NCBI RefSeq assembly: GCF_003058365.1
Contig: NZ_CP028858.1
Coordinates: forward strand, 2,096,836 to 2,160,835
Length of the DNA stretch: 64,000 nt
Reading direction: 5' to 3'
DNA from: Halococcoides cellulosivorans
Lineage (GTDB): Archaea; Halobacteriota; Halobacteria; Halobacteriales; Haloarculaceae
Part shown: piece by piece, positions 1 through 64,000 of the stretch
Position numbering within the stretch: position 1 is the stretch's first letter
Layout: each line of letters begins with the position of its first letter
The notes under the pieces: generated by a model
Told to the model about the DNA's origin: nothing
What the model saw: only the letters and a program-made list of their open reading frames with translations
Databases searched by the model: none
Position numbers and translations under genes: made by a program

Positions 1-248
1 GGGCCCTGGCTGGTGACCCGGCCGAGATACTCGTACTCGTCGGGAGCGGTCGCGTCGGCGATCTCGCTCGCGACCTGTGGCGGTGGCGCACCCGCCGATT
101 CGGCCAGCCGATAGGCCACGCTCGACGCGACCTCGGCCGCGACGCCCTCCGGGGGGTGTTCGATGCCCGGATCGTCGACGTCGTAGCCCAGTCCGTCGAG
201 CGCCGTCGATATCGCCTCGGTGAACTCCGCACGCAACGACCTGTACAT
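1..248 (-). CDS. argS: Arginyl-tRNA synthetase, N-terminal fragment
   Basis: The gene runs off the left edge; only the first 82 or so codons are present. The product would charge tRNA-Arg with arginine in the cytoplasm. The visible part matches the N-terminal additional domain of haloarchaeal ArgS: it begins MYRSLRAEFTEAISTALDGL, followed by an acidic stretch with LASS-like 'EVASSVAYRLAES', then 'GAPPPQVASEIA', and ends near 'RVTSQG', the usual entry to the part of ArgS that precedes the catalytic HIGH motif. The catalytic core lies outside the window. The start is the ATG at 248; a weak TATA-like CCCCTATGCC about 25 bases upstream fits a leaderless transcript. The call rests on remembered similarity of the N-terminus, which is less conserved than the core. 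Confidence 0.8.
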   Translation of the reverse strand, partial: MYRSLRAEFTEAISTALDGLGYDVDDPGIEHPPEGVAAEVASSVAYRLAESAGAPPPQVASEIADATAPDEYEYLGRVTSQG

Positions 249-359
249 GGCCGCGCGTTCAGGACGCGCGGGCATAGGGGTGACGAACCGGGGCCCCGCG
301 AGAGGTCAACTCGACACTACCGGCGCTCTCCGGCAATGATACTCACGAAAGAAATAGCA

Positions 360-851
360 TCAGGCCAGCGGTGGCGGCATCTCGACGCTCGACTCCCGCT
401 CGACGTTAGCCGGGTCCGCGCCGTCCTCGATGGCCGAGAGCGCGTCGTCGACGGTGAACCGCTCGTCGCCTTCACTCACCGGATAGACCCCGACGATCCG
501 ATCGCCCTCGCGAACCAGTAGTCCGACGACCGGGAGATAGAGCAGCGGTCGCCCACCGGTATCTTCGGACCGACGGAACGCCGGCGACAACGACAGGTCA
601 GTACCCTCGACGGCATCGACGATGTCCTCGACCACTTCGGCGCGGTCGTCGACCGCGCCCGGGGGGACGTCTCCCGGATGGAGCACACACTTCCCCCAGC
701 GTCGGACCCGCATACCGTCGATCCGATCGCGGTGTTTCAGACGCCGCACGCGATCGAGAACGGCACTTTGGCGGGCCGCGACGACGCCCTGAACGTCTGT
801 CCGGAGGCAAACCTCGACCGTTCGACCAGGGGACTGGTGGGAATCTGTCAC
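360..851 (-). CDS. Conserved haloarchaeal protein of unknown function
   Basis: A 163-residue soluble, acidic protein read from a GTG start at 851. I chose GTG because a TATA-like CTTTTGA on the minus strand near 889 would place the transcript start just before it; an ATG at 884 overlaps that box. The N-terminal part has the pattern 'VEVCLRTD.Q...ARQSAVLDRVRRL...IDGMRVRRWGKCV', which resembles a haloarchaeal family of small proteins sometimes annotated as HTH-like, but I see no clear DNA-binding helix. The C-terminal half has 'LYLPVVGLLVREGDRIVGVYPV', a hydrophobic beta-rich stretch that looks like the core of a small domain rather than a membrane segment. It lies divergently from twy1 and next to argS; the context gives no functional hint. 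Confidence 0.65.
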   Translation of the reverse strand: MTDSHQSPGRTVEVCLRTDVQGVVAARQSAVLDRVRRLKHRDRIDGMRVRRWGKCVLHPGDVPPGAVDDRAEVVEDIVDAVEGTDLSLSPAFRRSEDTGGRPLLYLPVVGLLVREGDRIVGVYPVSEGDERFTVDDALSAIEDGADPANVERESSVEMPPPLA

Positions 852-988
852 GGTTGTTCCCCTATCTACTCGGATTGGGGTCAAAAGCCTTGTCGCGTCA
901 CTGTTAGCACGTCACACGGCACGGCGGATCGCGATATCGGCCCGAGAGGCGATCGGAACATCCCTCAATAGCGGGGGCCAGCGCGGTG

Positions 989-994
989 CTTTTC
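989..994 (+). promoter_or_regulatory. TATA-like box of twy1
   Basis: CTTTTC lies with its centre 26 bases before the twy1 ATG, the spacing expected when transcription starts at the start codon. No Shine-Dalgarno sequence precedes the ATG. Confidence 0.5.
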
Positions 995-1017
995 ACCCTC
1001 GGTTCGCAACGGCAGGT

Positions 1018-1932
1018 ATGACGCCACAGGGAGCCACCGACACGATCGAACACCTCGCGGTCCAGACCTGTGGCTGGACCGATTCCTCGCTGCAGTGTGA
1101 GGGCGCCTGTTACAAAAATGGCTTCTACGGCATCGCGAGTCACCGCTGTGTCCAGATGACGCCCGTCCAGACCTGCAACGAGCGGTGCGTGTTCTGCTGG
1201 CGGGACCACGCCGATCACAGCGTGCCCGAGGATCGAATCTGGGCCGGCCCCGAAGATGTTGCCGAGGAATCGATCGAGCGCCATCGTCGGCTGGTCTCGG
1301 GGTACGGCGGGAACGAAGACGTGCCCCGCGAGCGGTTCGATCAGTCACGCGACCCTCGTCACGTCGCGATCAGCCTCGACGGTGAGCCGACGCTGTACCC
1401 GCACCTGCCGGGGCTGATCGAGGCCTACCGGGATCGGGGGCTCTCGACGTTTCTGGTGACCAACGGGACGCGGCCACAGCGTCTGGCCGACTGTTCGCCC
1501 ACACAGCTGTACTGTTCGGTCGACGCGCCCGATCGGGAGACGTTCCAGGCGGTCGTCCAGCCGATGGTGAGCGACGCGTGGGACCGCCTGGGCGAGAGTC
1601 TCGACGTGATGGCGTCGAAAGACCGACCGCGCACGGCGATTCGGATCACGCTGGTCGCGGGGCACAACGACCACGACCCCGCGGGCTACGCGCGCCTGAT
1701 CGAGCGGGCGGCCGCGGACGTCGTCGAGGTGAAAGCCTACATGCACGTCGGCCACTCCAGAGACCGCCTGGCCCGCGAGCGCATGCCCGATCACGAGGCA
1801 GTGTGTGCGTTTGCCGACCGAATCGCGGCCCACCTCGACCACGACCGCCGCGCGGACGTGGCGGCCTCCCGGGTCGCCTTGCTCGCCCGATCGGACCCAC
1901 CGCTGGAGACGCCGGTCCCCACGGCGGACTGA
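1018..1932 (+). CDS. twy1: 4-demethylwyosine synthase (TYW1/Taw1), radical SAM
   Basis: This 304-residue enzyme condenses N1-methylguanosine-37 of tRNA-Phe with carbons from pyruvate to make the tricyclic 4-demethylwyosine, the first ring-forming step of archaeal wyosine synthesis. The radical SAM motif CNERCVFC supplies C53, C57 and C60 for one [4Fe-4S] cluster. An earlier set of cysteines (C18, C27, C31, C44) matches the second cluster of TYW1. Downstream 'AISLDGEPTLYPHLPGLI' is the SAM-binding GGE-like motif with the family's GEPT form, and the C-terminal 'VEVKAYMHVGHSRDRL' is also typical. The length is normal for the archaeal enzyme, which lacks the flavodoxin domain of eukaryotic TYW1. 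A CTTTTC box at 989-994 lies 26 bases before the ATG, so translation is probably leaderless. Confidence 0.93.
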   Translation: MTPQGATDTIEHLAVQTCGWTDSSLQCEGACYKNGFYGIASHRCVQMTPVQTCNERCVFCWRDHADHSVPEDRIWAGPEDVAEESIERHRRLVSGYGGNEDVPRERFDQSRDPRHVAISLDGEPTLYPHLPGLIEAYRDRGLSTFLVTNGTRPQRLADCSPTQLYCSVDAPDRETFQAVVQPMVSDAWDRLGESLDVMASKDRPRTAIRITLVAGHNDHDPAGYARLIERAAADVVEVKAYMHVGHSRDRLARERMPDHEAVCAFADRIAAHLDHDRRADVAASRVALLARSDPPLETPVPTAD

Positions 1933-2026
1933 GCCTCGATCCCAGGAGGGCGGGCCGCCGGAACCGACCCCTCATTCGAGACCAACACGAACGTTCGTCG
2001 GAGACGGACGAGCCCACACATCAATG

Positions 2027-2032
2027 CTTATA
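2027..2032 (+). promoter_or_regulatory. TATA box of the winged-helix gene
   Basis: GCTTATACG contains CTTATA, close to the haloarchaeal TTTATA consensus, centred 28 bases upstream of the ATG at 2058. It decides the start codon because upstream starts would lie outside the transcript. Confidence 0.65.
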
Positions 2033-2057
2033 CGCGCGCAGTCCCAGATTTTTGACG

Positions 2058-2333
2058 ATGAGTGACTCCGAGGGGGATGAGGAGGAAGGAATCGAGGACC
2101 TTCCGCCGAGTGCGAAACTCGTGTACAAGGTTCTCGAATACAACGGGCCACTCACCCAGAAGGGGATCGTCCAGGAGTCGATGCTGTCGGCCCGAACCGT
2201 TCGGTACGCGCTCGAACGTCTGGAAGACGCCGACGTCGTCGAAGAGGACATCTACTTCGCTGACGCCCGTCAGAACATCTACGAACTCACCGTCGAAGAC
2301 ACCGAGGAGACCGACACCGCCGTCTCGGGCTGA
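2058..2333 (+). CDS. Small winged-helix transcription regulator, MarR-like
   Basis: A 91-residue cytoplasmic protein. After an acidic N-terminus (MSDSEGDEEEGIEDL) it has the compact winged-helix pattern 'SAKLVYKVLEYNGPLTQKGI' (helices 1-2), 'ESMLSARTVRYALERLEDA' (recognition helix) and a wing with 'VVEEDIYFADARQNIYEL'. This is a DNA-binding fold of the MarR/HTH_20 kind conserved in haloarchaea; targets are unknown. Frames extending further upstream on this strand are not needed: a textbook CTTATA box at 2027-2032 sits 28 bases before the ATG at 2058, which makes that ATG the leaderless start. The gene stands alone between twy1 and the EMC6-like gene. Confidence 0.85.
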   Translation: MSDSEGDEEEGIEDLPPSAKLVYKVLEYNGPLTQKGIVQESMLSARTVRYALERLEDADVVEEDIYFADARQNIYELTVEDTEETDTAVSG

Positions 2334-2370
2334 GGGGCCATCACGCCGTGACCGCCGGTCTTTCGAACGC

Positions 2371-2376
2371 CTTTTG
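2371..2376 (+). promoter_or_regulatory. TATA-like box of the EMC6-like/rli1 unit
   Basis: CTTTTG centred about 28 bases before the ATG at 2401. It would drive the membrane-protein gene and, because only two bases separate the genes, rli1 as well. Confidence 0.4.
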
Positions 2377-2400
2377 GGACCTCCTCGCAGATGGTGAGCC

Positions 2401-2703
2401 ATGTCGAGTGAGGACGCCGACGCTGACGACGCCGAGGCCCACGTGCGTGGCGTCTCGGTCACCACCGTCGCGACGTTGAGTGGGCTCGCGGGCGGTATCG
2501 TCGCCGATCTCGTCGCCACCGGGGCCAAAGATCCGACGGGCGTCGCGACGCTGTTCGCCGCCATTCTCGTGCAGGTCCCGATCCTGCGGGTGATGGGCTA
2601 TCAGATCGAGACGTTCGACACGAAAGACTACCTCTACATCGGATTTATGACGTTCGCGCTCTGGTTTCTCTCCTGGAGCATCCTGCTCACCGCGAGTCTG
2701 TAA
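2401..2703 (+). CDS. EMC6-like small membrane protein
   Basis: A 100-residue integral membrane protein. After a short acidic N-terminus it has three hydrophobic segments, roughly residues 21-41 (VTTVATLSGLAGGIVADLVA), 47-65 (TGVATLFAAILVQVPILRVM) and 78-99 (YIGFMTFALWFLSWSILLTA). The pattern and the position just ahead of rli1 match the haloarchaeal family annotated as EMC6-like, named for resemblance to a subunit of the eukaryotic ER membrane protein complex that inserts membrane proteins. A role in membrane-protein biogenesis is plausible but inferred. The stop codon is two bases before the rli1 ATG, so the two are probably co-transcribed, which would join a possible insertase-like factor with a ribosome recycling factor. 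Confidence 0.75.
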   Translation: MSSEDADADDAEAHVRGVSVTTVATLSGLAGGIVADLVATGAKDPTGVATLFAAILVQVPILRVMGYQIETFDTKDYLYIGFMTFALWFLSWSILLTASL

Positions 2704-2705
2704 CC

Positions 2706-4550
2706 ATGGCCGACGACAGCATCGCCGTCGTGGATCTGGATCGCTGCCAGCCCGATCGGTGTAACTACGAGTGTGTCAAAGACTGCCCGCCGAATCGCAC
2801 GGGCAAAGAGTGTATCGTCCGTCGCGAAGAGGCCTACGCCGACCGGTCGGATCGCGAAGAGGGCGATTACGCGGGCGATCCCGACCAGGTGTGGATCTCC
2901 GAGGAGATCTGTCTGGGCGAGACCTGTGGGATCTGCGTCGATCGCTGTCCGTTCGACGCGATTCAGATCGTCAACCTCCCCCAGGAACTCGACGAAGCGC
3001 CGATTCACCGCTACGGCGAGAACTCCTTTGCGCTGTATGGCCTGCCCGCCCCGCGCGATGGCCAGGTGACGGGCATCCTCGGCCCGAACGGCATCGGGAA
3101 AACGACCGCGGTGCGGATCCTCGCCGACGAACTCCAGCCGAACCTCGGCCAGATCGGTGATCCGCCCGCGTGGGACGCCATCCTCGACGAGCACCGCGGG
3201 ACGGCGCTTCAGCCGTACCTCGAAGCGATCGACGACGAGGATGTCTCGGTCGCGCGCAAGCCACAGTACGTCGACAAACTGCCCGATCGCTACGGCGGGC
3301 GCACACGTGACCTCCTCGAACGCGCGGACGAGCGCGGCGTCGTCGACGAACTCGCGAGGCGTGTCGGGATCGCACCCGTGCTCGATCAGGACCTCGACAC
3401 CCTCTCGGGCGGGGAACTCCAGCGTGTCGCACTGATCGCCACGCTCGCCCGCGACGCCGACTTCTACTTTCTGGACGAGATCACGCCGTATCTCGACATC
3501 GGCCAGCGGATGACCGCCGCGCGACTCGTCCGGGAACTCGCGGAGTCGGGCGATCGGTCGATGCTCGTCGTCGAGCACGACCTCGCCATCCTGGATCTGC
3601 TCGCCGACGGGATCCATCTGGCCTACGGGCAGCCGGGCGTGTTCGGTGTGATCACGCCGCCGAAATCGACCAAACAGGGGATCAACGAGTACCTCGCGGG
3701 CTATCTCGAATCGGAGAACGTCCGCGTGCGGGACTCCGAGATCACCTTCGAGACCCACGCGCCCCGGACGCTCACGGGCGGCAAGCCCGTCGTCGAGTAC
3801 CCCGCCCTGGAGAAATCCTACGGCGAAGGCGAGTTCGGCCTCTCGGTGGAAGCCGGAACGATCCACGAGGGCGAAGTGCTGGGCGTCGTCGGGCCGAACG
3901 GCATCGGGAAATCCACGTTCGCGCAGTTGCTCGCGGGCCGACTCGCGCCCGATGCGGGGAGCCTCGACGCCAGCCTCGACATTAGCTACAAGCCCCAGTA
4001 CGTCGAGATCGACCGCCAGATGCGCGTCGAGACGTTCCTCCGGACGATCACCGACGACGTCGGGAGTTCCTACTGGACGACCGAAATCGCCCAGCCGCTC
4101 CAGCTCGATCCCATCATGGATCAGCAGCTCCCCGATCTGTCGGGGGGCGAGCGCCAGCGCGTCGCGATCGCGGCGTGTCTCTCCGACGACGCCGATCTGT
4201 ACCTGCTCGACGAACCCTCCGCGCACCTCGACGTCGAACAGCGGGTGCGGACGACGACGGCGATCCGCCGGTACGCCGAGAACCACGACGCGACCGCGCT
4301 CGTCATCGACCACGACATCTACATGGTCGATCTGTTGAGCGATCGCCTGCTCGTCTTCGACGGCGAACCCGCCGAGCACGGCCACGCCAGCCAGCCCCAG
4401 CCGATGCGCGAGGGGATGAACGACTTTTTGGCGAACCTCGACGTGACCTTCCGGCGGGACGAACGCGTCGGTCGCCCACGGATCAACAAGCCCGGTAGTC
4501 AACTCGACCGCGAGCAAAAACAGTCCGGCGAGTATTATTACAGCGAGTAA
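2706..4550 (+). CDS. rli1: Ribosome recycling ATPase ABCE1/Rli1
   Basis: This 614-residue soluble protein splits 70S ribosomes into subunits after termination, together with aRF1/aPelota. The N-terminus carries two [4Fe-4S] ferredoxin motifs: the first in 'RCQPDRCNYECVKDCP' (about residues 13-28) and the second in 'CLGETCGICVDRCP' (about 65-79). Two ABC ATPase domains follow. Each has a Walker A GPNGIGKT/S (about residues 125-133 and 395-403), an LSGGE signature and a Walker B 'YFLDE' or 'YLLDE'. The hinge and the C-terminal 'GPNGIGKSTF' half are complete. No transmembrane segment is present, as expected for the soluble ABCE class. The length is normal for archaea. It follows the EMC6-like gene by two bases. 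Confidence 0.97.
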   Translation: MADDSIAVVDLDRCQPDRCNYECVKDCPPNRTGKECIVRREEAYADRSDREEGDYAGDPDQVWISEEICLGETCGICVDRCPFDAIQIVNLPQELDEAPIHRYGENSFALYGLPAPRDGQVTGILGPNGIGKTTAVRILADELQPNLGQIGDPPAWDAILDEHRGTALQPYLEAIDDEDVSVARKPQYVDKLPDRYGGRTRDLLERADERGVVDELARRVGIAPVLDQDLDTLSGGELQRVALIATLARDADFYFLDEITPYLDIGQRMTAARLVRELAESGDRSMLVVEHDLAILDLLADGIHLAYGQPGVFGVITPPKSTKQGINEYLAGYLESENVRVRDSEITFETHAPRTLTGGKPVVEYPALEKSYGEGEFGLSVEAGTIHEGEVLGVVGPNGIGKSTFAQLLAGRLAPDAGSLDASLDISYKPQYVEIDRQMRVETFLRTITDDVGSSYWTTEIAQPLQLDPIMDQQLPDLSGGERQRVAIAACLSDDADLYLLDEPSAHLDVEQRVRTTTAIRRYAENHDATALVIDHDIYMVDLLSDRLLVFDGEPAEHGHASQPQPMREGMNDFLANLDVTFRRDERVGRPRINKPGSQLDREQKQSGEYYYSE

Positions 4551-4576
4551 GACATCGCCTCGCGCTATTTACCGGT

Positions 4577-4948
4577 TCACTTCTCGACGACGTCCCAGAT
4601 CAGCACCGTCAAGAAGATACAAACGACGCCTCCGAAAACCAGCCAGAAGATCCAATTGCTCGGATCAACAGCTATGTGAACTATAGCCACACCGATTCCG
4701 GGGAATAAATAAGCCAGCAGCGTTCGGCGGTGGGTTTGGGATCGATTTCCGGAGGAAACCCAGTGGAGTCGTTGGGCCAAGACAGCGCTAATCGCTGCGA
4801 TAGAAAACCCAATCGCAACGCTCAACGGGAGGATGAGTTCCCGAAGTGGTTGTCCGGCGAAGAGTCCACTGGCAACGCCGACCGCGCTCGGGAACGCTAC
4901 CAGTAGTGCGAACACCACGGACAATATCGTAGCACCATCACGATTCAT
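4577..4948 (-). CDS. Hypothetical four-helix membrane protein
   Basis: A 123-residue protein I do not recognise. Four hydrophobic stretches can be seen: about residues 7-29 (ILSVVFALLVAFPSAVGVAS), 36-58 (ELILPLSVAIGFSIAAISAV), 78-96 (LLAYLFPGIGVAIVHIAV) and 99-120 (WIFWLVFGGVVCIFLTVLIW). A charged loop with 'SSGNRSQTHRR' separates helices 2 and 3. Base composition is visibly more AT-rich than in rli1 next door, and the gene marks the left edge of an accessory-looking stretch that runs to about 7470. It converges on rli1. It could be cargo of a past insertion; no partner gene suggests a job. Confidence 0.55.
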   Translation of the reverse strand: MNRDGATILSVVFALLVAFPSAVGVASGLFAGQPLRELILPLSVAIGFSIAAISAVLAQRLHWVSSGNRSQTHRRTLLAYLFPGIGVAIVHIAVDPSNWIFWLVFGGVVCIFLTVLIWDVVEK

Positions 4949-5056
4949 TATACAGGTGTTTTCTCCATATTGGATTCAATCTATTGAAGATGTATATCGG
5001 TGCCGTTCAGATTTCCCGCTGGTGTAGTCGAGAATAATCGCACCTGTTGTATCCTA
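4949..5056. other. AT-rich intergenic spacer
   Basis: Between the hypothetical membrane gene and the possible zinc-ribbon remnant. It is AT-rich (for example GAATCCAATATGG near 4970, a possible TATA region for the membrane gene). I see no RNA gene and no convincing open reading frame. Confidence 0.4.
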
Positions 5057-5212
5057 TTACGGTTCCTGAGGGTGGACAATCCCAGAGTACGTTGGTGCCT
5101 TCATGTCACAACTAGCACACACCGGGAGCGGTGGTCCATCAACGATCTGGATCTTCACCCCACAACCATCATTTGTATACCATATCCACGTCCAATATGC
5201 CGCTACTGTCAC
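5057..5212 (-). pseudogene. Possible zinc-ribbon gene remnant next to the TnpB element
   Basis: Immediately outside the right-end hairpin of the TnpB element, one minus-strand frame stays open for 51 codons from a possible GTG at 5212 to a TAA at 5057. Its product contains 'NDGCGVKIQIVDGPPLPVCA' followed by 'SCD', which looks like part of a zinc ribbon: a lone cysteine, a short beta hairpin and a CxxC knuckle. The N-terminal part (AAYWTWIWYTNDG) has no good start and only one half of a ribbon is visible. The simplest reading is the 3' end of a gene cut by insertion of the element, but a short functional gene or chance cannot be excluded. Confidence 0.3.
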
Positions 5213-5215
5213 CTT

Positions 5216-5235
5216 CTCCGCCCTGAAGGGCGGAG
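5216..5235 (-). repeat. Right-end subterminal hairpin
   Basis: A perfect 9-base-pair stem, CTCCGCCCT/AGGGCGGAG, with a two-base GA loop, 30 bases after the tnpB stop. It shares the GCCCT/AGGGC core with the left-end hairpin. Confidence 0.75.
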
Positions 5236-5330
5236 CTTGTCGGTGGACTCCCGTTCTGGCCGATTCTACTCGGCAGGCGAATACTCGCCGTTCACGTTCA
5301 ATGTCCCCGACTTCAGGGCGAGGTGACGTG
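5216..5330 (-). ncRNA. Predicted omega RNA (reRNA) at the tnpB 3' end
   Basis: In IS200/IS605 elements the guide RNA of TnpB is made from the 3' end of tnpB and the right end of the transposon, and its guide segment is the flanking DNA beyond the right end. Here that region comprises the last codons of tnpB, 30 bases of untranslated sequence and the right-end hairpin. The guide would be read from bases below about 5210. The boundaries given are approximate: no RNA evidence is available and the RNA start is not visible from sequence alone. Confidence 0.35.
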
Positions 5331-6477
5331 TCGCCCCTCCGTGCGGAGACTTTTGCCCCGCACGGAGCATCTTGAACCCGATATTCTTCGCCGCGTTGTA
5401 GTCTGCGTTGACCTCGTAGCCACACTTCTGACAGCAAAATTTCGCCTGTGACGGACGATTCTCCCGCAGCGTCGTCCCGCACTTCGAACAGCGCTGGCTG
5501 GTGTACGCTGGGTCGACCTGTGTCGTGTCGATGCCCTCCGCTTCAGCCTTGTACGCCGTGTAGTCGTAGAGCCGGCGGAACGCCCACGCGTGGAACTCCT
5601 TCACACCGGGCATCCGGTCGCGAATGTCCGTTAACTCCTCGAACGCTATCCGGTCGCACCCGTGCGCGACGGCTTCTTGGACGAGGGCTTTTGAGAGACG
5701 GTGTAGGTAATCTTCGACCCACCGCGTCTCTCGGTCGCCCATCCGTTCGATGGTTCGATGGGCTGATTCCGTGCCCGTCCGTTGTAGGTCGCCACGGACC
5801 CGTTCGTACTCCCGTCGACGATGGTTCAAGAAGTCGCCACTCCAGAACAGTCCCGTCGACGTGACGGCGATCTGTTCGATACCGAGGTCGACGCCGAGGA
5901 CTGTGCTGTGCTCGGCGTCGCCGTCGTCCGGTATCTCGAACTCGACATCGGTCTTTGTCCCGATGTGGAGATAAAACGTGTCCGTCGCGTCGCGGTACTG
6001 CAACGTGGCCCCGGTGATCTCGGAGTCGTCGGTGCGGAGGTATTTCGTCTGCGGATTGTCGCCCTCCGGTGGGAGGACGTATTCGGCTTCGATTCGTCCG
6101 TCCACCGTCGAGAGTGACACACGGTCGTCGTGGAACGTCGCGCTGCGCCTGTCGTAGCGAACCGATGGCGTCGTGAACTCGGGTCGGGACGCCATCTTGC
6201 CGTCCTTCCATCGGGCGACGACGCTTTTGATGGCTTCGGCGGCCCGGTTCCGTGCGGATTGGACGAGATTGGCTTGGAGCCGTGTCTGGTCGCGCACGTC
6301 GGCGTACGTCCGGTCGTGGAGTTCCGTCTTGGACGTGGGCTTGTACTCGTCCTGCCAGGCATCGCCGACGACGTAGTTGCACGCCCACAGATACTCGTCG
6401 ACGGTCTCGTGGAGGAGATCGGCGTCGCTGTCGTCGATATCGAGTTTGACGACGACCGTGCGACGCATCTCCGCCAT
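5266..6477 (-). CDS. tnpB: TnpB, RNA-guided nuclease of an IS1341-type element
   Basis: A 403-residue protein of the TnpB/Cas12 ancestor family, which cuts DNA under guidance of a transposon-encoded RNA and helps the element persist. The RuvC-like catalytic residues look intact: Asp in 'VLGVDLGIEQIAV' (about residue 197), Glu in 'IAFEELTDIR' (about 279) and Asp in 'NADYNAAKN' (about 357). A zinc-finger insert with CSKC (about 330) and CQKC (about 350) precedes the last motif. The N-terminal 'LDIDDSDADLLHETVDEY' is the OrfB helix-turn-helix-like region. Full length, so the protein is probably active. The ATG at 6477 is 26 bases after a TATA box (ATTATAAAT). Adenines and thymines are no more frequent than in host genes inside the coding region, suggesting long residence in haloarchaea. 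Confidence 0.93.
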   Translation of the reverse strand: MAEMRRTVVVKLDIDDSDADLLHETVDEYLWACNYVVGDAWQDEYKPTSKTELHDRTYADVRDQTRLQANLVQSARNRAAEAIKSVVARWKDGKMASRPEFTTPSVRYDRRSATFHDDRVSLSTVDGRIEAEYVLPPEGDNPQTKYLRTDDSEITGATLQYRDATDTFYLHIGTKTDVEFEIPDDGDAEHSTVLGVDLGIEQIAVTSTGLFWSGDFLNHRRREYERVRGDLQRTGTESAHRTIERMGDRETRWVEDYLHRLSKALVQEAVAHGCDRIAFEELTDIRDRMPGVKEFHAWAFRRLYDYTAYKAEAEGIDTTQVDPAYTSQRCSKCGTTLRENRPSQAKFCCQKCGYEVNADYNAAKNIGFKMLRAGQKSPHGGATRHLALKSGTLNVNGEYSPAE

Positions 6478-6498
6478 GAGTCATATGTAGTGCAGGAC

Positions 6499-6507
6499 AT
6501 TTATAAT
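6499..6507 (-). promoter_or_regulatory. TATA box of tnpB
   Basis: ATTATAAAT on the minus strand, centred 26 bases before the ATG at 6477; it is one of the strongest TATA matches in the window and implies a leaderless tnpB mRNA. Confidence 0.6.
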
Positions 6508-6576
6508 AGTAACGGTTCCGTTGGGGAGTCGGTCGGGTGTCGTCGGCGGTTGTGGAGTAGGGATGACGCGATTCCT

Positions 6577-6596
6577 CCCCGCCCTAAAGGGCGGGG
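6577..6596 (-). repeat. Left-end subterminal hairpin
   Basis: A perfect 9-base-pair stem, CCCCGCCCT/AGGGCGGGG, with a two-base AA loop, about 100 bases upstream of the tnpB start. It is the likely left-end recognition structure for TnpA. Confidence 0.75.
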
Positions 6597-6654
6597 TTTC
6601 CTCGCTGATTTAAGATGAAAGCGGCCCCACTCAGTGTAGCAGCAGCTTCTGAAC

Positions 6655-6825
6655 TTATATAATTCTCGCTGCTGCGAGCGTTTTTCCGATAGTTGCTACG
6701 CCAATACTTCCGAGCCATGCGCCAGCATTTACGTCAGAAATAGTATCGTCACTTATATACAAATACCCTACTGTATTGTCATCCTCATTTTCATCAGCCA
6801 CAAAGTCATCCCTATTGCAACTCAT
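6655..6825 (-). CDS. 56-residue peptide with acidic head and glycine-rich hydrophobic tail
   Basis: A short gene whose ATG overlaps the TGA stop of the Tat-exported protein gene (ATGA), so translation is probably coupled. Residues 1-33 are very acidic (MSCNRDDFVADENEDDNTVG, then YLYISDDTISDVN). Residues 34-56 are hydrophobic and small-residue rich, with the pattern 'AGAWLGSIGVATIGKTLAAA' then RII, which could form one membrane-spanning or amphipathic helix with a glycine zipper. I recognise no family. The layout, a charged leader-like half and a glycine-rich membrane-active half coupled to an exported protein, resembles antimicrobial peptide precursors, but there is no double-glycine cleavage site and no visible export or immunity gene. 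It lies in an AT-rich stretch beside a transposon, so horizontal acquisition is likely. Confidence 0.55.
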   Translation of the reverse strand: MSCNRDDFVADENEDDNTVGYLYISDDTISDVNAGAWLGSIGVATIGKTLAAARII

Positions 6826-7274
6826 TGTCCATTCCCCCCACGGTTGGAGTTGTTGCCCTGTCTAGCTTTTTCCAATATATCGTTATTTATTTCCAAAGAA
6901 GGGGGAGAATCGGTTGAAACGCTGGTAGTCGAAACCCTACCCCTTGGAACTAATCGTCCTTCTTCAACCTCATCCGCGATATTTCCACATAATTTTTCCA
7001 TCGTATTGAAGGGGATCTTCTGTCCCGGCCCATCATAGTCATCCCAGTGTCGATTATATTCCTCTTTTGTCATTGGTATAGATTTGGGATTTGACCTTAG
7101 CATCCAATGTGCCACTACATTAGCCTGAGATCCAGCGTGATCAGGCGCATTCGAATGTTCGGGCGGCCCGGCGTGTTCTGGCGGACCCTTCCGACGCCGT
7201 GCCGCCGCCACGGCCGGCGAGGTAATCGTTGCCGCTGCCACACCGATACCGGACAGGAGTTGTCTCCGGTCCAT
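6822..7274 (-). CDS. Unknown Tat-exported protein
   Basis: A 150-residue protein with an N-terminal twin-arginine signal: MDRRQLLSGIGVAAATITSP, then AVAAA, a probable cleavage region near residue 25. No lipobox cysteine follows, so the protein should be released or held by other means. The mature N-terminus has a short proline-histidine repeat (PPEHAGPPEHSNAPDHAG, about residues 31-48), then a basic and polar region with 'PMTKEEYNRHWDDYDGPGQK' and one cysteine in 'EKLCGNIADEVEEGRLVPRG'. The C-terminus is Asn/Gly-rich. I do not recognise the family. The stop overlaps the start of the 56-residue gene. The coding sequence is AT-rich compared with the neighbours, except for the signal peptide region. 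Confidence 0.65.
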   Translation of the reverse strand: MDRRQLLSGIGVAAATITSPAVAAARRRKGPPEHAGPPEHSNAPDHAGSQANVVAHWMLRSNPKSIPMTKEEYNRHWDDYDGPGQKIPFNTMEKLCGNIADEVEEGRLVPRGRVSTTSVSTDSPPSLEINNDILEKARQGNNSNRGGNGQ

Positions 7275-7470
7275 GACCGGGCCGACATACCGCTGATTAA
7301 AAAATACCGATTTAATTTATGACTAACTATAATTATTCAACTGGTTTTTTCCGTTACTGCTTAAGTTCGTTCAAACTTCAGTGGTTGAAAATTATCCCCC
7401 CCCCTCCCCTTCGAAATACCCAAAACTCTGTATCAGATACTCTACATTCCCACACCGCACCAGCGCCCCC
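7275..7470. other. AT-rich intergenic region between the Tat protein and MFS genes
   Basis: Contains AT-rich runs near 7297-7345 (for example minus-strand ATAAATTAAATC at about 7307-7319, a likely TATA region for the Tat-protein gene) and a CCCCCCCC-rich run at 7397-7412. It is the probable right boundary of the accessory stretch. No gene is seen. Confidence 0.4.
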
Positions 7471-8736
7471 TCACACCGCCCGCCAGCGATCGATCCCCAA
7501 CACGCCTGCGCCGAGCACCGCGAGTCCCGCGGCCCCGGCGAACACCGCGCGAAGCCCGAACGGACCGACCAGCAGGCCGAACGCGACCGGCGAGAGGAAC
7601 TGGCCCGCGTAGCCCGCCGAGGCGAGATACGAACTCAACTGGCCCTGCCGATCGGCGGGCGCGAGCGCCTCGATCCAACCGAACGCGGCGGGAAAGACCA
7701 GGCCCTGGCCAGCCCCGAATCCGACGACCGGCGCGATCGCCGCGATCGGCCCGCTCACCTGCGTCGCGACGCCGAAGGCCACGATCCAGGTCGCGAGTGC
7801 GACACCGACGAGCGTCCGTCGACTCGTTCGGACGAGCAGGCGATCGTAACTCGCGGCGGCGATCCCACCCGCCAGCCCCATCGCCGCGAGATAGAGGCTC
7901 ACCCGAAACGACGACCGGATCCCGAGGCCATCGAGCAGTTGCGGATAGAACACGACGATCGCGTACAGGAGCGCGTTCGTCCCAAAATAGAGGGCGTAGA
8001 CGCCGAGCAGCGCCGGCCGGTCGACGATCGGGGCCAGGGCGGCCCGAACGGTCGCGAGGACGCCCCGAAGCCCGGCGGACAGCGTGCCGATCGGACGGGC
8101 GAATCGGGCGCGCATCGCCCCCGCGACCCGGGCCGATCGAGCGCGACCGTGCCACCGGCGTGGGTCGAGCGGTCCCGTCGATCCCCCGCGGGTCTCGGGA
8201 ATCGTCAGCGCGGCCAGCGCCCCGAGCGGGAGCGCGATCAGGTAGACGCCGAACGGGGCCTGCCAGGAGACCGTCCCGAGCGCACCGCCGACGAGCGGCC
8301 ACGCGACCGCGCCGACGCTGTTCGCACTCGATCGCAGGCCGAGCGCGCGCTCCATGCCCTGGCCGTCGTACAGCTCGTAGATCGTGACCGTCAGGCCCGT
8401 ATAGACCAGCGCGACGCCGACGCCGAGTACCGCCCGGGTGGCGAGCAGTGGGCCGAAAGCATCGATCACCAGGCCCGCGCCCCCGCCGAGGCCGTACAGC
8501 ACGAGCCCCGCGATCAGCGGGCGTCGCGGCCCGATCCGATCGACGAGCGCGCCCGCGAGCGGGCTGACGAGGACGATCAACGCGCCGTGAGTCGTGACGA
8601 TGAGCCCTGCGCGAGACTCACCGACGCCCAGTCCCGACTGAATCGCGGGCACGACCGGGCCCAAAATCGCGCCGGCCATCACCGTCAGCGTCGCCGTGCC
8701 GAGGATGACGACGAGGGGGCCGCGACGAGTCGCCAT
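7471..8736 (-). CDS. Major facilitator superfamily transporter
   Basis: A 421-residue membrane protein with about twelve hydrophobic segments. The N-terminal half shows 'ILGPVVPAIQSGLG' after helix 1, then 'LAGALVDRIGPRRPLIAGLV', the MFS motif A between helices 2 and 3 (G-x-L-x-D-R-x-G-R-R-type). The second half repeats a weaker form near 'YDRLLVRTSRRTLVGVALA'. A long basic central loop (RRWHGRARSARVAGAMRARF) separates the halves. The frame stays open far upstream of 8736, but that part lies antisense to lctP and has no membrane segments, so I take the ATG at 8736 (MATRRGPLVVILGTATL). Substrate unknown: drug or small-molecule efflux is the usual default for this pattern. The gene is divergent from the small membrane gene at 8819. 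Confidence 0.85.
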   Translation of the reverse strand: MATRRGPLVVILGTATLTVMAGAILGPVVPAIQSGLGVGESRAGLIVTTHGALIVLVSPLAGALVDRIGPRRPLIAGLVLYGLGGGAGLVIDAFGPLLATRAVLGVGVALVYTGLTVTIYELYDGQGMERALGLRSSANSVGAVAWPLVGGALGTVSWQAPFGVYLIALPLGALAALTIPETRGGSTGPLDPRRWHGRARSARVAGAMRARFARPIGTLSAGLRGVLATVRAALAPIVDRPALLGVYALYFGTNALLYAIVVFYPQLLDGLGIRSSFRVSLYLAAMGLAGGIAAASYDRLLVRTSRRTLVGVALATWIVAFGVATQVSGPIAAIAPVVGFGAGQGLVFPAAFGWIEALAPADRQGQLSSYLASAGYAGQFLSPVAFGLLVGPFGLRAVFAGAAGLAVLGAGVLGIDRWRAV

Positions 8737-8818
8737 GCCGGTCGATCCGATCGCGAGTTTCGAGACGGTTGCGATCGCGAGCCGAAAGCGACGAACGGCC
8801 CGGGGTCGATCGCCCAGT

Positions 8819-8959
8819 ATGCTCACGCTCGGCCAGAAGATGATCCTCGTCGTCGTGATCGGTATTCTCGATCTGATCGCCCTGCTGCTCGGCGGCGTTC
8901 TCGGGCTTCTCGTCGTCGTTCCGTCGATCGCGGCCCTGATCGCAGCGTTTCGACTCTGA
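8819..8959 (+). CDS. 46-residue hydrophobic protein
   Basis: A very short gene: MLTLGQKMILVVVIGILDLI is followed by a second hydrophobic run to the C-terminal 'AFRL'. It could form two membrane helices with a glycine turn (LLLGGVLGL). The hydrophobic pattern, a sensible ATG 82 bases from the divergent MFS gene and a stop ahead of the lctP promoter support a real gene, but its shortness leaves room for chance. No function is suggested. Confidence 0.45.
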   Translation: MLTLGQKMILVVVIGILDLIALLLGGVLGLLVVVPSIAALIAAFRL

Positions 8960-9072
8960 CCGGTGTCGCGATCACCGCCCGTCGTGGCGACGCGAGCCAC
9001 GGTGAGTGATCCCACGCGGCCAACGTCGCCCGAACGGTCAGGTTCAAACGCACCCGCTGGCAACGGCGACGC

Positions 9073-10851
9073 ATGAACGTCGGGCTGTTGGCGCTGGCGG
9101 CGGCGGTGCCGATCGCGCTGGCCTTTGGCCTGCTGGTCGGGGCGCGTAAATCGGCGGCGCTGTCGATGTCGGTGGGGTGGATCGCGGCGGTCATCCTGGG
9201 TATCGCCGTCTGGCAGATGGACCTCTCGTGGCTCGCGGCGTCGGCCGCCGTCGGCGCGCTCGAAGGACTCAACATCGTGTTGATCGTCTTCGGGGCGGTC
9301 CTGTTGATGAACTATCTCGATCTGGGGGGCGCGATCGGGACGATCCGGTGGTTCTTCCACGGGATCGAGCGCGACCGCCGAGTCCAACTCCTCCTGATCG
9401 GCCTGGGCTTCGAGACGATCATCGAGGGCGCGGCGGGGTTCGGAACGCCCGGCGCGCTCGCCGCGCCGTTGTTCGTCGGCCTCGGGTTCCCGCCGCTCGC
9501 GGCCGCCGTGTTCGGACTCTTCTTCAACGCGCCGAACCCGCAGTTCGGGGCCGCCGGCACGCCCATCCTGGGTGGGATCTCGACCGGAACGATGGGCGAT
9601 CTGGTCCCCGAGAGCGCGATCGGTGCGCTCCAGATGACCGTCTCGGCGTGGTCGGGCGTCATGACCGGACTGACCTTCGTGTTCTGGGGCCTGCTCGGGG
9701 TCTTCCTGTTGATCTACTGGTTCGGTGACGACGCAGAGCGCTCGATCCGTGGGGCCGCCCGGTCGACGCTCCCGATCGCACCGTTCGCTCTCGTGGCCGG
9801 GACGACCGCGGGCCTGATCCAGTGGGCGGTCGCGTGGACGATCGGCCCCGAGTTGCCCGACATCGCCGCCGGGTTCGTCGTGCTCGGCCTCGGCATCGTG
9901 ATGGCCAACTACGGCGTGTTGGTCCCGGACGACGCCTGGACGTTCCCCGACCGCGAGCAGTGGTCGGACGTCTGGCTCGGTGGCCTCAGCCTCGACGGCC
10001 TGGGCAGTGGCGCCCCCGAACGCGAGATGCCCGTCTGGCTGGCGTGGGCCCCCTATCTCGCGGTCGGACTGTTCTTGCTCGTGACGCGCTGGCCGACGTT
10101 CGATCTCGTCAGTCGGCTCAAGGAGTTCACCGTCGGCTTCGGCTTCGACCTCCCGATGGGAACCCAGACCTGGACGCTGGAGTATCTCTACCTGCCGGGG
10201 ACGATGCCGTTCGTGCCCGTCGCGGTCGGGACGGGCCTGCTCTTTGCGTTCACCCAGCGGGATCGGTTGGCCGAAAACCTCGACGGCGAGGCGTCGCTCC
10301 CGGACGGACTCGATCGACGGCTCGCCGGCGTCCACACTGGCCTCGCGCAGTGGACGCGCTACAACGTCGCCGCGTGGCGCGAGTCGCTCCGCCAGGTCGG
10401 CCCCGCGGCCGTCACCCTGATCGTCGCCGTCTCGCTCACCCAGGTGATGATCGCCTCCGCGACGAACGCGTCGGGCGCACTCGGGATGATGGAGTCGCTG
10501 TCGACCGTGCTCGCGAGCGCCGCGGGCGGGGCACTCCCCGCGGTCACGCCCTGGATCGGCGCGCTTGGCACGTTCGTCACGGGGTCGAACACCACCAGCG
10601 ACATCCTGTTCAACGCTCTGCAGTATCAGGCCGCCGTCGACGTGGGCCTCGAACCGTCGATCATCCTCGCGATCCAGAACGTCGGCGGTGGTGTCGGCAA
10701 CATGATCTCGGTGCTCAACGTCGCCGCGATCTGTGGCGTCGTCGGCCTCTCGGGCCGGGAGGGCGACATCCTCCGGAAGGTCGTCGTGCCGACGGTGATC
10801 TTCGCGCTGTTCGCGGGCGGGGTCGGGACGGCGATCGTCTATTTGATCTGA
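9073..10851 (+). CDS. lctP: L-lactate permease
   Basis: A 592-residue membrane protein of the LctP family, which moves lactate (or glycolate) with protons. About fourteen hydrophobic segments are seen. Family hallmarks include 'LLLIGLGFETIIEGAAGFGT' (about residues 112-131), 'PQFGAAGTPILGGISTGTMG' further on, and the C-terminal 'FVTGSNTTSDILFNALQYQA', all strongly conserved in lactate permeases. The start at 9073 follows a weak TATA-like GGTTCAAACG about 27 bases upstream. The gene stands alone, but an L-lactate dehydrogenase lies 20 kb away in the same window, so lactate is a plausible growth substrate or waste product of this organism. Confidence 0.93.
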   Translation: MNVGLLALAAAVPIALAFGLLVGARKSAALSMSVGWIAAVILGIAVWQMDLSWLAASAAVGALEGLNIVLIVFGAVLLMNYLDLGGAIGTIRWFFHGIERDRRVQLLLIGLGFETIIEGAAGFGTPGALAAPLFVGLGFPPLAAAVFGLFFNAPNPQFGAAGTPILGGISTGTMGDLVPESAIGALQMTVSAWSGVMTGLTFVFWGLLGVFLLIYWFGDDAERSIRGAARSTLPIAPFALVAGTTAGLIQWAVAWTIGPELPDIAAGFVVLGLGIVMANYGVLVPDDAWTFPDREQWSDVWLGGLSLDGLGSGAPEREMPVWLAWAPYLAVGLFLLVTRWPTFDLVSRLKEFTVGFGFDLPMGTQTWTLEYLYLPGTMPFVPVAVGTGLLFAFTQRDRLAENLDGEASLPDGLDRRLAGVHTGLAQWTRYNVAAWRESLRQVGPAAVTLIVAVSLTQVMIASATNASGALGMMESLSTVLASAAGGALPAVTPWIGALGTFVTGSNTTSDILFNALQYQAAVDVGLEPSIILAIQNVGGGVGNMISVLNVAAICGVVGLSGREGDILRKVVVPTVIFALFAGGVGTAIVYLI

Positions 10852-10930
10852 GTCGGGGCCGCCCCGTTCTCCGCCACCACCCCCGCCGCATGGCCGGCAA
10901 TCCCATGTGACTCGATGCCGTAGTTCGGCT

Positions 10931-11512
10931 ATGGACTGGGCCGACCGCGTCGACGACCTCCTGGAGGACGGCGAGTCGGTCCACGAGCGGATCTCGTACG
11001 GCGAGACGACCGTCGCGGTCACGAATCGGCGCGTGTTGGCATTCACGCCGACGACCCAGGGCGCGAACTACCACGCGATCGCCCGCCCGAACGTCGAGGG
11101 CGTCGCACTCGACACGCAGGGCCCGACCGCGAACCTCCTGCGGGCGCTCCGGGTCGGCATCGCGGGCGTGATCGCGCTCGGGTCGGGACTCCTCTTCGAT
11201 TTCGGGGGGATGGTCGGTGGGATCGACCAGCCCTCGCTGGAGGGGACCGGCGTCGGCGGCGCGCTCGCGATGGTCGACACGATGCTCGCACTGCTCGACG
11301 CGCTCGACGACGCGCTCGTGATCGGCGGCGCGCTCGCACTCCTGCTTGCGGTCGGGTTCGCGGGGGCGTACTGGGTCGCCCGCGAGCGCTCGCTCACGAT
11401 CCGGGTCGCCGGCGACGCGGACGTCCGCCTGCCCGTCCCGGACGACCGGACTCGCGAGTGCATCGAGCGCGCGCTCCGCGGGCCCGCCGCTGCCGGCGAC
11501 GCCACGTCTTAG
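10931..11512 (+). CDS. Membrane protein with N-terminal PH-like domain
   Basis: A 193-residue protein. Residues 1-60 (DWADRVDDLLEDGESVHERI, then SYGETTVAVTNRRVLAF) match the pattern of bacterial/archaeal PH-like domains, in which 'LLEDGE' is followed by a strand and 'VTNRRVLAFTP'. Two hydrophobic segments follow, about residues 74-95 (GIAGVIALGSGLLFDFGGMV) and 121-143 (ALVIGGALALLLAVGFAGAY). The C-terminal part is soluble with 'RLPVPDDRTRECIERAL', which may complete the PH-like fold. The function is unknown. I chose the ATG at 10931 over upstream starts because it begins the conserved domain. It precedes uvrC by 25 bases, and the two may be co-transcribed. Confidence 0.75.
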   Translation: MDWADRVDDLLEDGESVHERISYGETTVAVTNRRVLAFTPTTQGANYHAIARPNVEGVALDTQGPTANLLRALRVGIAGVIALGSGLLFDFGGMVGGIDQPSLEGTGVGGALAMVDTMLALLDALDDALVIGGALALLLAVGFAGAYWVARERSLTIRVAGDADVRLPVPDDRTRECIERALRGPAAAGDATS

Positions 11513-11537
11513 GCCGTCGACGGCGTAGGCTGGCTCG

Positions 11538-13259
11538 ATGGACGCCGACACGGTGCGCGAGCGGGCGGCGACGCTGCCCGACGAGCCAGGCGTCTACGAG
11601 TTCCGGTCGGATCGGACGCTCTACGTCGGCAAGGCCGTCTCGCTTCGCGATCGCGTCCGATCGTACGCCGACCCGCGCAGCGATCGCATCGCCGCGATGG
11701 TCGCCCGCGCGAGTGAGATCGACGTCGTCCTCACCGACACCGAGACGCAGGCGCTCCTGCTCGAAGCGAACCTGATCAAGCGCCACCAGCCCCGCTACAA
11801 CGTCCGGCTGACCGACGACAAGTCCTACCCGCTGGTCGAACTGACCGATCACGACTGCCCACGGATCGGAACGACCCGCGACCCCGAGGAAGGCGCGACG
11901 GTCTATGGGCCCTACACCTCCAAGAGCGATCTCGAAACGGTGCTGAAGGCCGTCCGAGAGGTGTGTGGGCTGCGGACCTGTTCGGACCACGAGTTCGCCC
12001 GCCGCAATCGGCCCTGTCTCGACTACGAGATGGGGCTGTGTTCGGGGCCCTGTACCGGCGAGATCGACCCCACGGACTACCGGGCCGACGTGACGCGTGC
12101 CGAGCGGTTCTTCGAGGGCGCGACCAGCGCGATCGCCACCCCGCTGCGCGAGCGCATGGACGACGCCGCCGACCGGGCGGCCTTCGAGCGGGCGGCGGGG
12201 CTGCGGGATCGTCTGGAGGCCGTCGAACGGTTCCACGGGGGCCAGGGCGGGACCGTCACGAGCGGGCCCGGCCGGGCGACCGACGTGATCGGCGTCGACA
12301 CCAGCGGGTCGGAGGCGAGCGTCGCCGTGCTCCACAGCGACGGCGGCCGGGTCGTCGACCGCGAGCGCGTGACCGTCGAGACGCCCGACGCGGTCGGGCC
12401 GGGCGCCGTCGTCAGCGCCGTGCTCACCCAGTACTACGCCGATCGAGAGGTGCCCGACCGCCTGCTCGTAAGCCACCCGCCCGATCGCGACCTCGCGGAC
12501 TTCTTCGAGCGGACCGGAACCGACCTCGCCGCACCGACGGAGGGGCGTGGTGGCCGGCTGGTCGATCTGGCGGTGCGGAACGCTCGTCAGCCCCACGCCG
12601 ACGGCCGCGCGGGCGCGGCGCTCGCGAGCACGCTCGGTCTGGAGGACTGTACGCGTATCGAGGGGATGGACGTGAGCCACGCCGGCGGCGACAGTGTCGT
12701 CGGCAGCGACGTCCTGTTCGTCGACGGAGCGAGCGAAAAGCAGGGCTATCGGCGCAAGCGCCTCTCCGAGGGGAACGACGATCCGGCACACATCGCGGAA
12801 CTCGCGACCTGGCGGGCCGAGCGCGCACTCGCGGGCCGAGACGACCGCCCGATGCCCGATCTGCTGGTGATCGACGGCGGGCGCGCCCAGCTCGACGCCG
12901 CCCGGGCGGCCCTCGACCGAGCGGGGTGGACACCCCCGACGATCGCGCTCGCGAAAGGCGAGGAACGCGTGATCACGCACGATCGAAGCTACGACTGGCC
13001 GACCGACGACGAGCGGTGGCGACTCCTCGCGCGCGTGCGCGACGAGGCTCATCGGTTCGCGGTGAGCTACCACCGGACGCTGCGCGACGAGGTCTCGACC
13101 AGTCTGGAGGCCGTCGAGGGCGTCGGGCCAGTGACTCGTCAGCGTCTCCTCGGTCGGTTTGGCTCGGTCGCGGCGATCAGCGCCGCCGATCGCGAGGAAC
13201 TGCTCACCGTCGAGGGGGTCGGCCCGGCGACGGCGGACCGACTCGCGAGCGACCTGTGA
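11538..13259 (+). CDS. uvrC: Excinuclease ABC subunit C
   Basis: A 573-residue endonuclease that makes the two incisions around DNA damage in the UvrABC nucleotide excision repair system. The N-terminal GIY-YIG domain has '[20 protein letters not shown]' (about residues 12-31), the 3' incision site. Then come '[20 protein letters not shown]' with the Cys-rich 'CGLRTC', the UVR segment that binds UvrB, and an RNase H-like domain ('[20 protein letters not shown]' and '[18 protein letters not shown]') for the 5' incision. A helix-hairpin-helix pair ends the protein ([20 protein letters not shown]). Haloarchaea gained uvrABC from bacteria; uvrA and uvrB are not in this window. Confidence 0.96.
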
Positions 13260-13302
13260 GCCCATCCAAAAGGCCTATGCGAACCGCCGGGAAGGTCAAT
13301 GC

Positions 13303-14079
13303 ATGCGTCGGCAGGGACTCGCGGGCCTCGCGCTCGTGGCCGTGATCGTTCTCGCAGGGTGTACGAGCGGACCGATCTCGGTGTCCACGAACGAGACGGC
13401 GACGCCGACCGCGACGCCGGTCGTGCCCGCAGAGATTCAAAACGCCACCGCCGACAGCTACCGGTTCAGCTACGACGCGACCCTGACCAACCGGAACGGA
13501 CCGCTGAACGTCACCGCAGACGGCGTCGTCGATCGGTCCGCCCGACGGCTCAACGTCACCTACACGTACGGCGATCCGATCGACCGTCGGCTGGCCGTCG
13601 TCGCCATCGAGAACGCGACCTACCACCGCGAGAACGGCACCTGGAGCGAGCGCGACGAGTCGGTGGACTGGGATCAGGACCCCCTGGCCCACCAGCGAGC
13701 GATCTGGGCGGCCTCGAACACCTCGACGGTGAACGGCTCGACGACGAACGGATCGACGGCGAACGCGACGAACGCCTCCGCGTTTGCTGACAGCGAACCG
13801 ACGATCGACGCCGACGACGAGGTCGTGACACTGTCGGTCTCGAACCGCTCGGCCGTCGAGGGACTGCTCCGCTCGGCTCCGTTCGGCCTCCCGGAGACGG
13901 TCTACGTCGACAACGCCACCTATCTCGTCACGCGCGACCGCGACGGGCCGATCCGAGAGGTTCGGCTCCGGGCGACGATCATCCAGTCCAACAACGAAGG
14001 TGAGATCGACGCCAGACTCACCTTCAGCGACCACGGCGCTCCCGTCTCGGTCGAGACCCCGCCGATCGCCGAGGAATAG
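13303..14079 (+). CDS. Secreted lipoprotein rich in N-glycosylation sequons
   Basis: A 258-residue protein with a lipoprotein signal: basic start (MRRQ), hydrophobic core (LAGLALVAVIVLAGC) and a lipobox ending at Cys 21. The mature part is a beta-rich domain containing 'YRFSYDATLTNRNGPLNVTA', as in haloarchaeal lipoproteins of unknown function that bear some resemblance to LolA/LppX-like lipid carriers. I count about thirteen N-x-S/T sequons, five of them packed into one stretch near residue 148 (NTSTVNGSTTNGSTANATNA). This suggests heavy AglB-dependent glycosylation on the cell surface. It follows uvrC in the same direction by 43 bases but is unlikely to be related to it. Function unknown. 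Confidence 0.75.
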   Translation: MRRQGLAGLALVAVIVLAGCTSGPISVSTNETATPTATPVVPAEIQNATADSYRFSYDATLTNRNGPLNVTADGVVDRSARRLNVTYTYGDPIDRRLAVVAIENATYHRENGTWSERDESVDWDQDPLAHQRAIWAASNTSTVNGSTTNGSTANATNASAFADSEPTIDADDEVVTLSVSNRSAVEGLLRSAPFGLPETVYVDNATYLVTRDRDGPIREVRLRATIIQSNNEGEIDARLTFSDHGAPVSVETPPIAEE

Positions 14080-14303
14080 CGAGTATTCTCAGATTTGATT
14101 TCGTCTAGGCGGACATTACCGTGGTAAGCTTTGTGGCCCCTATCGGCTATTTTCACCATATTTTGGCCAGTTAGAGTCCAGAATACAACGGCGAGTCGTC
14201 AGCCACCCGTCTGACGATTTTCAATCGAGATACTCGGGTACGCACCTATTTACGGGGTCAGTCCCCATCTGTAATCGGAGACTACCCAACGGAGGATCTG
14301 CAA
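14080..14303. other. Intergenic region with promoter and leader of the small gene
   Basis: No gene seen. A TATA-like CTATTTACG at about 14247-14255 and a GGAGG at 14291-14295 lie upstream of the ATG at 14304. The first half is AT-richer than its surroundings and may contain the 3' end of the lipoprotein transcript. Confidence 0.4.
14291..14295 (+). promoter_or_regulatory. Shine-Dalgarno GGAGG before the DUF7331-like gene
   Basis: GGAGG sits 8 bases before the ATG at 14304. Such a site is unusual in this window, where most first genes look leaderless, and it implies a transcript with a leader of about 25 bases. Confidence 0.5.
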
Positions 14304-14474
14304 ATGACCACTCACGCCACCGACGGACATACGGACGCCCAGGCCGATCACATACAGCGCGAGCGCTACGCCGACCTCACGATCGGTGACGGGGAGTACG
14401 TGATCTACGACCGGCAGAACCACCAGGCGTGGGTGCAGTCCTCGGAAGCGCTCAGTCTCGACGGCCATCGCTAA
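14304..14474 (+). CDS. Small conserved haloarchaeal protein, DUF7331-like
   Basis: A 56-residue acidic protein. After a variable N-terminus (MTTHATDGHTDAQADHIQRE) it has the pattern 'RYADLTIGDGEYVIYDRQN', then HQAWVQSSEALSLD, which I recognise as a short beta-rich haloarchaeal family (DUF7331, name from memory). No cysteines or membrane segments are present. Function unknown. The GGAGG eight bases upstream supports this start. The stop is followed by a run of six thymines that appears to be the TATA element of pncC. Confidence 0.7.
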   Translation: MTTHATDGHTDAQADHIQRERYADLTIGDGEYVIYDRQNHQAWVQSSEALSLDGHR

Positions 14475-14476
14475 GG

Positions 14477-14482
14477 TTTTTT
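14477..14482 (+). promoter_or_regulatory. T-rich TATA element of pncC
   Basis: TTTTTT directly after the small gene's stop is centred 26 bases before the pncC ATG at 14505. It could serve both as a T-rich terminator for the upstream gene and as the pncC promoter. Confidence 0.45.
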
Positions 14483-14504
14483 CCGCGCCGGCCGGACCGT
14501 CGCT

Positions 14505-15002
14505 ATGACAGCACCCATCGAGCGTCGCGTCGGTGCGTGGCTGGACGACCGCTCGGAGACCGTCGCCGTCGCCGAGTCCTGTACCGGCGGGCTGATCGGA
14601 TCACTCCTCACCGACGTGCCGGGGTCGAGTGCGTATTTCGATCGCTCGCTGGTGACGTATTCGTATGCGGCCAAACGGGAGAGCCTCGGCGTCGCTCGCG
14701 AGACGCTCGCCGCTCACGGCGCGGTGAGCGAACCGGTCGCCCGCCAGATGGCCCAGGGCGTGCGGGATCGGGCCGGAACGGACTGGGGCGTCTCGACGAC
14801 CGGGATCGCCGGGCCCACGGGCGGGTCTCCAGAGAAGCCCGTCGGAACGGTGTTCATCGGCGTCGCCGCCACGGACAGCCCGGGCGGTGGACCCGCGACG
14901 CGAGTCGACCGCTTCGAGTTCGACGGATCGCGGACGGAGATCAAGCGCTCGATTGCCGAGCAGGCCCTGCGAGAGTTGCGAGCGGGGATCGACCCCGATT
15001 GA
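14505..15002 (+). CDS. pncC: Nicotinamide-nucleotide amidase, CinA C-terminal family
   Basis: A 165-residue stand-alone CinA C-terminal domain. The family hydrolyses nicotinamide mononucleotide to nicotinate mononucleotide and ammonia for recycling of NAD. Diagnostic motifs are all present: 'VAVAESCTGGLIGSLLTDVP' (about residues 21-40), 'SLVTYSYAAKRESLGV' and the glycine-rich 'STTGIAGPTGGSPEKPVGTV' with the conserved G-x-A-G-P-x-G. The length is normal for the single-domain form. The gene appears monocistronic, with its own T-rich promoter element and a leaderless start. Confidence 0.92.
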   Translation: MTAPIERRVGAWLDDRSETVAVAESCTGGLIGSLLTDVPGSSAYFDRSLVTYSYAAKRESLGVARETLAAHGAVSEPVARQMAQGVRDRAGTDWGVSTTGIAGPTGGSPEKPVGTVFIGVAATDSPGGGPATRVDRFEFDGSRTEIKRSIAEQALRELRAGIDPD

Positions 15003-15088
15003 ATCGGCCGATCGAATCGCAAGACGTCAGGCCGTCGGCCCGCCGTCCGGCGGTACTTACTTGTATCCGGCCGCCGTCTCTCGATTCG

Positions 15089-15577
15089 ATGAACAAGCGC
15101 GGCCACGTCTGGAACGCGATCTTGCTGTCGATCGGCGTTGGCGTGGTGCTCGAGCCGTCGCTCAGCCGCGAGACGGTCCACTCGATCGGCGAGGTGTCCG
15201 TCCCGATCTTGCTCGGCGCACTCTTTCCGGACGTCGACACCGCGATCGGGCGGCATCGTGAGACGTTCCACAACCTCGCCACCCTCGGGATCGTCGCGGC
15301 CTACCCGATCGTCTTCGGCAACCTCCACTTTGTCTGGATCGGCGTGCTCAGCCACTACCTGCTCGACCTGCTCGGCACGAAACGCGGGATCACGCCGCTG
15401 TATCCGGTCTTCGTCTGGGAGTTCGAGTTCCCGACGGGCGTGACGGTCGACTCGAAGTTCGCCGGCCCGGTCACGCTCGCCGTGACGGGGTTCGAACTCG
15501 TGATCGTCGCGGCCATCTTCCCGAACCACGTCTCGGAACTGTTCGTCCAGGCGAGTGCACTCCTCGGCATCGCCTGA
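15089..15577 (+). CDS. Membrane-bound metal-dependent hydrolase, YdjM/DUF457 family
   Basis: A 162-residue membrane protein with four or five hydrophobic segments. The family motifs are 'ALFPDVDTAIGRHRETFHN' with aspartates and histidines in a loop after helix 2, and 'GVLSHYLLDLLGTKRGITPL' with the His-x-x-x-Asp pair, together a plausible metal site. It begins MNKRGHVWNAILLS, giving another conserved histidine. The family is annotated as a putative hydrolase linked to membrane or envelope lipid metabolism; the substrate is not known. The stop at 15577 abuts the stop of purL on the other strand, so the two genes converge with no space between them. Confidence 0.8.
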   Translation: MNKRGHVWNAILLSIGVGVVLEPSLSRETVHSIGEVSVPILLGALFPDVDTAIGRHRETFHNLATLGIVAAYPIVFGNLHFVWIGVLSHYLLDLLGTKRGITPLYPVFVWEFEFPTGVTVDSKFAGPVTLAVTGFELVIVAAIFPNHVSELFVQASALLGIA

Positions 15578-17746
15578 TCAGCCGTCGAGTTCGCGCTCGA
15601 TGACCGCCCGGCGCTCGGCGATGCGGTCGGCGGTCGCCGTGAGGACGCCCCGATCGGTCGTGATCGAGAGGCGCCCGTCGGTGGTCGTCCGACCGAGGCC
15701 GGTGACGGGCGCGACACCCGCGAGGCGGTCCGCGACGGCCTCGGGGGCGGTCGTCTCGACGATCGCTCGACCCGCCTGTTCGTGAAACAGTGCGCCGTGA
15801 GCGTCGATCCCCGTGAGATCGACGCTCGCACCCGTCTCGGCGGTGACCATCTCCGCGAGAGCGATCGCGAGGCCACCGTGAGAGGCGTCGTGGGCGGCGA
15901 GCGTCGAATCCATCCGTGCGACGTCACGGACGGCGTCGACCAGCCCCGCCGGATCGCCCGGAAGGTCGGGGACCCGATCGGTGCCGTCGAGGCCCGCGAG
16001 ATACTCCGACCCGCCGAGGGCGGGGTCGGTCTCGCCCGCAAGGACGCGATCGCCGATCACGAGGAGCGAGCCCTCGCCCGACAGATCGATCCCCGGGGCG
16101 GTGGCCTCCTCGCGCACCCCGACCATCGCGAGCGTCGGCGTCGGCGGGATCGGGCCCTCGTCAGAGTCGTTGTACAGCGAGACGTTCCCGCCGACGACCG
16201 GGACCGAGAGGTCGGCACAGATCTCCGCGAGGCCCTCGACGATCGCCTCGAACCGGCCGTACTCGCGAGGCGTCTCGGGGTTCGCACCGTTGAGACAGTC
16301 CACGGCCGCGTGCGGTCGTGCGCCCGCGACCGCGAGATTCGTCGCGTTCTCCAGGCCGACCGCGCGGGCCCCCTCGTAGGGGGCAGCGTCGGTCCAGTTC
16401 GGGTCGGCGCCCGCCGAGAGCGCGATCGCGGCGTCGGCTTCGGGCACGTCGAGCACGGCGGCGTCCCCACCAGGGCGCTCGGCCGTCCGAACGCCGACCT
16501 CGTGGTCGTACTGACGGTAGACCCAGCGCTTCGAGGCGGTGTTCGGACTCGCGAGCAGGCGATCGAACGCATCAGCGACGGCGGGCGGGTCGGACGGGAG
16601 ATTGCGTTCGGGCGCAGTCGGGCGCTCACTGTCGAGGTCGTTGAGCGGCGCGCCCTCGCCGAGGAATTCGGCGGGCACGTCGACGGCCGTCTCGCCCTCG
16701 AACGTACAGGTGAAATTGCCGTCCGCGGTGACCGACCCGATTGCCGCCGCGACGAGGTCGTAGCGCTCGGCAATCGCGGCGACGCGATCGACGTTCTCCG
16801 GGGTGATTTCGTAACACATCCGCTCCTGGGACTCCGAGAGGAGGATCTCCAGGGCGGACATGTTCGGTTCGCGCTGGGGCACCCGGTCGAGGGCGATATC
16901 GGCCCCGAACCCGCCTTTCGCGACGAGTTCCGAAGAGGCCCCGCCGAGGCCCGCCGCACCCAAATCGCGGGCACTCTCGATCAGGCCTTCGTCGAGCAGC
17001 GCTTCGTTGCACTCGATCAGGAGTTTCTCGCTGTAGGGGTCACCGACCTGGACGGCCGGGCGGTCCTCTGTCTCGGCGTCCTCGTCGAGGTCCTCGCTCG
17101 CAAACGAGGCACCGCCGAGGCCGTCGCGACCGGTCTCGCCGCCGACCAGGACGAGCGCGTTGCCCGCCCGCTGGGCTTCGGCGGTGACCATCCGATCGGC
17201 GTCGACCAGACCGACACAGGCGACGTTCACCAGCGGGTTGCCCGCGTAGTCGTCGTGGAACGCGACGCTGCCCGCGACGGTGGGCACGCCGATGCAGTTG
17301 CCGTAGTGGCTGATCCCCTCGACGACGCCCTCGAACAGATATCGTGGGTACTCCGCGTCGAAGTCACCGAAATAGAGGCTGTCGGTCAGCGCGATGGGGT
17401 ACGCGCCCATCGAGAGGATGTCCCGGACGATCCCGCCGACGCCGGTCGCCGCGCCGTCGAACGGATCGACGTAGGAGGGGTGGTTGTGGCTCTCGATCCC
17501 CATCGCGAGGTAGGTGTCGTCGGCCGCGTCGTCGTCAGACGACGGAATGGCGACGACGCCGGCGTCGTCACCCGGCGGGACGACGACGTCCGGCCCGTCG
17601 CTCTCGAACGCGCCGAGCAGGGGGCGAGAGGATCGGTACGCGCAGTGCTCACTCCAGAGGTTCTCGAACAGCGCGGCCTCCTCACGTGTGAGGTCGCGAC
17701 CGAGTTCCGCCCGAACGATGTCGCGATCGCCGTCGTCGAGGGTCAT
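15578..17746 (-). CDS. purL: Phosphoribosylformylglycinamidine synthase subunit PurL
   Basis: A 722-residue cytoplasmic enzyme that uses ammonia from the PurQ glutaminase to convert FGAR to FGAM in purine synthesis, with ATP. It is the small PurL form that works with separate PurQ and PurS. Recognisable parts are '[19 protein letters not shown]' (residues about 26-44), '[20 protein letters not shown]' (active-site histidines and substrate loop), '[15 protein letters not shown]' and the second-half repeat '[20 protein letters not shown]'. The two tandem AIRS-like halves are complete and the length is standard. No purQ or purS lies beside it. Confidence 0.96.
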
Positions 17747-17823
17747 TGCGGTGGCGTCGCGTCCGCCCGGGCAAAGCGCTTTCTATCCGCTCATCGCCAT
17801 CGTCCCGAGTCGGCCGCCACACC

Positions 17824-18117
17824 TCAGCCGACGGTCAGCGGTCGATCCTCGAACAGCGAATAGGTGACCACGAGCGCACCGATCGCCGTCCCGACCGACT
17901 GGATCGCGATCGAGGCCTCGAAATCGAGCACGGAAACCTGAAAGCCGACGCCGGCGAGCAGACCAGCGACAGTGATGACGGCGAATCCGAGCGCGAGCGT
18001 GCGCATCGCGGGGGCCCGCCTCCGGCGATACGCCCGAAATCCGAGGATCGCGAGGACCGCTGCACAGGCGACGATGGTCGTCTTGGCCATAACGACCGCT
18101 GCGATGATCGGATCCAT
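17824..18117 (-). CDS. Small membrane protein, DUF7521-like (second copy)
   Basis: A 97-residue protein with three hydrophobic segments: about residues 5-28 (IAAVVMAKTTIVACAAVLAI), 41-62 (LALGFAVITVAGLLAGVGFQ) and 68-90 (ASIAIQSVGTAIGALVVTYS). The basic 'FRAYRRRRAPAMRTLALGFA' between helices 1 and 2 matches the neighbouring gene at 18242, so the two are paralogues. This is a haloarchaeal family (DUF7521, name from memory) often found beside a winged-helix regulator. The job is unknown; small size and pairing suggest a membrane sensor or a partner of the regulator. It is probably the last gene of a three-gene unit starting at 18894. Confidence 0.7.
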   Translation of the reverse strand: MDPIIAAVVMAKTTIVACAAVLAILGFRAYRRRRAPAMRTLALGFAVITVAGLLAGVGFQVSVLDFEASIAIQSVGTAIGALVVTYSLFEDRPLTVG

Positions 18118-18241
18118 ACCCGTATCGACAGTCCGTACGCCCGGGCGAAAGAAGGAGTCCCAGATTACCACGGCTTGAGAACGGTCGGGCCGTCTCGGGC
18201 GCTCGGGGCCCGCTGGACCGGGCCGCACTGCTCTCACCGCG

Positions 18242-18520
18242 CTACTCGGCGTAGACCGAATAGAGGATGATCGCGAACCCGACGACGGTCAGGACGCTCT
18301 CGACCAGGAGACTCGTCGCGATGTCGAAGTTCCAGAGCATGTTCGAGAGCCCCGCCAAAAAGGCCCCCAGCGTGACGAGGCCGAACCCGGCGGCGAGCAG
18401 GCCCACGGCTCGTGACCCGCCGCGGCGGTACGCCCGCCCCGAGAGGAGCGTGATCGTCGCGCCGAGCAGCAGGATGATCGTTTTCAGTGCTACGACCGCG
18501 GTTTCGACAATGGGACTCAC
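18242..18520 (-). CDS. Small membrane protein, DUF7521-like (first copy)
   Basis: A 92-residue protein beginning at a GTG that overlaps the stop of the regulator gene (GTGA), a sign of coupled translation. It has three hydrophobic segments (about 8-28, 37-57, 68-90) and the same signature as its paralogue downstream: 'GRAYRRGGSRAVGLLAAGFG' after helix 1, and a C-terminal helix containing 'ESVLTVVGFAIILYSVYAE'. The family is known only as haloarchaeal membrane proteins of unknown function next to HTH genes. The tight coupling to the regulator suggests that the regulator controls, or is controlled by, the membrane proteins. Confidence 0.72.
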   Translation of the reverse strand: MSPIVETAVVALKTIILLLGATITLLSGRAYRRGGSRAVGLLAAGFGLVTLGAFLAGLSNMLWNFDIATSLLVESVLTVVGFAIILYSVYAE

Positions 18521-18894
18521 GTTTCTTTGCGCACCTCCGACCACAGTGATTCGAGTCGCTCGTCGGCCGTCCGGGCCCGCCGAGAGATCGCCACCTCGAC
18601 CTCGCGGTCGTCGTTCAGATCGACGGTGACCTCCTCGAAGGCGACCTCGTAGGTGCTGGCGTGTTGCCCGTCGGGGCGAATCTCGACGCCTTCGGTCAAC
18701 AGCGTCGATTCGGTCAGCAGTTCGAGTTTCCGGTAGGTCGTCGACAGCGGGATGTCGCTCGCTTCCGAGATTTCGTTCGCGGTCATTGGCTCCTCCAGGA
18801 CGCCGACGATGGTCCGGCATTCGGGGTCGTCCAGAGCGTCGAGGACGTCTTGCACCGCGGGGTCGTCCTCGTCCGCGAACGGGTCACGGACCAT
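18517..18894 (-). CDS. Winged-helix regulator, ArsR/TrmB-like
   Basis: A 125-residue cytoplasmic regulator. Residues about 12-85 form the winged helix: 'VQDVLDALDDPECRTIVGVL' (helix 1 region), 'EPMTANEISEASDIPLSTTY' (turn and recognition helix) and 'RKLELLTESTLLTEGVEIRP' (wing). The C-terminal part has 'ASTYEVAFEEVTVDLN' and a charged helix, seen in haloarchaeal one-domain HTH regulators. It heads an operon with two DUF7521-like membrane proteins (overlap of four bases with the first). A TTAAAT box at 18921-18926 lies 29 bases before the ATG. The effector is unknown. Confidence 0.82.
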   Translation of the reverse strand: MVRDPFADEDDPAVQDVLDALDDPECRTIVGVLEEPMTANEISEASDIPLSTTYRKLELLTESTLLTEGVEIRPDGQHASTYEVAFEEVTVDLNDDREVEVAISRRARTADERLESLWSEVRKET

Positions 18895-18920
18895 TACGGA
18901 AAGACGTACCCGACGAAGCG

Positions 18921-18926
18921 ATTTAA
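18921..18926 (-). promoter_or_regulatory. TATA box of the regulator/DUF7521 operon
   Basis: TTAAAT in CCGTTAAATCG, centred about 29 bases before the ATG at 18894; consistent with a leaderless first gene. Confidence 0.5.
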
Positions 18927-19037
18927 CGGCACCGACCTCGATAAACCGGTCGTTATTGCCGGTATTGGCCCGTCTCCGGGGTCCGGGGATCTGCCGAGGA
19001 CCAAAGGTTGAAAGCTCTCAGGAGCGAACGTTCGGTG

Positions 19038-19406
19038 ATGAGCACCGACACCGAGAGCGACCAGCAGACCCTCGAAGACCGGGTGGGGAACTTCCTCCGC
19101 CGGAACTTCCCGCAGATCCAGATGCACGGCGGGAACGCCGCCGTGCAAGAACTCGACCCCGAGACCGGCGAGGTCACCATCGCGCTCGGCGGGGCCTGCA
19201 GCGGGTGTGGCATCTCACCGATGACGATCCAGGCGATCAAGTCCCGCATGACCGAGGAGATTCCCGAAATCGAGACCGTCCACGCCTCGACCGGCATGGA
19301 CGGCGGCATGGGCGGGATGGGCGGCCCGGCCGCCTCCCGTGGTGGCGACATCGACACCGGCGAGGCCGAAGAGTCCGCGGACGAGACGCCCGACGCGCCG
19401 TTCTGA
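19038..19406 (+). CDS. NifU-like C-terminal domain Fe-S scaffold protein
   Basis: A 122-residue protein of the NifU C-terminal (Nfu) type, which carries or transfers Fe-S clusters. The core is 'VGNFLRRNFPQIQMHGGNAA' followed by 'TIALGGACSGCGISPMTIQA' with the paired cysteines C54 and C57 that bind a cluster between two subunits. A glycine-methionine-rich and acidic tail (GMDGGMGGMGGPAASRGGD) extends past the domain; such tails are common in halophile proteins. The ATG at 19038 lies 28 bases after an AAAGGTTGAAAG region that may act as the TATA box. A T-run follows the stop. Confidence 0.88.
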   Translation: MSTDTESDQQTLEDRVGNFLRRNFPQIQMHGGNAAVQELDPETGEVTIALGGACSGCGISPMTIQAIKSRMTEEIPEIETVHASTGMDGGMGGMGGPAASRGGDIDTGEAEESADETPDAPF

Positions 19407-19411
19407 TTTTT
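19407..19411 (+). terminator. T-run after the NifU-like gene
   Basis: TTTTT begins one base after the stop codon, in the 23-base gap to the convergent rubredoxin-like gene. Short T-runs are the usual archaeal termination signal; no hairpin is needed. Confidence 0.35.
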
Positions 19412-19429
19412 CCCCGTTCGATCTCTCGA

Positions 19430-19723
19430 TCAGTCGTCGGTGTAGTAATAGATCGATTCCCGTGGCGCGCCACACGACGGACACGCCTCCGGGACGTCGT
19501 CGATCTGACCCATCTCCCCGCACTCGTAACACCGCCACATCAACTGGGCTTCGCCCGCGACGCCCGAGGCGATGTGTTCGCTCGACATGGCCTGGATGCC
19601 GTCGTCCGTGGAGACGTGAAAGCCGTGGTCGTCGAACCCACGGACCGTCCCGAGTTTGTTGCCGTCGCGATCGAACACTGGCTGACCGAACCCGACGTCG
19701 GGGTCGCTCATTTCGGACTCCAT
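19430..19723 (-). CDS. PRC-barrel-like protein with rubredoxin-like zinc ribbon
   Basis: A 97-residue protein with two parts. Residues about 5-40 (VGFGQPVFDRDGNKLGTVRG, then FDDHGFHVS) resemble a PRC-barrel, a small beta domain found in RNA-processing and photosynthetic proteins. The C-terminal part has 'MWRCYECGEMGQIDDVPEAC' followed by PSCG: two CxxC knuckles of a rubredoxin-like or rubrerythrin-type metal site. The combination is known in haloarchaea (DUF7130, name from memory). It may bind iron or zinc; redox or structural roles are both open. The ATG at 19723 is preferred over the ATG at 19711 because the TATA box TTTATTA is centred 27 bases before it. Confidence 0.8.
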   Translation of the reverse strand: MESEMSDPDVGFGQPVFDRDGNKLGTVRGFDDHGFHVSTDDGIQAMSSEHIASGVAGEAQLMWRCYECGEMGQIDDVPEACPSCGAPRESIYYYTDD

Positions 19724-19746
19724 GGGAACGAGTACCGAGGGACACA

Positions 19747-19753
19747 TAATAAA
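19747..19753 (-). promoter_or_regulatory. TATA box of the rubredoxin-like gene
   Basis: TTTATTA on the minus strand, centred 27 bases before the ATG at 19723; it selects that ATG over the in-frame ATG 12 bases further in. Confidence 0.6.
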
Positions 19754-19801
19754 GTTCAGGCCGAGTGGTCGTCGAACAGAGAGAAGCGAGTTCGACTGCA
19801 C

Positions 19802-21022
19802 TCAGACCGGATCGATCAGCGTCTCGCCCGACAGTGCGTGCTCGGCGAGCACGTCCCGGTCGACCGTGACACCCAGTCCGGGATCGTCGGGCACGGGAAT
19901 CTGTCCGTCGACGATGACGCGTTCCTCGACCAACTCGTCCCACCAGTCCAGATCCTCGCTGTGGAACTCCACCGCGAGCGTGTTCGAGACCGCCGCCGCG
20001 ACGTGGGCGGTCGCCATCGTCCCCACCGGCGAGGCGACGTTGTGGAAGGCCACGGGGATGTAATAGGTGTCCGCGAGGTCCGCAATCTGTCGGGTCTCGC
20101 GCATCCCGCCGACCTTCGGCACGTCGGGAGCGATCACGTCGACTGCGCCCTCCTCGATCAGGCGGCGGTGGCCGTGGACGCGATAGACGTTCTCGCCCGC
20201 GGCGATCGGCGTGCTCGTCTCGCGGGTGACCCGGCGCTGGACGTCGTGATTTTCGGGCGGCACGGGGTCTTCGAGCCACCAGACGTCGCTCTGTTCACAG
20301 GCCGCGGCCAGTCGCTGCGCGCTCTCGGCGGTGTACGACCAGTGACAGTCGAACGCGACCTGCGCGCGGTCGCCCACCCGCTCGGTGACGCGCTCGACGA
20401 TCGCAGCCTGGCGGTCGATCGCTGCGGGGCGAAGATGGCGATTCGCCCGGTCGCCGTCGCTGCCCGTCGGCACGTCGAGATCGAACTTCAGCGCGTCGTA
20501 GCGGTCGGCCAGCCGATCGGCGGTCGCCGCCGTCGAGTCGGGATCGCCCTCCTCGCCCGCGTGGGCGTCACAGTAGACCCGGACGGTGTCCCGATACTTC
20601 CCGCCCAATAGCTGGTAGGCCGGGACGTCGATCAGGCGGCCCGCCAGATCGTGGAGTGCGATCTCGATGCCCGCGATGGCGGTGACGGTCGGGCCGGCGA
20701 TCGACCCCTCGCCGGACATCTTCTGGATCAGGTGCTCGACGAGACGGTCGATGTCGAGTGGGCACTCACCCACGACGAACGGGCGCATGCGGTCGATCAG
20801 CGCGGGCACGCCCGCACCCCAGTAGGCCTCGCCGGTCCCTGCGGCGTCGTCGGTGTACACCCGAACGATCGTCCAGGGGAACGTGCCGTCGACCACGGTC
20901 GTCTGGATGTCCGTGATCGTCGGGCGGTCGTCGCGGGAGTCGAGCCCCATCGATCCCGCCGAGAGGTCGCGCATCGTGTACTCGGCGTTCGGATCCGGCA
21001 GGTCGGCAGCGTCGCGGTCCAT
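19802..21022 (-). CDS. Sugar-acid dehydratase, enolase superfamily (gluconate/xylonate type)
   Basis: A 406-residue enzyme of the mandelate racemase/muconate lactonizing group. It starts MDRDAADLPDPNAEYTMRDL, a leader I know from haloarchaeal gluconate dehydratase (GnaD) and xylonate dehydratase (XacD), which remove water from aldonic acids to give 2-keto-3-deoxy sugar acids for the semi-phosphorylative Entner-Doudoroff or Weimberg routes. Active-site elements are present: Lys in 'DALKFDLDVP', metal ligands in 'VAFDCHWS', 'WWLEDPVPPEN' and 'PIAAGENVYR', and His in 'YIPVAFHNVASP'. Which sugar acid is used cannot be told from sequence alone. No sugar kinase or aldolase lies beside it. Confidence 0.82.
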   Translation of the reverse strand: MDRDAADLPDPNAEYTMRDLSAGSMGLDSRDDRPTITDIQTTVVDGTFPWTIVRVYTDDAAGTGEAYWGAGVPALIDRMRPFVVGECPLDIDRLVEHLIQKMSGEGSIAGPTVTAIAGIEIALHDLAGRLIDVPAYQLLGGKYRDTVRVYCDAHAGEEGDPDSTAATADRLADRYDALKFDLDVPTGSDGDRANRHLRPAAIDRQAAIVERVTERVGDRAQVAFDCHWSYTAESAQRLAAACEQSDVWWLEDPVPPENHDVQRRVTRETSTPIAAGENVYRVHGHRRLIEEGAVDVIAPDVPKVGGMRETRQIADLADTYYIPVAFHNVASPVGTMATAHVAAAVSNTLAVEFHSEDLDWWDELVEERVIVDGQIPVPDDPGLGVTVDRDVLAEHALSGETLIDPV

Positions 21023-21072
21023 GCCAACGCGGGGGGCGCGACCGGGAAAAACGAGTGGGTCGAGTGGTGGGA

Positions 21073-21189
21073 GTGACGCGGGCCGATGGCCCCGGTGACC
21101 CAGACCGCAGACAGCCTGTGACGCGGGCCGATGGCCCCGGTGACCCAGACCGCAGACAGCCTGTGACGCGGGCCGATGGCCCGCGTCAC
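21073..21189. repeat. 45-bp tandem repeat ending in a perfect hairpin at the sdhB 3' end
   Basis: Two complete 45-base units (21073-21117, 21118-21162) and a partial third (from 21163). Each unit contains GGGCCGATGGCCC, a short stem-loop. The partial unit continues into GGCCCGCGTCAC, making a perfect 12-base-pair inverted repeat GTGACGCGGGCC/GGCCCGCGTCAC with a GAT loop at 21163-21189. On the minus strand this hairpin covers the TGA of sdhB and the bases after it, so it may end or stabilise the sdhCDB mRNA. Confidence 0.85.
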
Positions 21190-22049
21190 TCCCAGAACTT
21201 CAGATCGTCCTTGACACCCTCGCGTTTGAGTGCCTGAATGTGTTCGGTCAGCGGGATGTCTTTCGGACAGACATCGGTACAGGAGAACTGGGTCTGACAC
21301 CGCCAGACGCCGTGTTCGTCTTCGACGATTTCGAGGCGGGTCTTACGGCGCTCGGCGCCCTCGCGTTCGTCCATGACGAACCGATAGGCCTTGTTGATCG
21401 CCGCCGGGCCGAGGTACTCGTTGTCGCCCGCGGCGACGTTACACGAGGACTGGCAGGCGCCACACTGGATGCACCGCGTCGAGAGCTTGATTTTCTCGCG
21501 GTTTTCGGGGCTCTGGCGTTGTTCTTCGAGGTCGTCCGCGGGCGTCTCGTCGGGATCGAAGTACGGTTCGATGGCCTCCATCTGGTCGTAGAAGTCGCTC
21601 ATGTCGACGACCAGGTCCTTCTCGACGGGTTTGTGCGGCAGTGGATCGATCTGAATCGGATCGCCCAGTGCAGAGAGTTGGGTGCGACAGGCCAACCGCT
21701 GAGCGCCCTGGACGAACAGGGCGTCCGAGCCACAGACGGCCTGCTGACAGGAGTGTCGGAAGGTGAGCGAGGAGTCGTAGGTGTCCCGCGCGTAGATCAG
21801 CGCGTCGAGCACCGTCATGCCTTCGTGGGTCGGAATGACGAACTCGTCGTAGTGTGGCTCGGCGCGCTCGGGGACGTCCGGGTCGTACCGGAACACGCGC
21901 ATCGTCGCGGTCTCCTCGTCGTCGAGGTCCGGGGTGACGCGTTCGGCCTCGCTCGGGTCGGCCATGCCGGCCTCCGGGCGGACGCTGGCGACCGCCGGGT
22001 CGTCGTCGCTGTGCACGGTCTCGGTGTCGTCGGAGGGTGTGGAACTCAT
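21186..22049 (-). CDS. sdhB: Succinate dehydrogenase iron-sulfur subunit
   Basis: A 287-residue subunit that passes electrons from the flavoprotein SdhA to the membrane anchor and quinone. After an acidic extension typical of haloarchaea it has the plant-type ferredoxin region 'LTFRHSCQQAVCGSDALFVQ' and 'RLACRTQLS' for the [2Fe-2S] cluster, then 'STRCIQCGACQSSCNVA' for [4Fe-4S] and 'CQTQFSCTDVCPKDIPLTEH' for [3Fe-4S]. The ATG at 22049 overlaps the stop of sdhD (ATGA). SdhA, the partner that oxidises succinate, normally follows sdhB in haloarchaea but is absent here; a tandem repeat with a hairpin takes its place. Confidence 0.95.
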   Translation of the reverse strand: MSSTPSDDTETVHSDDDPAVASVRPEAGMADPSEAERVTPDLDDEETATMRVFRYDPDVPERAEPHYDEFVIPTHEGMTVLDALIYARDTYDSSLTFRHSCQQAVCGSDALFVQGAQRLACRTQLSALGDPIQIDPLPHKPVEKDLVVDMSDFYDQMEAIEPYFDPDETPADDLEEQRQSPENREKIKLSTRCIQCGACQSSCNVAAGDNEYLGPAAINKAYRFVMDEREGAERRKTRLEIVEDEHGVWRCQTQFSCTDVCPKDIPLTEHIQALKREGVKDDLKFWE

Positions 22050-22435
22050 AGGTTGATCAGCGGGCTCATTGCCGCAGCGACGCGCAGTCCCTGGACGAGG
22101 AGGGCGATGCTCGCGACGATCAGGCCCCACTTGACGACGCGGGCGCGAGTGCCCGAGAGCCCGGCGTTGACGAGCGCGTTGTACACGCCGTTGACACCGT
22201 GGACCGTCGCGGCGAACAGGAACGCGACCATCGTCAGAAGGTACCCTAGTTCGCCCATGCGCGCGGTCGTCCCGGCGAGCGTGATGTCGGCGGCGTGGTT
22301 GACGAAGTGCAGCAAGTAAAAATGGAAGGCGAGCGTCCCGATCAGGAACACGGCCGTCGCGCGCTGGAGCACCCAGCGAAGGCTGCCGCGCTCGAACGCC
22401 GACCGCGCCACCGCGTCACTCCCGCGAGTGCTCAT
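22046..22435 (-). CDS. sdhD: Succinate dehydrogenase membrane anchor subunit D
   Basis: A 129-residue membrane protein with three hydrophobic segments (about residues 22-45, 66-90, 101-121). '[20 protein letters not shown]' at the start of helix 1 and '[15 protein letters not shown]' with histidines fit the heme b/quinone-binding anchor family. It lies between sdhC and sdhB with ATGA overlaps on both sides, so all three are one operon with coupled translation. Assignment as D rather than C follows the usual haloarchaeal order sdhC-sdhD-sdhB-sdhA. Confidence 0.88.
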
Positions 22436-22827
22436 AGCGTCACCCCCGCGAGAAAGGTCGGCACGCTCGCGATGGCGATCAGCCCCGTCACGACGAGCGC
22501 AACGTAGAACGCTGCGGCCTGCCTGTCGAGGCCGACCCCGAGGTCGACCAGCAGGAGGCGAACGCCGTTGAGAATGTGGAAGACGGCGACCGCGAGCAGG
22601 CCGACCTCCAGGAAGCGGACGAGCAACAGGCCTTCCAGACCACCCAACGTCTCGTTGTACACCGACTCGCCGCTCATCGCCGTCGAGAGCACCGCGATGT
22701 GTGTGAACAGATAGCCGATCAGGATCCAGCCGGTGACCTTGTGGAACAGCCAGGCCCACATGCCGGCCGAGAACTCCCGCCAGCGACCGAGATCCTCGAT
22801 CGTCCCTCGATCGTACGACGCGCTCAT
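22432..22827 (-). CDS. sdhC: Succinate dehydrogenase cytochrome b subunit C
   Basis: A 131-residue membrane protein that anchors the complex and helps bind heme and quinone. Three hydrophobic segments are seen (about 29-49, 69-93, 105-128). The SdhC signature is '[20 protein letters not shown]' with Ser and His near the first helix, and '[17 protein letters not shown]' carrying the heme-ligand-type histidine. It heads the operon; its stop overlaps the sdhD start (ATGA). The ATG at 22827 precedes a region divergent from the HEAT-repeat gene. Confidence 0.9.
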
Positions 22828-23007
22828 GACCGCGCTATCGTAGCGATCCGCTTTAGTCGTTGTCCCCACAGCGGCATCATCCGGATCTCGCGCTCCAGTC
22901 CCGCCAGAGCGAACGAGGAGGCCCTCGAAGGTCCGACTGGCTCCGTGAGGAACGCGCTGGCGTCGGGGATCCCAAGGGTTAGGACCGTCCCGTCGCGATA
23001 TCGTCCT

Positions 23008-23922
23008 ATGACGTCGGACGCCAAAGCGGCCGTCGAAGACCTCATCGATCGGATCGAATCCAGCACCGGTCGGGTCACCGCCGAAGACATCGAGCCGTAT
23101 CTCGATCACGACGAGCAGGTCGTCCGCAAGCGCGCCGCCGACGCCGCGTTCGCGGTGGCGTCGAACGAGCCAAGCGAGATCGTTCCGCTGGTCGATAGGC
23201 TGATCGAGATGGCCGACGACGGCTTCATCGCGAACCGACAGTCGGCGTTCGGCGCGCTCGGAGCGATCGCCGCCGAGGATCCTGCGGCCGTCGAAGACGG
23301 CTTCGACACGTACGTCGAGGGCCTCCAGGCCAGTACACCGCGAACCCGCATCCGCGCCGCCCGCTCGTTCGCGCTCGTGGTCGGTGAGAACCCCGAACTC
23401 GCCGTCGGCTCGCTCGACGACATCGTCGCGGCCGTCGACGTCGAGGAGCCCGACGAACCGGTCACCGAGCAGGCGGGCTTCGCTGGACAGCCCGATCCGG
23501 CCGCCGAGATGGTGGCCGAGGACGTCTCGAACCACGAGTTTGCCCGCGAATTGGCTTCGAACGCACTCGTCGACGCCGTCGAGGTCGCCCCCGAGGCCGT
23601 CGCAGAGTACGCCGACGCGATCAGACCGTGGCTGGACGACGGAAACACCATGATCGTGAGTGCTGCGATCGACGTCTACAGCGCACTGGCGGCCGAAGGC
23701 TACGACCTTCCGGACGACCTGAGCGACCACATCGAAGCCGGCCTCGTCGACGCACCGGTCGAAGTGCAGGCACGGGCCATCCGGGCGCTCGGGTATCTCG
23801 AAGCGACCGACGCCGTCGACACGCTCCGAGACCTCGCCCAGACCACCGACGAGGACGAACTCGCGAGCCTCGCGACCGACACCGCGGACTATCTCGACCG
23901 AGAAGACGATCCTGCAGAGTGA
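23008..23922 (+). CDS. HEAT-repeat protein
   Basis: A 304-residue, very acidic soluble protein made of alpha-helical repeats of about 35-40 residues. Repeats can be followed by their 'D..P.VR..AA.AL..L' pattern, for example '[20 protein letters not shown]', '[20 protein letters not shown]', '[20 protein letters not shown]', '[20 protein letters not shown]' and '[20 protein letters not shown]'. HEAT repeats are protein-binding scaffolds; no catalytic motif is seen and no partner is implied by the neighbours. The ATG at 23008 starts the first conserved helix; longer readings from upstream are antisense to sdhC. A 276-base spacer separates it from the ABC operon. Confidence 0.85.
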
Positions 23923-24014
23923 TAGGTCCGACGAACACACGTGGGAAAGAGTAACAGGGGACGGCGGCCAGTCGAGAGACCGACACGGTGCGTTCGAATC
24001 CCGGGACGGCGCCG

Positions 24015-24037
24015 GGACGGCCGGGGGTAGGCCGTCC
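24015..24037 (+). repeat. GC-rich hairpin between the HEAT and ABC genes
   Basis: Perfect inverted repeat GGACGGCC/GGCCGTCC with a seven-base GGGGGTA loop. It may end the HEAT gene transcript or serve as an operator; no T-run follows it. Confidence 0.5.
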
Positions 24038-24158
24038 ATTCGACACGCATCGACCGCCGAGTCCCTGCACCCCTTTTTATATGATGGGAACGAGTTACCG
24101 GGCGTGAGCGGCGTCATTCCGGCGGTCTCGGTGAGTCTACCGTCACTGGTGAGATAAC

Positions 24159-24166
24159 AATATTTA
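24159..24166 (+). promoter_or_regulatory. TATA box of the ABC importer operon
   Basis: AATATTTA is centred 36 bases before the ATG at 24199, predicting a transcript start about ten bases ahead of that codon. The in-frame ATG at 24166 overlaps the box and so cannot be the start from this promoter. Confidence 0.6.
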
Positions 24167-24198
24167 TGACGGTGGAGAGCGCACCTTCGGCCTGTACA

Positions 24199-26022
24199 AT
24201 GGTTAACGACCAGTCATCAGACGGATTCAGTGACGTGATCGACCGTCGTAACTTCGCAAAGATCGCCGGTGCGTCCGGCGTGGCCATGCTGGCGGGGTGT
24301 GACGGTGACGGACAGGAAGAGACGCCCACCGAGAGTGGCGAGGAGACGTCCGACGATGGGGGCGACGAACAGGACGTCTACGACGTGACCGTCGACGGGG
24401 CGGCCGCACTGGATATGGGCACGCTCCACTGGAACCCCGCGTTCATCGCGTGGCCGAACATCTGGGGCCGCTGGATGACCCACGAGCGTCTCGCCCAGTA
24501 TAACCTCCAGACCCAGGAGTGGATCCCGCGGCTGATCGAAGAGTGGAGCACCGACGGCGACACCTTCACAGTGCAGATCCGCGACGACGCCAACTGGGCC
24601 AGCGGTGACCCGATCACCTCCGAGGACGTCAAAACTCACATCCTCTGTTCGATGGCCGCCGGCGGCCCGCTCGGCAACATCGTCGACTCGTTCGACACAT
24701 CCGACGAGAAGACGCTCGTGATCACGGGGACGGGCGACGTCAACCCGAAGATCTTCGAGTTCAACGTCCTCTCGAACCTGCTCCAGTCGAAGAACGCCGA
24801 GCCGTACGCGGACTGGGCGACCCGATACTGGGAAGACGGCGACGAGGACGTCGGGTCGGAGATCACGAGTTACAAGCCGGACGAACCGGACTACATCTCG
24901 GGGGCGATGAGCTTCGTCGAGATGACCGACCAGTACTACCTGCTGGAGCGCAACACCGAGCACTTCAACGCCGACAACATCAACTTCAAGGAGTATCAGT
25001 TCACGGCGTCGCCCGGCAACCAGTCCAAGTGGCGCGCGATGCAGAACAACGAGTTCGACACGGTGATGAGCGTCTTCACGCCGTCTCGGATCGTTGCCGA
25101 CCTCGACAAGAGCTGGAACGAGTACCAGTTCCCCGGTTACTGGGGCTTCGGTCTCCTGTTCAACCACGACGCCGAGAACGCACCGCACGTCAGCAAAAAC
25201 ACGGTCCGAAAGGCCATCGCCAACGCCGTCAGCCGGCAGGCCTGTGCCGACAACGCCGGTCCGCGCGTGAAGAATCCGGCGCCGACCCCCGCCGCCATCG
25301 CGTCGAACGTCCAGGACCAGTGGATCGACGTCGGTGGGACGTTCAGCGAGATGCAGGACGCAGAGCAGGTCGCCCCCCTGATGGAAGAGGCGGGCTACTC
25401 GAAGAACAACAACGACGTCTGGGAGCACCCCGACGATGGTGAGGCCACCATCGAGGTCATCTCCCCGCAGGGCTGGAGTGACTGGGAGGTCATGGCCAAC
25501 ACCGTCGGCCAGCAGCTCCGCTCGGCCGGTTTCGACGCCAACGTGAACCTCATCGGCAACGGCACGATCGTTGGCGAGCGGATCCCGAACGGGGACTTCC
25601 AGATCGCCGGCCGCGCGTGGCTGCCTGGCAACGCACGGTCGTCGTACCCGTTCTTCCCGCTCCGCCACGTTCTGGGCGACTCCTTCGACAACGCCCAGGC
25701 GTACCCCGGCTGGGAAGAAGAGAACCAGCCCGTCGAAGTGCCCGCCATGGATGGCTCGGGCACGATGGAAGTCGACGTCCGCGCGACCCTGGACGAGATC
25801 GCGTCCTCTGCGGACGAAGACGCCAACGCGGAGAAGATCACGGAGCTCGCGTGGGTCACCCACCAGGAACTGCCGTGGCTGCCGATCGTGACCAAGAAAG
25901 AGCAGTCGATGATCAACACGCAGAACCTGAGCGCGCCCGCCGGGGACGCCGAGCAGGCGCAGCTCAAGTGGCCCTGCATGTACCTGCCGAAGATCGGCGA
26001 CATGCAGTGGAAAGGCGAATAG
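24199..26022 (+). CDS. ABC transporter substrate-binding lipoprotein, family 5
   Basis: A 607-residue extracellular binding protein of the peptide/oligosaccharide (SBP_bac_5) family. The signal is of the Tat lipoprotein type: '[20 protein letters not shown]' with twin arginines, then AGC, the lipobox, at about residue 34. A short acidic linker ([19 protein letters not shown]) leads to the binding domain, with the family pattern '[20 protein letters not shown]' followed by '[12 protein letters not shown]'. In archaea and Thermotoga this family binds both peptides and cello- or manno-oligosaccharides. The position ahead of PL1, GH2 and GH5 genes makes an oligosaccharide the better guess. Permease and ATPase genes follow. 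Confidence 0.9.
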
Positions 26023-26069
26023 ACGTCACGACCGAACCGTAGTTTTCAAAAGCGTACGTTCGTAACTTC

Positions 26070-26074
26070 GGAGG
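26070..26074 (+). promoter_or_regulatory. Shine-Dalgarno GGAGG before the first permease gene
   Basis: GGAGG lies 8 bases before the ATG at 26083. A TTTTCAAAAG just upstream (26043-26052) could be a second, internal promoter within the 60-base gap after the binding-protein gene. Confidence 0.5.
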
Positions 26075-26082
26075 AATACCCG

Positions 26083-27126
26083 ATGGTAAACTACTACATC
26101 AAACGGACGGGGAAAGCCGCCCTCACGGCGTATATCGTGATGACAATATCGTTCGGGTTGTCACGAATGTTGCCGGGGAATCCGCTCGCCTCTATCGAGG
26201 GGAGGTTGCGGGGGGCCGGGCTCACCGAACAACAGGTACAGACAGCATTAGCACCCTACAAAGAGACCATCCCGACGGGGACACTACTCGAACAGTACGT
26301 CCAGTACATGTCGACGCTCCTGACGGGTAACCTGGGGAAGACCGTCGCGTACAAGGTCTCGACCGACCCGTCGACGGGGGAGATCGGCGGTGTCTCGGTC
26401 GCCGGGCTGATCGGGAAGTACATGCCGTGGACGATCTTCATCGGCGTGACGGCGATCATCATCTTCTACGCGCTCTCACTCACGCTGGGATCGATCATGG
26501 CCTACTACGAAGGCTCGAACTTCGACACGGCGAACTCACTGGTCGCGATGCTCGCGAGTGGGCTCCCCTTCTTCGTGACGGGGATCGTGCTGATCTGGCT
26601 GTTCGCCGGTATCTTCAACGTGTTGCCGGCCGGGGGGAAGTTTGCAGCCTCACAGGAGATCAGACCGGGGTTCAATCTCCCCTTCATCCAGAGTGCGCTC
26701 TATCACTCGATCTTGCCGATCGCGGCGACCGTCATCGGCCGATACGGGGTGCGAGCTCTGGCGATGCGTGGTAACAGCATCTCGATTCTGGGCAAAGGCT
26801 ACGTGCAGGTCGCCCAACTGCGTGGCCTCCCCGACCGGATCATCGCACTCAGATACGTCGGCCGGAACGCGGTCCTGCCGATGTACACCGGCATGCTGCT
26901 CTCCTTTGGCTGGATTATCGGCGGGACCGTCGTTCTGGAGACCGTGTTCAACTACCAGGGGCTCGGGTGGCTACTCTTGGTGGCGCTGGACGCCAAGGAC
27001 TATCCACTCCTGATGGCGATCTTCCTGGTGCTCACGCTGGCACTGGTCGTCGGAATCTACCTCGCAGACCTGTCGTACGGACTCGTCGACCCACGAATCA
27101 CCACGGGTGAGAAAGATGCCTACTGA
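26083..27126 (+). CDS. ABC transporter permease, DppB type
   Basis: A 347-residue integral membrane subunit of a family 5 importer. Six hydrophobic segments are visible, starting with 'AALTAYIVMTISFGLSRMLP' near residue 10 and followed by the family's 'GNPLASIEG' loop. The cytoplasmic EAA-like loop is in 'RALAMRGNSISILGKGYVQV' and 'AQLRGLPDRIIALRYVGRNA', which docks onto the ATPase. The C-terminal 'VLETVFNYQGLGWLLLVALD' is also typical. Its end overlaps the start of the next permease gene by eleven bases. It would form the translocation channel together with the DppC-like subunit. Confidence 0.93.
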   Translation: MVNYYIKRTGKAALTAYIVMTISFGLSRMLPGNPLASIEGRLRGAGLTEQQVQTALAPYKETIPTGTLLEQYVQYMSTLLTGNLGKTVAYKVSTDPSTGEIGGVSVAGLIGKYMPWTIFIGVTAIIIFYALSLTLGSIMAYYEGSNFDTANSLVAMLASGLPFFVTGIVLIWLFAGIFNVLPAGGKFAASQEIRPGFNLPFIQSALYHSILPIAATVIGRYGVRALAMRGNSISILGKGYVQVAQLRGLPDRIIALRYVGRNAVLPMYTGMLLSFGWIIGGTVVLETVFNYQGLGWLLLVALDAKDYPLLMAIFLVLTLALVVGIYLADLSYGLVDPRITTGEKDAY

Positions 27127-28225
27127 CGACGAATCGAGCGGCCTCGACTGGGGCTACGAAGAGGGATCGGTGGAAATGACCCTGGGGGACCGCCTCAGAG
27201 AACGGTATCGCGATCACATCTACGAGCCTGGCGTGGTGGCCCTCGACGACTGGCGATTCGTCGTCGGAGGCCTCATCGTCCTGGTGTACTTCGTGGTCGG
27301 AATCGTCGGGCCGTTCTTGGTCTCGGATCCGGTGGGCAGTCAGTACGCCAATCCCACCTTTTTCAGCCCGATCAAGTGGGTATCGGTGCTCACGATCGGT
27401 GGGCTCGACATCGCCTACCCGACGTTTCGTGACCTCGCGATGCCGCTGGGGACGAACACGTACGGCCAGTCGATCTTCGGGCTGATCATCCACGCGACGC
27501 CGAAGATGCTGGTCATGCTGCTCACCGGTGGTGTCTTCGCGACGATCATGGCGACCCTTCTCGGGACGGTCTCGGGGTACAAGGGTGGGGCCTGGGACTC
27601 CGCGATCACGATGTTCAACGACGTCGCGATGACGATCCCCGGCCTGCCGCTGGTGATCGTCATCGGGCTGGCCGCCAGACCCTACCTCGAAACCCTTCGT
27701 GACCTGCCCGAACCGCTCAATCTGCTCTCGCCGGCCGTGATCGGCATGATCATCATGATCAACTACTGGGGCGGGCTCTCGCGTGCGATCCGCTCACAGG
27801 TCCTGACGCTCCGTGACGCCGAGTACGCCGAGGCCTCCCGGACGATGGGCGTCGGCGCACCGAGCATCATCCTGAAGGACGTGCTGCCGAATCTGATGCC
27901 GTACATTCTGGTGAACTTCGTCAACGCGGCGCGGTTCGTGATCTTCTCGGCAGTCGGGCTCTACTACCTGGGTGTCCTCCCCGCCAACCAGGCGAACTGG
28001 GGGATGATGATCAACAACGCCCAGAACCAGGGAGCACTCATCGGCGGACTCGGTCAGTGGTACCGGGTCTTGCCGCCGGTGATGGCCGTCCTGGGCATCG
28101 CACTGGGGCTCATCCTGTTCTCCCAGGGCATGGACCGACTGTTCAACCCCCGCGTGCGCACGAAACTGGCGTCGTTCGACGAGAGCGATGACGACGACAG
28201 CGTCGAGGATGTGATGAACGAATGA
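27116..28225 (+). CDS. ABC transporter permease, DppC type
   Basis: A 369-residue membrane subunit, partner of the DppB-like permease. The N-terminal cytoplasmic extension (about 45 residues) leads to helix 1 'FVVGGLIVLVYFVVGIVGPF'. The core shows 'MPLGTNTYGQSIFGLIIHAT', a DppC hallmark (GTD.GRD.-like), and the EAA loop 'SQVLTLRDAEYAEASRTMGV', then GAPSIILKDVLPN. I take the ATG at 27116 rather than an in-frame GTG nine bases earlier, because GGTGA sits at a usable distance before it. The stop overlaps the ATPase start (ATGA). Confidence 0.92.
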   Translation: MPTDDESSGLDWGYEEGSVEMTLGDRLRERYRDHIYEPGVVALDDWRFVVGGLIVLVYFVVGIVGPFLVSDPVGSQYANPTFFSPIKWVSVLTIGGLDIAYPTFRDLAMPLGTNTYGQSIFGLIIHATPKMLVMLLTGGVFATIMATLLGTVSGYKGGAWDSAITMFNDVAMTIPGLPLVIVIGLAARPYLETLRDLPEPLNLLSPAVIGMIIMINYWGGLSRAIRSQVLTLRDAEYAEASRTMGVGAPSIILKDVLPNLMPYILVNFVNAARFVIFSAVGLYYLGVLPANQANWGMMINNAQNQGALIGGLGQWYRVLPPVMAVLGIALGLILFSQGMDRLFNPRVRTKLASFDESDDDDSVEDVMNE

Positions 28226-30462
28226 GTGTCGACGACTGGGAAACCAAGACTCCGGCGGAGGTACAGGAAGTCGAAAAAGTCGAGAAGCCCGACCCGATCA
28301 TGCGGCTCGACGACGTTCGGGTCACCTTCGAGATGGACCGCGGGATCTCGCGGGTCATCGACGACGTGAGCTTCGACGTCGGTCGCAGCGAGATCGTCGG
28401 CATCGTCGGAGAGAGCGGTGCGGGCAAGTCCACGCTGGTCTCGGCGATGATGGACTCGGTCGAAGAGCCCGGCGTCCTCGAAGGCACCATCGAGTACCGA
28501 CCAAAACAGGGCGACCCGGTGGACATCCTGGAGTTCAACAAAGAACAGCTCCGACAGTGGCGCTGGGAGGAAGTCGCGATGGTCTTCCAGGGGGCGATGA
28601 GTTCGTTCAACCCCGTCAAGCGGATCGAAGACCACTTCGTCGAGACGCTGAAGGCCCACGGCCACACCGTCAGCGAAGGGATGGAGCGCGCTCGCGACCT
28701 GATCGCGGACCTGTACATGGACCCCGATCGGGTGATGGGTGCCTATCCCCACGAACTCAGCGGCGGCATGCGCCAGCGCACGCTCTTGGCGCTCGCGATG
28801 GTGCTCGAACCCGAGATGCTCCTGATGGACGAGCCGACCGCAGCGCTCGACCTCCTGATGCAGCAGTCGATTCTGATGTTGCTCCAGGATCTCCAGGAGG
28901 AGTACGACGTCTCGATGGTGTTCATCACCCACGACCTCGCGCTGGTGGCCTCACTGGCCGACCGGCTCGCGGTGATGTACGCCTTCCGGATGGCCGAGGT
29001 CGGCCCGAAAAAGAAGATGCTGTCGAATCCGGGGCATCCGTACACCAGGATGTTGCTGAACTCGACACCGGACATCGACGCCCCGATCGACCAGAACCGG
29101 TCGATCGAGGGGTCGGCGCCGGACCCACTGGACATGCCGTCGGGCTGTCCGTACCATCCGCGGTGTCCGCTGGCCGAACAGCAGTGTGTCGAGGCCAAGC
29201 CCGACCAGTTCCTGCTGGCCGACGACCACGGCGCGGCGTGTTTCCGCTGGGAAGAGGCCCAGGAGTCGATGCCGCTCAACTACGAGAAAAGCGACGCCGA
29301 CACCACCAGAGTGGAGGACTACGACTACAGCGATATCACCGCCGCGAGCGGTGAGCCGCTGATCTCGACGAACGACCTGGAAGTCCACTTCGAGCAAAAC
29401 CAGGGCCTGATCCAGACGCTGTTCGGTCCCGATCCGGAGCTCGTCCGGGCCGTCGACGGGATCAACCTCGACATTCACGAGCGCGACGTCGTCGCACTCG
29501 TCGGGGAATCGGGCTGTGGGAAGACCACCTTCGGGAAGACCGTGCTGGGCCTCCAGAAGCCGACCGGCGGAACGATCGAGTTCCGCGGGACGGACATCTG
29601 GGAAGCCCGACGCGGTAACGCCGACATCCCCTGGGAGGAGATCCGGAAATCCCTCCAGATCATCCACCAGGACCCCGGGAGTTCGCTCAATCCGAATCGG
29701 CGGCTGAAGAAGATCCTCTCCGTCCCGCTCAAACAGACCTACCCGTCGATGCCGTCGAGCGAGCGGCTGAGCCGAATCTACTCACTGCTCGAACACGTCG
29801 GGCTGACGCCGCCCGAGGAGTACGGCGAACGGTATCCCCACCAGCTCAGCGGCGGCGAGAAACAGCGCGTCGCGCTCTGTCGGGCACTGCTGATGAATCC
29901 CGACCTGATCCTGGCAGACGAAGCGATCAGCGCGCTCGACGTCTCCTTGCGCGTCGAGATGATGGAGCTGATGCTCGAACTGCAAGAGGAGTTCGACACG
30001 TCCTATCTGTTCATCTCCCACGACCTCTCGAACGCCCGATACCTCTCACAGGAAGCGGGCGGGCGGATCGCGGCGATGTATCTGGGTGAGATCATCGAGA
30101 TCGGGCCGGCCGAGGCGATGACCCAGAACCCCGCCCATCCGTACACCGAGGTGCTCCGATGGGGGACGCCGAACATCGACCCCGAAAAGGCGGGCGTCGG
30201 AGACATGCCGATGCGGAAGATCGACATTCCGGACCCGGTGAACCCCCCGAGTGGCTGTCGGTTCCACACCCGGTGTCCGGAGGCCCGTGAGTACTGCAAG
30301 CAAGAGAAACCCGAACCGCAGGCGATCGATCCGGAGGGGATCCACCGGTCGAGTTGCTTCCGGGACTACGGCGACGATCACCCGTACTGGGACAGTGCCG
30401 TGCTCGAAGACGAGGAAGCGGCCAGCGACTTCGATTCGGGTGCCGGCGTCGACGCCGACTGA
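28222..30462 (+). CDS. Fused double ATP-binding subunit of the family 5 importer (DppD-DppF)
   Basis: A 746-residue cytoplasmic protein that joins the two ATPases usually encoded separately. First domain: Walker A 'GESGAGKST' (about residue 65), signature 'ELSGGMRQR', Walker B 'LLMDEPTA'. Second domain: Walker A 'GESGCGKTT' (about 430), signature 'QLSGGEKQR', Walker B 'ILADEAIS'. Each half ends in the oligopeptide-transporter tail with cysteines, 'GCPYHPRCPLAEQQC' and 'GCRFHTRCPEAREYC', a possible Fe-S or zinc site. Note that the second Walker B reads DEAIS instead of the usual DEPVS. It overlaps the permease gene by four bases and closes the importer operon. Confidence 0.94.
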   Translation: MSVDDWETKTPAEVQEVEKVEKPDPIMRLDDVRVTFEMDRGISRVIDDVSFDVGRSEIVGIVGESGAGKSTLVSAMMDSVEEPGVLEGTIEYRPKQGDPVDILEFNKEQLRQWRWEEVAMVFQGAMSSFNPVKRIEDHFVETLKAHGHTVSEGMERARDLIADLYMDPDRVMGAYPHELSGGMRQRTLLALAMVLEPEMLLMDEPTAALDLLMQQSILMLLQDLQEEYDVSMVFITHDLALVASLADRLAVMYAFRMAEVGPKKKMLSNPGHPYTRMLLNSTPDIDAPIDQNRSIEGSAPDPLDMPSGCPYHPRCPLAEQQCVEAKPDQFLLADDHGAACFRWEEAQESMPLNYEKSDADTTRVEDYDYSDITAASGEPLISTNDLEVHFEQNQGLIQTLFGPDPELVRAVDGINLDIHERDVVALVGESGCGKTTFGKTVLGLQKPTGGTIEFRGTDIWEARRGNADIPWEEIRKSLQIIHQDPGSSLNPNRRLKKILSVPLKQTYPSMPSSERLSRIYSLLEHVGLTPPEEYGERYPHQLSGGEKQRVALCRALLMNPDLILADEAISALDVSLRVEMMELMLELQEEFDTSYLFISHDLSNARYLSQEAGGRIAAMYLGEIIEIGPAEAMTQNPAHPYTEVLRWGTPNIDPEKAGVGDMPMRKIDIPDPVNPPSGCRFHTRCPEAREYCKQEKPEPQAIDPEGIHRSSCFRDYGDDHPYWDSAVLEDEEAASDFDSGAGVDAD

Positions 30463-30708
30463 TCAGAACCGCCAGTCGCGCTGTTTTTCTTTGAACCGTC
30501 GGCACTGAACGTAGAGGGCGAGCGTCATGCCGGTCGCGACGGCCAGGAGCCCGAAGTCGATCAACAGAATCGTCATCGACGCCTCTGACCCGCCGGCGTC
30601 GTACAGGAAGGCGATCACCGACAGGAAAAAGAGTGCCCCCAGCACGGCCAGCATCGGTCGAAGGAGCGCGAACTGCGCACAGACGTGTTTCCAGAGCTTC
30701 TCGTTCAT
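30463..30708 (-). CDS. Hypothetical two-helix membrane protein
   Basis: An 81-residue protein beginning MNEKLWKHVCAQFALLRPML. Hydrophobic segments lie at about residues 15-36 and 45-67 (SMTILLIDFGLLAVATGMTL), with a basic C-terminus (RRFKEKQRDWRF). The ATG at 30708 is preferred because the frame upstream of it lacks membrane-like or conserved sequence. The stop at 30463 directly abuts the stop of the ATPase gene on the other strand. The family is not recognised, and the neighbours do not suggest a function. Confidence 0.55.
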   Translation of the reverse strand: MNEKLWKHVCAQFALLRPMLAVLGALFFLSVIAFLYDAGGSEASMTILLIDFGLLAVATGMTLALYVQCRRFKEKQRDWRF

Positions 30709-30773
30709 GGCAGGCGTTGGGTGGCGCGTGTGTAAGGACTGTCGGATCAGCGCCCCCACCCGAAATCGGGAGC

Positions 30774-31724
30774 CTAGATGTCGAGTTGGGCGATCTGGTC
30801 TTTGAGGATCTTCGCGGAGTCGCGGAACGCCTCGCGCTCGTCGTCGTCCATGTCGAGTTCGATCGTCTGGCGGATCCCGCCGCGGTTGACGATCGCGGGC
30901 AGGCTCAGATAGACGTCATCGACACCGTAGTGGCCGTTCATCAGCGTCGAGACCGTCATGATCGAGTTCTCGTTGCGGATGATCGACTCGACGATCTGCT
31001 GAGTCGCGAGACTCACCGCGTAGTAGGTCGCGCCCTTCTTGTCGATGATCTCGTAGGCCGCCCCCCGCACGCGCTCGTCGATCGCGTCTTTCTGGCCGAG
31101 ATCACACTCTTTGGAACACCGCACACAGAAATCGTCGAACTGGGTCCCCGCGAGGTGGACCGCACTCCAGACCGGTACCTCGCTGTCGCCGTGCTCACCG
31201 ACGACGTACGCGTGGATGTTCTTCTCGGCAACCCCACAGTTCTCCGCGAGGACGTGCCGGAAGCGTGCGGTGTCGAGGACGGTCCCCGACCCGATGACGC
31301 GCTCGCTGGGCAACCCAGAGACCTTCCAGGTGACGTAACTGAGCACGTCGACGGGGTTCGTGACGACGAGCAAGATCGCGTCGTCGTCGAGCCCATCGGT
31401 GATCCGTGGGACCATGTCTTTGAACACCGCGGTGTTCCGTTCGAGGAGTTCGAGACGGGTCTCACCGGGTTTCTGGCTCACGCCCGCGGTGATGATCACC
31501 ACGTCGGCGTCGTTGACGTCGTCGTAGGTCCCGGCCCGGACGGTGGTGGGCTTGACGAACGTCGCACCGTGGCGCAGGTCCATCGCCTCGCCCTCGGCCT
31601 TTTCGTGATCGATATCGACGAGGACGATCTCGTTGACGACGCCGCTGTTCATCAGCGCGAACGCGGTCGTCGATCCGACCGCGCCCGCCCCGATGATCGC
31701 GACTTTGCCTTTGACTTCGGTCAT
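30774..31724 (-). CDS. ldh: L-lactate dehydrogenase
   Basis: A 316-residue NAD-dependent enzyme that interconverts pyruvate and L-lactate. The N-terminal 'KVAIIGAGAVGSTTAFALMN' is the nucleotide-binding G-x-G-x-x-G. The specificity loop reads 'AGVSQKPGETRLELLERN': the glutamine before KPGETR marks lactate dehydrogenase, where malate dehydrogenases have arginine. The catalytic histidine is in 'YVVGEHGDSEVPVWS', and the substrate arginine in 'LDTARFRHVLAE'. Length is standard. The ATG at 31724 follows a TTTTA box at 26 bases, so the gene is leaderless and divergent from the PL1 gene. With lctP it suggests real lactate traffic in this organism. Confidence 0.92.
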   Translation of the reverse strand: MTEVKGKVAIIGAGAVGSTTAFALMNSGVVNEIVLVDIDHEKAEGEAMDLRHGATFVKPTTVRAGTYDDVNDADVVIITAGVSQKPGETRLELLERNTAVFKDMVPRITDGLDDDAILLVVTNPVDVLSYVTWKVSGLPSERVIGSGTVLDTARFRHVLAENCGVAEKNIHAYVVGEHGDSEVPVWSAVHLAGTQFDDFCVRCSKECDLGQKDAIDERVRGAAYEIIDKKGATYYAVSLATQQIVESIIRNENSIMTVSTLMNGHYGVDDVYLSLPAIVNRGGIRQTIELDMDDDEREAFRDSAKILKDQIAQLDI

Positions 31725-31747
31725 ACCCGACGTTTCGACCCCGACGG

Positions 31748-31752
31748 TAAAA
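31748..31752 (-). promoter_or_regulatory. TATA-like box of ldh
   Basis: TTTTA within CCCTTTTACCG, centred 26 bases before the ATG at 31724. Confidence 0.5.
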
Positions 31753-31831
31753 GGGACCCAGTTCGCGACACCAGACGTGTGTGGTTCCCACCCGTGGCCG
31801 AGTCGTCGCATTATATCGAGTGATAAATAAT

Positions 31832-31846
31832 CATAAATTAATTATG
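31832..31846 (+). promoter_or_regulatory. Palindrome overlapping the promoter of the PL1 gene
   Basis: CATAAATTAATTATG is an inverted repeat, CATAA/TTATG around ATTAA, in an AT-rich stretch (31816-31846) that also holds the TATA candidates ATAAATAA and CATAAATTA. A protein bound here would block transcription of the PL1 gene. No regulator is identified. Confidence 0.4.
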
Positions 31847-31873
31847 GCTCCACGGTGTATGGTAGTGCGATCC

Positions 31874-34800
31874 ATGCGCGAGGGGACCAACGGATCGACG
31901 GACCGTGTTCGTAGACGAACATTCATGAAGGCGCTCGGGAGCGGTGCGGTGCTGGGCGCTGCCGGACTGGTCGGGACGGCAAGCGCCGTCACGACCGCGA
32001 CGATTCGGCCGAGCGACGGGTTCGCGACGGTGGCCCCGTGGCTGGAATCGTCGGATCCGGACGTGTATCGGATTCAGAACGCCACGCGATCGGAGGTCGA
32101 GGCGGCGTTTACGGCGTCGGGCCCGCGGGTCGTCGTCTTCGAGACGTCGGGGGTTATCGATCTCGGCGGCCAGGAACTCGAAATTACCGAAGACAACTGT
32201 TGGGTCGCCGGGCAGACCGCCCCGTCACCGGGGATTACGTTCATCAAAGGACAGATCCAGGTGGCGGCGAACGACTGTGTCGTCCAGCACATCCGGACGC
32301 GTCACGGCCCAGGCGCGGACGGGTCGATCCAGAGCAACGACTCGATCAACACCGCCGACGGAACGCAAAACAACGTCCTCGACCACGTGACGGCCTCGTG
32401 GGGGACCGACGAGTGTCTCTCCGTGGGTTACGACACTCAGGACACGACCGTCACCAACTGCCTGGTGTACGAGGGGCTGTGGGACCCCTACGGCGACGGG
32501 TCGGACCACAACTACGCGACGCTGGTCGGCAACGGGGCCTCCAACGTCACGCTGGCCGGCAACATCTGGGCGAAAGCCCGGTCTCGCCTCCCGCGACTGA
32601 AAGACGACACGTCCTCGGCGCTGTCGAACAACCTGATGTACTTCTTCAACGAATCGGTGAAAATGGACGGCGGGACTACCTCTTCTATCGTCGGCAACGT
32701 GCTCATCCCGCAAGACATCGACGACACCGCGATCGAGGGTGGCAACGCCTACCTCGAAGACAACGTCACCGACCCGACCTCGACGCCGCTGACGGGCGGC
32801 GTCACCGAGTTGAGTTCGCGGCCGCTGTGGCCGTCGGGGCTCGAATCGATGCCCTCGGGATCGGTCGAGGAGCACAACCTCAACAACGCGGGCGCCCGGC
32901 CGGCCGACCGGACCTCGAACGACGCCCGGATCGTTCAGGAGATTCGCGAGCGCCAGGGTGACGACTACCTCGATTCGCCGCGAGACTACTGGATTCCACA
33001 CCCGGACGCCGTCGGCGGCTATCCCGACCTGCCCGAGAACAGCCACTCACTCGACGTCCCGAACACGGGCCTGCGCGAGTGGTTGGCGCAGTGGTCCGCC
33101 GAGGTCGAGACTGGCGGATCGACCGGCGGGGACTACATCGCGCCGACGACACCCGGGAGCCTCACGGCCGAGGCCACCCAGACGAGTGTCGATCTGTCAT
33201 GGGGCGCGTCATCGGACTCCGATACCGGCCTCGCGGAGTACCGCGTGACCGTCGACGGCACAGAACAGGTCCTCGACCCGGGGACCACGTCGCTGACGGT
33301 CGACGAACTCGACTCCGGAACCTACTACCAGGCATCGGTGATCGCCGTCGACGGCGCGGGCAACCAGTCCGCCGCGGCGACGACGAGTTTCCAGACCGAG
33401 TATCCCGAGGGTGAAGCGCCCGACGACACGCGTGGCTCACACTTCCTCGCTGAGGACGGGTTTGCCGACACCGCGTGGTTCGACGACTCCGTCGAGGTCA
33501 TCAAAATCTCCGAACTGGCGTACGAACCGATCCAGGCGGCGTTCGAGGCCAGCGGGCCACGCCTGATCGTCTTCGAGGAGAGTGGCGTCCTCGACCTGCA
33601 GAATCAGACCCTGGAGATCACCAGTCCGAACTGCTATGTCGCCGGGCAGAGCGCGCCCTCGCCGGGCGTGACCTTCATCAACGGCTTCCTCCAGGTCGCG
33701 GCCAGCGACGTCGTCGTCGAACACATCCGCGTGTTCCGTGGCGACGAGTCGGGCGGCGAGGGGACCGACCCGATGAACAGTGCGGACGGCACGCAGAACG
33801 TCATCTTCAACCACTGTACGGCGTTCTGGGGCCGCGACGAGAACCTCTCGGTCGGCTACGACTCCGATCGGACGACGCTGGCGAACTGCATGATCGCAGA
33901 AGGGCTCGAAGACCCCGAGGAGAACTCCAACGGGACGCTCGTGGGCAACGGCGCCTCGGACGTCGCGATCATGGGGACGATCTACGCGAAGAACAACGAT
34001 CGCAACCCCCGGCTGAAGGAGAACAGCGAGACGGCGATCGTCAACAACCTCAACTTCTATCACGACAAGGCGACCTGGATCGATCCGGGCGCGAGTGCGG
34101 CCATCGTAGGGACGGCGTACATCCACCGCTTTAGCTTCCGCGACCCGCTCGTCTTCGGGGAGGGGAGCGTCTACTTCGACGACAACTACGTGGCCGATCC
34201 GCCGCTCGATGGCCGGCCGTTCCAGGACGTCGGCACCGAACTCGACACGCCGCCGCTCTGGCCGAACGGACTCGACGCGATGGCGTCCGCCCAGACCGAG
34301 GCGCACAACCTGGCGAACGCGGGCGCGCGCCCGGCCGACCGCATCGGCCAGGAGGCAAAGATCGTCCAGCAGATCGAGGATCGGTGGGGCAGTCTGGACG
34401 TCGATCCGAACCGGGACAACGCCGGCTTCTCCGATATCCCGGACAGCGTCGAAGAAGCCGGCGGGTATCCCGACCACGACGGGACGACGCGCGAACTGAC
34501 CGTCCCCGAGGCCGGCCTCCGGCAGTGGATCGATCAGTTGGCCAGCGAGGTCGAACCCGACGACTGGGGCGACGGGGCCGGCGGTGACGACAAAGCGCCG
34601 ACCGAACCCGGCGACATGACGGTCGTGGACAGCGGTCTCGCCTCGATCACCGTGAGTTGGTCCGCATCGACCGACTCCGGTGGTGCGGGCCTCTGGCGGT
34701 ACAACCTCTCGGTCGACGGCCAACAGCGGACATCCGTCGAACCCGGGACGACCGAGGCGACGATCAGCGGGCTCGACGAGGACACCAGCTACGAGATCGG

Positions 34801-35683
34801 CGTCAGCGCCGTCGACGGCGCGGGCAACGAGTCGAGCGCGGCGACGGTCACGGCCACGACCGAGAGTGCGGACGCCGACAAGACCGGTGGGCGTGGCCCG
34901 ATCACCGTCAGCGGCGCGGGCGAAGACATCTGGAACAGTAGCGACGAGGGCCACCTCTACTACGGGGCGGCGAGCGGTGACTTCGACATCGCGGTGCGTG
35001 TCGACAGCATCGAAAACACCGACGAGTTCGCCAAAGCCGGGCTGATGGTCCGCGAGTCGACCGCGGCCGACGCCGCGAACGTGATGGTGCGACGGATGCC
35101 CGACGCCACCTCGGTACAGTGGCGCTCGTCGGCGGGCGCGTCCACCGCGAGCACGACGAGTTCCGAAGGCGAGGGCGAGAGCGAGATATCGGGCGGGACG
35201 ACTCAGATGGCCTGGCAACGCCTGGTCCGCTCGGGCGACACCATTCGGGCGTACGTCTCCGAGAACGGCCAGGAGTGGACGCTGTTTGCCGACCTCTCGG
35301 TCGGCCTGGGCGATGAGGTCGTCGCGGGCCTCGCGGTGACCAGCCACAGCACGGGCACGCTCTGTGCCGCCGAATTCTCCTCGTTCTCGGGCGTGACACT
35401 GTCGAGCAACGACGACCTCGGCAGTGTCGACACGAGCGGGTCGGTCGACGCCCCGGAGGACTCAGGGCCCGGACCGATCGACGGGCGGACGCCGACCGAT
35501 CCGGACGGCGACGGCCTCTACGAGGACGTCAACGGCGACGGAGAGTTCAACTTCCCCGACATCAACACGCTCTTCCAGAACACGGACTCGGCGGCGGTCC
35601 AGAGCGACGCCCCGTTCTACGACTTCAGCGACGACGGGGCGGTCGACCTCCAGGACGTCCTGGCGCTGTTCGAGACGATCTGA
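31874..35683 (+). CDS. Secreted two-domain pectate lyase (PL1) with FN3 and dockerin-like domains
   Basis: A 1269-residue exported protein. Tat signal 'DRVRRRTFMKALGSGAVLGA' ends near residue 38. First PL1 beta-helix, about 40-415: 'CWVAGQTAPSPGITFIKGQI', 'NNVLDHVTASWGTDECLSVG', 'ARSRLPRLK'. FN3, about 420-510. Second PL1 helix, about 515-895, repeats the same motifs ('CYVAGQSAPSPGVTFINGFL', 'NHCTAFWGRDENLSVGYDSD', 'NNDRNPRLK'). Second FN3, about 905-997; a concanavalin-like DUF1349 region, about 1005-1177 ('EFAKAGLMVRESTAADAANV'); then two dockerin-like calcium loops, about 1206-1269 (DVNGDGEFNFPD, DFSDDGAVDLQD). It should cut pectate by beta-elimination outside the cell. The start at 31874 is the most probable; in-frame ATGs at 31844 and 31859 are alternatives. 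Confidence 0.88.
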   Translation: MREGTNGSTDRVRRRTFMKALGSGAVLGAAGLVGTASAVTTATIRPSDGFATVAPWLESSDPDVYRIQNATRSEVEAAFTASGPRVVVFETSGVIDLGGQELEITEDNCWVAGQTAPSPGITFIKGQIQVAANDCVVQHIRTRHGPGADGSIQSNDSINTADGTQNNVLDHVTASWGTDECLSVGYDTQDTTVTNCLVYEGLWDPYGDGSDHNYATLVGNGASNVTLAGNIWAKARSRLPRLKDDTSSALSNNLMYFFNESVKMDGGTTSSIVGNVLIPQDIDDTAIEGGNAYLEDNVTDPTSTPLTGGVTELSSRPLWPSGLESMPSGSVEEHNLNNAGARPADRTSNDARIVQEIRERQGDDYLDSPRDYWIPHPDAVGGYPDLPENSHSLDVPNTGLREWLAQWSAEVETGGSTGGDYIAPTTPGSLTAEATQTSVDLSWGASSDSDTGLAEYRVTVDGTEQVLDPGTTSLTVDELDSGTYYQASVIAVDGAGNQSAAATTSFQTEYPEGEAPDDTRGSHFLAEDGFADTAWFDDSVEVIKISELAYEPIQAAFEASGPRLIVFEESGVLDLQNQTLEITSPNCYVAGQSAPSPGVTFINGFLQVAASDVVVEHIRVFRGDESGGEGTDPMNSADGTQNVIFNHCTAFWGRDENLSVGYDSDRTTLANCMIAEGLEDPEENSNGTLVGNGASDVAIMGTIYAKNNDRNPRLKENSETAIVNNLNFYHDKATWIDPGASAAIVGTAYIHRFSFRDPLVFGEGSVYFDDNYVADPPLDGRPFQDVGTELDTPPLWPNGLDAMASAQTEAHNLANAGARPADRIGQEAKIVQQIEDRWGSLDVDPNRDNAGFSDIPDSVEEAGGYPDHDGTTRELTVPEAGLRQWIDQLASEVEPDDWGDGAGGDDKAPTEPGDMTVVDSGLASITVSWSASTDSGGAGLWRYNLSVDGQQRTSVEPGTTEATISGLDEDTSYEIGVSAVDGAGNESSAATVTATTESADADKTGGRGPITVSGAGEDIWNSSDEGHLYYGAASGDFDIAVRVDSIENTDEFAKAGLMVRESTAADAANVMVRRMPDATSVQWRSSAGASTASTTSSEGEGESEISGGTTQMAWQRLVRSGDTIRAYVSENGQEWTLFADLSVGLGDEVVAGLAVTSHSTGTLCAAEFSSFSGVTLSSNDDLGSVDTSGSVDAPEDSGPGPIDGRTPTDPDGDGLYEDVNGDGEFNFPDINTLFQNTDSAAVQSDAPFYDFSDDGAVDLQDVLALFETI

Positions 35684-35783
35684 TCGCCCCCCGCCGTGTT
35701 CGGGCCCTCGCGTCCGGCATCGCCGGATCGTGGTCGGGAGTGCGACACGGCACTCGAGTCCACAGGCTGCTGGTACGCGCCCG

Positions 35784-35799
35784 CCGATCTAAGGATCGG
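35784..35799 (+). promoter_or_regulatory. Inverted repeat upstream of the beta-mannosidase gene
   Basis: CCGATC-TAAG-GATCGG, a six-base-pair inverted repeat about 50 bases ahead of the TATA box. ATACACCCGTAT follows at about 35822-35833 as a second, weaker one. These are candidate operators for sugar control; no regulator is named. Confidence 0.3.
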
Positions 35800-35847
35800 T
35801 GTCTGTGGCGCCTCTACCACCGATACACCCGTATTTTCGCCGGAACG

Positions 35848-35853
35848 CTTTTT
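35848..35853 (+). promoter_or_regulatory. TATA-like box of the beta-mannosidase gene
   Basis: CTTTTT centred 28 bases before the ATG at 35879, in keeping with a leaderless transcript and with that start codon. Confidence 0.55.
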
Positions 35854-35878
35854 GATCGCGGGGCCGTCGGCCCTCTGC

Positions 35879-38392
35879 ATGCGAACGACGACGCTGAGCG
35901 GCCAGTGGGAACTCCGAGCGGTCGGGACCGACGAGTGGCTGCCAGCCACCGTGCCAGGGGGCGTGTACAGCGACCTCCGCGCCGCCGGCGAGATTCCCGA
36001 CCCGTTCGTCGAGGACGCCGAATGCGACGTCCAGTGGGTCGCCCAGACCGACTGGGAGTACCGCCGGACGGTCACCGTCGACGACGCGTTCCTCGACCAC
36101 GAGCACGTCCTCGTGGCGTGTGAGGGCCTCGATACCGTCGCGACCCTGTGGGTCAACGGGATCGAGGTGGGGGCCACCGAGAACATGCACGTCGGCCAGG
36201 CGTTCCCGGTCGGCGATGCGCTGGACCCCGGCGAGAACGTGATCCGTGTGGTCTTCGAGTCGCCGGTCGAATACGCCGCCGAACGGGCCGCGGCCCACCC
36301 CTACGAGATTCCTCACACTCACTATCCGGTCGAACAGCCGGGCCGGCCGTTCGTTCGGAAAGCGCAGTGTCAGTTCGGCTGGGACTGGGGGCCCTGCCTC
36401 CCGACGATGGGCATCTATCGGGAGATCTCCCTGATCGCGCACTCGGCCCCGCGCATCGAGTACACGACGACCGACCAGGACCACGGAGACGACGGCGTCG
36501 AGCTGTCGGTCACGGTCGGCCTCGACGTCCCCGTCGCGGGCGAGTACACCGTCGGCGCGGCGGTCGCCGACGCGAGCACCCGCGAACGCGTCACACTCGA
36601 TTCGGGCCGACAGCGCGTCGCGGTGGCGCTCACCGTCGAGGATCCCGACCTGTGGTGGCCTCGTGGCTACGGCGATCAGCCACTGTCCGAGCTCTGGGTC
36701 GGCGTCGGCGAGGCCGACGGCGACACGACCCTCGACGAGGCCACGTCGACGATCGGGTTCCGCGAGGTCGACCTCCGCACAGACTCCGACGAGGTGGGTC
36801 GCTCCTTTCAGATCGTCGTCAACGGCACACCGATCTACGCGAAAGGCGCGAACACGGTTCCGATCGCGCCGCTGTACGCGGACGTGAGCGAATCGCGGTA
36901 CGACCACCTCCTGGAGAGTGCGGCGGCGGCGAACATGAACACCCTCCGGGTCTGGGGCGGCGGCTACTACGAGGCCGACTATTTTTACGAGCGGTGTGAC
37001 GAACTCGGCATCCTCGTCTGGCAGGACTTCATGTTCGCCTGTGCACTGTATCCCGCCGACGACGCGTTTCTCGACAGCGTCGAACGCGAGGTACGGTATC
37101 AGGTCCGACGGCTGGCCGATCACCCCTCGATCGCGCTGTGGTGTGCGAACAACGAGAACGAACAGGCGCTGTACGACTGGGCGGCCGACCACGACGCCCA
37201 CGAGGCCCACCTCGAAGACTACCGCCGACTGTACACCGAGACGGTCGAAGCCACCTGTCGCGAGGAAGACCCCTCGCGGCCCTACTGGCCGGGATCGCCG
37301 TCGAGCGGGCCCGACACATCGGACCCGTCGCTCGAAACCCACGGCGACGTCCACGCGTGGGACGTCTGGCACGAAAGCGCGCCGTTCGAGGCGTATCTCC
37401 AGACCGAGCCCAGATTCGTCTCGGAGTTCGGCTACCAGTCGTTTCCGTCGGTCGAGACGCTCCTGACGGTGCTCGACGAGGGAGATTGCAACCCGACCGC
37501 ACCGTTGATGGAACACCACCAGCGCAACCCCGGCGGGAACGAGCGGATCCTCACGCGACTGGCGAGCCAGTTCCGGATGCCCACCGCCTTCGAGGCGTTC
37601 GTCTACCTGTCGCAACTCCAGCAGGGCCTGGCGATGAAAACCGCGATCGAGCACTGGCGGCGGTGCAAGCCGACGACCTGGGGGGCGCTGTACTGGCAGT
37701 TGAACGACCTCTGGCCGGTCGCCTCCTGGGCCTCGATCGAGTACGACGGCCAGTGGAAAGCCCAGCAGTACATGGCCCGCCGGCAGTTCGCGCCCGTCCT
37801 CGTCAGTTTCGCGCCAACGCACGCCGACGAGGATGAGAACGACGAGGCCGGAGGCGCGGGCGCTGGCGCGATCACCGCCCAGACGCTCTGGATCACGAGC
37901 GACCGGCCAGACCCCATCGCGGGAACGGTCACCCTCGAAATTCTCGACATCCAGACCGGGACGGTCGCCCGCGAGGAGACCGTCGACGTCGACCTCGCGG
38001 CTCAGGAGAGCACCGCGCTGGTGACGATCGATCGCGACGACCTGAGCGTCGACCCCACGCGAGTCATGCTCCGGGCGACCTACGACGGGCCCGGCGACTC
38101 GTTCGCGAACGTCGCCGTTTTCGAACCGTACAAGCGCCTGGACCTGCCCGCCGCCGACGTGGAAACCGCCGTCGAGGGGCGGACGGTCACCGTCTCCACC
38201 GACGAGACCGCGCTGTTCGTCGCCGTCGATCCGGGACCGCTACGGGGATATTTCTCGGAGAACTACGTCCACCTCGCCGCGGGCGAATCCCGAACGCTCA
38301 CCTTCGAGTCGGCCGACGATCGGCGGACCGGACTGGTCGAACACCGCCTCGAATCGGACCTGTCGGTCACCCACCTCCGCGAGACGTACTGA
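35879..38392 (+). CDS. Beta-mannosidase, glycoside hydrolase family 2
   Basis: An 837-residue enzyme with no signal peptide, so it should act inside the cell on short oligosaccharides. It has the GH2 order: sugar-binding jelly roll ('SGQWELRAVGTDEWLPATVP', 'GGVYSDL'), immunoglobulin-like domain, TIM barrel, and C-terminal beta domains. The beta-mannosidase hallmarks are 'CQFGWDWGPCLPTMGIYREI', 'NTLRVWGGGYYEADYFYERC' and 'DELGILVWQDFMFACALYP'. The acid/base is in 'WCANNENE' (E426) and the nucleophile in 'FVSEFGYQSFPS' (E516). It would release mannose from beta-mannosides made by the secreted GH5 or from imported oligomers. Catalytic residues are intact and the length is typical. Confidence 0.93.
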   Translation: MRTTTLSGQWELRAVGTDEWLPATVPGGVYSDLRAAGEIPDPFVEDAECDVQWVAQTDWEYRRTVTVDDAFLDHEHVLVACEGLDTVATLWVNGIEVGATENMHVGQAFPVGDALDPGENVIRVVFESPVEYAAERAAAHPYEIPHTHYPVEQPGRPFVRKAQCQFGWDWGPCLPTMGIYREISLIAHSAPRIEYTTTDQDHGDDGVELSVTVGLDVPVAGEYTVGAAVADASTRERVTLDSGRQRVAVALTVEDPDLWWPRGYGDQPLSELWVGVGEADGDTTLDEATSTIGFREVDLRTDSDEVGRSFQIVVNGTPIYAKGANTVPIAPLYADVSESRYDHLLESAAAANMNTLRVWGGGYYEADYFYERCDELGILVWQDFMFACALYPADDAFLDSVEREVRYQVRRLADHPSIALWCANNENEQALYDWAADHDAHEAHLEDYRRLYTETVEATCREEDPSRPYWPGSPSSGPDTSDPSLETHGDVHAWDVWHESAPFEAYLQTEPRFVSEFGYQSFPSVETLLTVLDEGDCNPTAPLMEHHQRNPGGNERILTRLASQFRMPTAFEAFVYLSQLQQGLAMKTAIEHWRRCKPTTWGALYWQLNDLWPVASWASIEYDGQWKAQQYMARRQFAPVLVSFAPTHADEDENDEAGGAGAGAITAQTLWITSDRPDPIAGTVTLEILDIQTGTVAREETVDVDLAAQESTALVTIDRDDLSVDPTRVMLRATYDGPGDSFANVAVFEPYKRLDLPAADVETAVEGRTVTVSTDETALFVAVDPGPLRGYFSENYVHLAAGESRTLTFESADDRRTGLVEHRLESDLSVTHLRETY

Positions 38393-38495
38393 CCGTCACC
38401 GGTCCGCGAGCACAAACAATTACTTTCTTTCGGGACGAAGCTAGTGGAAGCGCCACGCGTTCGGCCGGGGTGGGGCCGGAGCAGACGACACAATC

Positions 38496-41078
38496 ATGAC
38501 AGAGCAACCATCGTCCGACACGGGGGAATCGACGGCACGATCGTACGCCTCGCGGCGTGACGTGCTGAAACTCACGGGGGCCGGGCTAGCGAGTGCGACC
38601 GCGCTCGGCACCATCGGCACGGCGAACGCCGCCGACAGCGGGATTCCGACGCCCTGGCTCGACCGAAAGGACAACACGATGGTCGATCCCACGGGCAGCG
38701 AGGTGATCCTCCGCGGGGTGAACATCCCCGATCCGAAACGACTGGATCACACCGTCCCGGCCCGCGGGAAAAACTGGGACCACATGATCACGCACGCGAC
38801 CGATCCCGAGCGGGACTGGTACGCCAACGTGATCCGGATCCCGGTGCATCCGGGCGACATCGCGGAACTCCCGCCGGTGCCGATCGCTGACGCCGATTTC
38901 CATCCACCGGTCGCGTTCGACGAAAGCGAGTTGCTCGACTACTGTGAGACGTACCTCGATCCGGTCGTCGAGTACTGCCGCGAGCGGTCGGTGTACTGTA
39001 TCGTCGATTACCATCGCCACTGGGGCGAGGGCGATCTGCCCTGGCACGACGACACTCTGAGCGAGGAGGTCCAGTTGTTCTGGTCGACCGTCGCGAAGCG
39101 GTACGCCGAGGACGCACACGTCCTGTTCGAGCTGTACAACGAACCGACGCTGCCCGCGATGTACATCGACGACTGGTACAACGCCAAATACGCCGGCGTC
39201 TGGCGACGCTGGAAGAAGACCGCCCAGCCCTGGGTGAACACGATCCGCGAGCACGCGCCCCGGAATCCGATCATCGTCGGGTCGCCCGGGTGGTCTGCGA
39301 TGCCCGAGGGCGCACAGATCGAGGAGTTCGACGGCGACAATCTGATGTACGCCTACCACATCTACGGTGGCCACGGACTGTCGACCGACGAGGGCTTCGA
39401 CAGCCGCGAGACCGAGGAGGGGACGAACTCGGTCTGGAAGGACGTGCCCCTCTTCATGACCGAGTTCGGGTGGGAACCCGGTCAGGACCGCTGGATCAGC
39501 GGCGAGACCGACGGGTTCGGCCGTGGCGTCTCCGAGTGGGCCGACGAGCGCCCGATCCACTGGACGGCGTGGTGTTTCGACATCACGTGGCTCCCATCGA
39601 TGTTCTCGCGGGCGTTCGTCGACGGCGACCCCGACGACTCGGTGGGCGACCCGTACTCTGGCGACATTCCACAGCTCTGTGAGGATCCACCCTGCGAGTG
39701 GAACCTGCTCGGCCGCGACGAGGGATCGTTCGAGGAGTACGCCGGGGAGTACATCCGCCAGTTCCTCGAAGACCGCAAGGACGACGACGTGCCGACGATC
39801 GATCACGACGACCAGCCCCCCGCCGCGCCCGAGACCGTGACCGTCGAGTCGGTCGGGAGTGATTCTGCCGAGATTTCCTGGCCTGCGGTGACCGACACCG
39901 GGAGCTCCGGTCTCGACCACTACGATATTACCCTCGACGGCGAGGCGTGGCCGTACGTCCGCAGTGGGAGCGAGACGACCGCGACCGTCGACAATCTCAT
40001 CGCCGGGACGACCCACGAGATCGGCGTCCGCGCGGTCGACACCTACGGCAACGTCGGCGAGACCGCGACCGTCACCGTCGAGACCCAGGCCGGGGACACC
40101 GACCCCGTCGGCCCGCCGCGCGACCTTCAGTTGTCCGATCGGACCCACCGGTCGGTGGAACTGACCTGGAGTTCCGCCGAGGGCGACGCCGCGCGCTATG
40201 TCATCACCGTCGACGGCGAGGAGTACGATCGCATCCCCGCGCCGATGTCGCCCATCCTGCCGAGTTACCGGCTCGACGATCTCGCGCTCGACAGCGAACA
40301 CACCGTCGATATCGCGACGATCGGGCGCGGAGGCGACCGCTCGGAGCCCGTCACCGCGACGGTCCGACCGCAACCCGCCCACGCGACGGATCGCGACGTG
40401 CTGATCAACGACTACGAGGGCAGCGAGCCGCTGACGAACAACGCGCTCGGCGGGTGGGTCGGTGGCGGCATCGTCACCGGCGTCGACAACGGGATCGCCC
40501 AGGTCGACTGGGACTCGATCAGCTACCACGGGACGACTGCCGACCTCGACGCGAGTGAGACACCACTCCTGAAAGTCAAGGCGCGCGGCGAGATGGGGTA
40601 CGAGCTGAGTTCGCTCGCTCTCTCCGTCGAAGGCAGCCTCGACAAAGAGCCCGTCGGGGACATTACGGACGACCGAATCGACACCGACTGGTCGGTCGTG
40701 ACGATCGATCTGGAGGCTGCGGGCGCGGGCCTCGACCCCCTCGGACAGCTCCAGTTCGACACCGTCTGGGGGACCGCCGGCGCCTTCGAGATGGACGAAC
40801 TCTGGCTCGCCGCACCGGACGACCCCAGCGGCGGGATCGACACCGATGCGACCGCGCCGAGTCTCGACCCGATCGACGGGACCGTCCCCCGGGACATCGA
40901 CGGCGACGGCGTCCACGAGGACCTCTCTGGGGACGGGACGCTGAACTTCCCCGACGTGAACCGATTGTTCCAGCACACCGACGACCCCGCCGTCCAGGAT
41001 CACGTGTCGGCCTACGACTTCACCGGCGACGGCCTCGTCGACCAGCAGGACGTGCTCGCGCTGTTCGAGATGGTCTGA
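38496..41078 (+). CDS. Secreted glycoside hydrolase family 5 enzyme with FN3 and dockerin-like domains
   Basis: An 860-residue exported enzyme. Tat signal 'SYASRRDVLKLTGAGLASAT' ends near residue 46. The GH5 catalytic barrel spans about 50-425: 'VILRGVNIPDPKRLD', acid/base in 'LFELYNEPTLP' (E216) and nucleophile in 'FMTEFGWE' (E323). Two FN3 domains follow (about 443-531 and 538-625), then a beta-sandwich resembling a carbohydrate-binding module (about 633-773, 'DVLINDYEGSEPLTNNALGG'), and two dockerin-like loops at the end (DLSGDGTLNFPD, DFTGDGLVDQQD). GH5 includes cellulases and mannanases; the neighbouring beta-mannosidase favours mannan, but the subfamily is not decided by what I can see. 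Upstream, CAATTACTTTC near 38417 may be the TATA element, giving a leader of about 50 bases. Confidence 0.9.
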   Translation: MTEQPSSDTGESTARSYASRRDVLKLTGAGLASATALGTIGTANAADSGIPTPWLDRKDNTMVDPTGSEVILRGVNIPDPKRLDHTVPARGKNWDHMITHATDPERDWYANVIRIPVHPGDIAELPPVPIADADFHPPVAFDESELLDYCETYLDPVVEYCRERSVYCIVDYHRHWGEGDLPWHDDTLSEEVQLFWSTVAKRYAEDAHVLFELYNEPTLPAMYIDDWYNAKYAGVWRRWKKTAQPWVNTIREHAPRNPIIVGSPGWSAMPEGAQIEEFDGDNLMYAYHIYGGHGLSTDEGFDSRETEEGTNSVWKDVPLFMTEFGWEPGQDRWISGETDGFGRGVSEWADERPIHWTAWCFDITWLPSMFSRAFVDGDPDDSVGDPYSGDIPQLCEDPPCEWNLLGRDEGSFEEYAGEYIRQFLEDRKDDDVPTIDHDDQPPAAPETVTVESVGSDSAEISWPAVTDTGSSGLDHYDITLDGEAWPYVRSGSETTATVDNLIAGTTHEIGVRAVDTYGNVGETATVTVETQAGDTDPVGPPRDLQLSDRTHRSVELTWSSAEGDAARYVITVDGEEYDRIPAPMSPILPSYRLDDLALDSEHTVDIATIGRGGDRSEPVTATVRPQPAHATDRDVLINDYEGSEPLTNNALGGWVGGGIVTGVDNGIAQVDWDSISYHGTTADLDASETPLLKVKARGEMGYELSSLALSVEGSLDKEPVGDITDDRIDTDWSVVTIDLEAAGAGLDPLGQLQFDTVWGTAGAFEMDELWLAAPDDPSGGIDTDATAPSLDPIDGTVPRDIDGDGVHEDLSGDGTLNFPDVNRLFQHTDDPAVQDHVSAYDFTGDGLVDQQDVLALFEMV

Positions 41079-41091
41079 TCGACCGGCGGGC

Positions 41092-41541
41092 TCAGGCGTT
41101 TTCGGGGAGGATATCGGCGTTGGCGACGACGAGACTGTACTCGCCAGCGTCGAGTGTGATCGTCCGCTCGACGCCCTCTGTCTCGGTCTGGATCGATCCC
41201 TCGACGGCATCGAATCCGGATTCCTCGTCCTCGAACACCTCGCGTTCCGCGACGGTGAGGACGTACACGTTGACCGTCTCGCCCGCAGTGACGCGAACGT
41301 CGTAGGTCGCCTCCAGGCGACTGTTGGTCGTGAATTCCCACCAGACGTACTGGCCAGCATCGAGGTCGTCACGCTCGCCGTCGACCATCGTCTGGCGACG
41401 GTCGCCATCGGAGAGGTGGATCGAGGTTTCGACGGTGACGGGGTCGCGCGACTCCGAACAGCCGGCCAGAGTGCCGGCGAGGAGCGTTCCGAGCCCAGCG
41501 AGGACCGGTCGACGTCGCATCGGACCGAGGAGATCGGACAT
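41092..41541 (-). CDS. Secreted lipoprotein of unknown function
   Basis: A 149-residue protein with a Tat lipoprotein signal: 'MRRRPVLAGLGTLLAGTLAG' then CSES, with the lipobox cysteine at about residue 28. The mature domain is beta-rich: 'DLDAGQYVWWEFTTNSRLEA', 'YDVRVTAGETVNVYVLTVAE' and 'RTITLDAGEYSLVVANADIL', the pattern of a small jelly-roll like those that end some extracellular proteases (PPC-like). Thirteen bases separate its stop from the GH5 stop; the genes converge. A surface binding or stabilising role near the polysaccharide enzymes is possible, not shown. An ATG at 41520 is an alternative start, closer to the signal. Confidence 0.7.
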   Translation of the reverse strand: MSDLLGPMRRRPVLAGLGTLLAGTLAGCSESRDPVTVETSIHLSDGDRRQTMVDGERDDLDAGQYVWWEFTTNSRLEATYDVRVTAGETVNVYVLTVAEREVFEDEESGFDAVEGSIQTETEGVERTITLDAGEYSLVVANADILPENA

Positions 41542-41597
41542 CGATAATCACACGAATAGATGATAGATTTGGCAATAAAGCTGCTGGCAGGCCGGCC

Positions 41598-42353
41598 TCA
41601 GTCACCGGTCCCGAACGGCGCGTTCGCGGGGAACCGATCGCGGAGGCGATCGAGCGTGCGCTCGACGATCGAATCCTTGCTCATCCAGAACCCGGAGAAC
41701 GTATCCGGCCCATCCTGGGTCGCGAGCAGGAGTGTCGTCCCCGCCGTCGCGCGGTCGTCGTCGAGGACGACGAACCAACTCCGTTCGAGTTCGGGGTCGC
41801 GATGGCCGTGGGGCTCGACGGCGAGCGGTGGCTCCCAGTCGGGGACGCCGTAGAGGTGGACCTCGACGTGCTCGGTCAGGCGACGATACAGATCGACCTG
41901 CGTTCGGAGGTTGCTGAACTGCTGGAACCCGACGTGCAGCGTCGTCGGGCGAGCGCGCCAGGCCGCGCGCTCGACCTGCCGACTCGCGAGCACCAACTGG
42001 CGTTTCCCGTAATCGGTGAACACCGACTGGTCGATCGCCCCGAGCAGGTCGGTCGCATCCGATTCGATCGCGTCGGCGTCGAGCAACGGCCCGGCGGGAT
42101 CGATCGCGTCGATGAGATCGTCGATCGCACAGGCCGCCACGAAGCCGTCCTCTCCGTGTAACACTGCAAACGACCGTGGCTGGCCGGTGTCGGTCCGGCC
42201 GAACTCGACGGCGACGGTCGTCACGTCGAAGTGCGCCGCGATCAGTTCCTCCTCGTCCTGGCTCAGGTCGGCGTTGAACAGCGTCAGCGTCTGGCCGTGC
42301 CCTTCGACGACCTCGACGATGCGATCGAGCGGGACCGACTCATCGGGATCCAT
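41598..42353 (-). CDS. DICT sensory domain protein
   Basis: A 251-residue cytoplasmic protein. The central and C-terminal part matches the DICT domain, found beside diguanylate cyclases and in two-component systems: 'DYGKRQLVLASRQVERAAWR', 'ARPTTLHVGFQQFSNLRTQV', 'DLYRRLTEHVEVHLYGVPDW' and 'ERSWFVVLDDDRATAGTTLL'. The N-terminal segment 'LFNADLSQDEEELIAAHFDV' may be part of the same fold. Haloarchaea carry many stand-alone DICT proteins; they are thought to sense light or other signals, but ligands are unknown. No output domain is fused here and the gene seems to be monocistronic. Confidence 0.82.
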   Translation of the reverse strand: MDPDESVPLDRIVEVVEGHGQTLTLFNADLSQDEEELIAAHFDVTTVAVEFGRTDTGQPRSFAVLHGEDGFVAACAIDDLIDAIDPAGPLLDADAIESDATDLLGAIDQSVFTDYGKRQLVLASRQVERAAWRARPTTLHVGFQQFSNLRTQVDLYRRLTEHVEVHLYGVPDWEPPLAVEPHGHRDPELERSWFVVLDDDRATAGTTLLLATQDGPDTFSGFWMSKDSIVERTLDRLRDRFPANAPFGTGD

Positions 42354-42444
42354 TGGTGGGGTGACACGCGGAGGGGCCTTCAGCGTTGTCGCAGGAGTCG
42401 TCGATTGGACAGCGTGAGAGCCTGGACCGGACCCAGCGAGTCAC

Positions 42445-42696
42445 TCAGGCGTTCCGGTCGATCCAGGCACAGAAGTTCTCGAACTCCAGCGCGCCAGCGT
42501 CGTCGGCGATGTCGTGAAGTGTCCCGGTCGAAACCTCGTCGTGCAACGGGACGGTTACGTGCCGGCGATCGGTCTCGTTGGTCGGATGTTCGTAGTAGCA
42601 CTGGGCGTGATCGCCACGCGTTCGACGCCACTCGAACCCGCCCTCGTTGACGAGGACCTTGATGATCTCGTAGCCAGAGAATGTCGTCCGGACCAT
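42445..42696 (-). CDS. hicA: HicA-type mRNA interferase toxin
   Basis: An 83-residue protein of the YcfA/HicA family, a small double-stranded-RNA-binding-like fold that cleaves mRNA when its antitoxin is lost. The order is typical: 'SGYEIIKVLVNEGGFEWRRT' (first helix and strand) and 'RGDHAQCYYEH' carrying the catalytic histidine H30, then 'RRHVTVPLHDEVSTGTLHDI' with the conserved V-P-x-H. It is longer than many bacterial HicA proteins by a C-terminal 'LEFENFCAWIDRNA'. It follows hicB by three bases, so antitoxin-first order applies. Confidence 0.85.
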   Translation of the reverse strand: MVRTTFSGYEIIKVLVNEGGFEWRRTRGDHAQCYYEHPTNETDRRHVTVPLHDEVSTGTLHDIADDAGALEFENFCAWIDRNA

Positions 42697-42699
42697 CGA

Positions 42700-42969
42700 T
42701 CACTGCATGAACTCGGGCGGTTCCTCGTCGCCGGTCGTGTTGTCCGCGGGGTCGATCCCGACCTCACGAAGTTGCTCGTCGGTGGGCGGGTCGCCCGCGC
42801 CACGGTGAAGGGCCACGGCCTCGTCGAGATTGTCGAGGGCCGCTTCGCGGGTCTCGCCCTGGGTCGTCACGCCCGTCTCGACGTCCGTGATCACCCACCA
42901 GTCGTCCTCGCGCCACATCCGGATCTCGTCGTCGTGGTCGAGATTCGAGTCGCGCGTGGAACTCGCCAT
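42700..42969 (-). CDS. hicB: HicB-type antitoxin
   Basis: An 89-residue partner of HicA. 'IRMWREDDWWVITDVETGVT' and 'TQGETREAALDNLDEAVALH' match the HicB partial RNase H-like fold, which covers the toxin. The C-terminal part (DPADNTTGDEEPPEFMQ) is acidic and disordered-looking, with no ribbon-helix-helix or HTH, so DNA binding and self-repression may need another domain or may be absent. The ATG at 42969 is chosen because the conserved domain starts just after it and upstream codons run into the promoter region. Confidence 0.82.
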   Translation of the reverse strand: MASSTRDSNLDHDDEIRMWREDDWWVITDVETGVTTQGETREAALDNLDEAVALHRGAGDPPTDEQLREVGIDPADNTTGDEEPPEFMQ

Positions 42970-43077
42970 ATCCCGAGTAAGGTGAGCGAAGGGGAAAGCG
43001 TTCGGGGTCGGGTGGAAATTGAGGAATCGCAGGCCGCTCTCGACGCTCGCGAGCATCGACCCGGTGCTGAAAAGCGG

Positions 43078-43084
43078 TTTATTG
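43078..43084 (+). promoter_or_regulatory. TATA box of the 56-residue membrane-protein gene
   Basis: TTTATTG centred 27 bases before the ATG at 43108, matching the strongest haloarchaeal TATA forms in this window. Confidence 0.6.
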
Positions 43085-43107
43085 ACAGCATCCGTTGACG
43101 ACGAACA

Positions 43108-43278
43108 ATGACGATGCTTCAGCTGTACTGGCTCGACCCGCTTGTGGAATTGGGCATGATTTTCATGGTGTCGGTGCTGGGGATTGCCATCGGAACCTAC
43201 GTCGGAACGCTCCTCGCATTGCGGAAGTTCTTCGGAGAACTGTACTGGGAAGACGTTTTCAATCCCGACCAAGACTGA
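43108..43278 (+). CDS. 56-residue single-helix membrane protein
   Basis: A short protein with one clear hydrophobic segment at about residues 14-36 (ELGMIFMVSVLGIAIGTYVG, then TLLAL), preceded by MTMLQLYWLDPL and followed by a charged tail (RKFFGELYWEDVFNPDQD). The gene is supported by a strong TATA box at leaderless distance and by the membrane-protein pattern. It lies between hicB (divergent) and tRNA-Trp (convergent). I do not recognise a family. Confidence 0.6.
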   Translation: MTMLQLYWLDPLVELGMIFMVSVLGIAIGTYVGTLLALRKFFGELYWEDVFNPDQD

Positions 43279-43368
43279 ATCGCCCAGAAGAAACCAAGAC
43301 GTCCGACCTGGAGCTCGGTACGACGCTCACGATCGGAGAGACTGACCAATCCGTCTCGAACTGAAAAG

Positions 43369-43548
43369 TGGGGTCGGAGGGATTTGAACCCCCGATCGAC
43401 TGATATCTCCGGTGCGCGCCTCGGTCCTCCAGAGGGTCGTCGTCGCAGGGCGGTGATCAGCCGTCCCGCTCGGTATATCAGCTGGAGTGTCGTCACCGGG
43501 CGCGGTGCCTCTGGAGTCAGTCGCCATCCCGGACTTGGCCACGACCCC
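43369..43548 (-). tRNA. tRNA-Trp (CCA anticodon) with a 106-base intron
   Basis: The 5' exon is 43511-43548 and the 3' exon 43369-43404; the intron is 43405-43510, after the base 3' to the anticodon. Acceptor stem GGGGTCG pairs with CGACCCC, followed by an A discriminator; CCA is not encoded. The D arm is GCCA/TGGC, the anticodon loop CTCCAGA gives CCA, the anticodon stem is ACTGA/TCAGT, and the T loop is TTCAAAT. The mature tRNA is 74 bases. Haloarchaeal tRNA-Trp is known for this intron, which is cut at a bulge-helix-bulge and works as a box C/D guide. A CTTTTCG box at 43574-43580 lies about 29 bases upstream. Confidence 0.96.
43405..43510 (-). ncRNA. Box C/D guide RNA inside the tRNA-Trp intron
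   Basis: Two guides fit the rule that the base paired five positions before box D is 2'-O-methylated. CCTCTGGAG (43435-43427) precedes a D-like box CCGA (43424-43421), pairs with CTCCAGAGG around the anticodon, and points to C34. CTGATATA (43481-43474) precedes another CCGA (43473-43470), pairs with ATATCAG at the start of the 3' exon, and points to U39. Box C is GTGACGA (43496-43490) and C' is probably GCGACGA (43446-43440). Both D boxes are CCGA instead of CUGA. These are the two targets known for haloarchaeal pre-tRNA-Trp. Confidence 0.85.
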
Positions 43549-43573
43549 GCGTCACGCAATAGCGCGAACCACC

Positions 43574-43580
43574 CGAAAAG
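43574..43580 (-). promoter_or_regulatory. TATA-like box of tRNA-Trp
   Basis: CTTTTCG on the minus strand, about 29 bases before the first base of the tRNA. Confidence 0.5.
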
Positions 43581-43597
43581 GATTTCGATCGGCCCGG

Positions 43598-44044
43598 TCA
43601 GTCCGCGACCGAGAGGCGCGAACAGTGCTGGGCCTCGGGGTCGTAACAGTCCGGACAGTCGGCGGGCATGTCGACGAACCGTTCGAGGCGCTCGGCGGTG
43701 TCGTCGCTCAACACGTGTTCGAGTTCGCACGCCTCGTCGTGAAAGCCCGCCTCGACGTCGAGCGCGTCGACGAGAAACCGCTCGATCAGGCAGTGTTTGC
43801 GCAGCAGGCGACGTGCGCGGTCTGTGCCGTCGTCGGTGAGATGCGCGCCACGGCGTTTCTCGTACTCCAGGAGGCCGTCCTCTTCGAGGCGCCCGAACAT
43901 CTCGGTCACGCTCGGCGGCGAGACGCCCAGTCGCTCCGCGAGTTCGCCGGTCCGGGCCGCCTCGCCGTCACGCGAGAGCAGGTAGATCTCCTTGAGGTAC
44001 ATCTGGGCGCTCTCGCTGACGTCGTTCTCGGAGCCGTGAATCAT
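43598..44044 (-). CDS. DtxR/MntR-family metal-dependent repressor
   Basis: A 148-residue regulator. The winged helix is 'ESAQMYLKEIYLLSRDGEAA', 'RTGELAERLGVSPPSVTEMF' and 'GRLEEDGLLEYEKRRGAHLT'. The dimer and metal-binding domain follows: 'RKHCLIERFLVDALDVEAGF' then 'HDEACELEHVLSDDTAERLE', with the Cys, Glu and His ligands of the family. It lacks the SH3-like third domain. The C-terminal 'DCPDCYDPEAQHC' adds three cysteines, a feature of several haloarchaeal DtxR proteins (SirR/Idr type) that respond to iron or manganese. No metal transporter is adjacent, so its targets lie elsewhere. Confidence 0.88.
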   Translation of the reverse strand: MIHGSENDVSESAQMYLKEIYLLSRDGEAARTGELAERLGVSPPSVTEMFGRLEEDGLLEYEKRRGAHLTDDGTDRARRLLRKHCLIERFLVDALDVEAGFHDEACELEHVLSDDTAERLERFVDMPADCPDCYDPEAQHCSRLSVAD

Positions 44045-44103
44045 ATCCGGTCTACCGGGGCCACCGCTTTGTGCGTTGCGACGGGGCGGACGGCGAGGAT
44101 CAC

Positions 44104-44922
44104 TCACTCCCCGATCCGGAGCGCCGCGTAGCCGACGACCTCGCGCATCTCGCCCATCGTCTCGCCCGAGGACCTGTGTGCGAGCGTCTCGGCGGTGGTT
44201 CCGCTGGCGATCAGCGCGACCGCGACCGGGCCGGGCCCGCACATCGAGAGGCCCTCGCTGTCGACGGTCCGGAGCAAGCCCTCGGGATCGCCGGCCTCGA
44301 TCCGCTCGATCGCCAGGCGGTCGGCGGCCATGGCGTCGTCGTGGGGTTCGTAGTGGGTGAAATCCGTCGAGGCGACGACGCACGCGTCGGTCTCCGCGAT
44401 CACTTCGCCCAGGCGTCGACAGACCGCCAGCGACTGATCGCCCATCGCGATGGGGACGATCGCCGGCGGATCGTCGTACAGCGCCTGCAGAAAGGGGACC
44501 TGGACTTCGGCGGCGTGCTCGCGACGATGCGCGGTCGCGTCGATCGTGACGCCCTCGACGGCGGCCAGTCGATTCCGGACGCTCTCCTCGATCGGGACGG
44601 TCCCCAGCGGCGTCTCCCAGGCGTCGGCGCCCGCGATGGCGACCGGATCGCCCAGACCGGTGTGGTTCGGACACGGGATCACGACCGTCTCGGGCCGACC
44701 CGAACGGGCGAGCGCCGCGAACGCGTGGGCGGCGATCGGCCCCGAATACGGGTAGCCAGCGTGCGGCGCGACGACACCGTCGAGTGTGGGTGGCCCCGTC
44801 GCAGCCTCGGGCTCTGCCCCCGGGCCGATCGCGTGGGCGTACGCCCACGTGATGCGCTCGCACAGGGCGTCGGGATCGGCGGGGTAGAACTGGCCGGCGA
44901 CCGCCGGCGAGCGCGTGGTCAC
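44104..44922 (-). CDS. MEMO1-family protein (AmmeMemoRadiSam system protein B)
   Basis: A 272-residue protein read from a GTG at 44922 (TTRSPAVAGQFYPADPDALC). Family motifs are 'GVVAPHAGYPYSGPIAAHAF', 'VVIPCPNHTGLGDPVAIAGA', 'HRREHAAEVQVPFLQALYDD', 'VVASTDFTHYEPHDDAMAAD' and 'EGLSMCGPGPVAVALIASG'. The conserved histidines and cysteine form a site like that of class III non-heme dioxygenases. MEMO proteins have been linked to copper or redox chemistry in eukaryotes; in prokaryotes they occur with AMMECR1 and a radical SAM protein, neither of which is in this window. No in-frame ATG precedes the conserved start. Confidence 0.88.
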   Translation of the reverse strand: MTTRSPAVAGQFYPADPDALCERITWAYAHAIGPGAEPEAATGPPTLDGVVAPHAGYPYSGPIAAHAFAALARSGRPETVVIPCPNHTGLGDPVAIAGADAWETPLGTVPIEESVRNRLAAVEGVTIDATAHRREHAAEVQVPFLQALYDDPPAIVPIAMGDQSLAVCRRLGEVIAETDACVVASTDFTHYEPHDDAMAADRLAIERIEAGDPEGLLRTVDSEGLSMCGPGPVAVALIASGTTAETLAHRSSGETMGEMREVVGYAALRIGE

Positions 44923-45069
44923 AGCCACCACCGCGCGTGTCTCGCGTGCATGACCGACAGCGTCGACCGCCACCCGATTCAACCTGCCGGTCGATCCGAC
45001 CCGGGGGCCCACGCCCCGCGCTCCGAGCGGAAGGCAACCGTTAAACCCGACGGCGGGATACCACCGGGC

Positions 45070-45249
45070 ATGAGTGAACGCCAGCAAAAACGCACCCAGA
45101 AGTGCGTCTCCTGTGGCGTCAACGTCGCGGGAACGAACGCCGCGGCTTTCGACTGCCCGGACTGCGGGACGCGCATCCACCGGTGTGCGACCTGCCGGAA
45201 ACAGAGTACGCTCTACGAGTGCCCGGACTGTGGGTTTAGGGGGCCCTGA
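45070..45249 (+). CDS. Zinc-finger microprotein, HVO_2753 family
   Basis: A 59-residue protein with four CPxCG-like knuckles: 'CVSCG', 'CPDCG', 'CATC' and 'CPDCG', with the end '[13 protein letters not shown]'. This matches the Haloferax volcanii zinc-finger microprotein HVO_2753, whose loss is reported to affect swarming and biofilm formation; it probably binds two zinc ions. The gene is immediately followed by aef1b (start one base after the stop), an arrangement I know from other haloarchaea, which hints at a link with translation. Confidence 0.92.
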
Positions 45250-45250
45250 G

Positions 45251-45517
45251 ATGGGCGACGTCGCCGCCGTCATCAAGGTGATGCCCGGCAGTCCCGACGA
45301 CGACCTGGACGCACTCCAGGAAGACCTGGAGGGCGCACTCCCCGAGGGCGCGAAGATTCGAGGGTTCGAGCGCGACGAGGTCGCGTTCGGCCTGACCGCA
45401 CTGCTCCCGACCGTGGTCGTCCCCGACGGCGAGGGCGGAACCGAGGCCGTCGAGGAAGCCTTCGAGACCGTCGAGACCGTCGAAAGCGTCTCGGTCGAGC
45501 AGGTCGGTCGCCTGTAG
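45251..45517 (+). CDS. Translation elongation factor aEF-1beta
   Basis: An 88-residue guanine-nucleotide exchange factor that reloads aEF-1alpha with GTP during protein synthesis. '[20 protein letters not shown]', '[20 protein letters not shown]' and '[14 protein letters not shown]' are the alpha-beta sandwich of the archaeal EF1B domain, and the length is normal. It starts one base after the stop of the zinc-finger gene, so the two are one transcript. A 26-bp tandem repeat begins 17 bases after the stop. Confidence 0.94.
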
Positions 45518-45534
45518 AGCGATCCCACCGCAAC

Positions 45535-45658
45535 GCCCGGTGCGCGACGCGTTTTCCGTCGCCCGGTGCGCGACGCGTTTTCCGTCGCCCGGTGCGCGAC
45601 GCGTTTTCCGTCGCCCGGTGCGCGACGCGTTTTCCGTCGCCCGGTGCGCGACGCTTTT
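45535..45658. repeat. 26-bp tandem repeat, four full units and a partial fifth
   Basis: Unit GCCCGGTGCGCGACGCGTTT plus TCCGTC is repeated at 45535, 45561, 45587 and 45613 without change; the copy at 45639 diverges after 16 bases into GACGCTTTTCAACGG. The CTTTTC of this last copy is the TATA element of the next gene, and each earlier copy has GCGTTTTCC at the same place. The array may be a multiplied promoter element, or a dispersed haloarchaeal repeat. Confidence 0.9.
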
Positions 45659-45659
45659 C
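45654..45659 (+). promoter_or_regulatory. TATA-like box of the HEWD gene
   Basis: CTTTTC in the diverged last repeat unit, centred 27 bases before the ATG at 45684. Confidence 0.5.
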
Positions 45660-45683
45660 AACGGCCGTCGACTACGCTCGTCT

Positions 45684-45866
45684 ATGGTCACAATCGACCC
45701 GCCCACCGAGCGTACGTGCGAACGCTGTGGTCGCGAGGACGTCTGGAACGCCGACCGCCAGACCTGGGTCATCCGAACGTCCGACGGCGAGAAACGCGTC
45801 GGGAACCCCCAGTGTCTCCACGAGTGGGACATCAACGGGGCGTACAGCCCAGTCGTCGAATCCTGA
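45684..45866 (+). CDS. HEWD-family zinc-finger microprotein
   Basis: A 60-residue protein: 'MVTIDPPTERTCERCGREDV' with one CxxC, then 'WNADRQTWVIR' and 'VGNPQCLHEWDINGAYSPVV'. The H-E-W-D motif near the C-terminus gives the haloarchaeal family its name. Two cysteines in the knuckle plus Cys and His in 'CLHEWD' could complete one zinc site. Function unknown. Its promoter is the last copy of the 26-bp tandem repeat. Confidence 0.8.
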   Translation: MVTIDPPTERTCERCGREDVWNADRQTWVIRTSDGEKRVGNPQCLHEWDINGAYSPVVES

Positions 45867-45920
45867 CCGCCCGCGTCGAGCGGCTGTGATCGATGACGTG
45901 TCGGTCGATCATCCATACAG

Positions 45921-45927
45921 TTTATTG
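45921..45927 (+). promoter_or_regulatory. TATA box of the 53-residue zinc-finger gene
   Basis: TTTATTG centred 28 bases before the ATG at 45952. Confidence 0.6.
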
Positions 45928-45951
45928 TGTCCTGTTCTGTACCCCCACCAG

Positions 45952-46113
45952 ATGGCACGGATGTGTAAACTCTGCCGCGATCGGTTCAGCCGGAACGGGA
46001 GGGGAACGGTGTGTGAGTGTGGCTGGCGATTGGACGAACCCTGTGCAGACGACCACACGGAGTTTTGCCCGTCGGACGGACGAGACGACTGGATCGGCGT
46101 CACGGAGTTCTGA
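45952..46113 (+). CDS. 53-residue cysteine-rich microprotein
   Basis: MARMCKLCRDRFSRNGRGTV is followed by CECGWRLDEP, CADDHTEFC and PSDGRDDWIGVTEF. Cysteines are arranged as CxxC, CxC, C and C with a His between the last two, enough for one or two zinc ions. The gene has its own TATA box at leaderless distance. I do not recognise a named family; it belongs with the small zinc-finger proteins that are common in haloarchaea. It is the third such gene in 1.1 kb. Confidence 0.7.
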   Translation: MARMCKLCRDRFSRNGRGTVCECGWRLDEPCADDHTEFCPSDGRDDWIGVTEF

Positions 46114-46130
46114 CCCGCCGATCGGTACTG

Positions 46131-46137
46131 TTTTCTT
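46131..46137 (+). promoter_or_regulatory. TATA-like box of the glycosyltransferase gene
   Basis: TTTTCTT centred about 26 bases before the ATG at 46160. Confidence 0.45.
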
Positions 46138-46159
46138 CCGAATCGGCCGATATCCCGGC

Positions 46160-47212
46160 ATGCGCGTGCTGAACTATCTGGAACTCGAGGACCACCTCGG
46201 TCCGAGCGGGATCCGGACCGCGGTCCGCCAGCAGCGCAGTGCGCTCCAGGATGCGGGGGTAACGGTCGTCGACACACTCACGCAGGGCGGCCCGACCAGC
46301 GCCACTCAATCGGCGTTGTCCGGCCAGTCACCGACCGTCGACTACGATCTCGCCCACGTGAACACCGTCGGCCCCGGATCGGTCGCCGTCGCGACCCACG
46401 CGCTCCGGACGGGCCGGCCACTCGTGGTCCACGCCCACGTCACCCGCGAGGACTTCCGGGACAGCTTTCGGGGATCGAACGCGTTGTCGGTCCCGCTGGG
46501 CCGATATCTCCGGTGGTTTTACTCGCGGGCCGACCTGGTGCTCTGCCCCAGCGAGTACACCCGATCGCTGCTGGAGCAGTATCCGGTCACCACCGAGATC
46601 CGGCCGATGACCAACGGCGTGGACATCGCGGACCTCGCGGGCCACGCGACACTCCGCGAGCCCACCCGCGAGACCTACGACCTCTCGGGGACGGTCGTGT
46701 TCACCGTCGGGCACGTCTACGAGCGCAAGGGCCTCTCGACGTTCTGTGAACTCGCCCAAGCGACCGACTACACCTACGCCTGGTTCGGCCCCTACCGAAC
46801 CGATCCGCTCGCCTCCTCGACGGTCAAACGCCACGTCCGATCGCCACCCGAGAACGTCACCTTCACGGGGTGGGTCGAGGACCGCCGCAGCGCGTTCGCG
46901 GCGGGCGACATCTATTTCTTTCCGTCGAAGGCCGAAAATCAGGGTATCGCCGTCCTGGAGGCGATGGCGACGGGCAACCCGGTCGTCGCGCGTGACATCC
47001 CCGTGTTCAGAGAGTACTTCACGGACGGCGAGGACATCGTCCTGTGTGAGTCGGGCGAGGAGTTCCGTGCAGCGATCGACCGACTCGCTGACGATCCGGC
47101 CTTACGCGAGCGACTCGCAAAAAACGCCCGCGAGACCGCCGTCGAGCACAGTCTCGACCGGGTTGGCGACCTACTGGTCTCGACCTATCGAGACCTCCTC
47201 GACCGCGTTTAG
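46160..47212 (+). CDS. Family 4 glycosyltransferase
   Basis: A 350-residue GT-B fold enzyme. The N-terminal domain has 'VLNYLELEDHLGPSGIRTAV' and 'VHAHVTREDFRDSFRG'; the C-terminal nucleotide-sugar domain has 'VFTVGHVYERKGLSTFCELA', 'NVTFTGWVEDRRSAFAAGDI' and 'FFPSKAENQGIAVLEAMATG' with the family's E-x7-E (glutamates in AENQGIAVLEAM). The sugar and acceptor are not known. It may build lipid-linked glycans: the oligosaccharyltransferase gene aglB lies tail to tail with it (stops overlap by four bases). Archaeal N-glycosylation genes are often clustered, but no other agl genes are next to these two. Confidence 0.88.
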   Translation: MRVLNYLELEDHLGPSGIRTAVRQQRSALQDAGVTVVDTLTQGGPTSATQSALSGQSPTVDYDLAHVNTVGPGSVAVATHALRTGRPLVVHAHVTREDFRDSFRGSNALSVPLGRYLRWFYSRADLVLCPSEYTRSLLEQYPVTTEIRPMTNGVDIADLAGHATLREPTRETYDLSGTVVFTVGHVYERKGLSTFCELAQATDYTYAWFGPYRTDPLASSTVKRHVRSPPENVTFTGWVEDRRSAFAAGDIYFFPSKAENQGIAVLEAMATGNPVVARDIPVFREYFTDGEDIVLCESGEEFRAAIDRLADDPALRERLAKNARETAVEHSLDRVGDLLVSTYRDLLDRV

Positions 47213-50200
47213 GCGGTCGCGTTCTCGACGCCAGTCGCGTTCCCGGACGGGTCGGTGGCGTTCTCGGGCGTCTCGACCGGGATGTCGTGGGGCTCCAACG
47301 TGACCGTGACCGGATCGTCGTCGCGTCCGATCACCTTCGCGTTCGAGACGTCGGCGGTCGCGTTGTACACCGTCGTCCCGGGTTGGCCGCCGAATCCAGG
47401 CCGGGTGGTGCTGATCTCGTAGGGCCCGGTCGCGCGGACCGAGACGTTCGTCGCGCCGTCGTCGGGGCCCCACTCGTCGGTGCCCGTCGAGGCGTACGGA
47501 ACGGTCATCTCGAAGTCGCCCTGCGCGTCGGTCTCGGCACGCTGTGTGTATCGGAACGACGAGGCGTTCTCGCGGGGCACGTCCATCTCGACGGTGGCGT
47601 ACACCGCACTGTTCGCGGGGCCCTCGCCCTGGATCGTCGCGCCGGGGACGCGCTCGAAGATCTTCGTCCAGGCGGGGTTCCGCTCGAAGAGCGTGCGGAA
47701 CGTGAACTGATTCAGTCCGATGTCGACCCCCCCTTGATACAGCTGGTAGATCCCGGGCTGGCTCGCGCCGATCTGACCCGCCGATCGAGTGCTCACGTTG
47801 ACCAGCCGGTAGTGTTCGAGCGCGGGCACGCGGTCCGCGGGGTACGCTCCGATCCCGCCGATCTGTGCGGTCGAGTCGTTTCGAACGGCGTTCTGGGCGG
47901 CTTCCATCGATGGGTACCACTGGATCAGTGACTCGTTCTCGCTCCGATAGGGGTTAACGTTGAGCGGCGACCCGTCACCCGCCCCGATCTGCTGCCAGTT
48001 CACCACCACGGGAGCCGGTTCGCGCATGCTGCCGTGGTACCGGTAGAGCCGGACCGGCATGGTGTGATAGTATTCGGGCTTCTGGATACTCCCCGAGATG
48101 ATTCGGTTGTTTCTGTCCCGGACCAGTCGAAGGCCCTGATCGGTCTGCCTGACGCCCTGGACGAACCGACGGTAGTCACTCTGGGATTTGTTGTCGACGA
48201 AGTTCGGCGGTGCGAAGAACTTTCCGCCATACTGAGAGTTCGCGAGCGCCATCTTGTAGTCGACGGCGACGTACCGGGTCTCGGCGTTCTCGCCGTCGGA
48301 CAACTCTTCCATCACAGATTCGGCCTCGGCCTCCTCACTGGAGAGCAAGAATCGGGCCGCCGAGTTCGCGCCCTCCTGGAAGGGATTGGCCGTCGGAATC
48401 CGCTCGCCCAGCACCGTGATCCAGTGGCCGTAGTCCCACCAGGAGAGCACGCCGAAACTCCCCTCGGGGTAGTCGTAGTCGCTGTCGGCCTCAGCGGCGT
48501 ACGTGCCGTAGTAGTCGAGTTCGTCGGCGTTCTCGGCCGTCCCGAACGCGCCCTCGATCGGCGTCTCGTCGTTGAGATAGTCGAGACTGCTCTGCCAGCC
48601 CTGGACGCCGCCACCGGGCCCCAGATTCGAGCCCTGGGTCATCGAATGGACGTTCGGCGGCACGGCCAGCGGGCCGATCAGGAGAACGACGACCGCAGCG
48701 ATCGAGACGACTTCGTACCCCGAAAGGCTCGCCTCCTCGCCAACGTCACGCACCGTGTCGATGATCTCCGCGCCCGCCACGCCCGCGAGCGTGACCGTCG
48801 GCACCGCCAGGTAGTACATGAACCGACCCTGGGTGAACGTCATCGACAGCGAGAAGACGAACCAGACCGCCACGAACAGGCGCTCGGGCCGGTTCTGACC
48901 CGATGGGGCCCGCCAGACCAGCGTCCAGCCGACGAGTCCGGCGGCGGCGATGATCGCCATCCCGTAGGCGACAAAGAGGACGTCCGCACTCGGCAGGGGC
49001 TGGACCTCACCGATCGTGCTCGATCCCTGCCCGGCCGCGAACCCGACCACACGTATGAACTGAGAGACACTGTAAGAGAACACGCCGGGCACCACGAGTT
49101 TCGCCACGAGCGCCCCGCCGGCGAGCGTGCCGAGTACCGCGAGCGGATAGCCGATCCGACTGGCGCGGGCATCGGTCACGCGAACGCCCATCGTCTCCTC
49201 GATCGCCGTCGCAGCGTCGGTCGCGGCGAGGTCGCGCGTGTCGACGACCCGCGCCAGCCACAGCAGGCCGGCGGACCAGACCGCGCCCGCGACCGGGAGG
49301 CCGACGTGGATCAGCGAGATCTTCGTCGAGGTGACGTCGACGACGTCGAACGTCCCCAGGGTGAGCAGTCCCGTGACGGCGAACGTGACGGCCATCACGA
49401 TCAAGACCGGTTCGGGGTGGTCGCCGCGCGCGACCGAGACGATCGCCTGGAGCGTGACGTAGATCCCCAGCAGGCCGACGAAGTAGATCGCCGGCGGCCA
49501 CATCGACATGTAGATCGCGATCGCTGCGCCCGCGAGCGCGCCGTACCCCAGCGGACGGCGCAGCCCCGCGACGTCGCGATCGTCGAGCAACTCGATCACG
49601 GGCTTCTCGCGGTGGGCGACCTGCAACGCGACGATCACGGCGAGCGCGGCGAGCGCGGCGAGCAGCGCTTCAGCGATGTGGTGGTCGCTCGTCCCGACGA
49701 CGCCTTTGATCAGGATCGATCCGCCCTGTGTGACCGTGCCCGCGAACGCGAACGTAACGACCGCGAGGACGCCCGCCGTCCGCCCGGCGAGTCGACGCGC
49801 AACGAGGAAGACCGGGACGACCAACAGTGTCCCGAACACCGCGGGCGCGAACAGGAGGACCATCCGGACGGTCTCGGGGTCGGGCGATCCGAGGCCGACG
49901 ATCAGCGCGCCCAGCGCGACCACCTGGTCCATCAGCGTCCCGAACTGACCGACCGACGTCCCCGTCGGGAACTTGGTCCAGACCTCGTAGGGCATCGTAT
50001 TGGGGAAGTTCTCGACGGTGTACTGGGCCATCCGGTAGTGATACCAGGGGTCGTTCCCGCTGTAGAGGACCTCGCCGTCGACGACGTACTCCCCCCAGTT
50101 GCGCGCGCGAATCCAGAACACGAAGACCATCGCCACACCCACCACGACGAGGTGATAGATGTCGAGGAACTCGTCCACAGCGGTCCCGACGCGGGGATCG

Positions 50201-50259
50201 CCGGTCACACGCTCGCGGGCGTCAGCGAGTTCACTGCCGAGCCCCTCGTCGGCACTCAT
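47209..50259 (-). CDS. aglB: Oligosaccharyltransferase AglB (STT3 family)
   Basis: A 1016-residue membrane enzyme that moves a glycan from a dolichol-phosphate carrier to Asn in N-x-S/T of exported proteins such as the S-layer. About thirteen membrane segments fill the first 550 residues. Key motifs are 'YSGNDPWYHYRM' (acidic metal motif near residue 75), 'GTSDHHIAEALLAALAALAV' and the catalytic 'SWWDYGHWITVLGERIPTAN' (WWDYG at about 605-609). The extracellular C-terminal domain is beta-rich with its own sequons. I use the ATG at 50259 because GGAGGG stands seven bases before it. Longer starts upstream have no conserved sequence. Confidence 0.95.
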   Translation of the reverse strand: MSADEGLGSELADARERVTGDPRVGTAVDEFLDIYHLVVVGVAMVFVFWIRARNWGEYVVDGEVLYSGNDPWYHYRMAQYTVENFPNTMPYEVWTKFPTGTSVGQFGTLMDQVVALGALIVGLGSPDPETVRMVLLFAPAVFGTLLVVPVFLVARRLAGRTAGVLAVVTFAFAGTVTQGGSILIKGVVGTSDHHIAEALLAALAALAVIVALQVAHREKPVIELLDDRDVAGLRRPLGYGALAGAAIAIYMSMWPPAIYFVGLLGIYVTLQAIVSVARGDHPEPVLIVMAVTFAVTGLLTLGTFDVVDVTSTKISLIHVGLPVAGAVWSAGLLWLARVVDTRDLAATDAATAIEETMGVRVTDARASRIGYPLAVLGTLAGGALVAKLVVPGVFSYSVSQFIRVVGFAAGQGSSTIGEVQPLPSADVLFVAYGMAIIAAAGLVGWTLVWRAPSGQNRPERLFVAVWFVFSLSMTFTQGRFMYYLAVPTVTLAGVAGAEIIDTVRDVGEEASLSGYEVVSIAAVVVLLIGPLAVPPNVHSMTQGSNLGPGGGVQGWQSSLDYLNDETPIEGAFGTAENADELDYYGTYAAEADSDYDYPEGSFGVLSWWDYGHWITVLGERIPTANPFQEGANSAARFLLSSEEAEAESVMEELSDGENAETRYVAVDYKMALANSQYGGKFFAPPNFVDNKSQSDYRRFVQGVRQTDQGLRLVRDRNNRIISGSIQKPEYYHTMPVRLYRYHGSMREPAPVVVNWQQIGAGDGSPLNVNPYRSENESLIQWYPSMEAAQNAVRNDSTAQIGGIGAYPADRVPALEHYRLVNVSTRSAGQIGASQPGIYQLYQGGVDIGLNQFTFRTLFERNPAWTKIFERVPGATIQGEGPANSAVYATVEMDVPRENASSFRYTQRAETDAQGDFEMTVPYASTGTDEWGPDDGATNVSVRATGPYEISTTRPGFGGQPGTTVYNATADVSNAKVIGRDDDPVTVTLEPHDIPVETPENATDPSGNATGVENATA

Positions 50260-50266
50260 CGTTCGA

Positions 50267-50272
50267 CCCTCC
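50267..50272 (-). promoter_or_regulatory. Shine-Dalgarno GGAGGG before aglB
   Basis: GGAGGG on the minus strand, seven bases before the ATG at 50259; it decides the start against earlier in-frame codons. Confidence 0.5.
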
Positions 50273-50404
50273 GGCTGTGCATAGCCGGGAGAACCAGGAA
50301 AACGCACTTGAGTGTTGTGCATCGGCCCGCGCGTGGGCGACACTCTCGTTGCTGTCGTGACTCTCGACTGACCGGTCGGTGGCCACACACCGCGATCGAG
50401 CCGA

Positions 50405-51082
50405 TTATCGGTCGCAGACCGCGACCGAGCCGTCCGCGGAGCCGACGTACACCGCATCAGCCGCATCGACGAACAGGCCGTGACCGACGACGCCCGGGAT
50501 GGCCGATAGCTCGGTCGCCAGCGCCGCCGGGTCGTCGATCACGCCGAACGCGGCGTCGACGACGATCGCGCCGTCGTCGGTGAGCACCGGTCCGTCCCGT
50601 CGGGTCGCCATCCGTGTCTCGGCCGCTCCACCGAGCGCCGCGATCGCGTCGGCAACCGGGCGGCGCGCCTCGGGCAGGACGGCAAGGGGGACGGGCTGAT
50701 CGATCGCGTCGACGACTTTCGAGTCGTCGACGACGACCAGGAAGCGCTCGGCGTCGCTGTCGACGATCTTTTCGCGGACGTGGGCCCCACCGCCACCTTT
50801 GAGCAGCGCGGTCGGCGCGACCTGGTCGGCCCCGTCGATCGCGATGTCGACCCGATCGGCGTCGAGATCGGTCAACGGAATACCGGCCTCGCGGGCGCGC
50901 TGGCGGGCCTGCCAGGAGGTCGGCACGCCCCGGACCGCCAGTCCCGCGGCGACACGCTCACCGAGTGCGGTGATCGCCGTCGCCGCGGTCGATCCGGAGC
51001 CCAGGCCGACGACCGACTCGTCGTCGATCGCCTCGACCGCCGCCTCCCCGGCCACACGCTTCGCTGTCGTCCGGTCGGTCAT
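50405..51082 (-). CDS. rpiA: Ribose-5-phosphate isomerase A
   Basis: A 225-residue enzyme that interconverts ribulose-5-phosphate and ribose-5-phosphate, needed for nucleotide and histidine synthesis. Motifs: 'VVGLGSGSTAATAITALGER' (phosphate loop, about residues 24-43), 'VDIAIDGADQVAPTALLKGG' (catalytic Asp of DGAD, about 82-101) and 'GGAHVREKIVDSDAERFLVV' with the conserved E-K. Length is standard for RpiA. It follows the repeat-domain gene by 24 bases on the same strand and could be read from that transcript. Confidence 0.95.
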   Translation of the reverse strand: MTDRTTAKRVAGEAAVEAIDDESVVGLGSGSTAATAITALGERVAAGLAVRGVPTSWQARQRAREAGIPLTDLDADRVDIAIDGADQVAPTALLKGGGGAHVREKIVDSDAERFLVVVDDSKVVDAIDQPVPLAVLPEARRPVADAIAALGGAAETRMATRRDGPVLTDDGAIVVDAAFGVIDDPAALATELSAIPGVVGHGLFVDAADAVYVGSADGSVAVCDR

Positions 51083-51106
51083 ACGGAGACCTGCGAACGC
51101 TGGCCC

Positions 51107-53506
51107 TTACGTGTCCCGATCGGGCTGGACCTGCTCGTCGGAGTACGCCTCCGCGGAGCCGACGAAACTCGCCGCCCCACGGATCGCATTCGCCGCGAGC
51201 GTCACGACGTTGACCGTCGTCGAGGACGCCCCCGAGGTGACGACCAACCCGAAGGGGCGATCGTCGGCCCACCGGGCGTCGCCCGCCCGGACGAGCACCG
51301 CCCCGAAATAGCCGCCGGCCATCAACGACCGATCGGTGAGATCGATCGGGATCGCCGTCCCGTCGGCCTCCGCGACGGTCGGGTCGAACTCGGTGTTCGC
51401 GAGGTCGTCCAACCGGGTGAGCGATCCGATCGAGAAGTCCAGATCGTACTCCGGCCACGCCGTCGCGAGCGTCTCGGCTTCCGCCGCCAGCGACACGGCG
51501 ACCTCGTCGGGACGGCCCTCGACGACGTGGTAGGCCGCCTCGAAGGTCCGATCGCCGTCGAGACAGCAGTCCGTGACCTCGAATGGATTCACGAACGCGG
51601 TCGTCCCCTCCAGATCGACGGCGACGCCCCAGACCCCGTCGTCGATCACCCAGCGTCCGCCGTGGCCCTCACACAACACCTCGCCAAAGTACGCCCCCAG
51701 GGCTCGTAGATCGCCCGCGTCGTGGTCCTCCAGCAGCGCATCGAGGCGGAGCAGCGAGGACGGCGAGCCGTCGAGATCGTAGGCATCGAACTCCGCGGCA
51801 AAGTCGGCTGCCGCCGCGGCGAACGCGTCCGGGTCGCCGTCTTCGATCGCGACACCCTCGGCACCCGGCGTGCCGGCGGCGACCGACAGGAGATCGACTC
51901 CCTCGGTCCCGTCCTCGCTCGTGGCGTCGGTGGCCTCACTCTCCGCAGGGTCGGCGTCGGAACCGGTGTCCGCGCGCGTCGATGCGGGCGGTTTCGGCGT
52001 CCACTCGTCGGCGGTCGTGGTCGGCCCAGCGTCGGTCGGGTCGACCGCGTCCTCCGATCGGTCACCCGCGGTCGCGTCACCGGCCTCGTCGGTGGCCGGA
52101 GTCGTCGACGCGGGCCCCTCGTCGAGACCGCCCTCGACCGGGTCGAACGGCACCGCCTCGGACTCGCTCGGCTCGGCGGTGTCGAACCGATCGGGGTCGA
52201 GCGCGGGTTCGATCAACTCCTCGGGCACGTCGCCCGGGTCGGGCGAGCGGTGGGTCTCGACGGGGTCGGCGGCGAGTTCGCGATAGGTCGCGAAAAAGCG
52301 CGCGTAGTCTCTGACCGAGAGTTTCGCGATCTCGAAGACGTCGACGACGACCGTCTCGTCGCCACGGTCGAGGGCGACCGCCCAGCCAGTCTCGCCGGCC
52401 TCGACCCAGGTGCCAGATTCGTGGCGCACGAGCACCTCACCCGCGTAACTGCCCACCTGGGCGACGATCCCGGTGAACGCCTCCGCGTCGTAGCCGCTCC
52501 CCCCGAAGGTGGCGTCCGCGAACCGTTCGCTGTCCCACTGCTCGTCGACGAAGCCGTCGAGGCGGGCGAGTGAGGCCGGCGAGTAATCCAGGTCGTGTTC
52601 GGCCCAGAACGTCGCGAGGTCCTCGGCCTCCTCACGGAACCGGCCGGGGAACTCCGTCGTGCCGAGCGCCTCGGCAATCGACACCGACGGAGCGGACTCC
52701 GTGTCCACCGCGTCGGCAGTGTCGGACGCGCCAGTCGCCTCTTCGATGAGGTCGGCCGTCGTGGCGTCCGCCGGGGGCGTCTCGCGGTCACTGGCCGGCG
52801 TCGCGTTCACCCCCTCGGGCATCTCGTCCTCGGTCGACACCGTTTCTGCGGGCGATTCGGCGTCCAGCGGGACCGAGTCCTGGGTGGGCGTCGAATCCGG
52901 GGCGGGCGTCGAGTTCGTCGTCGACGTCGAGTCCGCCGCGGGCGTCGAATCCGGCGTCGACGTCGAGTCCGCAGTGGGCGTCGACTCCGCCGTGGGCGTC
53001 ACCGGCGACGGGTCGGCGGGTTCGGTCCACTCCGCGGTGTCGGTCTCGCGGGCGTCGCTCGTCGCTCGGTCGGTCCCCGGGGTCTCGTCCCCAGCGTCCG
53101 TGGTGGCCGCCGTCCCCGTGAGGCCGAGACCACCGAGGAGCCGAACGACGACCCAGACGTAGAGGGGCCGGACGAGGTAGTTCCCGATCCCCAGGAGGCC
53201 GACGATGCCACCGACGGCCTGGAGTTCACCCGTCGACAGCGCCGGTCGGGCGGCGACCACCGCCCCGGCGACGACGGGGCCGACCCAGAGCGTCGCCGCA
53301 TGAATCTTGGCCACTCGCGTCGGGACGCGCTGGCCCAGAAGTTCGTGGACGAGCAGGAGAACACCGCCGAACCCGACCAGCGGGCCGACGAGCAGGATCG
53401 ACGGGCTCACCCCCGCCACCCCGAGCGCGACCAGCACGAGACCGGCCAGAAAGAGGACACTCGTCAGCTGTCGGGAGAGCCGCTCGAATCGCGCCCCAAA
53501 GTCCAT
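51107..53506 (-). CDS. Large acidic membrane protein with three diverged repeat domains
   Basis: A 799-residue protein I do not recognise as a whole. Residues 1-130 hold four to five hydrophobic segments. Residues about 165-213 are a low-complexity run of 'STPTADSTSTPDSTPAADST' type. Three copies of one domain follow, at about 285-412, 560-660 and 672-795. They share 'LD.S..SL.RLD', then 'YFGEVL...G.W' (SYAGEVLVRHESGTWVEAGE; AYFGEVLCEGHGGRWVIDDG; GYFGAVLVRAGDARWADDRP), then a hydrophobic strand pair. This resembles DUF-type domains seen in bacterial immunity-like proteins. The linkers are very acidic. Function is unknown; membrane anchoring with three soluble copies suggests a scaffold. ATG at 53506. 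Confidence 0.75.
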   Translation of the reverse strand: MDFGARFERLSRQLTSVLFLAGLVLVALGVAGVSPSILLVGPLVGFGGVLLLVHELLGQRVPTRVAKIHAATLWVGPVVAGAVVAARPALSTGELQAVGGIVGLLGIGNYLVRPLYVWVVVRLLGGLGLTGTAATTDAGDETPGTDRATSDARETDTAEWTEPADPSPVTPTAESTPTADSTSTPDSTPAADSTSTTNSTPAPDSTPTQDSVPLDAESPAETVSTEDEMPEGVNATPASDRETPPADATTADLIEEATGASDTADAVDTESAPSVSIAEALGTTEFPGRFREEAEDLATFWAEHDLDYSPASLARLDGFVDEQWDSERFADATFGGSGYDAEAFTGIVAQVGSYAGEVLVRHESGTWVEAGETGWAVALDRGDETVVVDVFEIAKLSVRDYARFFATYRELAADPVETHRSPDPGDVPEELIEPALDPDRFDTAEPSESEAVPFDPVEGGLDEGPASTTPATDEAGDATAGDRSEDAVDPTDAGPTTTADEWTPKPPASTRADTGSDADPAESEATDATSEDGTEGVDLLSVAAGTPGAEGVAIEDGDPDAFAAAAADFAAEFDAYDLDGSPSSLLRLDALLEDHDAGDLRALGAYFGEVLCEGHGGRWVIDDGVWGVAVDLEGTTAFVNPFEVTDCCLDGDRTFEAAYHVVEGRPDEVAVSLAAEAETLATAWPEYDLDFSIGSLTRLDDLANTEFDPTVAEADGTAIPIDLTDRSLMAGGYFGAVLVRAGDARWADDRPFGLVVTSGASSTTVNVVTLAANAIRGAASFVGSAEAYSDEQVQPDRDT

Positions 53507-53548
53507 CACCGCATCGGTACGCCCCGAGGGGTTTTCGTTCTGGTGGTC

Positions 53549-55327
53549 TCAGTCGGTGTCCCACACGTCCGCGACGGGGCTGGCGTCGACGGTGCGCCGA
53601 TCGGTTCCGCCCCCCGAGAGGCCCGCGAGCGCCGCCGACGCGTCACCGGGCGGCAGGTCGGGGCGCTCACACCGGTCGACCTGGGCGGCGAACCACTCGG
53701 GCATGGCCGATCGCGCCCGGTCGAACAGATCCAGCAGGCTCCGATCGGCCAGATACGTCGCGCCGTAGTCGGTCGGAGACCGCACGATCCGGCCACACGC
53801 CTGGATCACCGTCCGGAGCGCCGTCCGGTAGTACCAGTCCCAGCGGTCGTTCTCCAGACGGCGCTCGACCCGGGGATCGCCCACGTTCGGATACGGCGCC
53901 TTACAGAGCACCTGCCAGCGCGCCAGATCGCCCTCCAGATCGAGTGCTTCCTCCATTTTCACCGAGAGGAACACCTCGGGACGCGTCTCGCGCTTCCAGG
54001 TCGCGAGTTGGGCGTCCCGATCCGATCGGCCGTGCGCGCGGATCCGGTCGGCCACGCCCCGCTCGCGCAGTCGATCGGCCAGCCCCGACTGGATGTCGTA
54101 GGAGTGACAGTGGATCAGCCCGGGTTCGTCGGGTCGATCGGCCATGATCCGGACGACCGTGTCGGCGATCGTATCGAGGGTGTCCGCGCGGTGTTCGCGA
54201 GTCATCTTGCCCGCGCTGACGTCGAACAGCGGGCGCGATTCGACGGGAAACGTATGCCCGACCGAGACGAGCGCGACCCGGTCGGGATCGAGGCCGACGC
54301 CCCGACAGAACGCGTCCTTGTCGAGGATCGTCGCCGAGAGGAGTGCGAACTGCTGCCCGCGATCCCAGACGGTGTGGCCGAGATACCGCTCGGGGTTCAT
54401 CGGCGCGATCCGGACGGGTTCGCCCGCGCCGTCTGGCTGGTGGACGACCCATTCGGTCCCGCCGCTGTCGTCGTCGGCGTCGCTCTCGCCGTCCGTGTCG
54501 CCGTCGTCTCCAGCCGCCCCCTCGCCCGGGCCGACCGGACCGCTGGTCTCCAGAAACCACCCGAGATCCGAGCGCAGCGTCTCCAGGCGGTCGCGTTCGA
54601 CGACCGCGTCGGGATCGAGTTCGGCCTGATTCCGCAGTTCGGTCAGGCGGCGCTCACAGACCGTCCGGAGGCCGTCGGCGTACGATCGGGCGCTCCCGAG
54701 GTCGTCGATGGCGGGCGGCGGCCGGGCCTCCCAGACCGGGACCGTCGAGGGGTCGAGTTCGATGGTCGCGTACAGTTCGGCCCACTCACGGAGGCCGTGA
54801 GCCTCGTCGACGACGATCACGTCGCGCTGGCCGAACACGTCACTGCCCGCGGTCTGCATGAAGTAGGCGAGTGTCATCGCCGCGATCGACCGCTGGGAAG
54901 CGATCGACCGGTCGGAGTAGTACGGACAGCGCTGCTTGCGGTCGCACTCGAACTCGCGTTCGCGGACACACGGCGCGCGATCGACCGGCGTCGTCGACTC
55001 ACCGGGGAGGATGCAGTCGTAGTTGTTCTTCCCGCGGACGATCGCGAGATCGTCGAGCAGCGGATCGTTCGAGACGTCGTCGAGTTGCGAGACCTGCGGA
55101 GTCGTGTAGTACGCCCCGACCGGCTCCTCGGGGTCGGCCGCGCCGGGCCGGCGCGCACACCCCGCGATCGCTCTCGCGAGCAGGGACTTGCCGCTCCCGG
55201 TTGGCGCGCGCACGAGGACGACCTCGTTGCCCGCGGCGAACGCCTCGTCGATCGCGTCGAGCGCAGCGGCCTGGTTCCCGCGGTACTCGGGGGCGGGGAA
55301 CTCGTCGGTGAGCCGATCGAGGTCCAC
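53549..55327 (-). CDS. XPD/DinG-family DNA helicase
   Basis: A 592-residue superfamily 2 helicase. Walker A is 'RAPTGSGKSLLARAIAGCAR' (about residues 39-58); the DEAH box is 'DVIVVDEAHGLREWAELYA'. Between them are four cysteines ('YDCILPG', 'CVREREFECDRKQRCPYYSD'), placed like the ligands of the XPD [4Fe-4S] domain. The second ATPase lobe has 'FALLSATILDKDAFCRGVGL', 'LIHCHSYDIQSGLADRLRER' and 'VIQACGRIVRSPTDYGATYL' with the arginine finger region. An acidic low-complexity insert (about 275-300) is halophile-specific. It would unwind DNA 5' to 3' in repair; haloarchaea usually have several such helicases. It is divergent from the PD-(D/E)XK gene. Confidence 0.88.
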   Translation of the reverse strand: MDLDRLTDEFPAPEYRGNQAAALDAIDEAFAAGNEVVLVRAPTGSGKSLLARAIAGCARRPGAADPEEPVGAYYTTPQVSQLDDVSNDPLLDDLAIVRGKNNYDCILPGESTTPVDRAPCVREREFECDRKQRCPYYSDRSIASQRSIAAMTLAYFMQTAGSDVFGQRDVIVVDEAHGLREWAELYATIELDPSTVPVWEARPPPAIDDLGSARSYADGLRTVCERRLTELRNQAELDPDAVVERDRLETLRSDLGWFLETSGPVGPGEGAAGDDGDTDGESDADDDSGGTEWVVHQPDGAGEPVRIAPMNPERYLGHTVWDRGQQFALLSATILDKDAFCRGVGLDPDRVALVSVGHTFPVESRPLFDVSAGKMTREHRADTLDTIADTVVRIMADRPDEPGLIHCHSYDIQSGLADRLRERGVADRIRAHGRSDRDAQLATWKRETRPEVFLSVKMEEALDLEGDLARWQVLCKAPYPNVGDPRVERRLENDRWDWYYRTALRTVIQACGRIVRSPTDYGATYLADRSLLDLFDRARSAMPEWFAAQVDRCERPDLPPGDASAALAGLSGGGTDRRTVDASPVADVWDTD

Positions 55328-55504
55328 GCCGATTCCATACTTCCCGCCGGGTTATCTGTTTCGGGCGACCGAGATCGCAGGCTAACCGATAGATGAAAGG
55401 ATCCAGTTACCTGGAACGACTTACGATCGCTCACCAGCATCTGATCGGGTAGTAGTGTCCATCGCAACCGTTGTCCCTGGACAACACCTCCGTCGAAGTC
55501 AGCC
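55328..55504. other. Divergent spacer with a perfect palindrome
   Basis: 177 bases between the helicase and nuclease genes; no gene seen. GTTGTCC-CT-GGACAAC at 55470-55485 is a perfect palindrome 20 bases before the nuclease GTG start and may be an operator. No clear TATA box can be placed for the nuclease. Confidence 0.45.
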
Positions 55505-56464
55505 GTGTCCATAGACGAATCCGAACTACTATCGTCCGTTCGTGAGCGCGATGTCGACCTCGTGGTCGTCCAACTGCTGAAGACTGATCCGACATTCCGG
55601 GACTGGTTCGTGGATCAACTCGCGACCGATCGACAGGTGGTCGATTTCCTCGGTGTTCGACACTCCGTCGAGCGAGACACGGGTGAGTCCGACATCGAGA
55701 TGGGGTTCGAAACACGGGCAGGCGACCACTGGATCGTTCTCGTCGAGAACAAAATCAACGCCGGAAAGCAGCAGCGACAGGTCGAACGGTATTTCGAGCG
55801 TGGGGAGAACTACGTCGATCGGAACGGCTGGGACGGTTTCCGTGTCGCACTCATCGCTCCGGAAGGATACGTAAGCGACAGCGACAGGGCCGCCTTCGAG
55901 GACGTTATTACCTACGAAGACGTGAGAAATCGAGTCGAACGAGGAGACCACGACGGAAGCGAGTTCTTCTGTACCGTCCTCGACGAAGCGGTTAAGAAGC
56001 GAACCCCGACGGATCTGTCACGATGGACCGAGCGGACAGTCGAGCAGTTTCGGGACCGGATGGCGTCGTTGCCGCCTGTCGAGGTGTACGACGATGGGAC
56101 CACGAACAAACAACTCCGGGTGAAATCGCGAGCCCCCGATCACCCCGACGCGGCCCTCTACAATGTGTACTTCCCAGGAGAAATGGACGGAGCGAAAGCA
56201 CAAGTTCGTCTCAACCTCACCGGCCACAAAACAGCGACCGTCTCTGAAGAGGAGTTTGAAGCACTCAAACCGGCCCTGGAGCGGGAGATGGTCGGCCTCG
56301 ACGGATTCCGTTCGCACGACCGGGCGATGGAACCGGTGAAAACCGAACACTACCGATCGAACTACCGATCAGACAGAGAGTACATCGACGGCGTGGTCGA
56401 TACGCTCTGTGAATTGATCGAAGCGTACCACCCGCTATTCGTCGCCAACGAAACGTTCGAGTGA
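55505..56464 (+). CDS. Lone PD-(D/E)XK nuclease-family protein
   Basis: A 319-residue protein from a GTG start. After a helical N-terminus ('LLKTDPTFRDWFVDQLATDR', a four-helix lead common in this family) come 'GESDIEMGFETRAGDHWIVL' and VENKINAGKQQRQ: the Asp and the E-x-K of the PD-(D/E)XK nuclease core. 'RYFERGENYVDRNGWDGFRV' then 'ALIAPEGY' complete the fold. The C-terminal half is not recognised. Such proteins occur as orphans near defence loci and mobile elements. Codon use is less GC-biased than in the neighbours, suggesting transfer. No methylase, restriction partner or helicase of a known system is adjacent. Possible role: DNA damage or phage defence, unproven. Confidence 0.7.
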   Translation: MSIDESELLSSVRERDVDLVVVQLLKTDPTFRDWFVDQLATDRQVVDFLGVRHSVERDTGESDIEMGFETRAGDHWIVLVENKINAGKQQRQVERYFERGENYVDRNGWDGFRVALIAPEGYVSDSDRAAFEDVITYEDVRNRVERGDHDGSEFFCTVLDEAVKKRTPTDLSRWTERTVEQFRDRMASLPPVEVYDDGTTNKQLRVKSRAPDHPDAALYNVYFPGEMDGAKAQVRLNLTGHKTATVSEEEFEALKPALEREMVGLDGFRSHDRAMEPVKTEHYRSNYRSDREYIDGVVDTLCELIEAYHPLFVANETFE

Positions 56465-56507
56465 ACGCTGCCGGAGCTCGCTTCGACTGAAACAAGCTCT
56501 CCCAGGG

Positions 56508-56678
56508 TCACCCGTTGATCTGTTCGAACTGATCGAGCAGTTCCTCGGTGGACTCCTCGCCGTCGTACTCCACGGTGCCGTGGTAGACGGTTCGCTCGTC
56601 GTCGAACGATGCGTCGACCTCCGACGCTTTTCGTTCGCGCCGTTCGTGTTCGTGCTCGTCGTAGGCACCAAGAGACAT
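56508..56678 (-). CDS. Small haloarchaeal protein, DUF5786 family
   Basis: A 56-residue, very acidic and polar protein. It begins MSLGAYDEHEHERRERKASE, followed by VDASFDDERTVYHGTVEYDG and a helical end 'EESTEELLDQFEQING'. I recognise this as DUF5786, a short family present in most haloarchaea and without known function. The ATG at 56678 starts the conserved sequence; a TACCTAA-like box lies about 25 bases upstream. It converges on the nuclease gene, with 43 bases between stops. Confidence 0.82.
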   Translation of the reverse strand: MSLGAYDEHEHERRERKASEVDASFDDERTVYHGTVEYDGEESTEELLDQFEQING

Positions 56679-56762
56679 TGTCGTCTCGCTTAGGTACGTG
56701 ATCGACCAACATGAATGTAACGCCGTCACATGGGGAGTGTCCGCACGCCCACAGAGCAGCCG

Positions 56763-57995
56763 TCAGGGTCGCCCGTCGCTGTGATCGGTGTCGCGCTCCT
56801 CGGCGTCGCCGTCGGGCGATCCCGCGTCGTCGAGGTCGTTCGCGTCGACCCACAGATCGTCGTCGGGGTCCGCACCGTCGGTCGCGTCCGGCGTCGACGC
56901 GTCTGACCCCGGCGTGTCGGGTGATCGCTCGGCCCCAGACGGGTCGCTCGTGTCGCCGTCGTCGGAGGCCCCGATCGGGTCGCCCTCCTCGGAGACCTCG
57001 CTTTTGTCGCCTGTGTCGGCGGCCGCGTCACTCGGCGCGACGGCGGGCACCGCGACCCGATCGATCGCGTCCGCGACGATCGCCGATTGCTCGACGCCCT
57101 CGACGGTGGCTTCCGTCGTGCGAACCACGCGGTGGGCCATCGTCGGCTGGGCGATCGCCTGGACGTCTTCGGGGGTGACGTAGTCGCGATCCTGGAGGAC
57201 CGCGCGAGCGCGGGCGACCTCGAAGATGCGCTGGATCCCGCGGGGCGAGACGCCGACGTCGACGCGGTCGTCCGCGCGGGTCGTCCGCGCCAGATCGACG
57301 ATGTACCGTCGGACGCGATCGGTGACCTGGACCCCTTCACAGATCTCCTGAAGCGTCCGGACGGTCGCGGCGTCGGTGACGGCCTCGACCGACGGCGAGA
57401 GCGTGTGTCGTGACGCCCGCCGGTCGAGTAGTTCCATCTCACCCTCGGCGTCGGCATAGCCCAGGGCGGTCTTCACCGCGAAGCGGTCGCGCTGGGCCTC
57501 CGGCAGGCGGAAGGTGCCCTCCTGTTCGATCGGGTTCTGGGTCGCGATCACGAGAAACGGGTCGGGCAACGGGTGGGTCGTGCCGTCGACGCTCACCTGG
57601 CGGTCCTCCATGGCTTCGAGCAGTGCGGCCTGGGTCTTCGGCGGCGCGCGATTGATCTCGTCGGCCAGCACGACGTTCGCGAAGATCGGCCCCTCCGAGA
57701 ACTCGAAGGTGCCCGCGGTCTCGTCGTAGACGGTCGACCCCGTCACGTCAGAGGGGAGGAGATCGGGCGTGAACTGGACGCGATTGAATTCGAGGCCGAG
57801 CGCCTCCGCGAGCACGCGTGCGGTGACGGTCTTGCCCGTGCCGGGGACGTCCTCCAGGAGGACGTGGCCGCGCGCGAGCAGCGCGGTCACCATCGTCGCC
57901 AGCGTGTCGTCGTCGATGACGACCGCACTCGCGATCCGGTCGCGCACCCGGCGCGTGGTCTCGCTCGCCGCCGTGATCGACTCGGGGCTGTCCAT
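56763..57995 (-). CDS. MoxR-family AAA+ ATPase
   Basis: A 410-residue cytoplasmic chaperone-like ATPase. Walker A is PGTGKT (residues 51-56), Walker B 'LADEIN' (109-114), sensor 'IATQNPIEQEGTFRLPEAQR' and an arginine-finger region after it. The C-terminal lid has 'GVSPRGIQRIFEVARARAVL'. From about residue 325 a long acidic tail replaces conserved sequence (for example 'DDGDTSDPSGAERSPDTPGS'). MoxR proteins help mature or insert partner complexes, usually with DUF58 or VWA proteins; here the DUF58 gene lies in the same operon. It is the last gene of the unit, 37 bases after the polytopic gene. Confidence 0.93.
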   Translation of the reverse strand: MDSPESITAASETTRRVRDRIASAVVIDDDTLATMVTALLARGHVLLEDVPGTGKTVTARVLAEALGLEFNRVQFTPDLLPSDVTGSTVYDETAGTFEFSEGPIFANVVLADEINRAPPKTQAALLEAMEDRQVSVDGTTHPLPDPFLVIATQNPIEQEGTFRLPEAQRDRFAVKTALGYADAEGEMELLDRRASRHTLSPSVEAVTDAATVRTLQEICEGVQVTDRVRRYIVDLARTTRADDRVDVGVSPRGIQRIFEVARARAVLQDRDYVTPEDVQAIAQPTMAHRVVRTTEATVEGVEQSAIVADAIDRVAVPAVAPSDAAADTGDKSEVSEEGDPIGASDDGDTSDPSGAERSPDTPGSDASTPDATDGADPDDDLWVDANDLDDAGSPDGDAEERDTDHSDGRP

Positions 57996-58032
57996 GCCGT
58001 CGGGTCGACCGCCACGGTGACAAATCCCCCGG

Positions 58033-59541
58033 TCACCGCCGGAGCGGAACTGTCGCGAGCAACGCGGCGAGCACCGCGCCCGCGGCGGCCCCGGCCGTCC
58101 CCACTGGCGCCCACCCGGCGAGCAGCGTGACGCCGATCGCGAGGACGGCCGCGACGACGGCGACTGCGAGCGTCGTGCGCGCGTGATCGAGTTCGATCCC
58201 CCGGGTGTGGGGCCGGTGGCCCACCTCGACGGTGAGGCCGAGCGCGAACTCGCCGTGGTCCCAGACGACGAGCGCGGCGACGACGACGGGGATCGGGGCC
58301 CAGACCGGCCCCGAGGGCGCGACGCCGATCGCGACGATGAACAGGCCCGCGGTCGCGACGGCGATCGGGCCCGCCCGCGGCGGGAACACGCCCAGATAGG
58401 TCGCGCCGACGACGAGCGCGAGCGGCGTGAGTACCAGGAAGATCGCGATCAACGCCAGCAGCACGGTCACCACTGCGATCCCGAGCACCTGAAGCGCAAC
58501 GACGGTGACGTCGACCGCGCCGGTCTGGGCCGCCGACCCGACCCCGACGATCATGACGCCGATAAGCACCATCCCCCCGGCCCCGACCAGCGGGGCGATC
58601 CGCCGGGCGCGCGGACCGCTGACGCCACGATTCAGCCACCGGATCGCGATCCGGACCGTCGCCACGAGCGCGCCCGCGACGGCGAGTGCGATCGCGACAG
58701 CGAGCGGCGGGGCGCGAAGCACCGGCGAGGTGAGCACGCGGTCGATCGAGGGCGGCACCGACGGCCACGCGTCGAGCAGGCCAGCGATCGCAGGCGGAAT
58801 CCAGGGCGTCACGGCGAGGAGGATCCGGAGTGTAAAGAACGTCATCCACGCCGACAGGGCGACGACGACGAGTCCGGCGAGCACGATACGAGCGAGTCTC
58901 ACCCTGGACGTGACGCGATCGGTCCATCGGGCGGGCGCGAGCGCGGCGATCGGCAACCAGACGAGTGCGAGTGTGACCAGCGTGGCACTCAGCCCGACGA
59001 TCAGTGCCAGCCCGGCGAGATCGGGGCCGCTCGGCGGCGCGATCGCCGTGGGGACGAGCAAGCCGACGACCAAGACGAGCACCGCCAGGCCGCTGACAAC
59101 GATTGGCGAGGCGACGAGCCCGACCAGCGCAGCGATCCAGCCCTGGCGATTGACTGCAGCGAGATGCTCACGATCGACGTTCGCCCAGGCACAGCCCAGC
59201 CCGAGGATCGCCAGCGCATACCCACCGAGGACGAGAAATACGCCGATCGTCCCGTCATTCAGGCCATCGAGGACGTTTCGCACTAGCACGATCGACATCG
59301 GGATGAAGATGAGTTGGCCAAAGGCCAGCGATCGGAACCGATCGCGACCCAGCAGCGCGATCCCCGCAACGACGAACCCCGCCGTCGTGGCGACCTTTCC
59401 GATGGCCGCCTGCGCGCCGATCGCGAGGCCGAGTCCGACCGCGCCGACCGCCAGCGAGGCGATCCAGAGCCCGATCGCGCGCGGGCGGCCCTCGTCACCG
59501 ATCGCCGTCGGCGCGTCGAGGCGGGGGCCAAAGAGGGGCAT
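58033..59541 (-). CDS. Polytopic membrane protein of the MoxR-DUF58 operon (DUF7519-like)
   Basis: A 502-residue membrane protein with about twelve hydrophobic segments, starting 'IGLWIASLAVGAVGLGLAIG' near residue 22. No transport or enzyme motif is seen. I know it as a haloarchaeal family found only beside MoxR and DUF58 (DUF7519, name from memory). Its ATG shares one base with the TGA of the DUF58 gene (TGATG), so translation is coupled. It may be the membrane core of the complex that the MoxR ATPase works on. Confidence 0.8.
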   Translation of the reverse strand: MPLFGPRLDAPTAIGDEGRPRAIGLWIASLAVGAVGLGLAIGAQAAIGKVATTAGFVVAGIALLGRDRFRSLAFGQLIFIPMSIVLVRNVLDGLNDGTIGVFLVLGGYALAILGLGCAWANVDREHLAAVNRQGWIAALVGLVASPIVVSGLAVLVLVVGLLVPTAIAPPSGPDLAGLALIVGLSATLVTLALVWLPIAALAPARWTDRVTSRVRLARIVLAGLVVVALSAWMTFFTLRILLAVTPWIPPAIAGLLDAWPSVPPSIDRVLTSPVLRAPPLAVAIALAVAGALVATVRIAIRWLNRGVSGPRARRIAPLVGAGGMVLIGVMIVGVGSAAQTGAVDVTVVALQVLGIAVVTVLLALIAIFLVLTPLALVVGATYLGVFPPRAGPIAVATAGLFIVAIGVAPSGPVWAPIPVVVAALVVWDHGEFALGLTVEVGHRPHTRGIELDHARTTLAVAVVAAVLAIGVTLLAGWAPVGTAGAAAGAVLAALLATVPLRR

Positions 59542-60815
59542 CAGTTCCCACCCCCGGGCTCGCTGGCAAAGGCCTGCTGGAGGACGACCGCCAGGGGCGT
59601 CCCCCGTTTCCAGTCGACGGTGCGCACGCCCGCGGCCTGACACCGCGCGAGTCGGGACTGCCGGCGCACCCGCGCGAGTGTCCCCGTGACGGTGTTGTGT
59701 GTGAGTACGTCCGGCGAGCACAGCGTCCGCGAGAAGTCGTGAGCGCCCCAGGTGGCGAGCGCGTCGACCAGTCGATCGTCGAGCAACGGCGAGAAGACCA
59801 GCAGTTGGGCCCGCGGCGGCGCGAGCGACGCGATCCGGGCGATCTGATCGTCGACGGGGCCCGCGCTCTCGGCGTCGGCGGCGGCCTGGAACCGATCGAT
59901 CGCACGGGCGCGGTGGTCGGCCCCCCGTCCGGGGTCGAGCCAGTGGAGGCCGTCGGCGTCGGGCCCGTCGACGCCGATCACCGCGACCGAAATCTCGTTG
60001 CCGCCCGCGAGCAGGTCACTCGTCGCGCGCGTCGCGGCGTAGGCCGACAACTCGACGGCGGTCGGGCGTCCGGGCCCCGCCGCGACGCGGGTGGACTCGC
60101 GGGCGTCGACGACGATCACGACCGTCGCGCCCGTCCGACGGCGGTAGTTGACCGTCGCGAGGTCGTCGCGTTTCGCGTAGTGTCGCCAGTCGATCCGGTC
60201 GGCGGGATCCTCGGGGTGGTACTCTCGAACGGAGTGAAATTCGAGGCCGCCGCCGGGGTCGTCCGTGCTGCGCTGGCCGCCCGCGAGCGCGCCCTCGTCG
60301 TCGATCGGCGGTGCGCCCGCGTCGATTCGACAGTCCAGGCGGTCGTCGCCCGCGACCGCGGGTGTGAGCGTCGCCCGCCGGCCCGCACCGACCGATCGGC
60401 AGTGGATCGTCGGCGGATCGAACGTGTGGGTGCCCCGGCGGGCCGCGAGATCGTAGGAGACGAGTGCGGTCTCGCCGGGATCGAGCGTGGTCGCGGCGCG
60501 CGGCGACCCCGACAGCGCCGCGAGGTCGGCGGGCACGCCGTCGATCACGCGGACATCGCGCAGGCGTCGATCGCCCCGATTCTCGACGACCAGTCGGACC
60601 GCAACGGGTCGGCCGGGGGGAGCGGGCGTCGGATCGATCTCGCGGCGGACACCCAGTGCGGGATCGGGGCCGGTCCCGAGACGGCTGCCCGCGAGCGCAC
60701 CCAGCGGGAGCAGCGCGGCGACGAGCAGGCCAGCGTGGCCGGCCACCGCGCCCGCCGTCGCGAGTAGCGCCGTCGCGGCGACCGCCGCGCGCCAGCGATC
60801 GGTCGGCGCGCTCAC
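59541..60815 (-). CDS. DUF58-domain protein
   Basis: A 424-residue protein with two N-terminal hydrophobic segments (about residues 9-45), a beta domain with 'PVAVRLVVENRGDRRLRDVR' and the DUF58 core 'EFHSVREYHPEDPADRIDWR' then HYAKRDDLATVNYR. A VWA-like domain follows: 'TVVIVVDARESTRVAAGPGR' and 'LLVFSPLLDDRLVDALATWG', though the usual metal-site D-x-S-x-S reads DARES. DUF58 proteins act with MoxR ATPases in building envelope or redox complexes. The stop is coupled to the next gene and the start overlaps the previous stop by four bases. Confidence 0.9.
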   Translation of the reverse strand: MSAPTDRWRAAVAATALLATAGAVAGHAGLLVAALLPLGALAGSRLGTGPDPALGVRREIDPTPAPPGRPVAVRLVVENRGDRRLRDVRVIDGVPADLAALSGSPRAATTLDPGETALVSYDLAARRGTHTFDPPTIHCRSVGAGRRATLTPAVAGDDRLDCRIDAGAPPIDDEGALAGGQRSTDDPGGGLEFHSVREYHPEDPADRIDWRHYAKRDDLATVNYRRRTGATVVIVVDARESTRVAAGPGRPTAVELSAYAATRATSDLLAGGNEISVAVIGVDGPDADGLHWLDPGRGADHRARAIDRFQAAADAESAGPVDDQIARIASLAPPRAQLLVFSPLLDDRLVDALATWGAHDFSRTLCSPDVLTHNTVTGTLARVRRQSRLARCQAAGVRTVDWKRGTPLAVVLQQAFASEPGGGN

Positions 60816-61519
60816 TCCGATCGCCCCCCGAACTGCGCGCCGGCCGGTTCCAGACGCCCGTCGACGGTCCGCCGGAGTTCCGCGAGCGGTGGATCAGTGA
60901 TCGGCACCGGACGGGGCGCGGTCTGGCCCGCGACGGTCGGCAGGCGGTCCTCGGCGGTGTGAACGATGGCGTCGACCGCGCGATTCACGCGGCGTCGAAA
61001 GACGCGCTCGGGGAACAGCCACCGCTCGATGCGGACCGATAGCGGGCGGGCAGGTGGCTCGACCGCGGGATCGAGCAGCGCTGCGGCGGTCGAATCGTCG
61101 GTCCACGCGCCAGCCGCCAGATCCCGCTCGGCGGTCGCGCGGTCGGCCCCCGAGGCCTCGTACACCTCGATCAGCGTCGCGCGCAACACCGGCCGGACCC
61201 GTTCGGCGGCCCGTTCGAGGTCGTCGGCCCCGCGGATCGCGCCCGTCGCGGCCTCCAGCGGGTCGAGCAGGTCACGCCCGGAGACGGTCGCGGCCCGGCG
61301 ACTCCGCTCGGGTGACCGTTCGGGGGGCTGGATCGAGGGGACCCCACCACCCGATCGGCGGAGCACGCGATAGCTACTCCAGCAGACCCCGACGATCCCG
61401 ACGAGCGCCGCGAGTGCCGTGCCGAGGATGCCGGCCCCGACACCCGCGACGAGCGCGAGCACGGCGGCCGCGAGGACGACGAGCGCGGTGCCGACCGCCG
61501 CCCAGTCACGATATCTCAT
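60812..61519 (-). CDS. Membrane protein of the MoxR-DUF58 operon (DUF7269-like)
   Basis: A 235-residue protein. Two hydrophobic segments lie at the N-terminus (about residues 8-47, 'ALVVLAAAVLALVAGVGAGI' and 'LGTALAALVGIVGVCW'). The rest is soluble and helical, with 'DLLDPLEAATGAIRGADDLE', 'VRPVLRATLIEVYEASGADR' and a basic stretch 'RIERWLFPERVFRRRVNRAV'. It lies between the DUF4129 and DUF58 genes with four-base overlaps on both sides. The family is restricted to haloarchaeal operons of this kind (DUF7269, name from memory). It may link the DUF4129 and DUF58 proteins at the membrane. Confidence 0.8.
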   Translation of the reverse strand: MRYRDWAAVGTALVVLAAAVLALVAGVGAGILGTALAALVGIVGVCWSSYRVLRRSGGGVPSIQPPERSPERSRRAATVSGRDLLDPLEAATGAIRGADDLERAAERVRPVLRATLIEVYEASGADRATAERDLAAGAWTDDSTAAALLDPAVEPPARPLSVRIERWLFPERVFRRRVNRAVDAIVHTAEDRLPTVAGQTAPRPVPITDPPLAELRRTVDGRLEPAGAQFGGRSE

Positions 61520-63000
61520 GGCTCCTCCAGGCGGTCGAGGGCCTCGGCGGCCCGATCGGCCCGGTCGGCGTCGAGCGGGCGGTCACCGTACTCGATCTCG
61601 CGGAACACTGCAGTGAGCGTCGCGACCGCGTCGGCGGGTTCGCCCGCTTCGATCGCACGCCGGGCGATGGCTCCCGGTGGCGTCGTCGCCCACTCACGAG
61701 GCGCGATCCGCCGAGCGAACGCCCGATACCGCTCGCGAAGGCGTTCGCGAGTCAGGTCGGGGTGTTCGACGGGCGCGAGGTCGGGCGTCGGGGGCGGCGT
61801 CTCCACCGTCGAGATCGCGTCGGGCGCCCCCGACCGCCCCCACGCGACCGCCAGGCCCACCAGCGCGAGCACGCCGATCCCGGCCACGACGGGGATCACC
61901 CCGAGGATCGCCGTCAGAAGGTAGGTGGGCCAGACCGCGACCCGCGTCGTCTGGTCGGCCCCGCTGACCCGGTAGGTCGCGAACGGATCGCCCGGGAGTG
62001 TCACCGCAGCGGTCCCGTCGGCGTCCGACCTGGCGACGTCCGCACCGCGCAACTCGACCGTCGCGTCGGGGACGGGATCGTCGCCCGCGGTCACCCGGAT
62101 CGTCGCCGGATCACCCGGCGTCGCGAGCAGGCGGTCCGCCGACAGCGACGCCCGGAGGTGGGCGATGTCGATCTCGCGGGTCCCCGCGAAGTCGCCCCGC
62201 TCGACTGTGATCTGGACGGTCTCGCCGGACTCTGGCAGTCGGACGCGTGCACGACCCGAACTGTCGGTCCGGCCCGTCCGGTCGCCGTCGAGTGTGACGG
62301 TCGCGTTCGGCACGGGGCGAGATCCGATCGCGGCCCTGACGGTCACGACCGATCCCGGATAGAGGTCGCCAGTGACGGAGACGACCAGAGTCCCGCGGAC
62401 GGTCACCGTCCGCTCGATCCGATCGGTGCCGTTCTCGGGAGTCGCCGTCGTGGCCGTCTGTGCGGCGACCACGCCGATCCCGGCGCGCTCGACGGTCACC
62501 GTCTCGGGGGGCTGGCAGGCGGCGTCGCTCGGCAGATCGGCGGCGACGGTCAGGCGGCGCTCGTAGGGGACGCGCGTCGCGACCGTCCCGCTGTCGTCGG
62601 TGACGCCGATCGACCGATCGTTGACGAAGACCTCCGCGCCCGCGACCGGGCCGCGCGGCGACCGCACGACGACGGCCATTCGATCGCCGGGCACGACCCG
62701 CGCGGGCACGACGATCGAACACGTCGGCGCCAGCAGTTCGCCGCCCGGATCGCCGTCCTCGACCGGACGGGTTTCGCCCCCGTCGGTGCCCTCGCTCGGA
62801 TCGGCGGTCTCGCCAGTCTCCTCGGGCGACGGTGCGGTCTGAGTGGCGTTCTCGCCGGGACCGGTCGGCTCGCGAGCGTCGCTCGGGTTCGGGTGTGGCG
62901 CGGCGACCGCCGCGAACAGGAGTGCGACGACACAGAGCGCGATGACGAACAACTGATCGGCCGGCCAGTCGGCCGCGAGACGACGCAGGTCACTCAGCAT
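61516..63000 (-). CDS. DUF4129 protein with extracellular Ig-like repeats
   Basis: A 494-residue membrane protein and first gene of the operon. A hydrophobic segment near residues 13-35 ('LFVIALCVVALLFAAVAAPH') places the following 350 residues outside. That part has an acidic linker and three or four beta repeats of the carboxypeptidase-regulatory kind: 'VNDRSIGVTDDSGTVATRVP', 'LDGDRTGRTDSSGRARVRLP' and 'GADVARSDADGTAAVTLPGD'. A second segment (about 372-397) returns to the cytoplasm, where 'LRERYRAFARRIAPREWATT' and 'PADAVATLTAVFREIEYGDR' match the DUF4129 domain usually fused to transglutaminases. No transglutaminase domain is present. It overlaps the next gene by four bases. Confidence 0.85.
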   Translation of the reverse strand: MLSDLRRLAADWPADQLFVIALCVVALLFAAVAAPHPNPSDAREPTGPGENATQTAPSPEETGETADPSEGTDGGETRPVEDGDPGGELLAPTCSIVVPARVVPGDRMAVVVRSPRGPVAGAEVFVNDRSIGVTDDSGTVATRVPYERRLTVAADLPSDAACQPPETVTVERAGIGVVAAQTATTATPENGTDRIERTVTVRGTLVVSVTGDLYPGSVVTVRAAIGSRPVPNATVTLDGDRTGRTDSSGRARVRLPESGETVQITVERGDFAGTREIDIAHLRASLSADRLLATPGDPATIRVTAGDDPVPDATVELRGADVARSDADGTAAVTLPGDPFATYRVSGADQTTRVAVWPTYLLTAILGVIPVVAGIGVLALVGLAVAWGRSGAPDAISTVETPPPTPDLAPVEHPDLTRERLRERYRAFARRIAPREWATTPPGAIARRAIEAGEPADAVATLTAVFREIEYGDRPLDADRADRAAEALDRLEEP

Positions 63001-63070
63001 CGGCAGGTGACCCACCGTTCGCCCCACGGGGGCGTCATTCTGTCGGACACCGCGATCCGAGGTAGGGAGA

Positions 63071-63077
63071 CTTATCT
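63071..63077 (+). promoter_or_regulatory. TATA-like box of hisC
   Basis: CTTATCT centred 27 bases before the ATG at 63101, in the 100-base gap divergent from the DUF4129 operon. Confidence 0.5.
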
Positions 63078-63100
63078 GGGGGCGTCCCCCGGTTTCGTAC

Positions 63101-64000
63101 ATGGAGCCGCGCGACCTCTCGGCGCATTCGGTCTATCGGCCGGGTCGCGGTATCGAGGAGACGGCCCGCGAGTTGGGCCTGGATCCCGACGACCTGGTCA
63201 AGCTCTCCTCGAACGAGAACCCCCTCGGCCCGAGTCCGGCGGCCGTCGACGCCGTCCGGGCGGCGGCCGATCAGATGCACGTCTACCCGACCACGAGTCA
63301 TACGGACCTCACCGCCGCGCTGGCCGAGGAGTGGGACGTTTCCGACGCCCAGATCTGGCTGGCCAACGGCGGCGACGGCGCGCTTGATTACCTCGCACGC
63401 GCGATGATCGAGCCCGGCGACCGCGTGCTCGTCCCCGAGCCCGATTTCACGTATCACGCGATGAGCGCGCGATACCACCACGCGACCGTCGACAGCGTCC
63501 CGCTGGTCGCCGAGGAGGAGTTTCGCCAGACGCCCGACCGGATCGCCGGGGCCGTCGACGACCACCGGATCGTCTATCTCACCCGCCCGCACAACCCGAC
63601 GGGGTCGACGATCGACCTCGAATCGCTCCGGGCGATCGCCGATCGAACCGGCCCTGAAACGCTCGTGGTCGTCGACGAGGCCTACCAGCGCTTCGCGGAC
63701 GTGACGAGCGCCGTCGAGTTGCTCTCGGAGCGCGACGACGTCGCCGTCCTGCGGAGTTTCTCGAAGACCTACGGGATGGCGGGCATCCGCCTGGGGTATG
63801 CGGTCGTCCCCGAGGCCTGGGCCGACGCCTACGCCGCGATCAACACCCCGTTCGCGGCGAGCGAACTCGCCTGTCGGGCCGGCCTCGCCGCGATCGAGGA
63901 CGACGAGCACCTCGACCGGACGCTCGATCTGGTGGAGTGGGCCCGCTCGTACATCCGCGAGCACCTCGACGCGCCGACGCTGCCCAGCGGCGGGAACTTC
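63101..64000 (+). CDS. hisC: Histidinol-phosphate aminotransferase, 5' part
   Basis: The first 300 codons of a PLP-dependent class I aminotransferase; the rest lies past the right edge. It would convert imidazole acetol phosphate to histidinol phosphate in histidine synthesis. The N-terminus 'MEPRDLSAHSVYRPGRGIEE' and 'DLVKLSSNENPLGPSPAAVD' are HisC signatures. 'WLANGGDGALDYLARAMIEP' binds the cofactor phosphate, 'TRPHNPTGSTIDLESLRAIA' holds the conserved Asn, 'VVVDEAYQRFADV' the Asp, and 'SFSKTYGMAGIRLGY' the PLP lysine (about residue 222). CobD-type decarboxylases are related but lack this N-terminus. The start is leaderless after a CTTATCT box. Confidence 0.95.
   Translation, partial: MEPRDLSAHSVYRPGRGIEETARELGLDPDDLVKLSSNENPLGPSPAAVDAVRAAADQMHVYPTTSHTDLTAALAEEWDVSDAQIWLANGGDGALDYLARAMIEPGDRVLVPEPDFTYHAMSARYHHATVDSVPLVAEEEFRQTPDRIAGAVDDHRIVYLTRPHNPTGSTIDLESLRAIADRTGPETLVVVDEAYQRFADVTSAVELLSERDDVAVLRSFSKTYGMAGIRLGYAVVPEAWADAYAAINTPFAASELACRAGLAAIEDDEHLDRTLDLVEWARSYIREHLDAPTLPSGGNF

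Follow-up and report, generated by a model that had tools for sequence, protein, structure and literature searches.

A putative split halocin-like precursor gene interrupted by a TnpB element in Halococcoides cellulosivorans

Background

To our knowledge, genes have been identified for only a small number of antimicrobial proteins from archaea. One study (PMC12893001) describes HalH4 and HalC8 as secreted haloarchaeal precursors whose active part is a C-terminal fragment, to which the halocin H4 precursor is processed by HlyR4, and HFX_0892 as a protein of which the active fragment is N-terminal. Ali24, a member of the geobacillin-26 family, is characterised in PMC13176240 as a secreted protein of ~240 aa for which a membrane helix at the C-terminus is predicted, along with beta elements. 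As regards export, two further sources (PMC4273604, PMC10924467) report that the Tat pathway carries heteromers with a signal-less member.

Here we examine a locus in Halococcoides cellulosivorans, within a stretch of 64,000 nucleotides of contig NZ_CP028858.1 that was analysed as a whole (hereafter, the window). An initial annotation had described a Tat-exported protein coupled by an ATGA overlap to a 56-residue peptide. We find that the ATGA-coupled pair is real, and conserved beyond what the window sequence alone could reveal, and that a halocin-like function is the best available, albeit unproven, reading of it.

Reading frames and context of the locus

The features of the locus, by window position, are as follows:

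6822-7274, minus strand: ORF1, 150 aa, starting MDRRQLLSGIG; putatively exported N-terminal half with a twin-arginine-like start
6655-6825, minus strand: ORF2, 56 aa, starting MSCNRDD, with its stop at 6655; first half of a C-terminal domain
6822-6825, minus strand: ATGA stop-start overlap of ORF1 and ORF2, at the same place as the gene split in five other genomes
5208-6607, minus strand: TnpB element lying within the C-terminal domain; approximate ends, from copies elsewhere and alignments to two related loci (L077, L078)
5266-6477, minus strand: TnpB gene, 403 aa; PF07282, and NF040570 (guided_TnpB) at 189 bits, above the cut-off of 100 for this RNA-guided TnpB model
5057-5207, minus strand: remaining part of the interrupted C-terminal domain, including WTWIWYTNDGCGVKIQ and a C-terminal tail; from profile A2 (below) and frame reading
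4577-4948, minus strand: candidate immunity ORF, 123 aa, four predicted spans, 108 nt past the tail; assigned by position

Both minus-strand frames and their overlap are as initially annotated, as is the AT-rich setting: GC content, taken in 500-base windows, is 0.47-0.52, compared with about 0.65-0.70 further out. A frame of 150 aa is rare by chance (3 of 2000 mononucleotide shuffles). Neither ORF1 nor ORF2 matched a Pfam or NCBIfam model above cut-off, and a scan of 4500-7600 yielded no Rfam match. The twin-arginine signal that had been attributed to ORF1 is visible as an RRQLLSG motif, yet it scored 12 bits against Pfam TAT_signal (PF10518), for which the cut-off is 22.7. A profile built from the N-terminal parts of seven relatives, taken from DNA, matched residues 2-49 of ORF1 (the signal region) at 12.1 bits, and the score fell to -1.4 bits, inside the shuffle range, once the first 28 residues were removed. 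The likeness of ORF1 to other N-terminal parts is confined to the signal, its body showing no similarity to them (the N-terminal part in the family carries an FN.AIE.G-type domain), and because the profile match stops at the signal region, we assign ORF1 by position and signal and not by similarity of its body. As a query by itself, ORF1 brought up no convincing relative: matches at E <= 0.01 occurred in 11 of 146 genomes, its own included, with the others at 2.6e-4 or worse; the two of these weak matches that were inspected (L002 and L004) were judged to be unrelated GC-rich frames. Pattern searches brought no relatives among 309 matches of ORF1 in genome contigs, nor among 18 in viral contigs. 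A scan for bacterial-type promoters, in this archaeal host, found none, against 1.5 expected. Upstream of the ORF2 start lies a GGGGGG run, a weaker candidate ribosome site than the GGAGG of relatives described below.

A C-terminal domain interrupted by a TnpB element

ORF2 is homologous to proteins that extend ~50 residues further, the whole C-terminal domain being ~105 residues long. Profile A2, made from ten such C-terminal domains with the window excluded, matches 6655-6825 with its positions 1-55 (E 6.7e-6) and 5135-5221 with its positions 66-94 (E 8.0e-6), the latter match extending 14 bases inside the end of the element, as is normal for alignments. Since the profile matches both halves, one on either side of the TnpB element, the ORF2 gene is interrupted by that element; the transposon that had been annotated as a neighbour does adjoin ORF2 but, more exactly, lies inside its gene. 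Moreover, the ORF2 frame has further stops between that at 6655 and the element, so the gene carries at least one lesion besides the insertion. On the strength of the same profile we assign the locus to a family of haloarchaeal C...NDGCGV...SQ proteins, as yet unnamed, that appear to be exported precursors.

The borders of the element are consistent across comparisons. For copies in other genomes, seven rows start at base 94 of the query, which is window position 6607, and 14 rows end at 1492-1493 (window 5208-5209). Most of the other ends fall at 1458-1474, with two at 1500-1501. The end alignments to L077 and L078 give the same borders, 6607 and 5208. Related copies occur in 36 of 57 family genomes, this one included. 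In its TnpB and hairpin-bearing ends the element resembles the solo TnpB elements of the IS200/IS605 group; it is putatively solo here, and ordinary except for its landing place. A second, diverged TnpB copy lies elsewhere in the same genome (G000:C1:1808652-1809873), with 64% identity across most of the gene.

Fused and split forms of the family

Used as a query, ORF2 matched four of 146 same-family genomes at E <= 0.05: its own locus, the interior of single 260-codon frames in G058 (Halomicrobium katesii; E 7.2e-4) and G059 (E 1.2e-4), and a 395-codon frame in G066 (0.047), which we take to be unrelated. The G058 and G059 proteins start with a twin-arginine motif and include GCN[RK]DD...SDSTIDDLN...NNGCGV. 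With the G059 protein as query, 19 of 391 Halobacteria genomes matched at E <= 0.01, some of them weakly; profile A2 matched 27 of the 391 at that threshold (24 at E <= 1e-5), and 17 of 125 genomes from the family to which G216 belongs (E <= 1e-5), several genomes being common to the 391- and 125-genome searches. Among the relatives read, at some loci only in part, most consist of one ORF encoding a signal, a small domain, a linker and then C...NDGCGV...SQ. Such single-ORF members include G058, G059, G154, G459, ten more distant proteins and a paralogue in the genome studied here (G000:C1:1133553-1134185; L026, and L047 1030-1830), which is fused and apparently intact; 38 nt beyond it lies a 62-aa ORF for which two spans are predicted.

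Five other members are divided into two ORFs, namely those of G216, G298, G232 (Natrinema mahii H13, with the intact pair on contig JHUT02000003.1), G454 (Halostagnicola sp. A56) and G194. They represent three lineages, with G216 and G454 in one genus (their ORF2 proteins are 97% identical), G232 and G298 in another, with near-identical ORF2, and G194 in a third. The split point is common to all five, the ORF2 Met standing one or two codons ahead of a conserved Cys. At the four junctions read as DNA (G216, G232, G298 and G194) a GGAGG lies shortly upstream and the frames overlap by TAATG; that of G454 is known from translations. The window ORF2, which shares 38-40% identity with relatives, begins with MSCNRDD at the same split point, with ATGA as the overlap. 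Homologues with conserved coupling, which the initial annotation had suggested seeking, exist in other haloarchaea. In a tree of the domain the split members do not form a supported clade, and the tree does not settle whether splitting occurred once or repeatedly. Individual split loci bear damage of their own: G194 ORF2 carries an in-frame TGA, and in G454 (L102, about 2550-3000) the ORF1 frame lacks the signal part, being continuous upstream with what, by its motifs, looks like Rieske-protein sequence, beside an intact ORF2.

Plasmid searches gave no match for three family proteins and one Natrinema versiforme record for a fourth. The family is not described among the matches listed in our search of open-licence papers, in which, being nameless, it could not be sought by name.

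Constraint, conserved residues and predicted structure

The window frame has no near relative, and selection was gauged on pairs of relatives' ORF2. Between G216 and G454 there are 7 synonymous and 3 non-synonymous changes (pS 0.088, pN 0.012), between G216 and G232 pS is 0.754 and pN 0.333, and G232 and G298 differ by one change, which is synonymous. Coding constraint, the absence of which would have refuted the initial annotation, is present in these relatives as purifying selection on ORF2.

Across an alignment of 21 domain sequences, some of them near-duplicates, only two Gly and a C-terminal Gln are invariant, and the Cys of GCG occurs in at least 90% of rows. One G232 locus (L101 1462-2160) has lost both conserved cysteines, with His in place of the GCG Cys and Ser-His at the first; this joint loss, a single case, is consistent with a disulfide, which the two cysteines probably form. 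AlphaFold2 predicts G216 ORF2 as two strands, four helices and two strands (pLDDT 87.6, pTM 0.81). For the fused G154 protein the mean pLDDT is 66, the small N-terminal and the C-terminal domains being confidently predicted and the signal and linker not. Comparisons with known structures brought no fold to the fore: none of 78 Foldseek matches in the PDB reached E <= 0.001, the best Z over 365 chains in VIA-align was 3.2, with no fold standing out, and the best E in a PDB sequence search was 0.27. The members scanned matched no Pfam or NCBIfam family above cut-off (L045, for example, scored 21 bits against a FosX-type model with a cut-off of 270), and the best E in PHROGs was 0.011. The PADLOC model mad3 was matched by two of the 21 members of alignment A5 (best E 0.0004).

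Membrane proteins encoded downstream

At 16 of 33 family loci, an ORF on the same strand and with two or more predicted spans starts within 350 nt past the gene, compared with two of 29 control frames of at least 200 aa, which were the longest non-overlapping frames of the window and not annotated genes. The 33 loci exclude that of the window, duplicates (L102-L105) and weak or fragmentary loci (L066-L069), count near-identical pairs separately, and include three (L028, L057, L065) that end at contig ends, where the computed gene ends are unchecked. The other 17 have no multi-span ORF within 350 nt; in G399, G149 and G407 one lies just past this limit, at about 400 nt. Six of the 16 downstream ORFs are 124-144 aa long with four spans, and five of these were aligned. 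Among split loci, those of N. mahii and G298 (both intact) and of G454 have no multi-span ORF within 350 nt. At the loci of four more distant members (L056, L058, L059, L065) the downstream protein is not a small four-span one but a six-span protein of ~300 aa, similar among them.

In the window, the four-span ORF at 4577-4948 is no closer to the five aligned proteins of relatives than shuffles are (5 of 500 scored higher), and a frame as long arises in 36 of 2000 shuffles. Its matches extend to 18 of 391 genomes including its own, the others at 2.2e-4 or worse, and its candidacy as an immunity gene is a positional guess.

Elsewhere, an undamaged four-span ORF accompanies a damaged C-terminal domain gene at three loci chosen by eye: G068 (a frame change), G194 (its TGA) and N. 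mahii H13 contig JHUT02000010.1 (L105 2400-3614), at which only the C-terminal part of the gene precedes the intact four-span ORF, and a neighbouring gene looks, by its motifs, like trpG. The G454 locus, in which it is ORF1 that is damaged, has no four-span ORF downstream.

Proposed mechanism and alternatives

We give slightly better than even credence to the locus being a split halocin-like precursor, in which a signal-bearing half would take a signal-less half through Tat, and which has been inactivated here. ORF1 bears the twin-arginine-like signal, and the translationally coupled ORF2 would encode the signal-less C-terminal domain. Because many relatives have both parts in one polypeptide, the split halves most likely bind each other, and they would then leave the cell folded together through Tat, with ORF1 as escort. 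Outside the cell, the C-terminal domain may act on membranes of related haloarchaea, and the small multi-span membrane protein encoded just downstream may protect the producer. In this genome, where the TnpB element interrupts the ORF2 gene, production of the full domain is no longer expected. The homology of ORF2, the common split point and the interruption are shown by the analysis; binding, co-export, toxicity, immunity and the disulfide are inferred. A broader version we regard as less likely than not: that in a class of split halocins the toxin half is stop-start coupled and exported folded through Tat on its signal-bearing partner, that the gene switches between fused and split states at a single fixed point, and that mobile elements or mutations frequently disrupt the toxin half but spare the membrane immunity gene downstream.

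Of the functions first suggested, a secreted toxin with a partner, or a halocin-like system, best fits a family in which the precursor is apparently exported, the C-terminal domain is hydrophobic and a multi-span ORF often follows, but not in the form of a self-contained 56-residue membrane-active peptide. It is most improbable that the 56-residue frame works as such a peptide, despite its start codon and intact frame: a stop cuts it off halfway through the domain and the TnpB element follows, beyond which the missing part continues at 5057-5207; split relatives have an ORF2 of 105-112 aa; and a hydropathy window predicts no membrane span within the 56 residues. We also think it unlikely that the ATGA is a frameshift scar in an ancestral single ORF of the kind seen in H. 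katesii, of the same family, with the whole gene decaying. Such a scar would accord with the ORF2 frame reaching back 12 codons beyond its ATG without a stop, with the fused form being present in the same family, with ORF2 being broken already, and with the clustering of P2 with the fused G059 and H. katesii proteins in a poorly supported tree (41 and 62). However, a Met two residues ahead of the conserved Cys and an ORF1 stop at that place, as in five other genomes, make a double coincidence that we judge, by opinion and not by computed probability, to be unlikely for a random frameshift. Because those five genomes split the gene at the same point, our first idea, that the ATGA was purely a frameshift scar, was revised, and the window overlap is probably an inherited split.

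Another, somewhat unlikely, alternative is that the family is exported without being antimicrobial, for example as a surface or sensing protein partnered with the downstream membrane protein. No PDB fold was matched by Foldseek at E <= 0.001 and no Pfam or NCBIfam family above cut-off by the members scanned, which would suit such a role; moreover, no named bacteriocin family was matched above cut-off by these members, and no member is known to kill. However, bacteriocin loci are usually patchy in distribution and repeatedly broken, with a C-terminal domain that is hydrophobic and, often, a multi-span ORF downstream, and the combination of these traits here would argue for the halocin-like reading.

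The analysis defines by sequence a family of apparently exported proteins, present in 24-27 of the 391 haloarchaeal genomes searched, that occurs naturally both split and fused and whose scanned members match no Pfam or NCBIfam model above cut-off. With the split version, it becomes testable whether a toxin is co-exported via Tat by what was once its own N-terminal half. Likewise, the recurrence of damaged toxin parts next to intact membrane ORFs would allow the loss of production with retained immunity to be tested in archaea.

Comparison with known systems

Geobacillin-26, described in PMC13176240 as secreted, with a membrane helix predicted at the C-terminus and beta elements, is similar in these respects but differs in having a Sec and not a Tat signal. 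The best family member scored 13.3 bits against its model (NF035925, cut-off 40 bits), none of 50 genomes held a match above cut-off, and hhalign against Ali24 gave probabilities of 0.6 and 1.1%. Matches at 13.3 and 11 bits, from two of the ten members, fall on one common stretch of this profile, to which numerous other sites in the 50 genomes also align.

Halocin C8 precursors (TIGR04449) are also haloarchaeal and have a C-terminal peptide domain, in single frames of 194-408 codons, whereas the family described here has two conserved cysteines and can be split into two ORFs; no TIGR04449 match (cut-off 24 bits) was found in ORF1, ORF2, G000 or 21 members. With halocin H4, as described in PMC12893001, the shared features are a secreted haloarchaeal precursor and, putatively, an active C-terminal fragment. 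In Tat hitchhiker heteromers such as PaoABC (PMC4273604), a signal-less subunit leaves with its signal-bearing partner, as we propose for ORF2 and ORF1; they differ in that co-export in the present family is suggested only by the fission and fusion of its two parts. The split form would combine a halocin precursor active through its C-terminus with the export of a heteromer through Tat.

Follow-up and report, generated by a model that had tools for sequence, protein, structure and literature searches.

Textbooks present cellulosomes as machines of anaerobic bacteria. The clostridial cellulosome, of the Clostridium thermocellum CipA/OlpB type, comprises many dockerin-tailed polysaccharide enzymes, multi-cohesin proteins and surface-anchored cohesins, and each of these elements, with the cohesin and dockerin folds themselves, has a counterpart in the haloarchaeon Halococcoides cellulosivorans analyzed here. 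Unlike the hosts of bacterial cellulosomes, this organism is aerobic and extremely halophilic; its dockerin proteins are exported mostly through Tat, and its divergent type of cohesin falls below detection by Pfam. In place of the SLH domains of the bacterial systems the haloarchaeal anchors are of the PGF-CTERM or transmembrane (TM) type, and the haloarchaeal module has a third DxDGDG motif ahead of the dockerin that the bacterial cellulosomes do not have. The number of cohesins per protein is 2 to 5 or more, compared with about nine in a bacterial cellulosome, and to our knowledge no haloarchaeal physical complex has been reported.

Archaeal cohesin-dockerin pairs are present in Archaeoglobus fulgidus and in the ANME archaea, and in this respect the haloarchaeal system resembles them. 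Citing older work, one study described archaea with cohesin or dockerin domains as being without large multi-cohesin scaffoldins, and then reported the ANME cases, where proteins have up to 5 cohesins together with a dockerin (PMC9012536). Unlike the situation in H. cellulosivorans, the cohesin-dockerin proteins of A. fulgidus and ANME are not associated with polysaccharide enzymes in large numbers. By analogy, the plan of the H. cellulosivorans system is closest to that of the clostridial cellulosome, while its kin would be the archaeal cohesin-dockerin proteins of Archaeoglobus and ANME.

The same kind of module occurs on GH26 and other haloarchaeal enzymes of Natronoglomus mannanivorans described as having 'dockerin type I' domains, where it was read as substrate-binding with no mention of a cohesin partner (PMC10963439). 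H. cellulosivorans HArcel1 is a cellulose specialist (PMC10267330). The cellulase activity of HArcel on insoluble cellulose is solely cell-associated, the cells adhere firmly to fibres, and they lose little sugar to the medium (PMC4569967). How haloarchaea retain cellulases on their cells has been stated to be almost unknown (PMC10267330). Dockerins go unmentioned in the main text of that comparative genomics paper, and we found no description of an archaeal cellulosome in the open-access literature that we searched, paywalled work being outside its scope.

The window, the whole stretch of 64,000 nucleotides that was analyzed, occupies positions 2096836-2160835 of the single-contig H. cellulosivorans HArcel1 genome of 2,723,120 bases. 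Two of its genes encode exported enzymes with matching C-terminal modules, and these are laid out as follows, in window positions.

31874..35683, + strand: Tat-exported tandem pectate-lyase-like (PL1) protein of 1269 aa, with two PL1/PelZ-like regions, two FN3, a DUF1349 and a C-terminal dockerin
34604..34846, + strand: second FN3 of the PL1 protein (residues 911-991; Pfam fn3)
34916..35389, + strand: DUF1349 beta-sandwich of the PL1 protein (residues 1015-1172), between FN3 and dockerin (Pfam, 33.1 bits against a cut-off of 32.4)
35486..35680, + strand: C-terminal dockerin module of the PL1 protein (module-profile matches; Dockerin_1 sub-threshold)
35525..35560, + strand: calcium loop 1 of the PL1 dockerin, DVNGDGEFNFPD (read in the sequence)
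35621..35656, + strand: calcium loop 2 of the PL1 dockerin, DFSDDGAVDLQD (read in the sequence)
35816..38392, + strand: GH2 beta-mannosidase-like enzyme without a dockerin, between the PL1 and GH5 genes (Pfam)
38496..41078, + strand: Tat-exported GH5 cellulase-family enzyme of 860 aa, with two FN3 and a C-terminal dockerin
39825..40079, + strand: first FN3 of the GH5 protein (residues 444-528; Pfam fn3)
40881..41075, + strand: C-terminal dockerin module of the GH5 protein, structure predicted (module-profile matches, AlphaFold, structural matches)
40920..40955, + strand: calcium loop 1 of the GH5 dockerin, DLSGDGTLNFPD (read in the sequence)
41016..41051, + strand: calcium loop 2 of the GH5 dockerin, DFTGDGLVDQQD (read in the sequence)

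The PL1 protein matches the NCBIfam PelZ model with 341.6 bits, under the equivalog cut-off, and Pectate_lyase_4 only below threshold. Upstream of the enzymes, at window positions 24166-30462, lies an oligopeptide-type ABC transporter with a family 5 solute-binding protein, two permeases and fused ATPases; it is possible that this is an oligosaccharide importer.

Both the PL1 and the GH5 protein have Tat signals, and in both the extreme C-terminus is occupied by a module that contains two EF-hand loops of 12 residues. Identity between the two modules is 60%. A preliminary description of the window had proposed that these enzymes end in dockerin-like modules with two calcium loops each, and this held, the loops lying where it had placed them. 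Its statement that similar FN3 modules join the dockerins to the enzymes held only in part. FN3 domains are present in both proteins, yet neither adjoins the dockerin, because the DUF1349 domain intervenes in the PL1 protein, and about 170 residues comprising an unassigned domain and a linker follow the second FN3 in the GH5 protein. Its observation that the window contains no cohesin was borne out in searches with both Pfam and a profile of the divergent cohesin described below.

With the whole window proteins the Pfam Dockerin_1 model gives 17.3 and 18.4 bits, below the cut-off of 22.9, and a sequence search of the PDB with the dockerin profile ranked calmodulins and other EF-hand proteins first. 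An AlphaFold model of the GH5 module has pLDDT values of about 95-98 across the module, with helices at 48-56 and 80-89. When this model was used in a structural search with VIA every row returned was a dockerin, the top match being 2vn5_D (Z 6.3, 2.1 Å over 52 residues); Foldseek with the same model gave no significant E-value (0.8). The preliminary description had named a prediction without a two-helix calcium fold as a possible refutation, and the outcome favored a dockerin. With about 60 residues, two EF-hand-type calcium loops and a helix after each, the module meets the criterion for Dockerin type I. The C-terminal modules of the window enzymes are dockerins; that they bind cohesin in a calcium-dependent manner is inferred.

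These two modules are members of a large set. The Dockerin type I profile reaches its Pfam cut-off at 48 places in the H. cellulosivorans genome. There are 69 Dockerin_1 matches, made up of 67 of one module type, one ordinary dockerin and one false match, and a broader module profile adds three copies to the 67, giving a total of about 70. The module is C-terminal in 67 of these, ending a few residues from the stop codon and typically with ..DVLALFExV. Since there are some 70 copies, nearly all ending in this manner at the carboxyl terminus, the recurrence of the C-terminal module is not due to chance. Three modules lie near the N-terminus (G000:C1 139721, 192326 and 1050748), and one of them precedes a PKD and a GH18-like region.

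At least 42 recognizable polysaccharide enzymes carry the module. They include GH5 (22), GH10 (5), GH9 (3), GH43 (2) and carbohydrate esterases (2), with single examples of GH11, GH16, GH26, GH3, PL1-like, PL11 and PL14, and others. The carriers are mostly cellulases, xylanases, mannanases and pectinases, and the module is also found on PQQ-propeller proteins. Tat-like signals are present in 63 of 67 dockerin proteins. Almost no dockerin enzyme has another anchor (in all but three the module is the C-terminal end), and lipoprotein anchoring of these enzymes was considered and rejected, with a lipobox in 1 of 67. The dockerin genes are clustered, with starts less than 5 kb apart in 27 of 69 neighboring pairs where 8 would be expected. 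In the dockerins on non-cohesin proteins Phe-Pro occupies loop positions 10-11 in 55 of 60, Asn14 is present in 60 of 60 and Gln18 in 57 of 60, despite a mean column identity of only 65% in the non-redundant set. Loop positions 10-11 set specificity in bacterial dockerins.

Pfam finds only two cohesins in the H. cellulosivorans genome, adjacent to each other at 2197182 and 2197811. The first of these genes (L066:8720-10863 for the pair) encodes a beta-helix protein with an ordinary cohesin and an ordinary dockerin, and the second a small membrane-anchored cohesin; they appear to be a separate pair. A sub-threshold cohesin match just upstream of one dockerin exposed a further, divergent domain, which precedes the module in several H. 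cellulosivorans proteins and in dozens of haloarchaeal proteins from GTDB genomes. Pfam applied to single sequences of this domain gives sub-threshold matches or none, and a sequence search of the PDB with the divergent-cohesin profile gave nothing significant. As profile searches of the PDB returned no significant cohesin for this domain and ranked EF-hands first for the dockerin, fold comparison was required.

Compared by hhalign with a profile of the Pfam-type haloarchaeal cohesins, the divergent domain aligns with a probability of 96.7% and E = 4.6e-10. A natural Haloarcula amylolytica protein in which the domain is fused to the module was modeled in AlphaFold using 40 aligned sequences, with a pLDDT of 91.5. 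Foldseek with this model places cohesins on top (E = 1e-11), and in VIA cohesins fill nearly all 50 rows, the best being CaCohA2 (Z 16.7, 2.0 Å over 130 residues). The A. fulgidus cohesin 2xdh is also among the best matches in VIA (Z 16.2). The modeled cohesin is a relative that shares about 30% identity with the domain in one of the H. cellulosivorans proteins (L039, below). From the profile homology and the structural matches we conclude that the divergent domain is a cohesin that has been overlooked by current family models. Its homology to cohesins is demonstrated by the profile comparison; the jelly-roll fold is a prediction of the model.

The H. cellulosivorans genome contains at least 15 divergent cohesin domains by profile search, none of them in the window. 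In one Tat protein (L039) a beta-sandwich-like region at the N-terminus is followed by three cohesins and a divergent dockerin, an arrangement like that of a bacterial primary scaffoldin, in which the C-terminal dockerin is unlike those of the enzymes. Indeed, at every specificity position the dockerin of L039 differs from the enzyme dockerins. Its N-terminal region is not named by Pfam and contains no recognized CBM. A second Tat protein with three cohesins (L196:4440-6596) adjoins a membrane-anchored protein with one cohesin and a TM segment (L196:1684-4422). GH9 and GH3 dockerin enzymes neighbor these two genes (G000:C1:2055371-2066100), and the C-terminal tail of the three-cohesin protein, ..KGDYLIGDISLEDAVTVMRAYFF, is unusual and could be a degenerate half of a dockerin. 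A 1672-aa protein with two cohesins (L197) and a 332-aa protein with one (L198) each have a PGF-CTERM-like end, the PGF-CTERM matches being sub-threshold in both. Cohesins together with a dockerin are found on GLUG proteins (L071 and L074), and divergent cohesins are also present on some small proteins. The genome encodes archaeosortase A, the enzyme that processes PGF-CTERM proteins. Dockerins outnumber detected cohesins by about 4 to 1. The proximity of cohesin-only genes to dockerin genes is of borderline significance (P 0.06).

Related architectures are found in other haloarchaea. A protein in genome G264 (L203) has a layout like that of L039, but with five cohesins and a dockerin, and its gene also neighbors dockerin genes. 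In G103, which has 47 modules, a GH5 cellulase is followed by at least five cohesins before truncation by the end of the contig (L214), and nearby (L214 and L204) are dockerin-bearing GH5, GH9 and GH18 genes and a gene for a small anchored cohesin. Proteins with three or two cohesins together with FN3, CBM5/12-like and PKD domains lie within runs of dockerin genes in G061 and G076 (L215 and L211, the CBM5/12 matches being sub-threshold in both), as does a three-cohesin protein with a dockerin in G208 (L212/L213). Across 292 Halobacteria genomes, 119 have both the module and the divergent cohesin, 15 have one alone and 15 the other, and 143 have neither. Counted by genus the numbers are 42 with both, 3 and 4 with one, and 28 with neither. 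Fusion to the module in cis is common for haloarchaeal cohesin-like domains, as in a PhoX-like secreted protein with a C-terminal cohesin and dockerin, and part of the co-occurrence is therefore that of a single fused gene. In at least 49 genomes, however, a separate small cohesin gene directly adjoins the gene for this secreted cohesin-dockerin protein. Two of these small neighbors were read, and each carries a signal and, at the C-terminus, a membrane anchor.

We propose that the roughly 70 dockerin-tagged proteins, both window enzymes included, would be exported mostly through Tat, after which the C-terminal dockerin, with two calcium-loaded EF-hand loops and their helices, would plug into a divergent cohesin. 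The receiving cohesins would be partly on lipid- or membrane-anchored surface proteins and partly on multi-cohesin proteins, for which a divergent dockerin of their own may serve as the tether. Such an arrangement would keep polysaccharide enzymes at the cell surface, some of them in multi-enzyme complexes. The gene content, the modular architecture, the predicted folds, the homology of the divergent domain to cohesins, the co-occurrence and the gene neighborhood are all shown here. We consider it likely that they reflect a cohesin-dockerin system with which an aerobic haloarchaeon keeps its polysaccharide enzymes at the cell surface, and that the plan of this system is cellulosome-like; binding, pairing and multi-enzyme complexes are inferred. 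If dockerin enzymes are held on surface cohesins this would explain the cell-bound cellulase activity, the firm attachment to fibres and the small leakage of sugar.

In its gene content the system meets the criteria for a cellulosome of many dockerin-bearing polysaccharide enzymes and of scaffoldins with several cohesins, although a physical complex is inferred. As to a carbohydrate-binding module on the scaffoldin, a further cellulosome feature, the observations are an N-terminal region in L039 that Pfam leaves unnamed and sub-threshold CBM5/12 matches in L211 and L215. For the attachment of scaffolds through anchored cohesins, the anchored cohesin proteins and archaeosortase A are present and the PGF-CTERM matches are sub-threshold; the pairing is again inferred. 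A bolder reading is that this is an archaeal cellulosome, in which the divergent cohesin attaches dozens of cellulases, xylanases, mannanases and pectinases, exported by Tat, to surface-anchored scaffolds, and that several haloarchaeal genera have related systems with two to five or more cohesins on each protein. We favor this reading only by a narrow margin. The preliminary description had called for a genome-wide search for further copies of the module and for cohesins or scaffolds. Both searches were positive: the modules are mostly on polysaccharide enzymes, and the divergent cohesins, all outside the window, are on multi-cohesin and surface-anchored proteins. Its suggestion that the enzymes are gathered on the cell surface or on a scaffold, as an archaeal counterpart of a cellulosome, is supported, with the binding of dockerin to cohesin remaining an inference.

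Other explanations can be envisaged. One that remains possible is one-to-one surface display, with each dockerin enzyme tethered singly to an anchored cohesin and the multi-cohesin proteins playing a minor part. In its favor there are numerous single-cohesin proteins that have a stalk and are anchored by a TM or PGF-CTERM-like end, and the pair of a secreted cohesin-dockerin protein and one small neighboring cohesin gene in 49 genomes, from which it follows that such a pair may be the ancestral form. Against it, proteins with three, five or more cohesins occur in dockerin-rich genomes, inside enzyme clusters. We regard it as unlikely that the partners of the enzyme dockerins are the two ordinary Pfam-type cohesins and not the divergent type. 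That two-gene locus does exist, and its second protein is membrane-anchored, but the ordinary dockerin of the first protein is the more obvious partner. Moreover, for the Pfam cohesin 66 genomes have both domains and 68 the module without it, a looser association than the 119 against 15 for the divergent cohesin. The Pfam cohesin as sole partner was rejected, there being only two in the genome and a loose association across the 292 genomes.

A substrate-binding or stabilizing calcium domain without a cohesin partner is a reading that we find very hard to sustain. Substrate binding has been proposed in print for haloarchaeal enzymes (PMC10963439, PMC13260240), and two genomes of one genus (G078 and G088) have 7 and 5 modules with no detectable cohesin of either type. 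Yet the module has a dockerin fold with Asn, Gln and Phe-Pro conserved beyond the calcium ligands, it shows tight co-occurrence and operon linkage with a cohesin-fold domain, and the same module is found on cellulases, pectinases and PQQ-propeller proteins despite their unlike substrates. As 67 of some 70 copies end no more than a few residues from the C-terminus, the module could also be taken for a secretion or sorting signal that is cleaved or enzymatically attached. This can be all but ruled out, because the carriers already have Tat or Sec signals and three copies lie near the N-terminus ahead of other domains; the module is, besides, a folded calcium domain.

The cohesin-dockerin reading would provide a concrete mechanism for cell-bound haloarchaeal cellulases, and with it a divergent type of cohesin missed by domain databases. 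It changes the interpretation of the haloarchaeal 'dockerin type I' domains now described in papers as substrate-binding, and it offers candidate salt-stable cohesin-dockerin pairs for practical use.

The module is also present in contigs labeled Thermoproteaceae, where it occurs with the divergent cohesin, and Methanoregulaceae (L159 and L161), which could reflect either a true spread or a binning error. Clusters of ordinary Pfam-type cohesins occur in two genomes of one genus (L205 and L206, G042:C1:467501-492000; L207, G207:C1:76001-96000), which have 8 and 15 Dockerin_1 matches, respectively. They include a protein of 2089 aa that carries 14 cohesins and has a PGF-CTERM-like end, with ordinary-dockerin proteins alongside. 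Judged from sequence alone, these would be a second kind of archaeal multi-cohesin protein.
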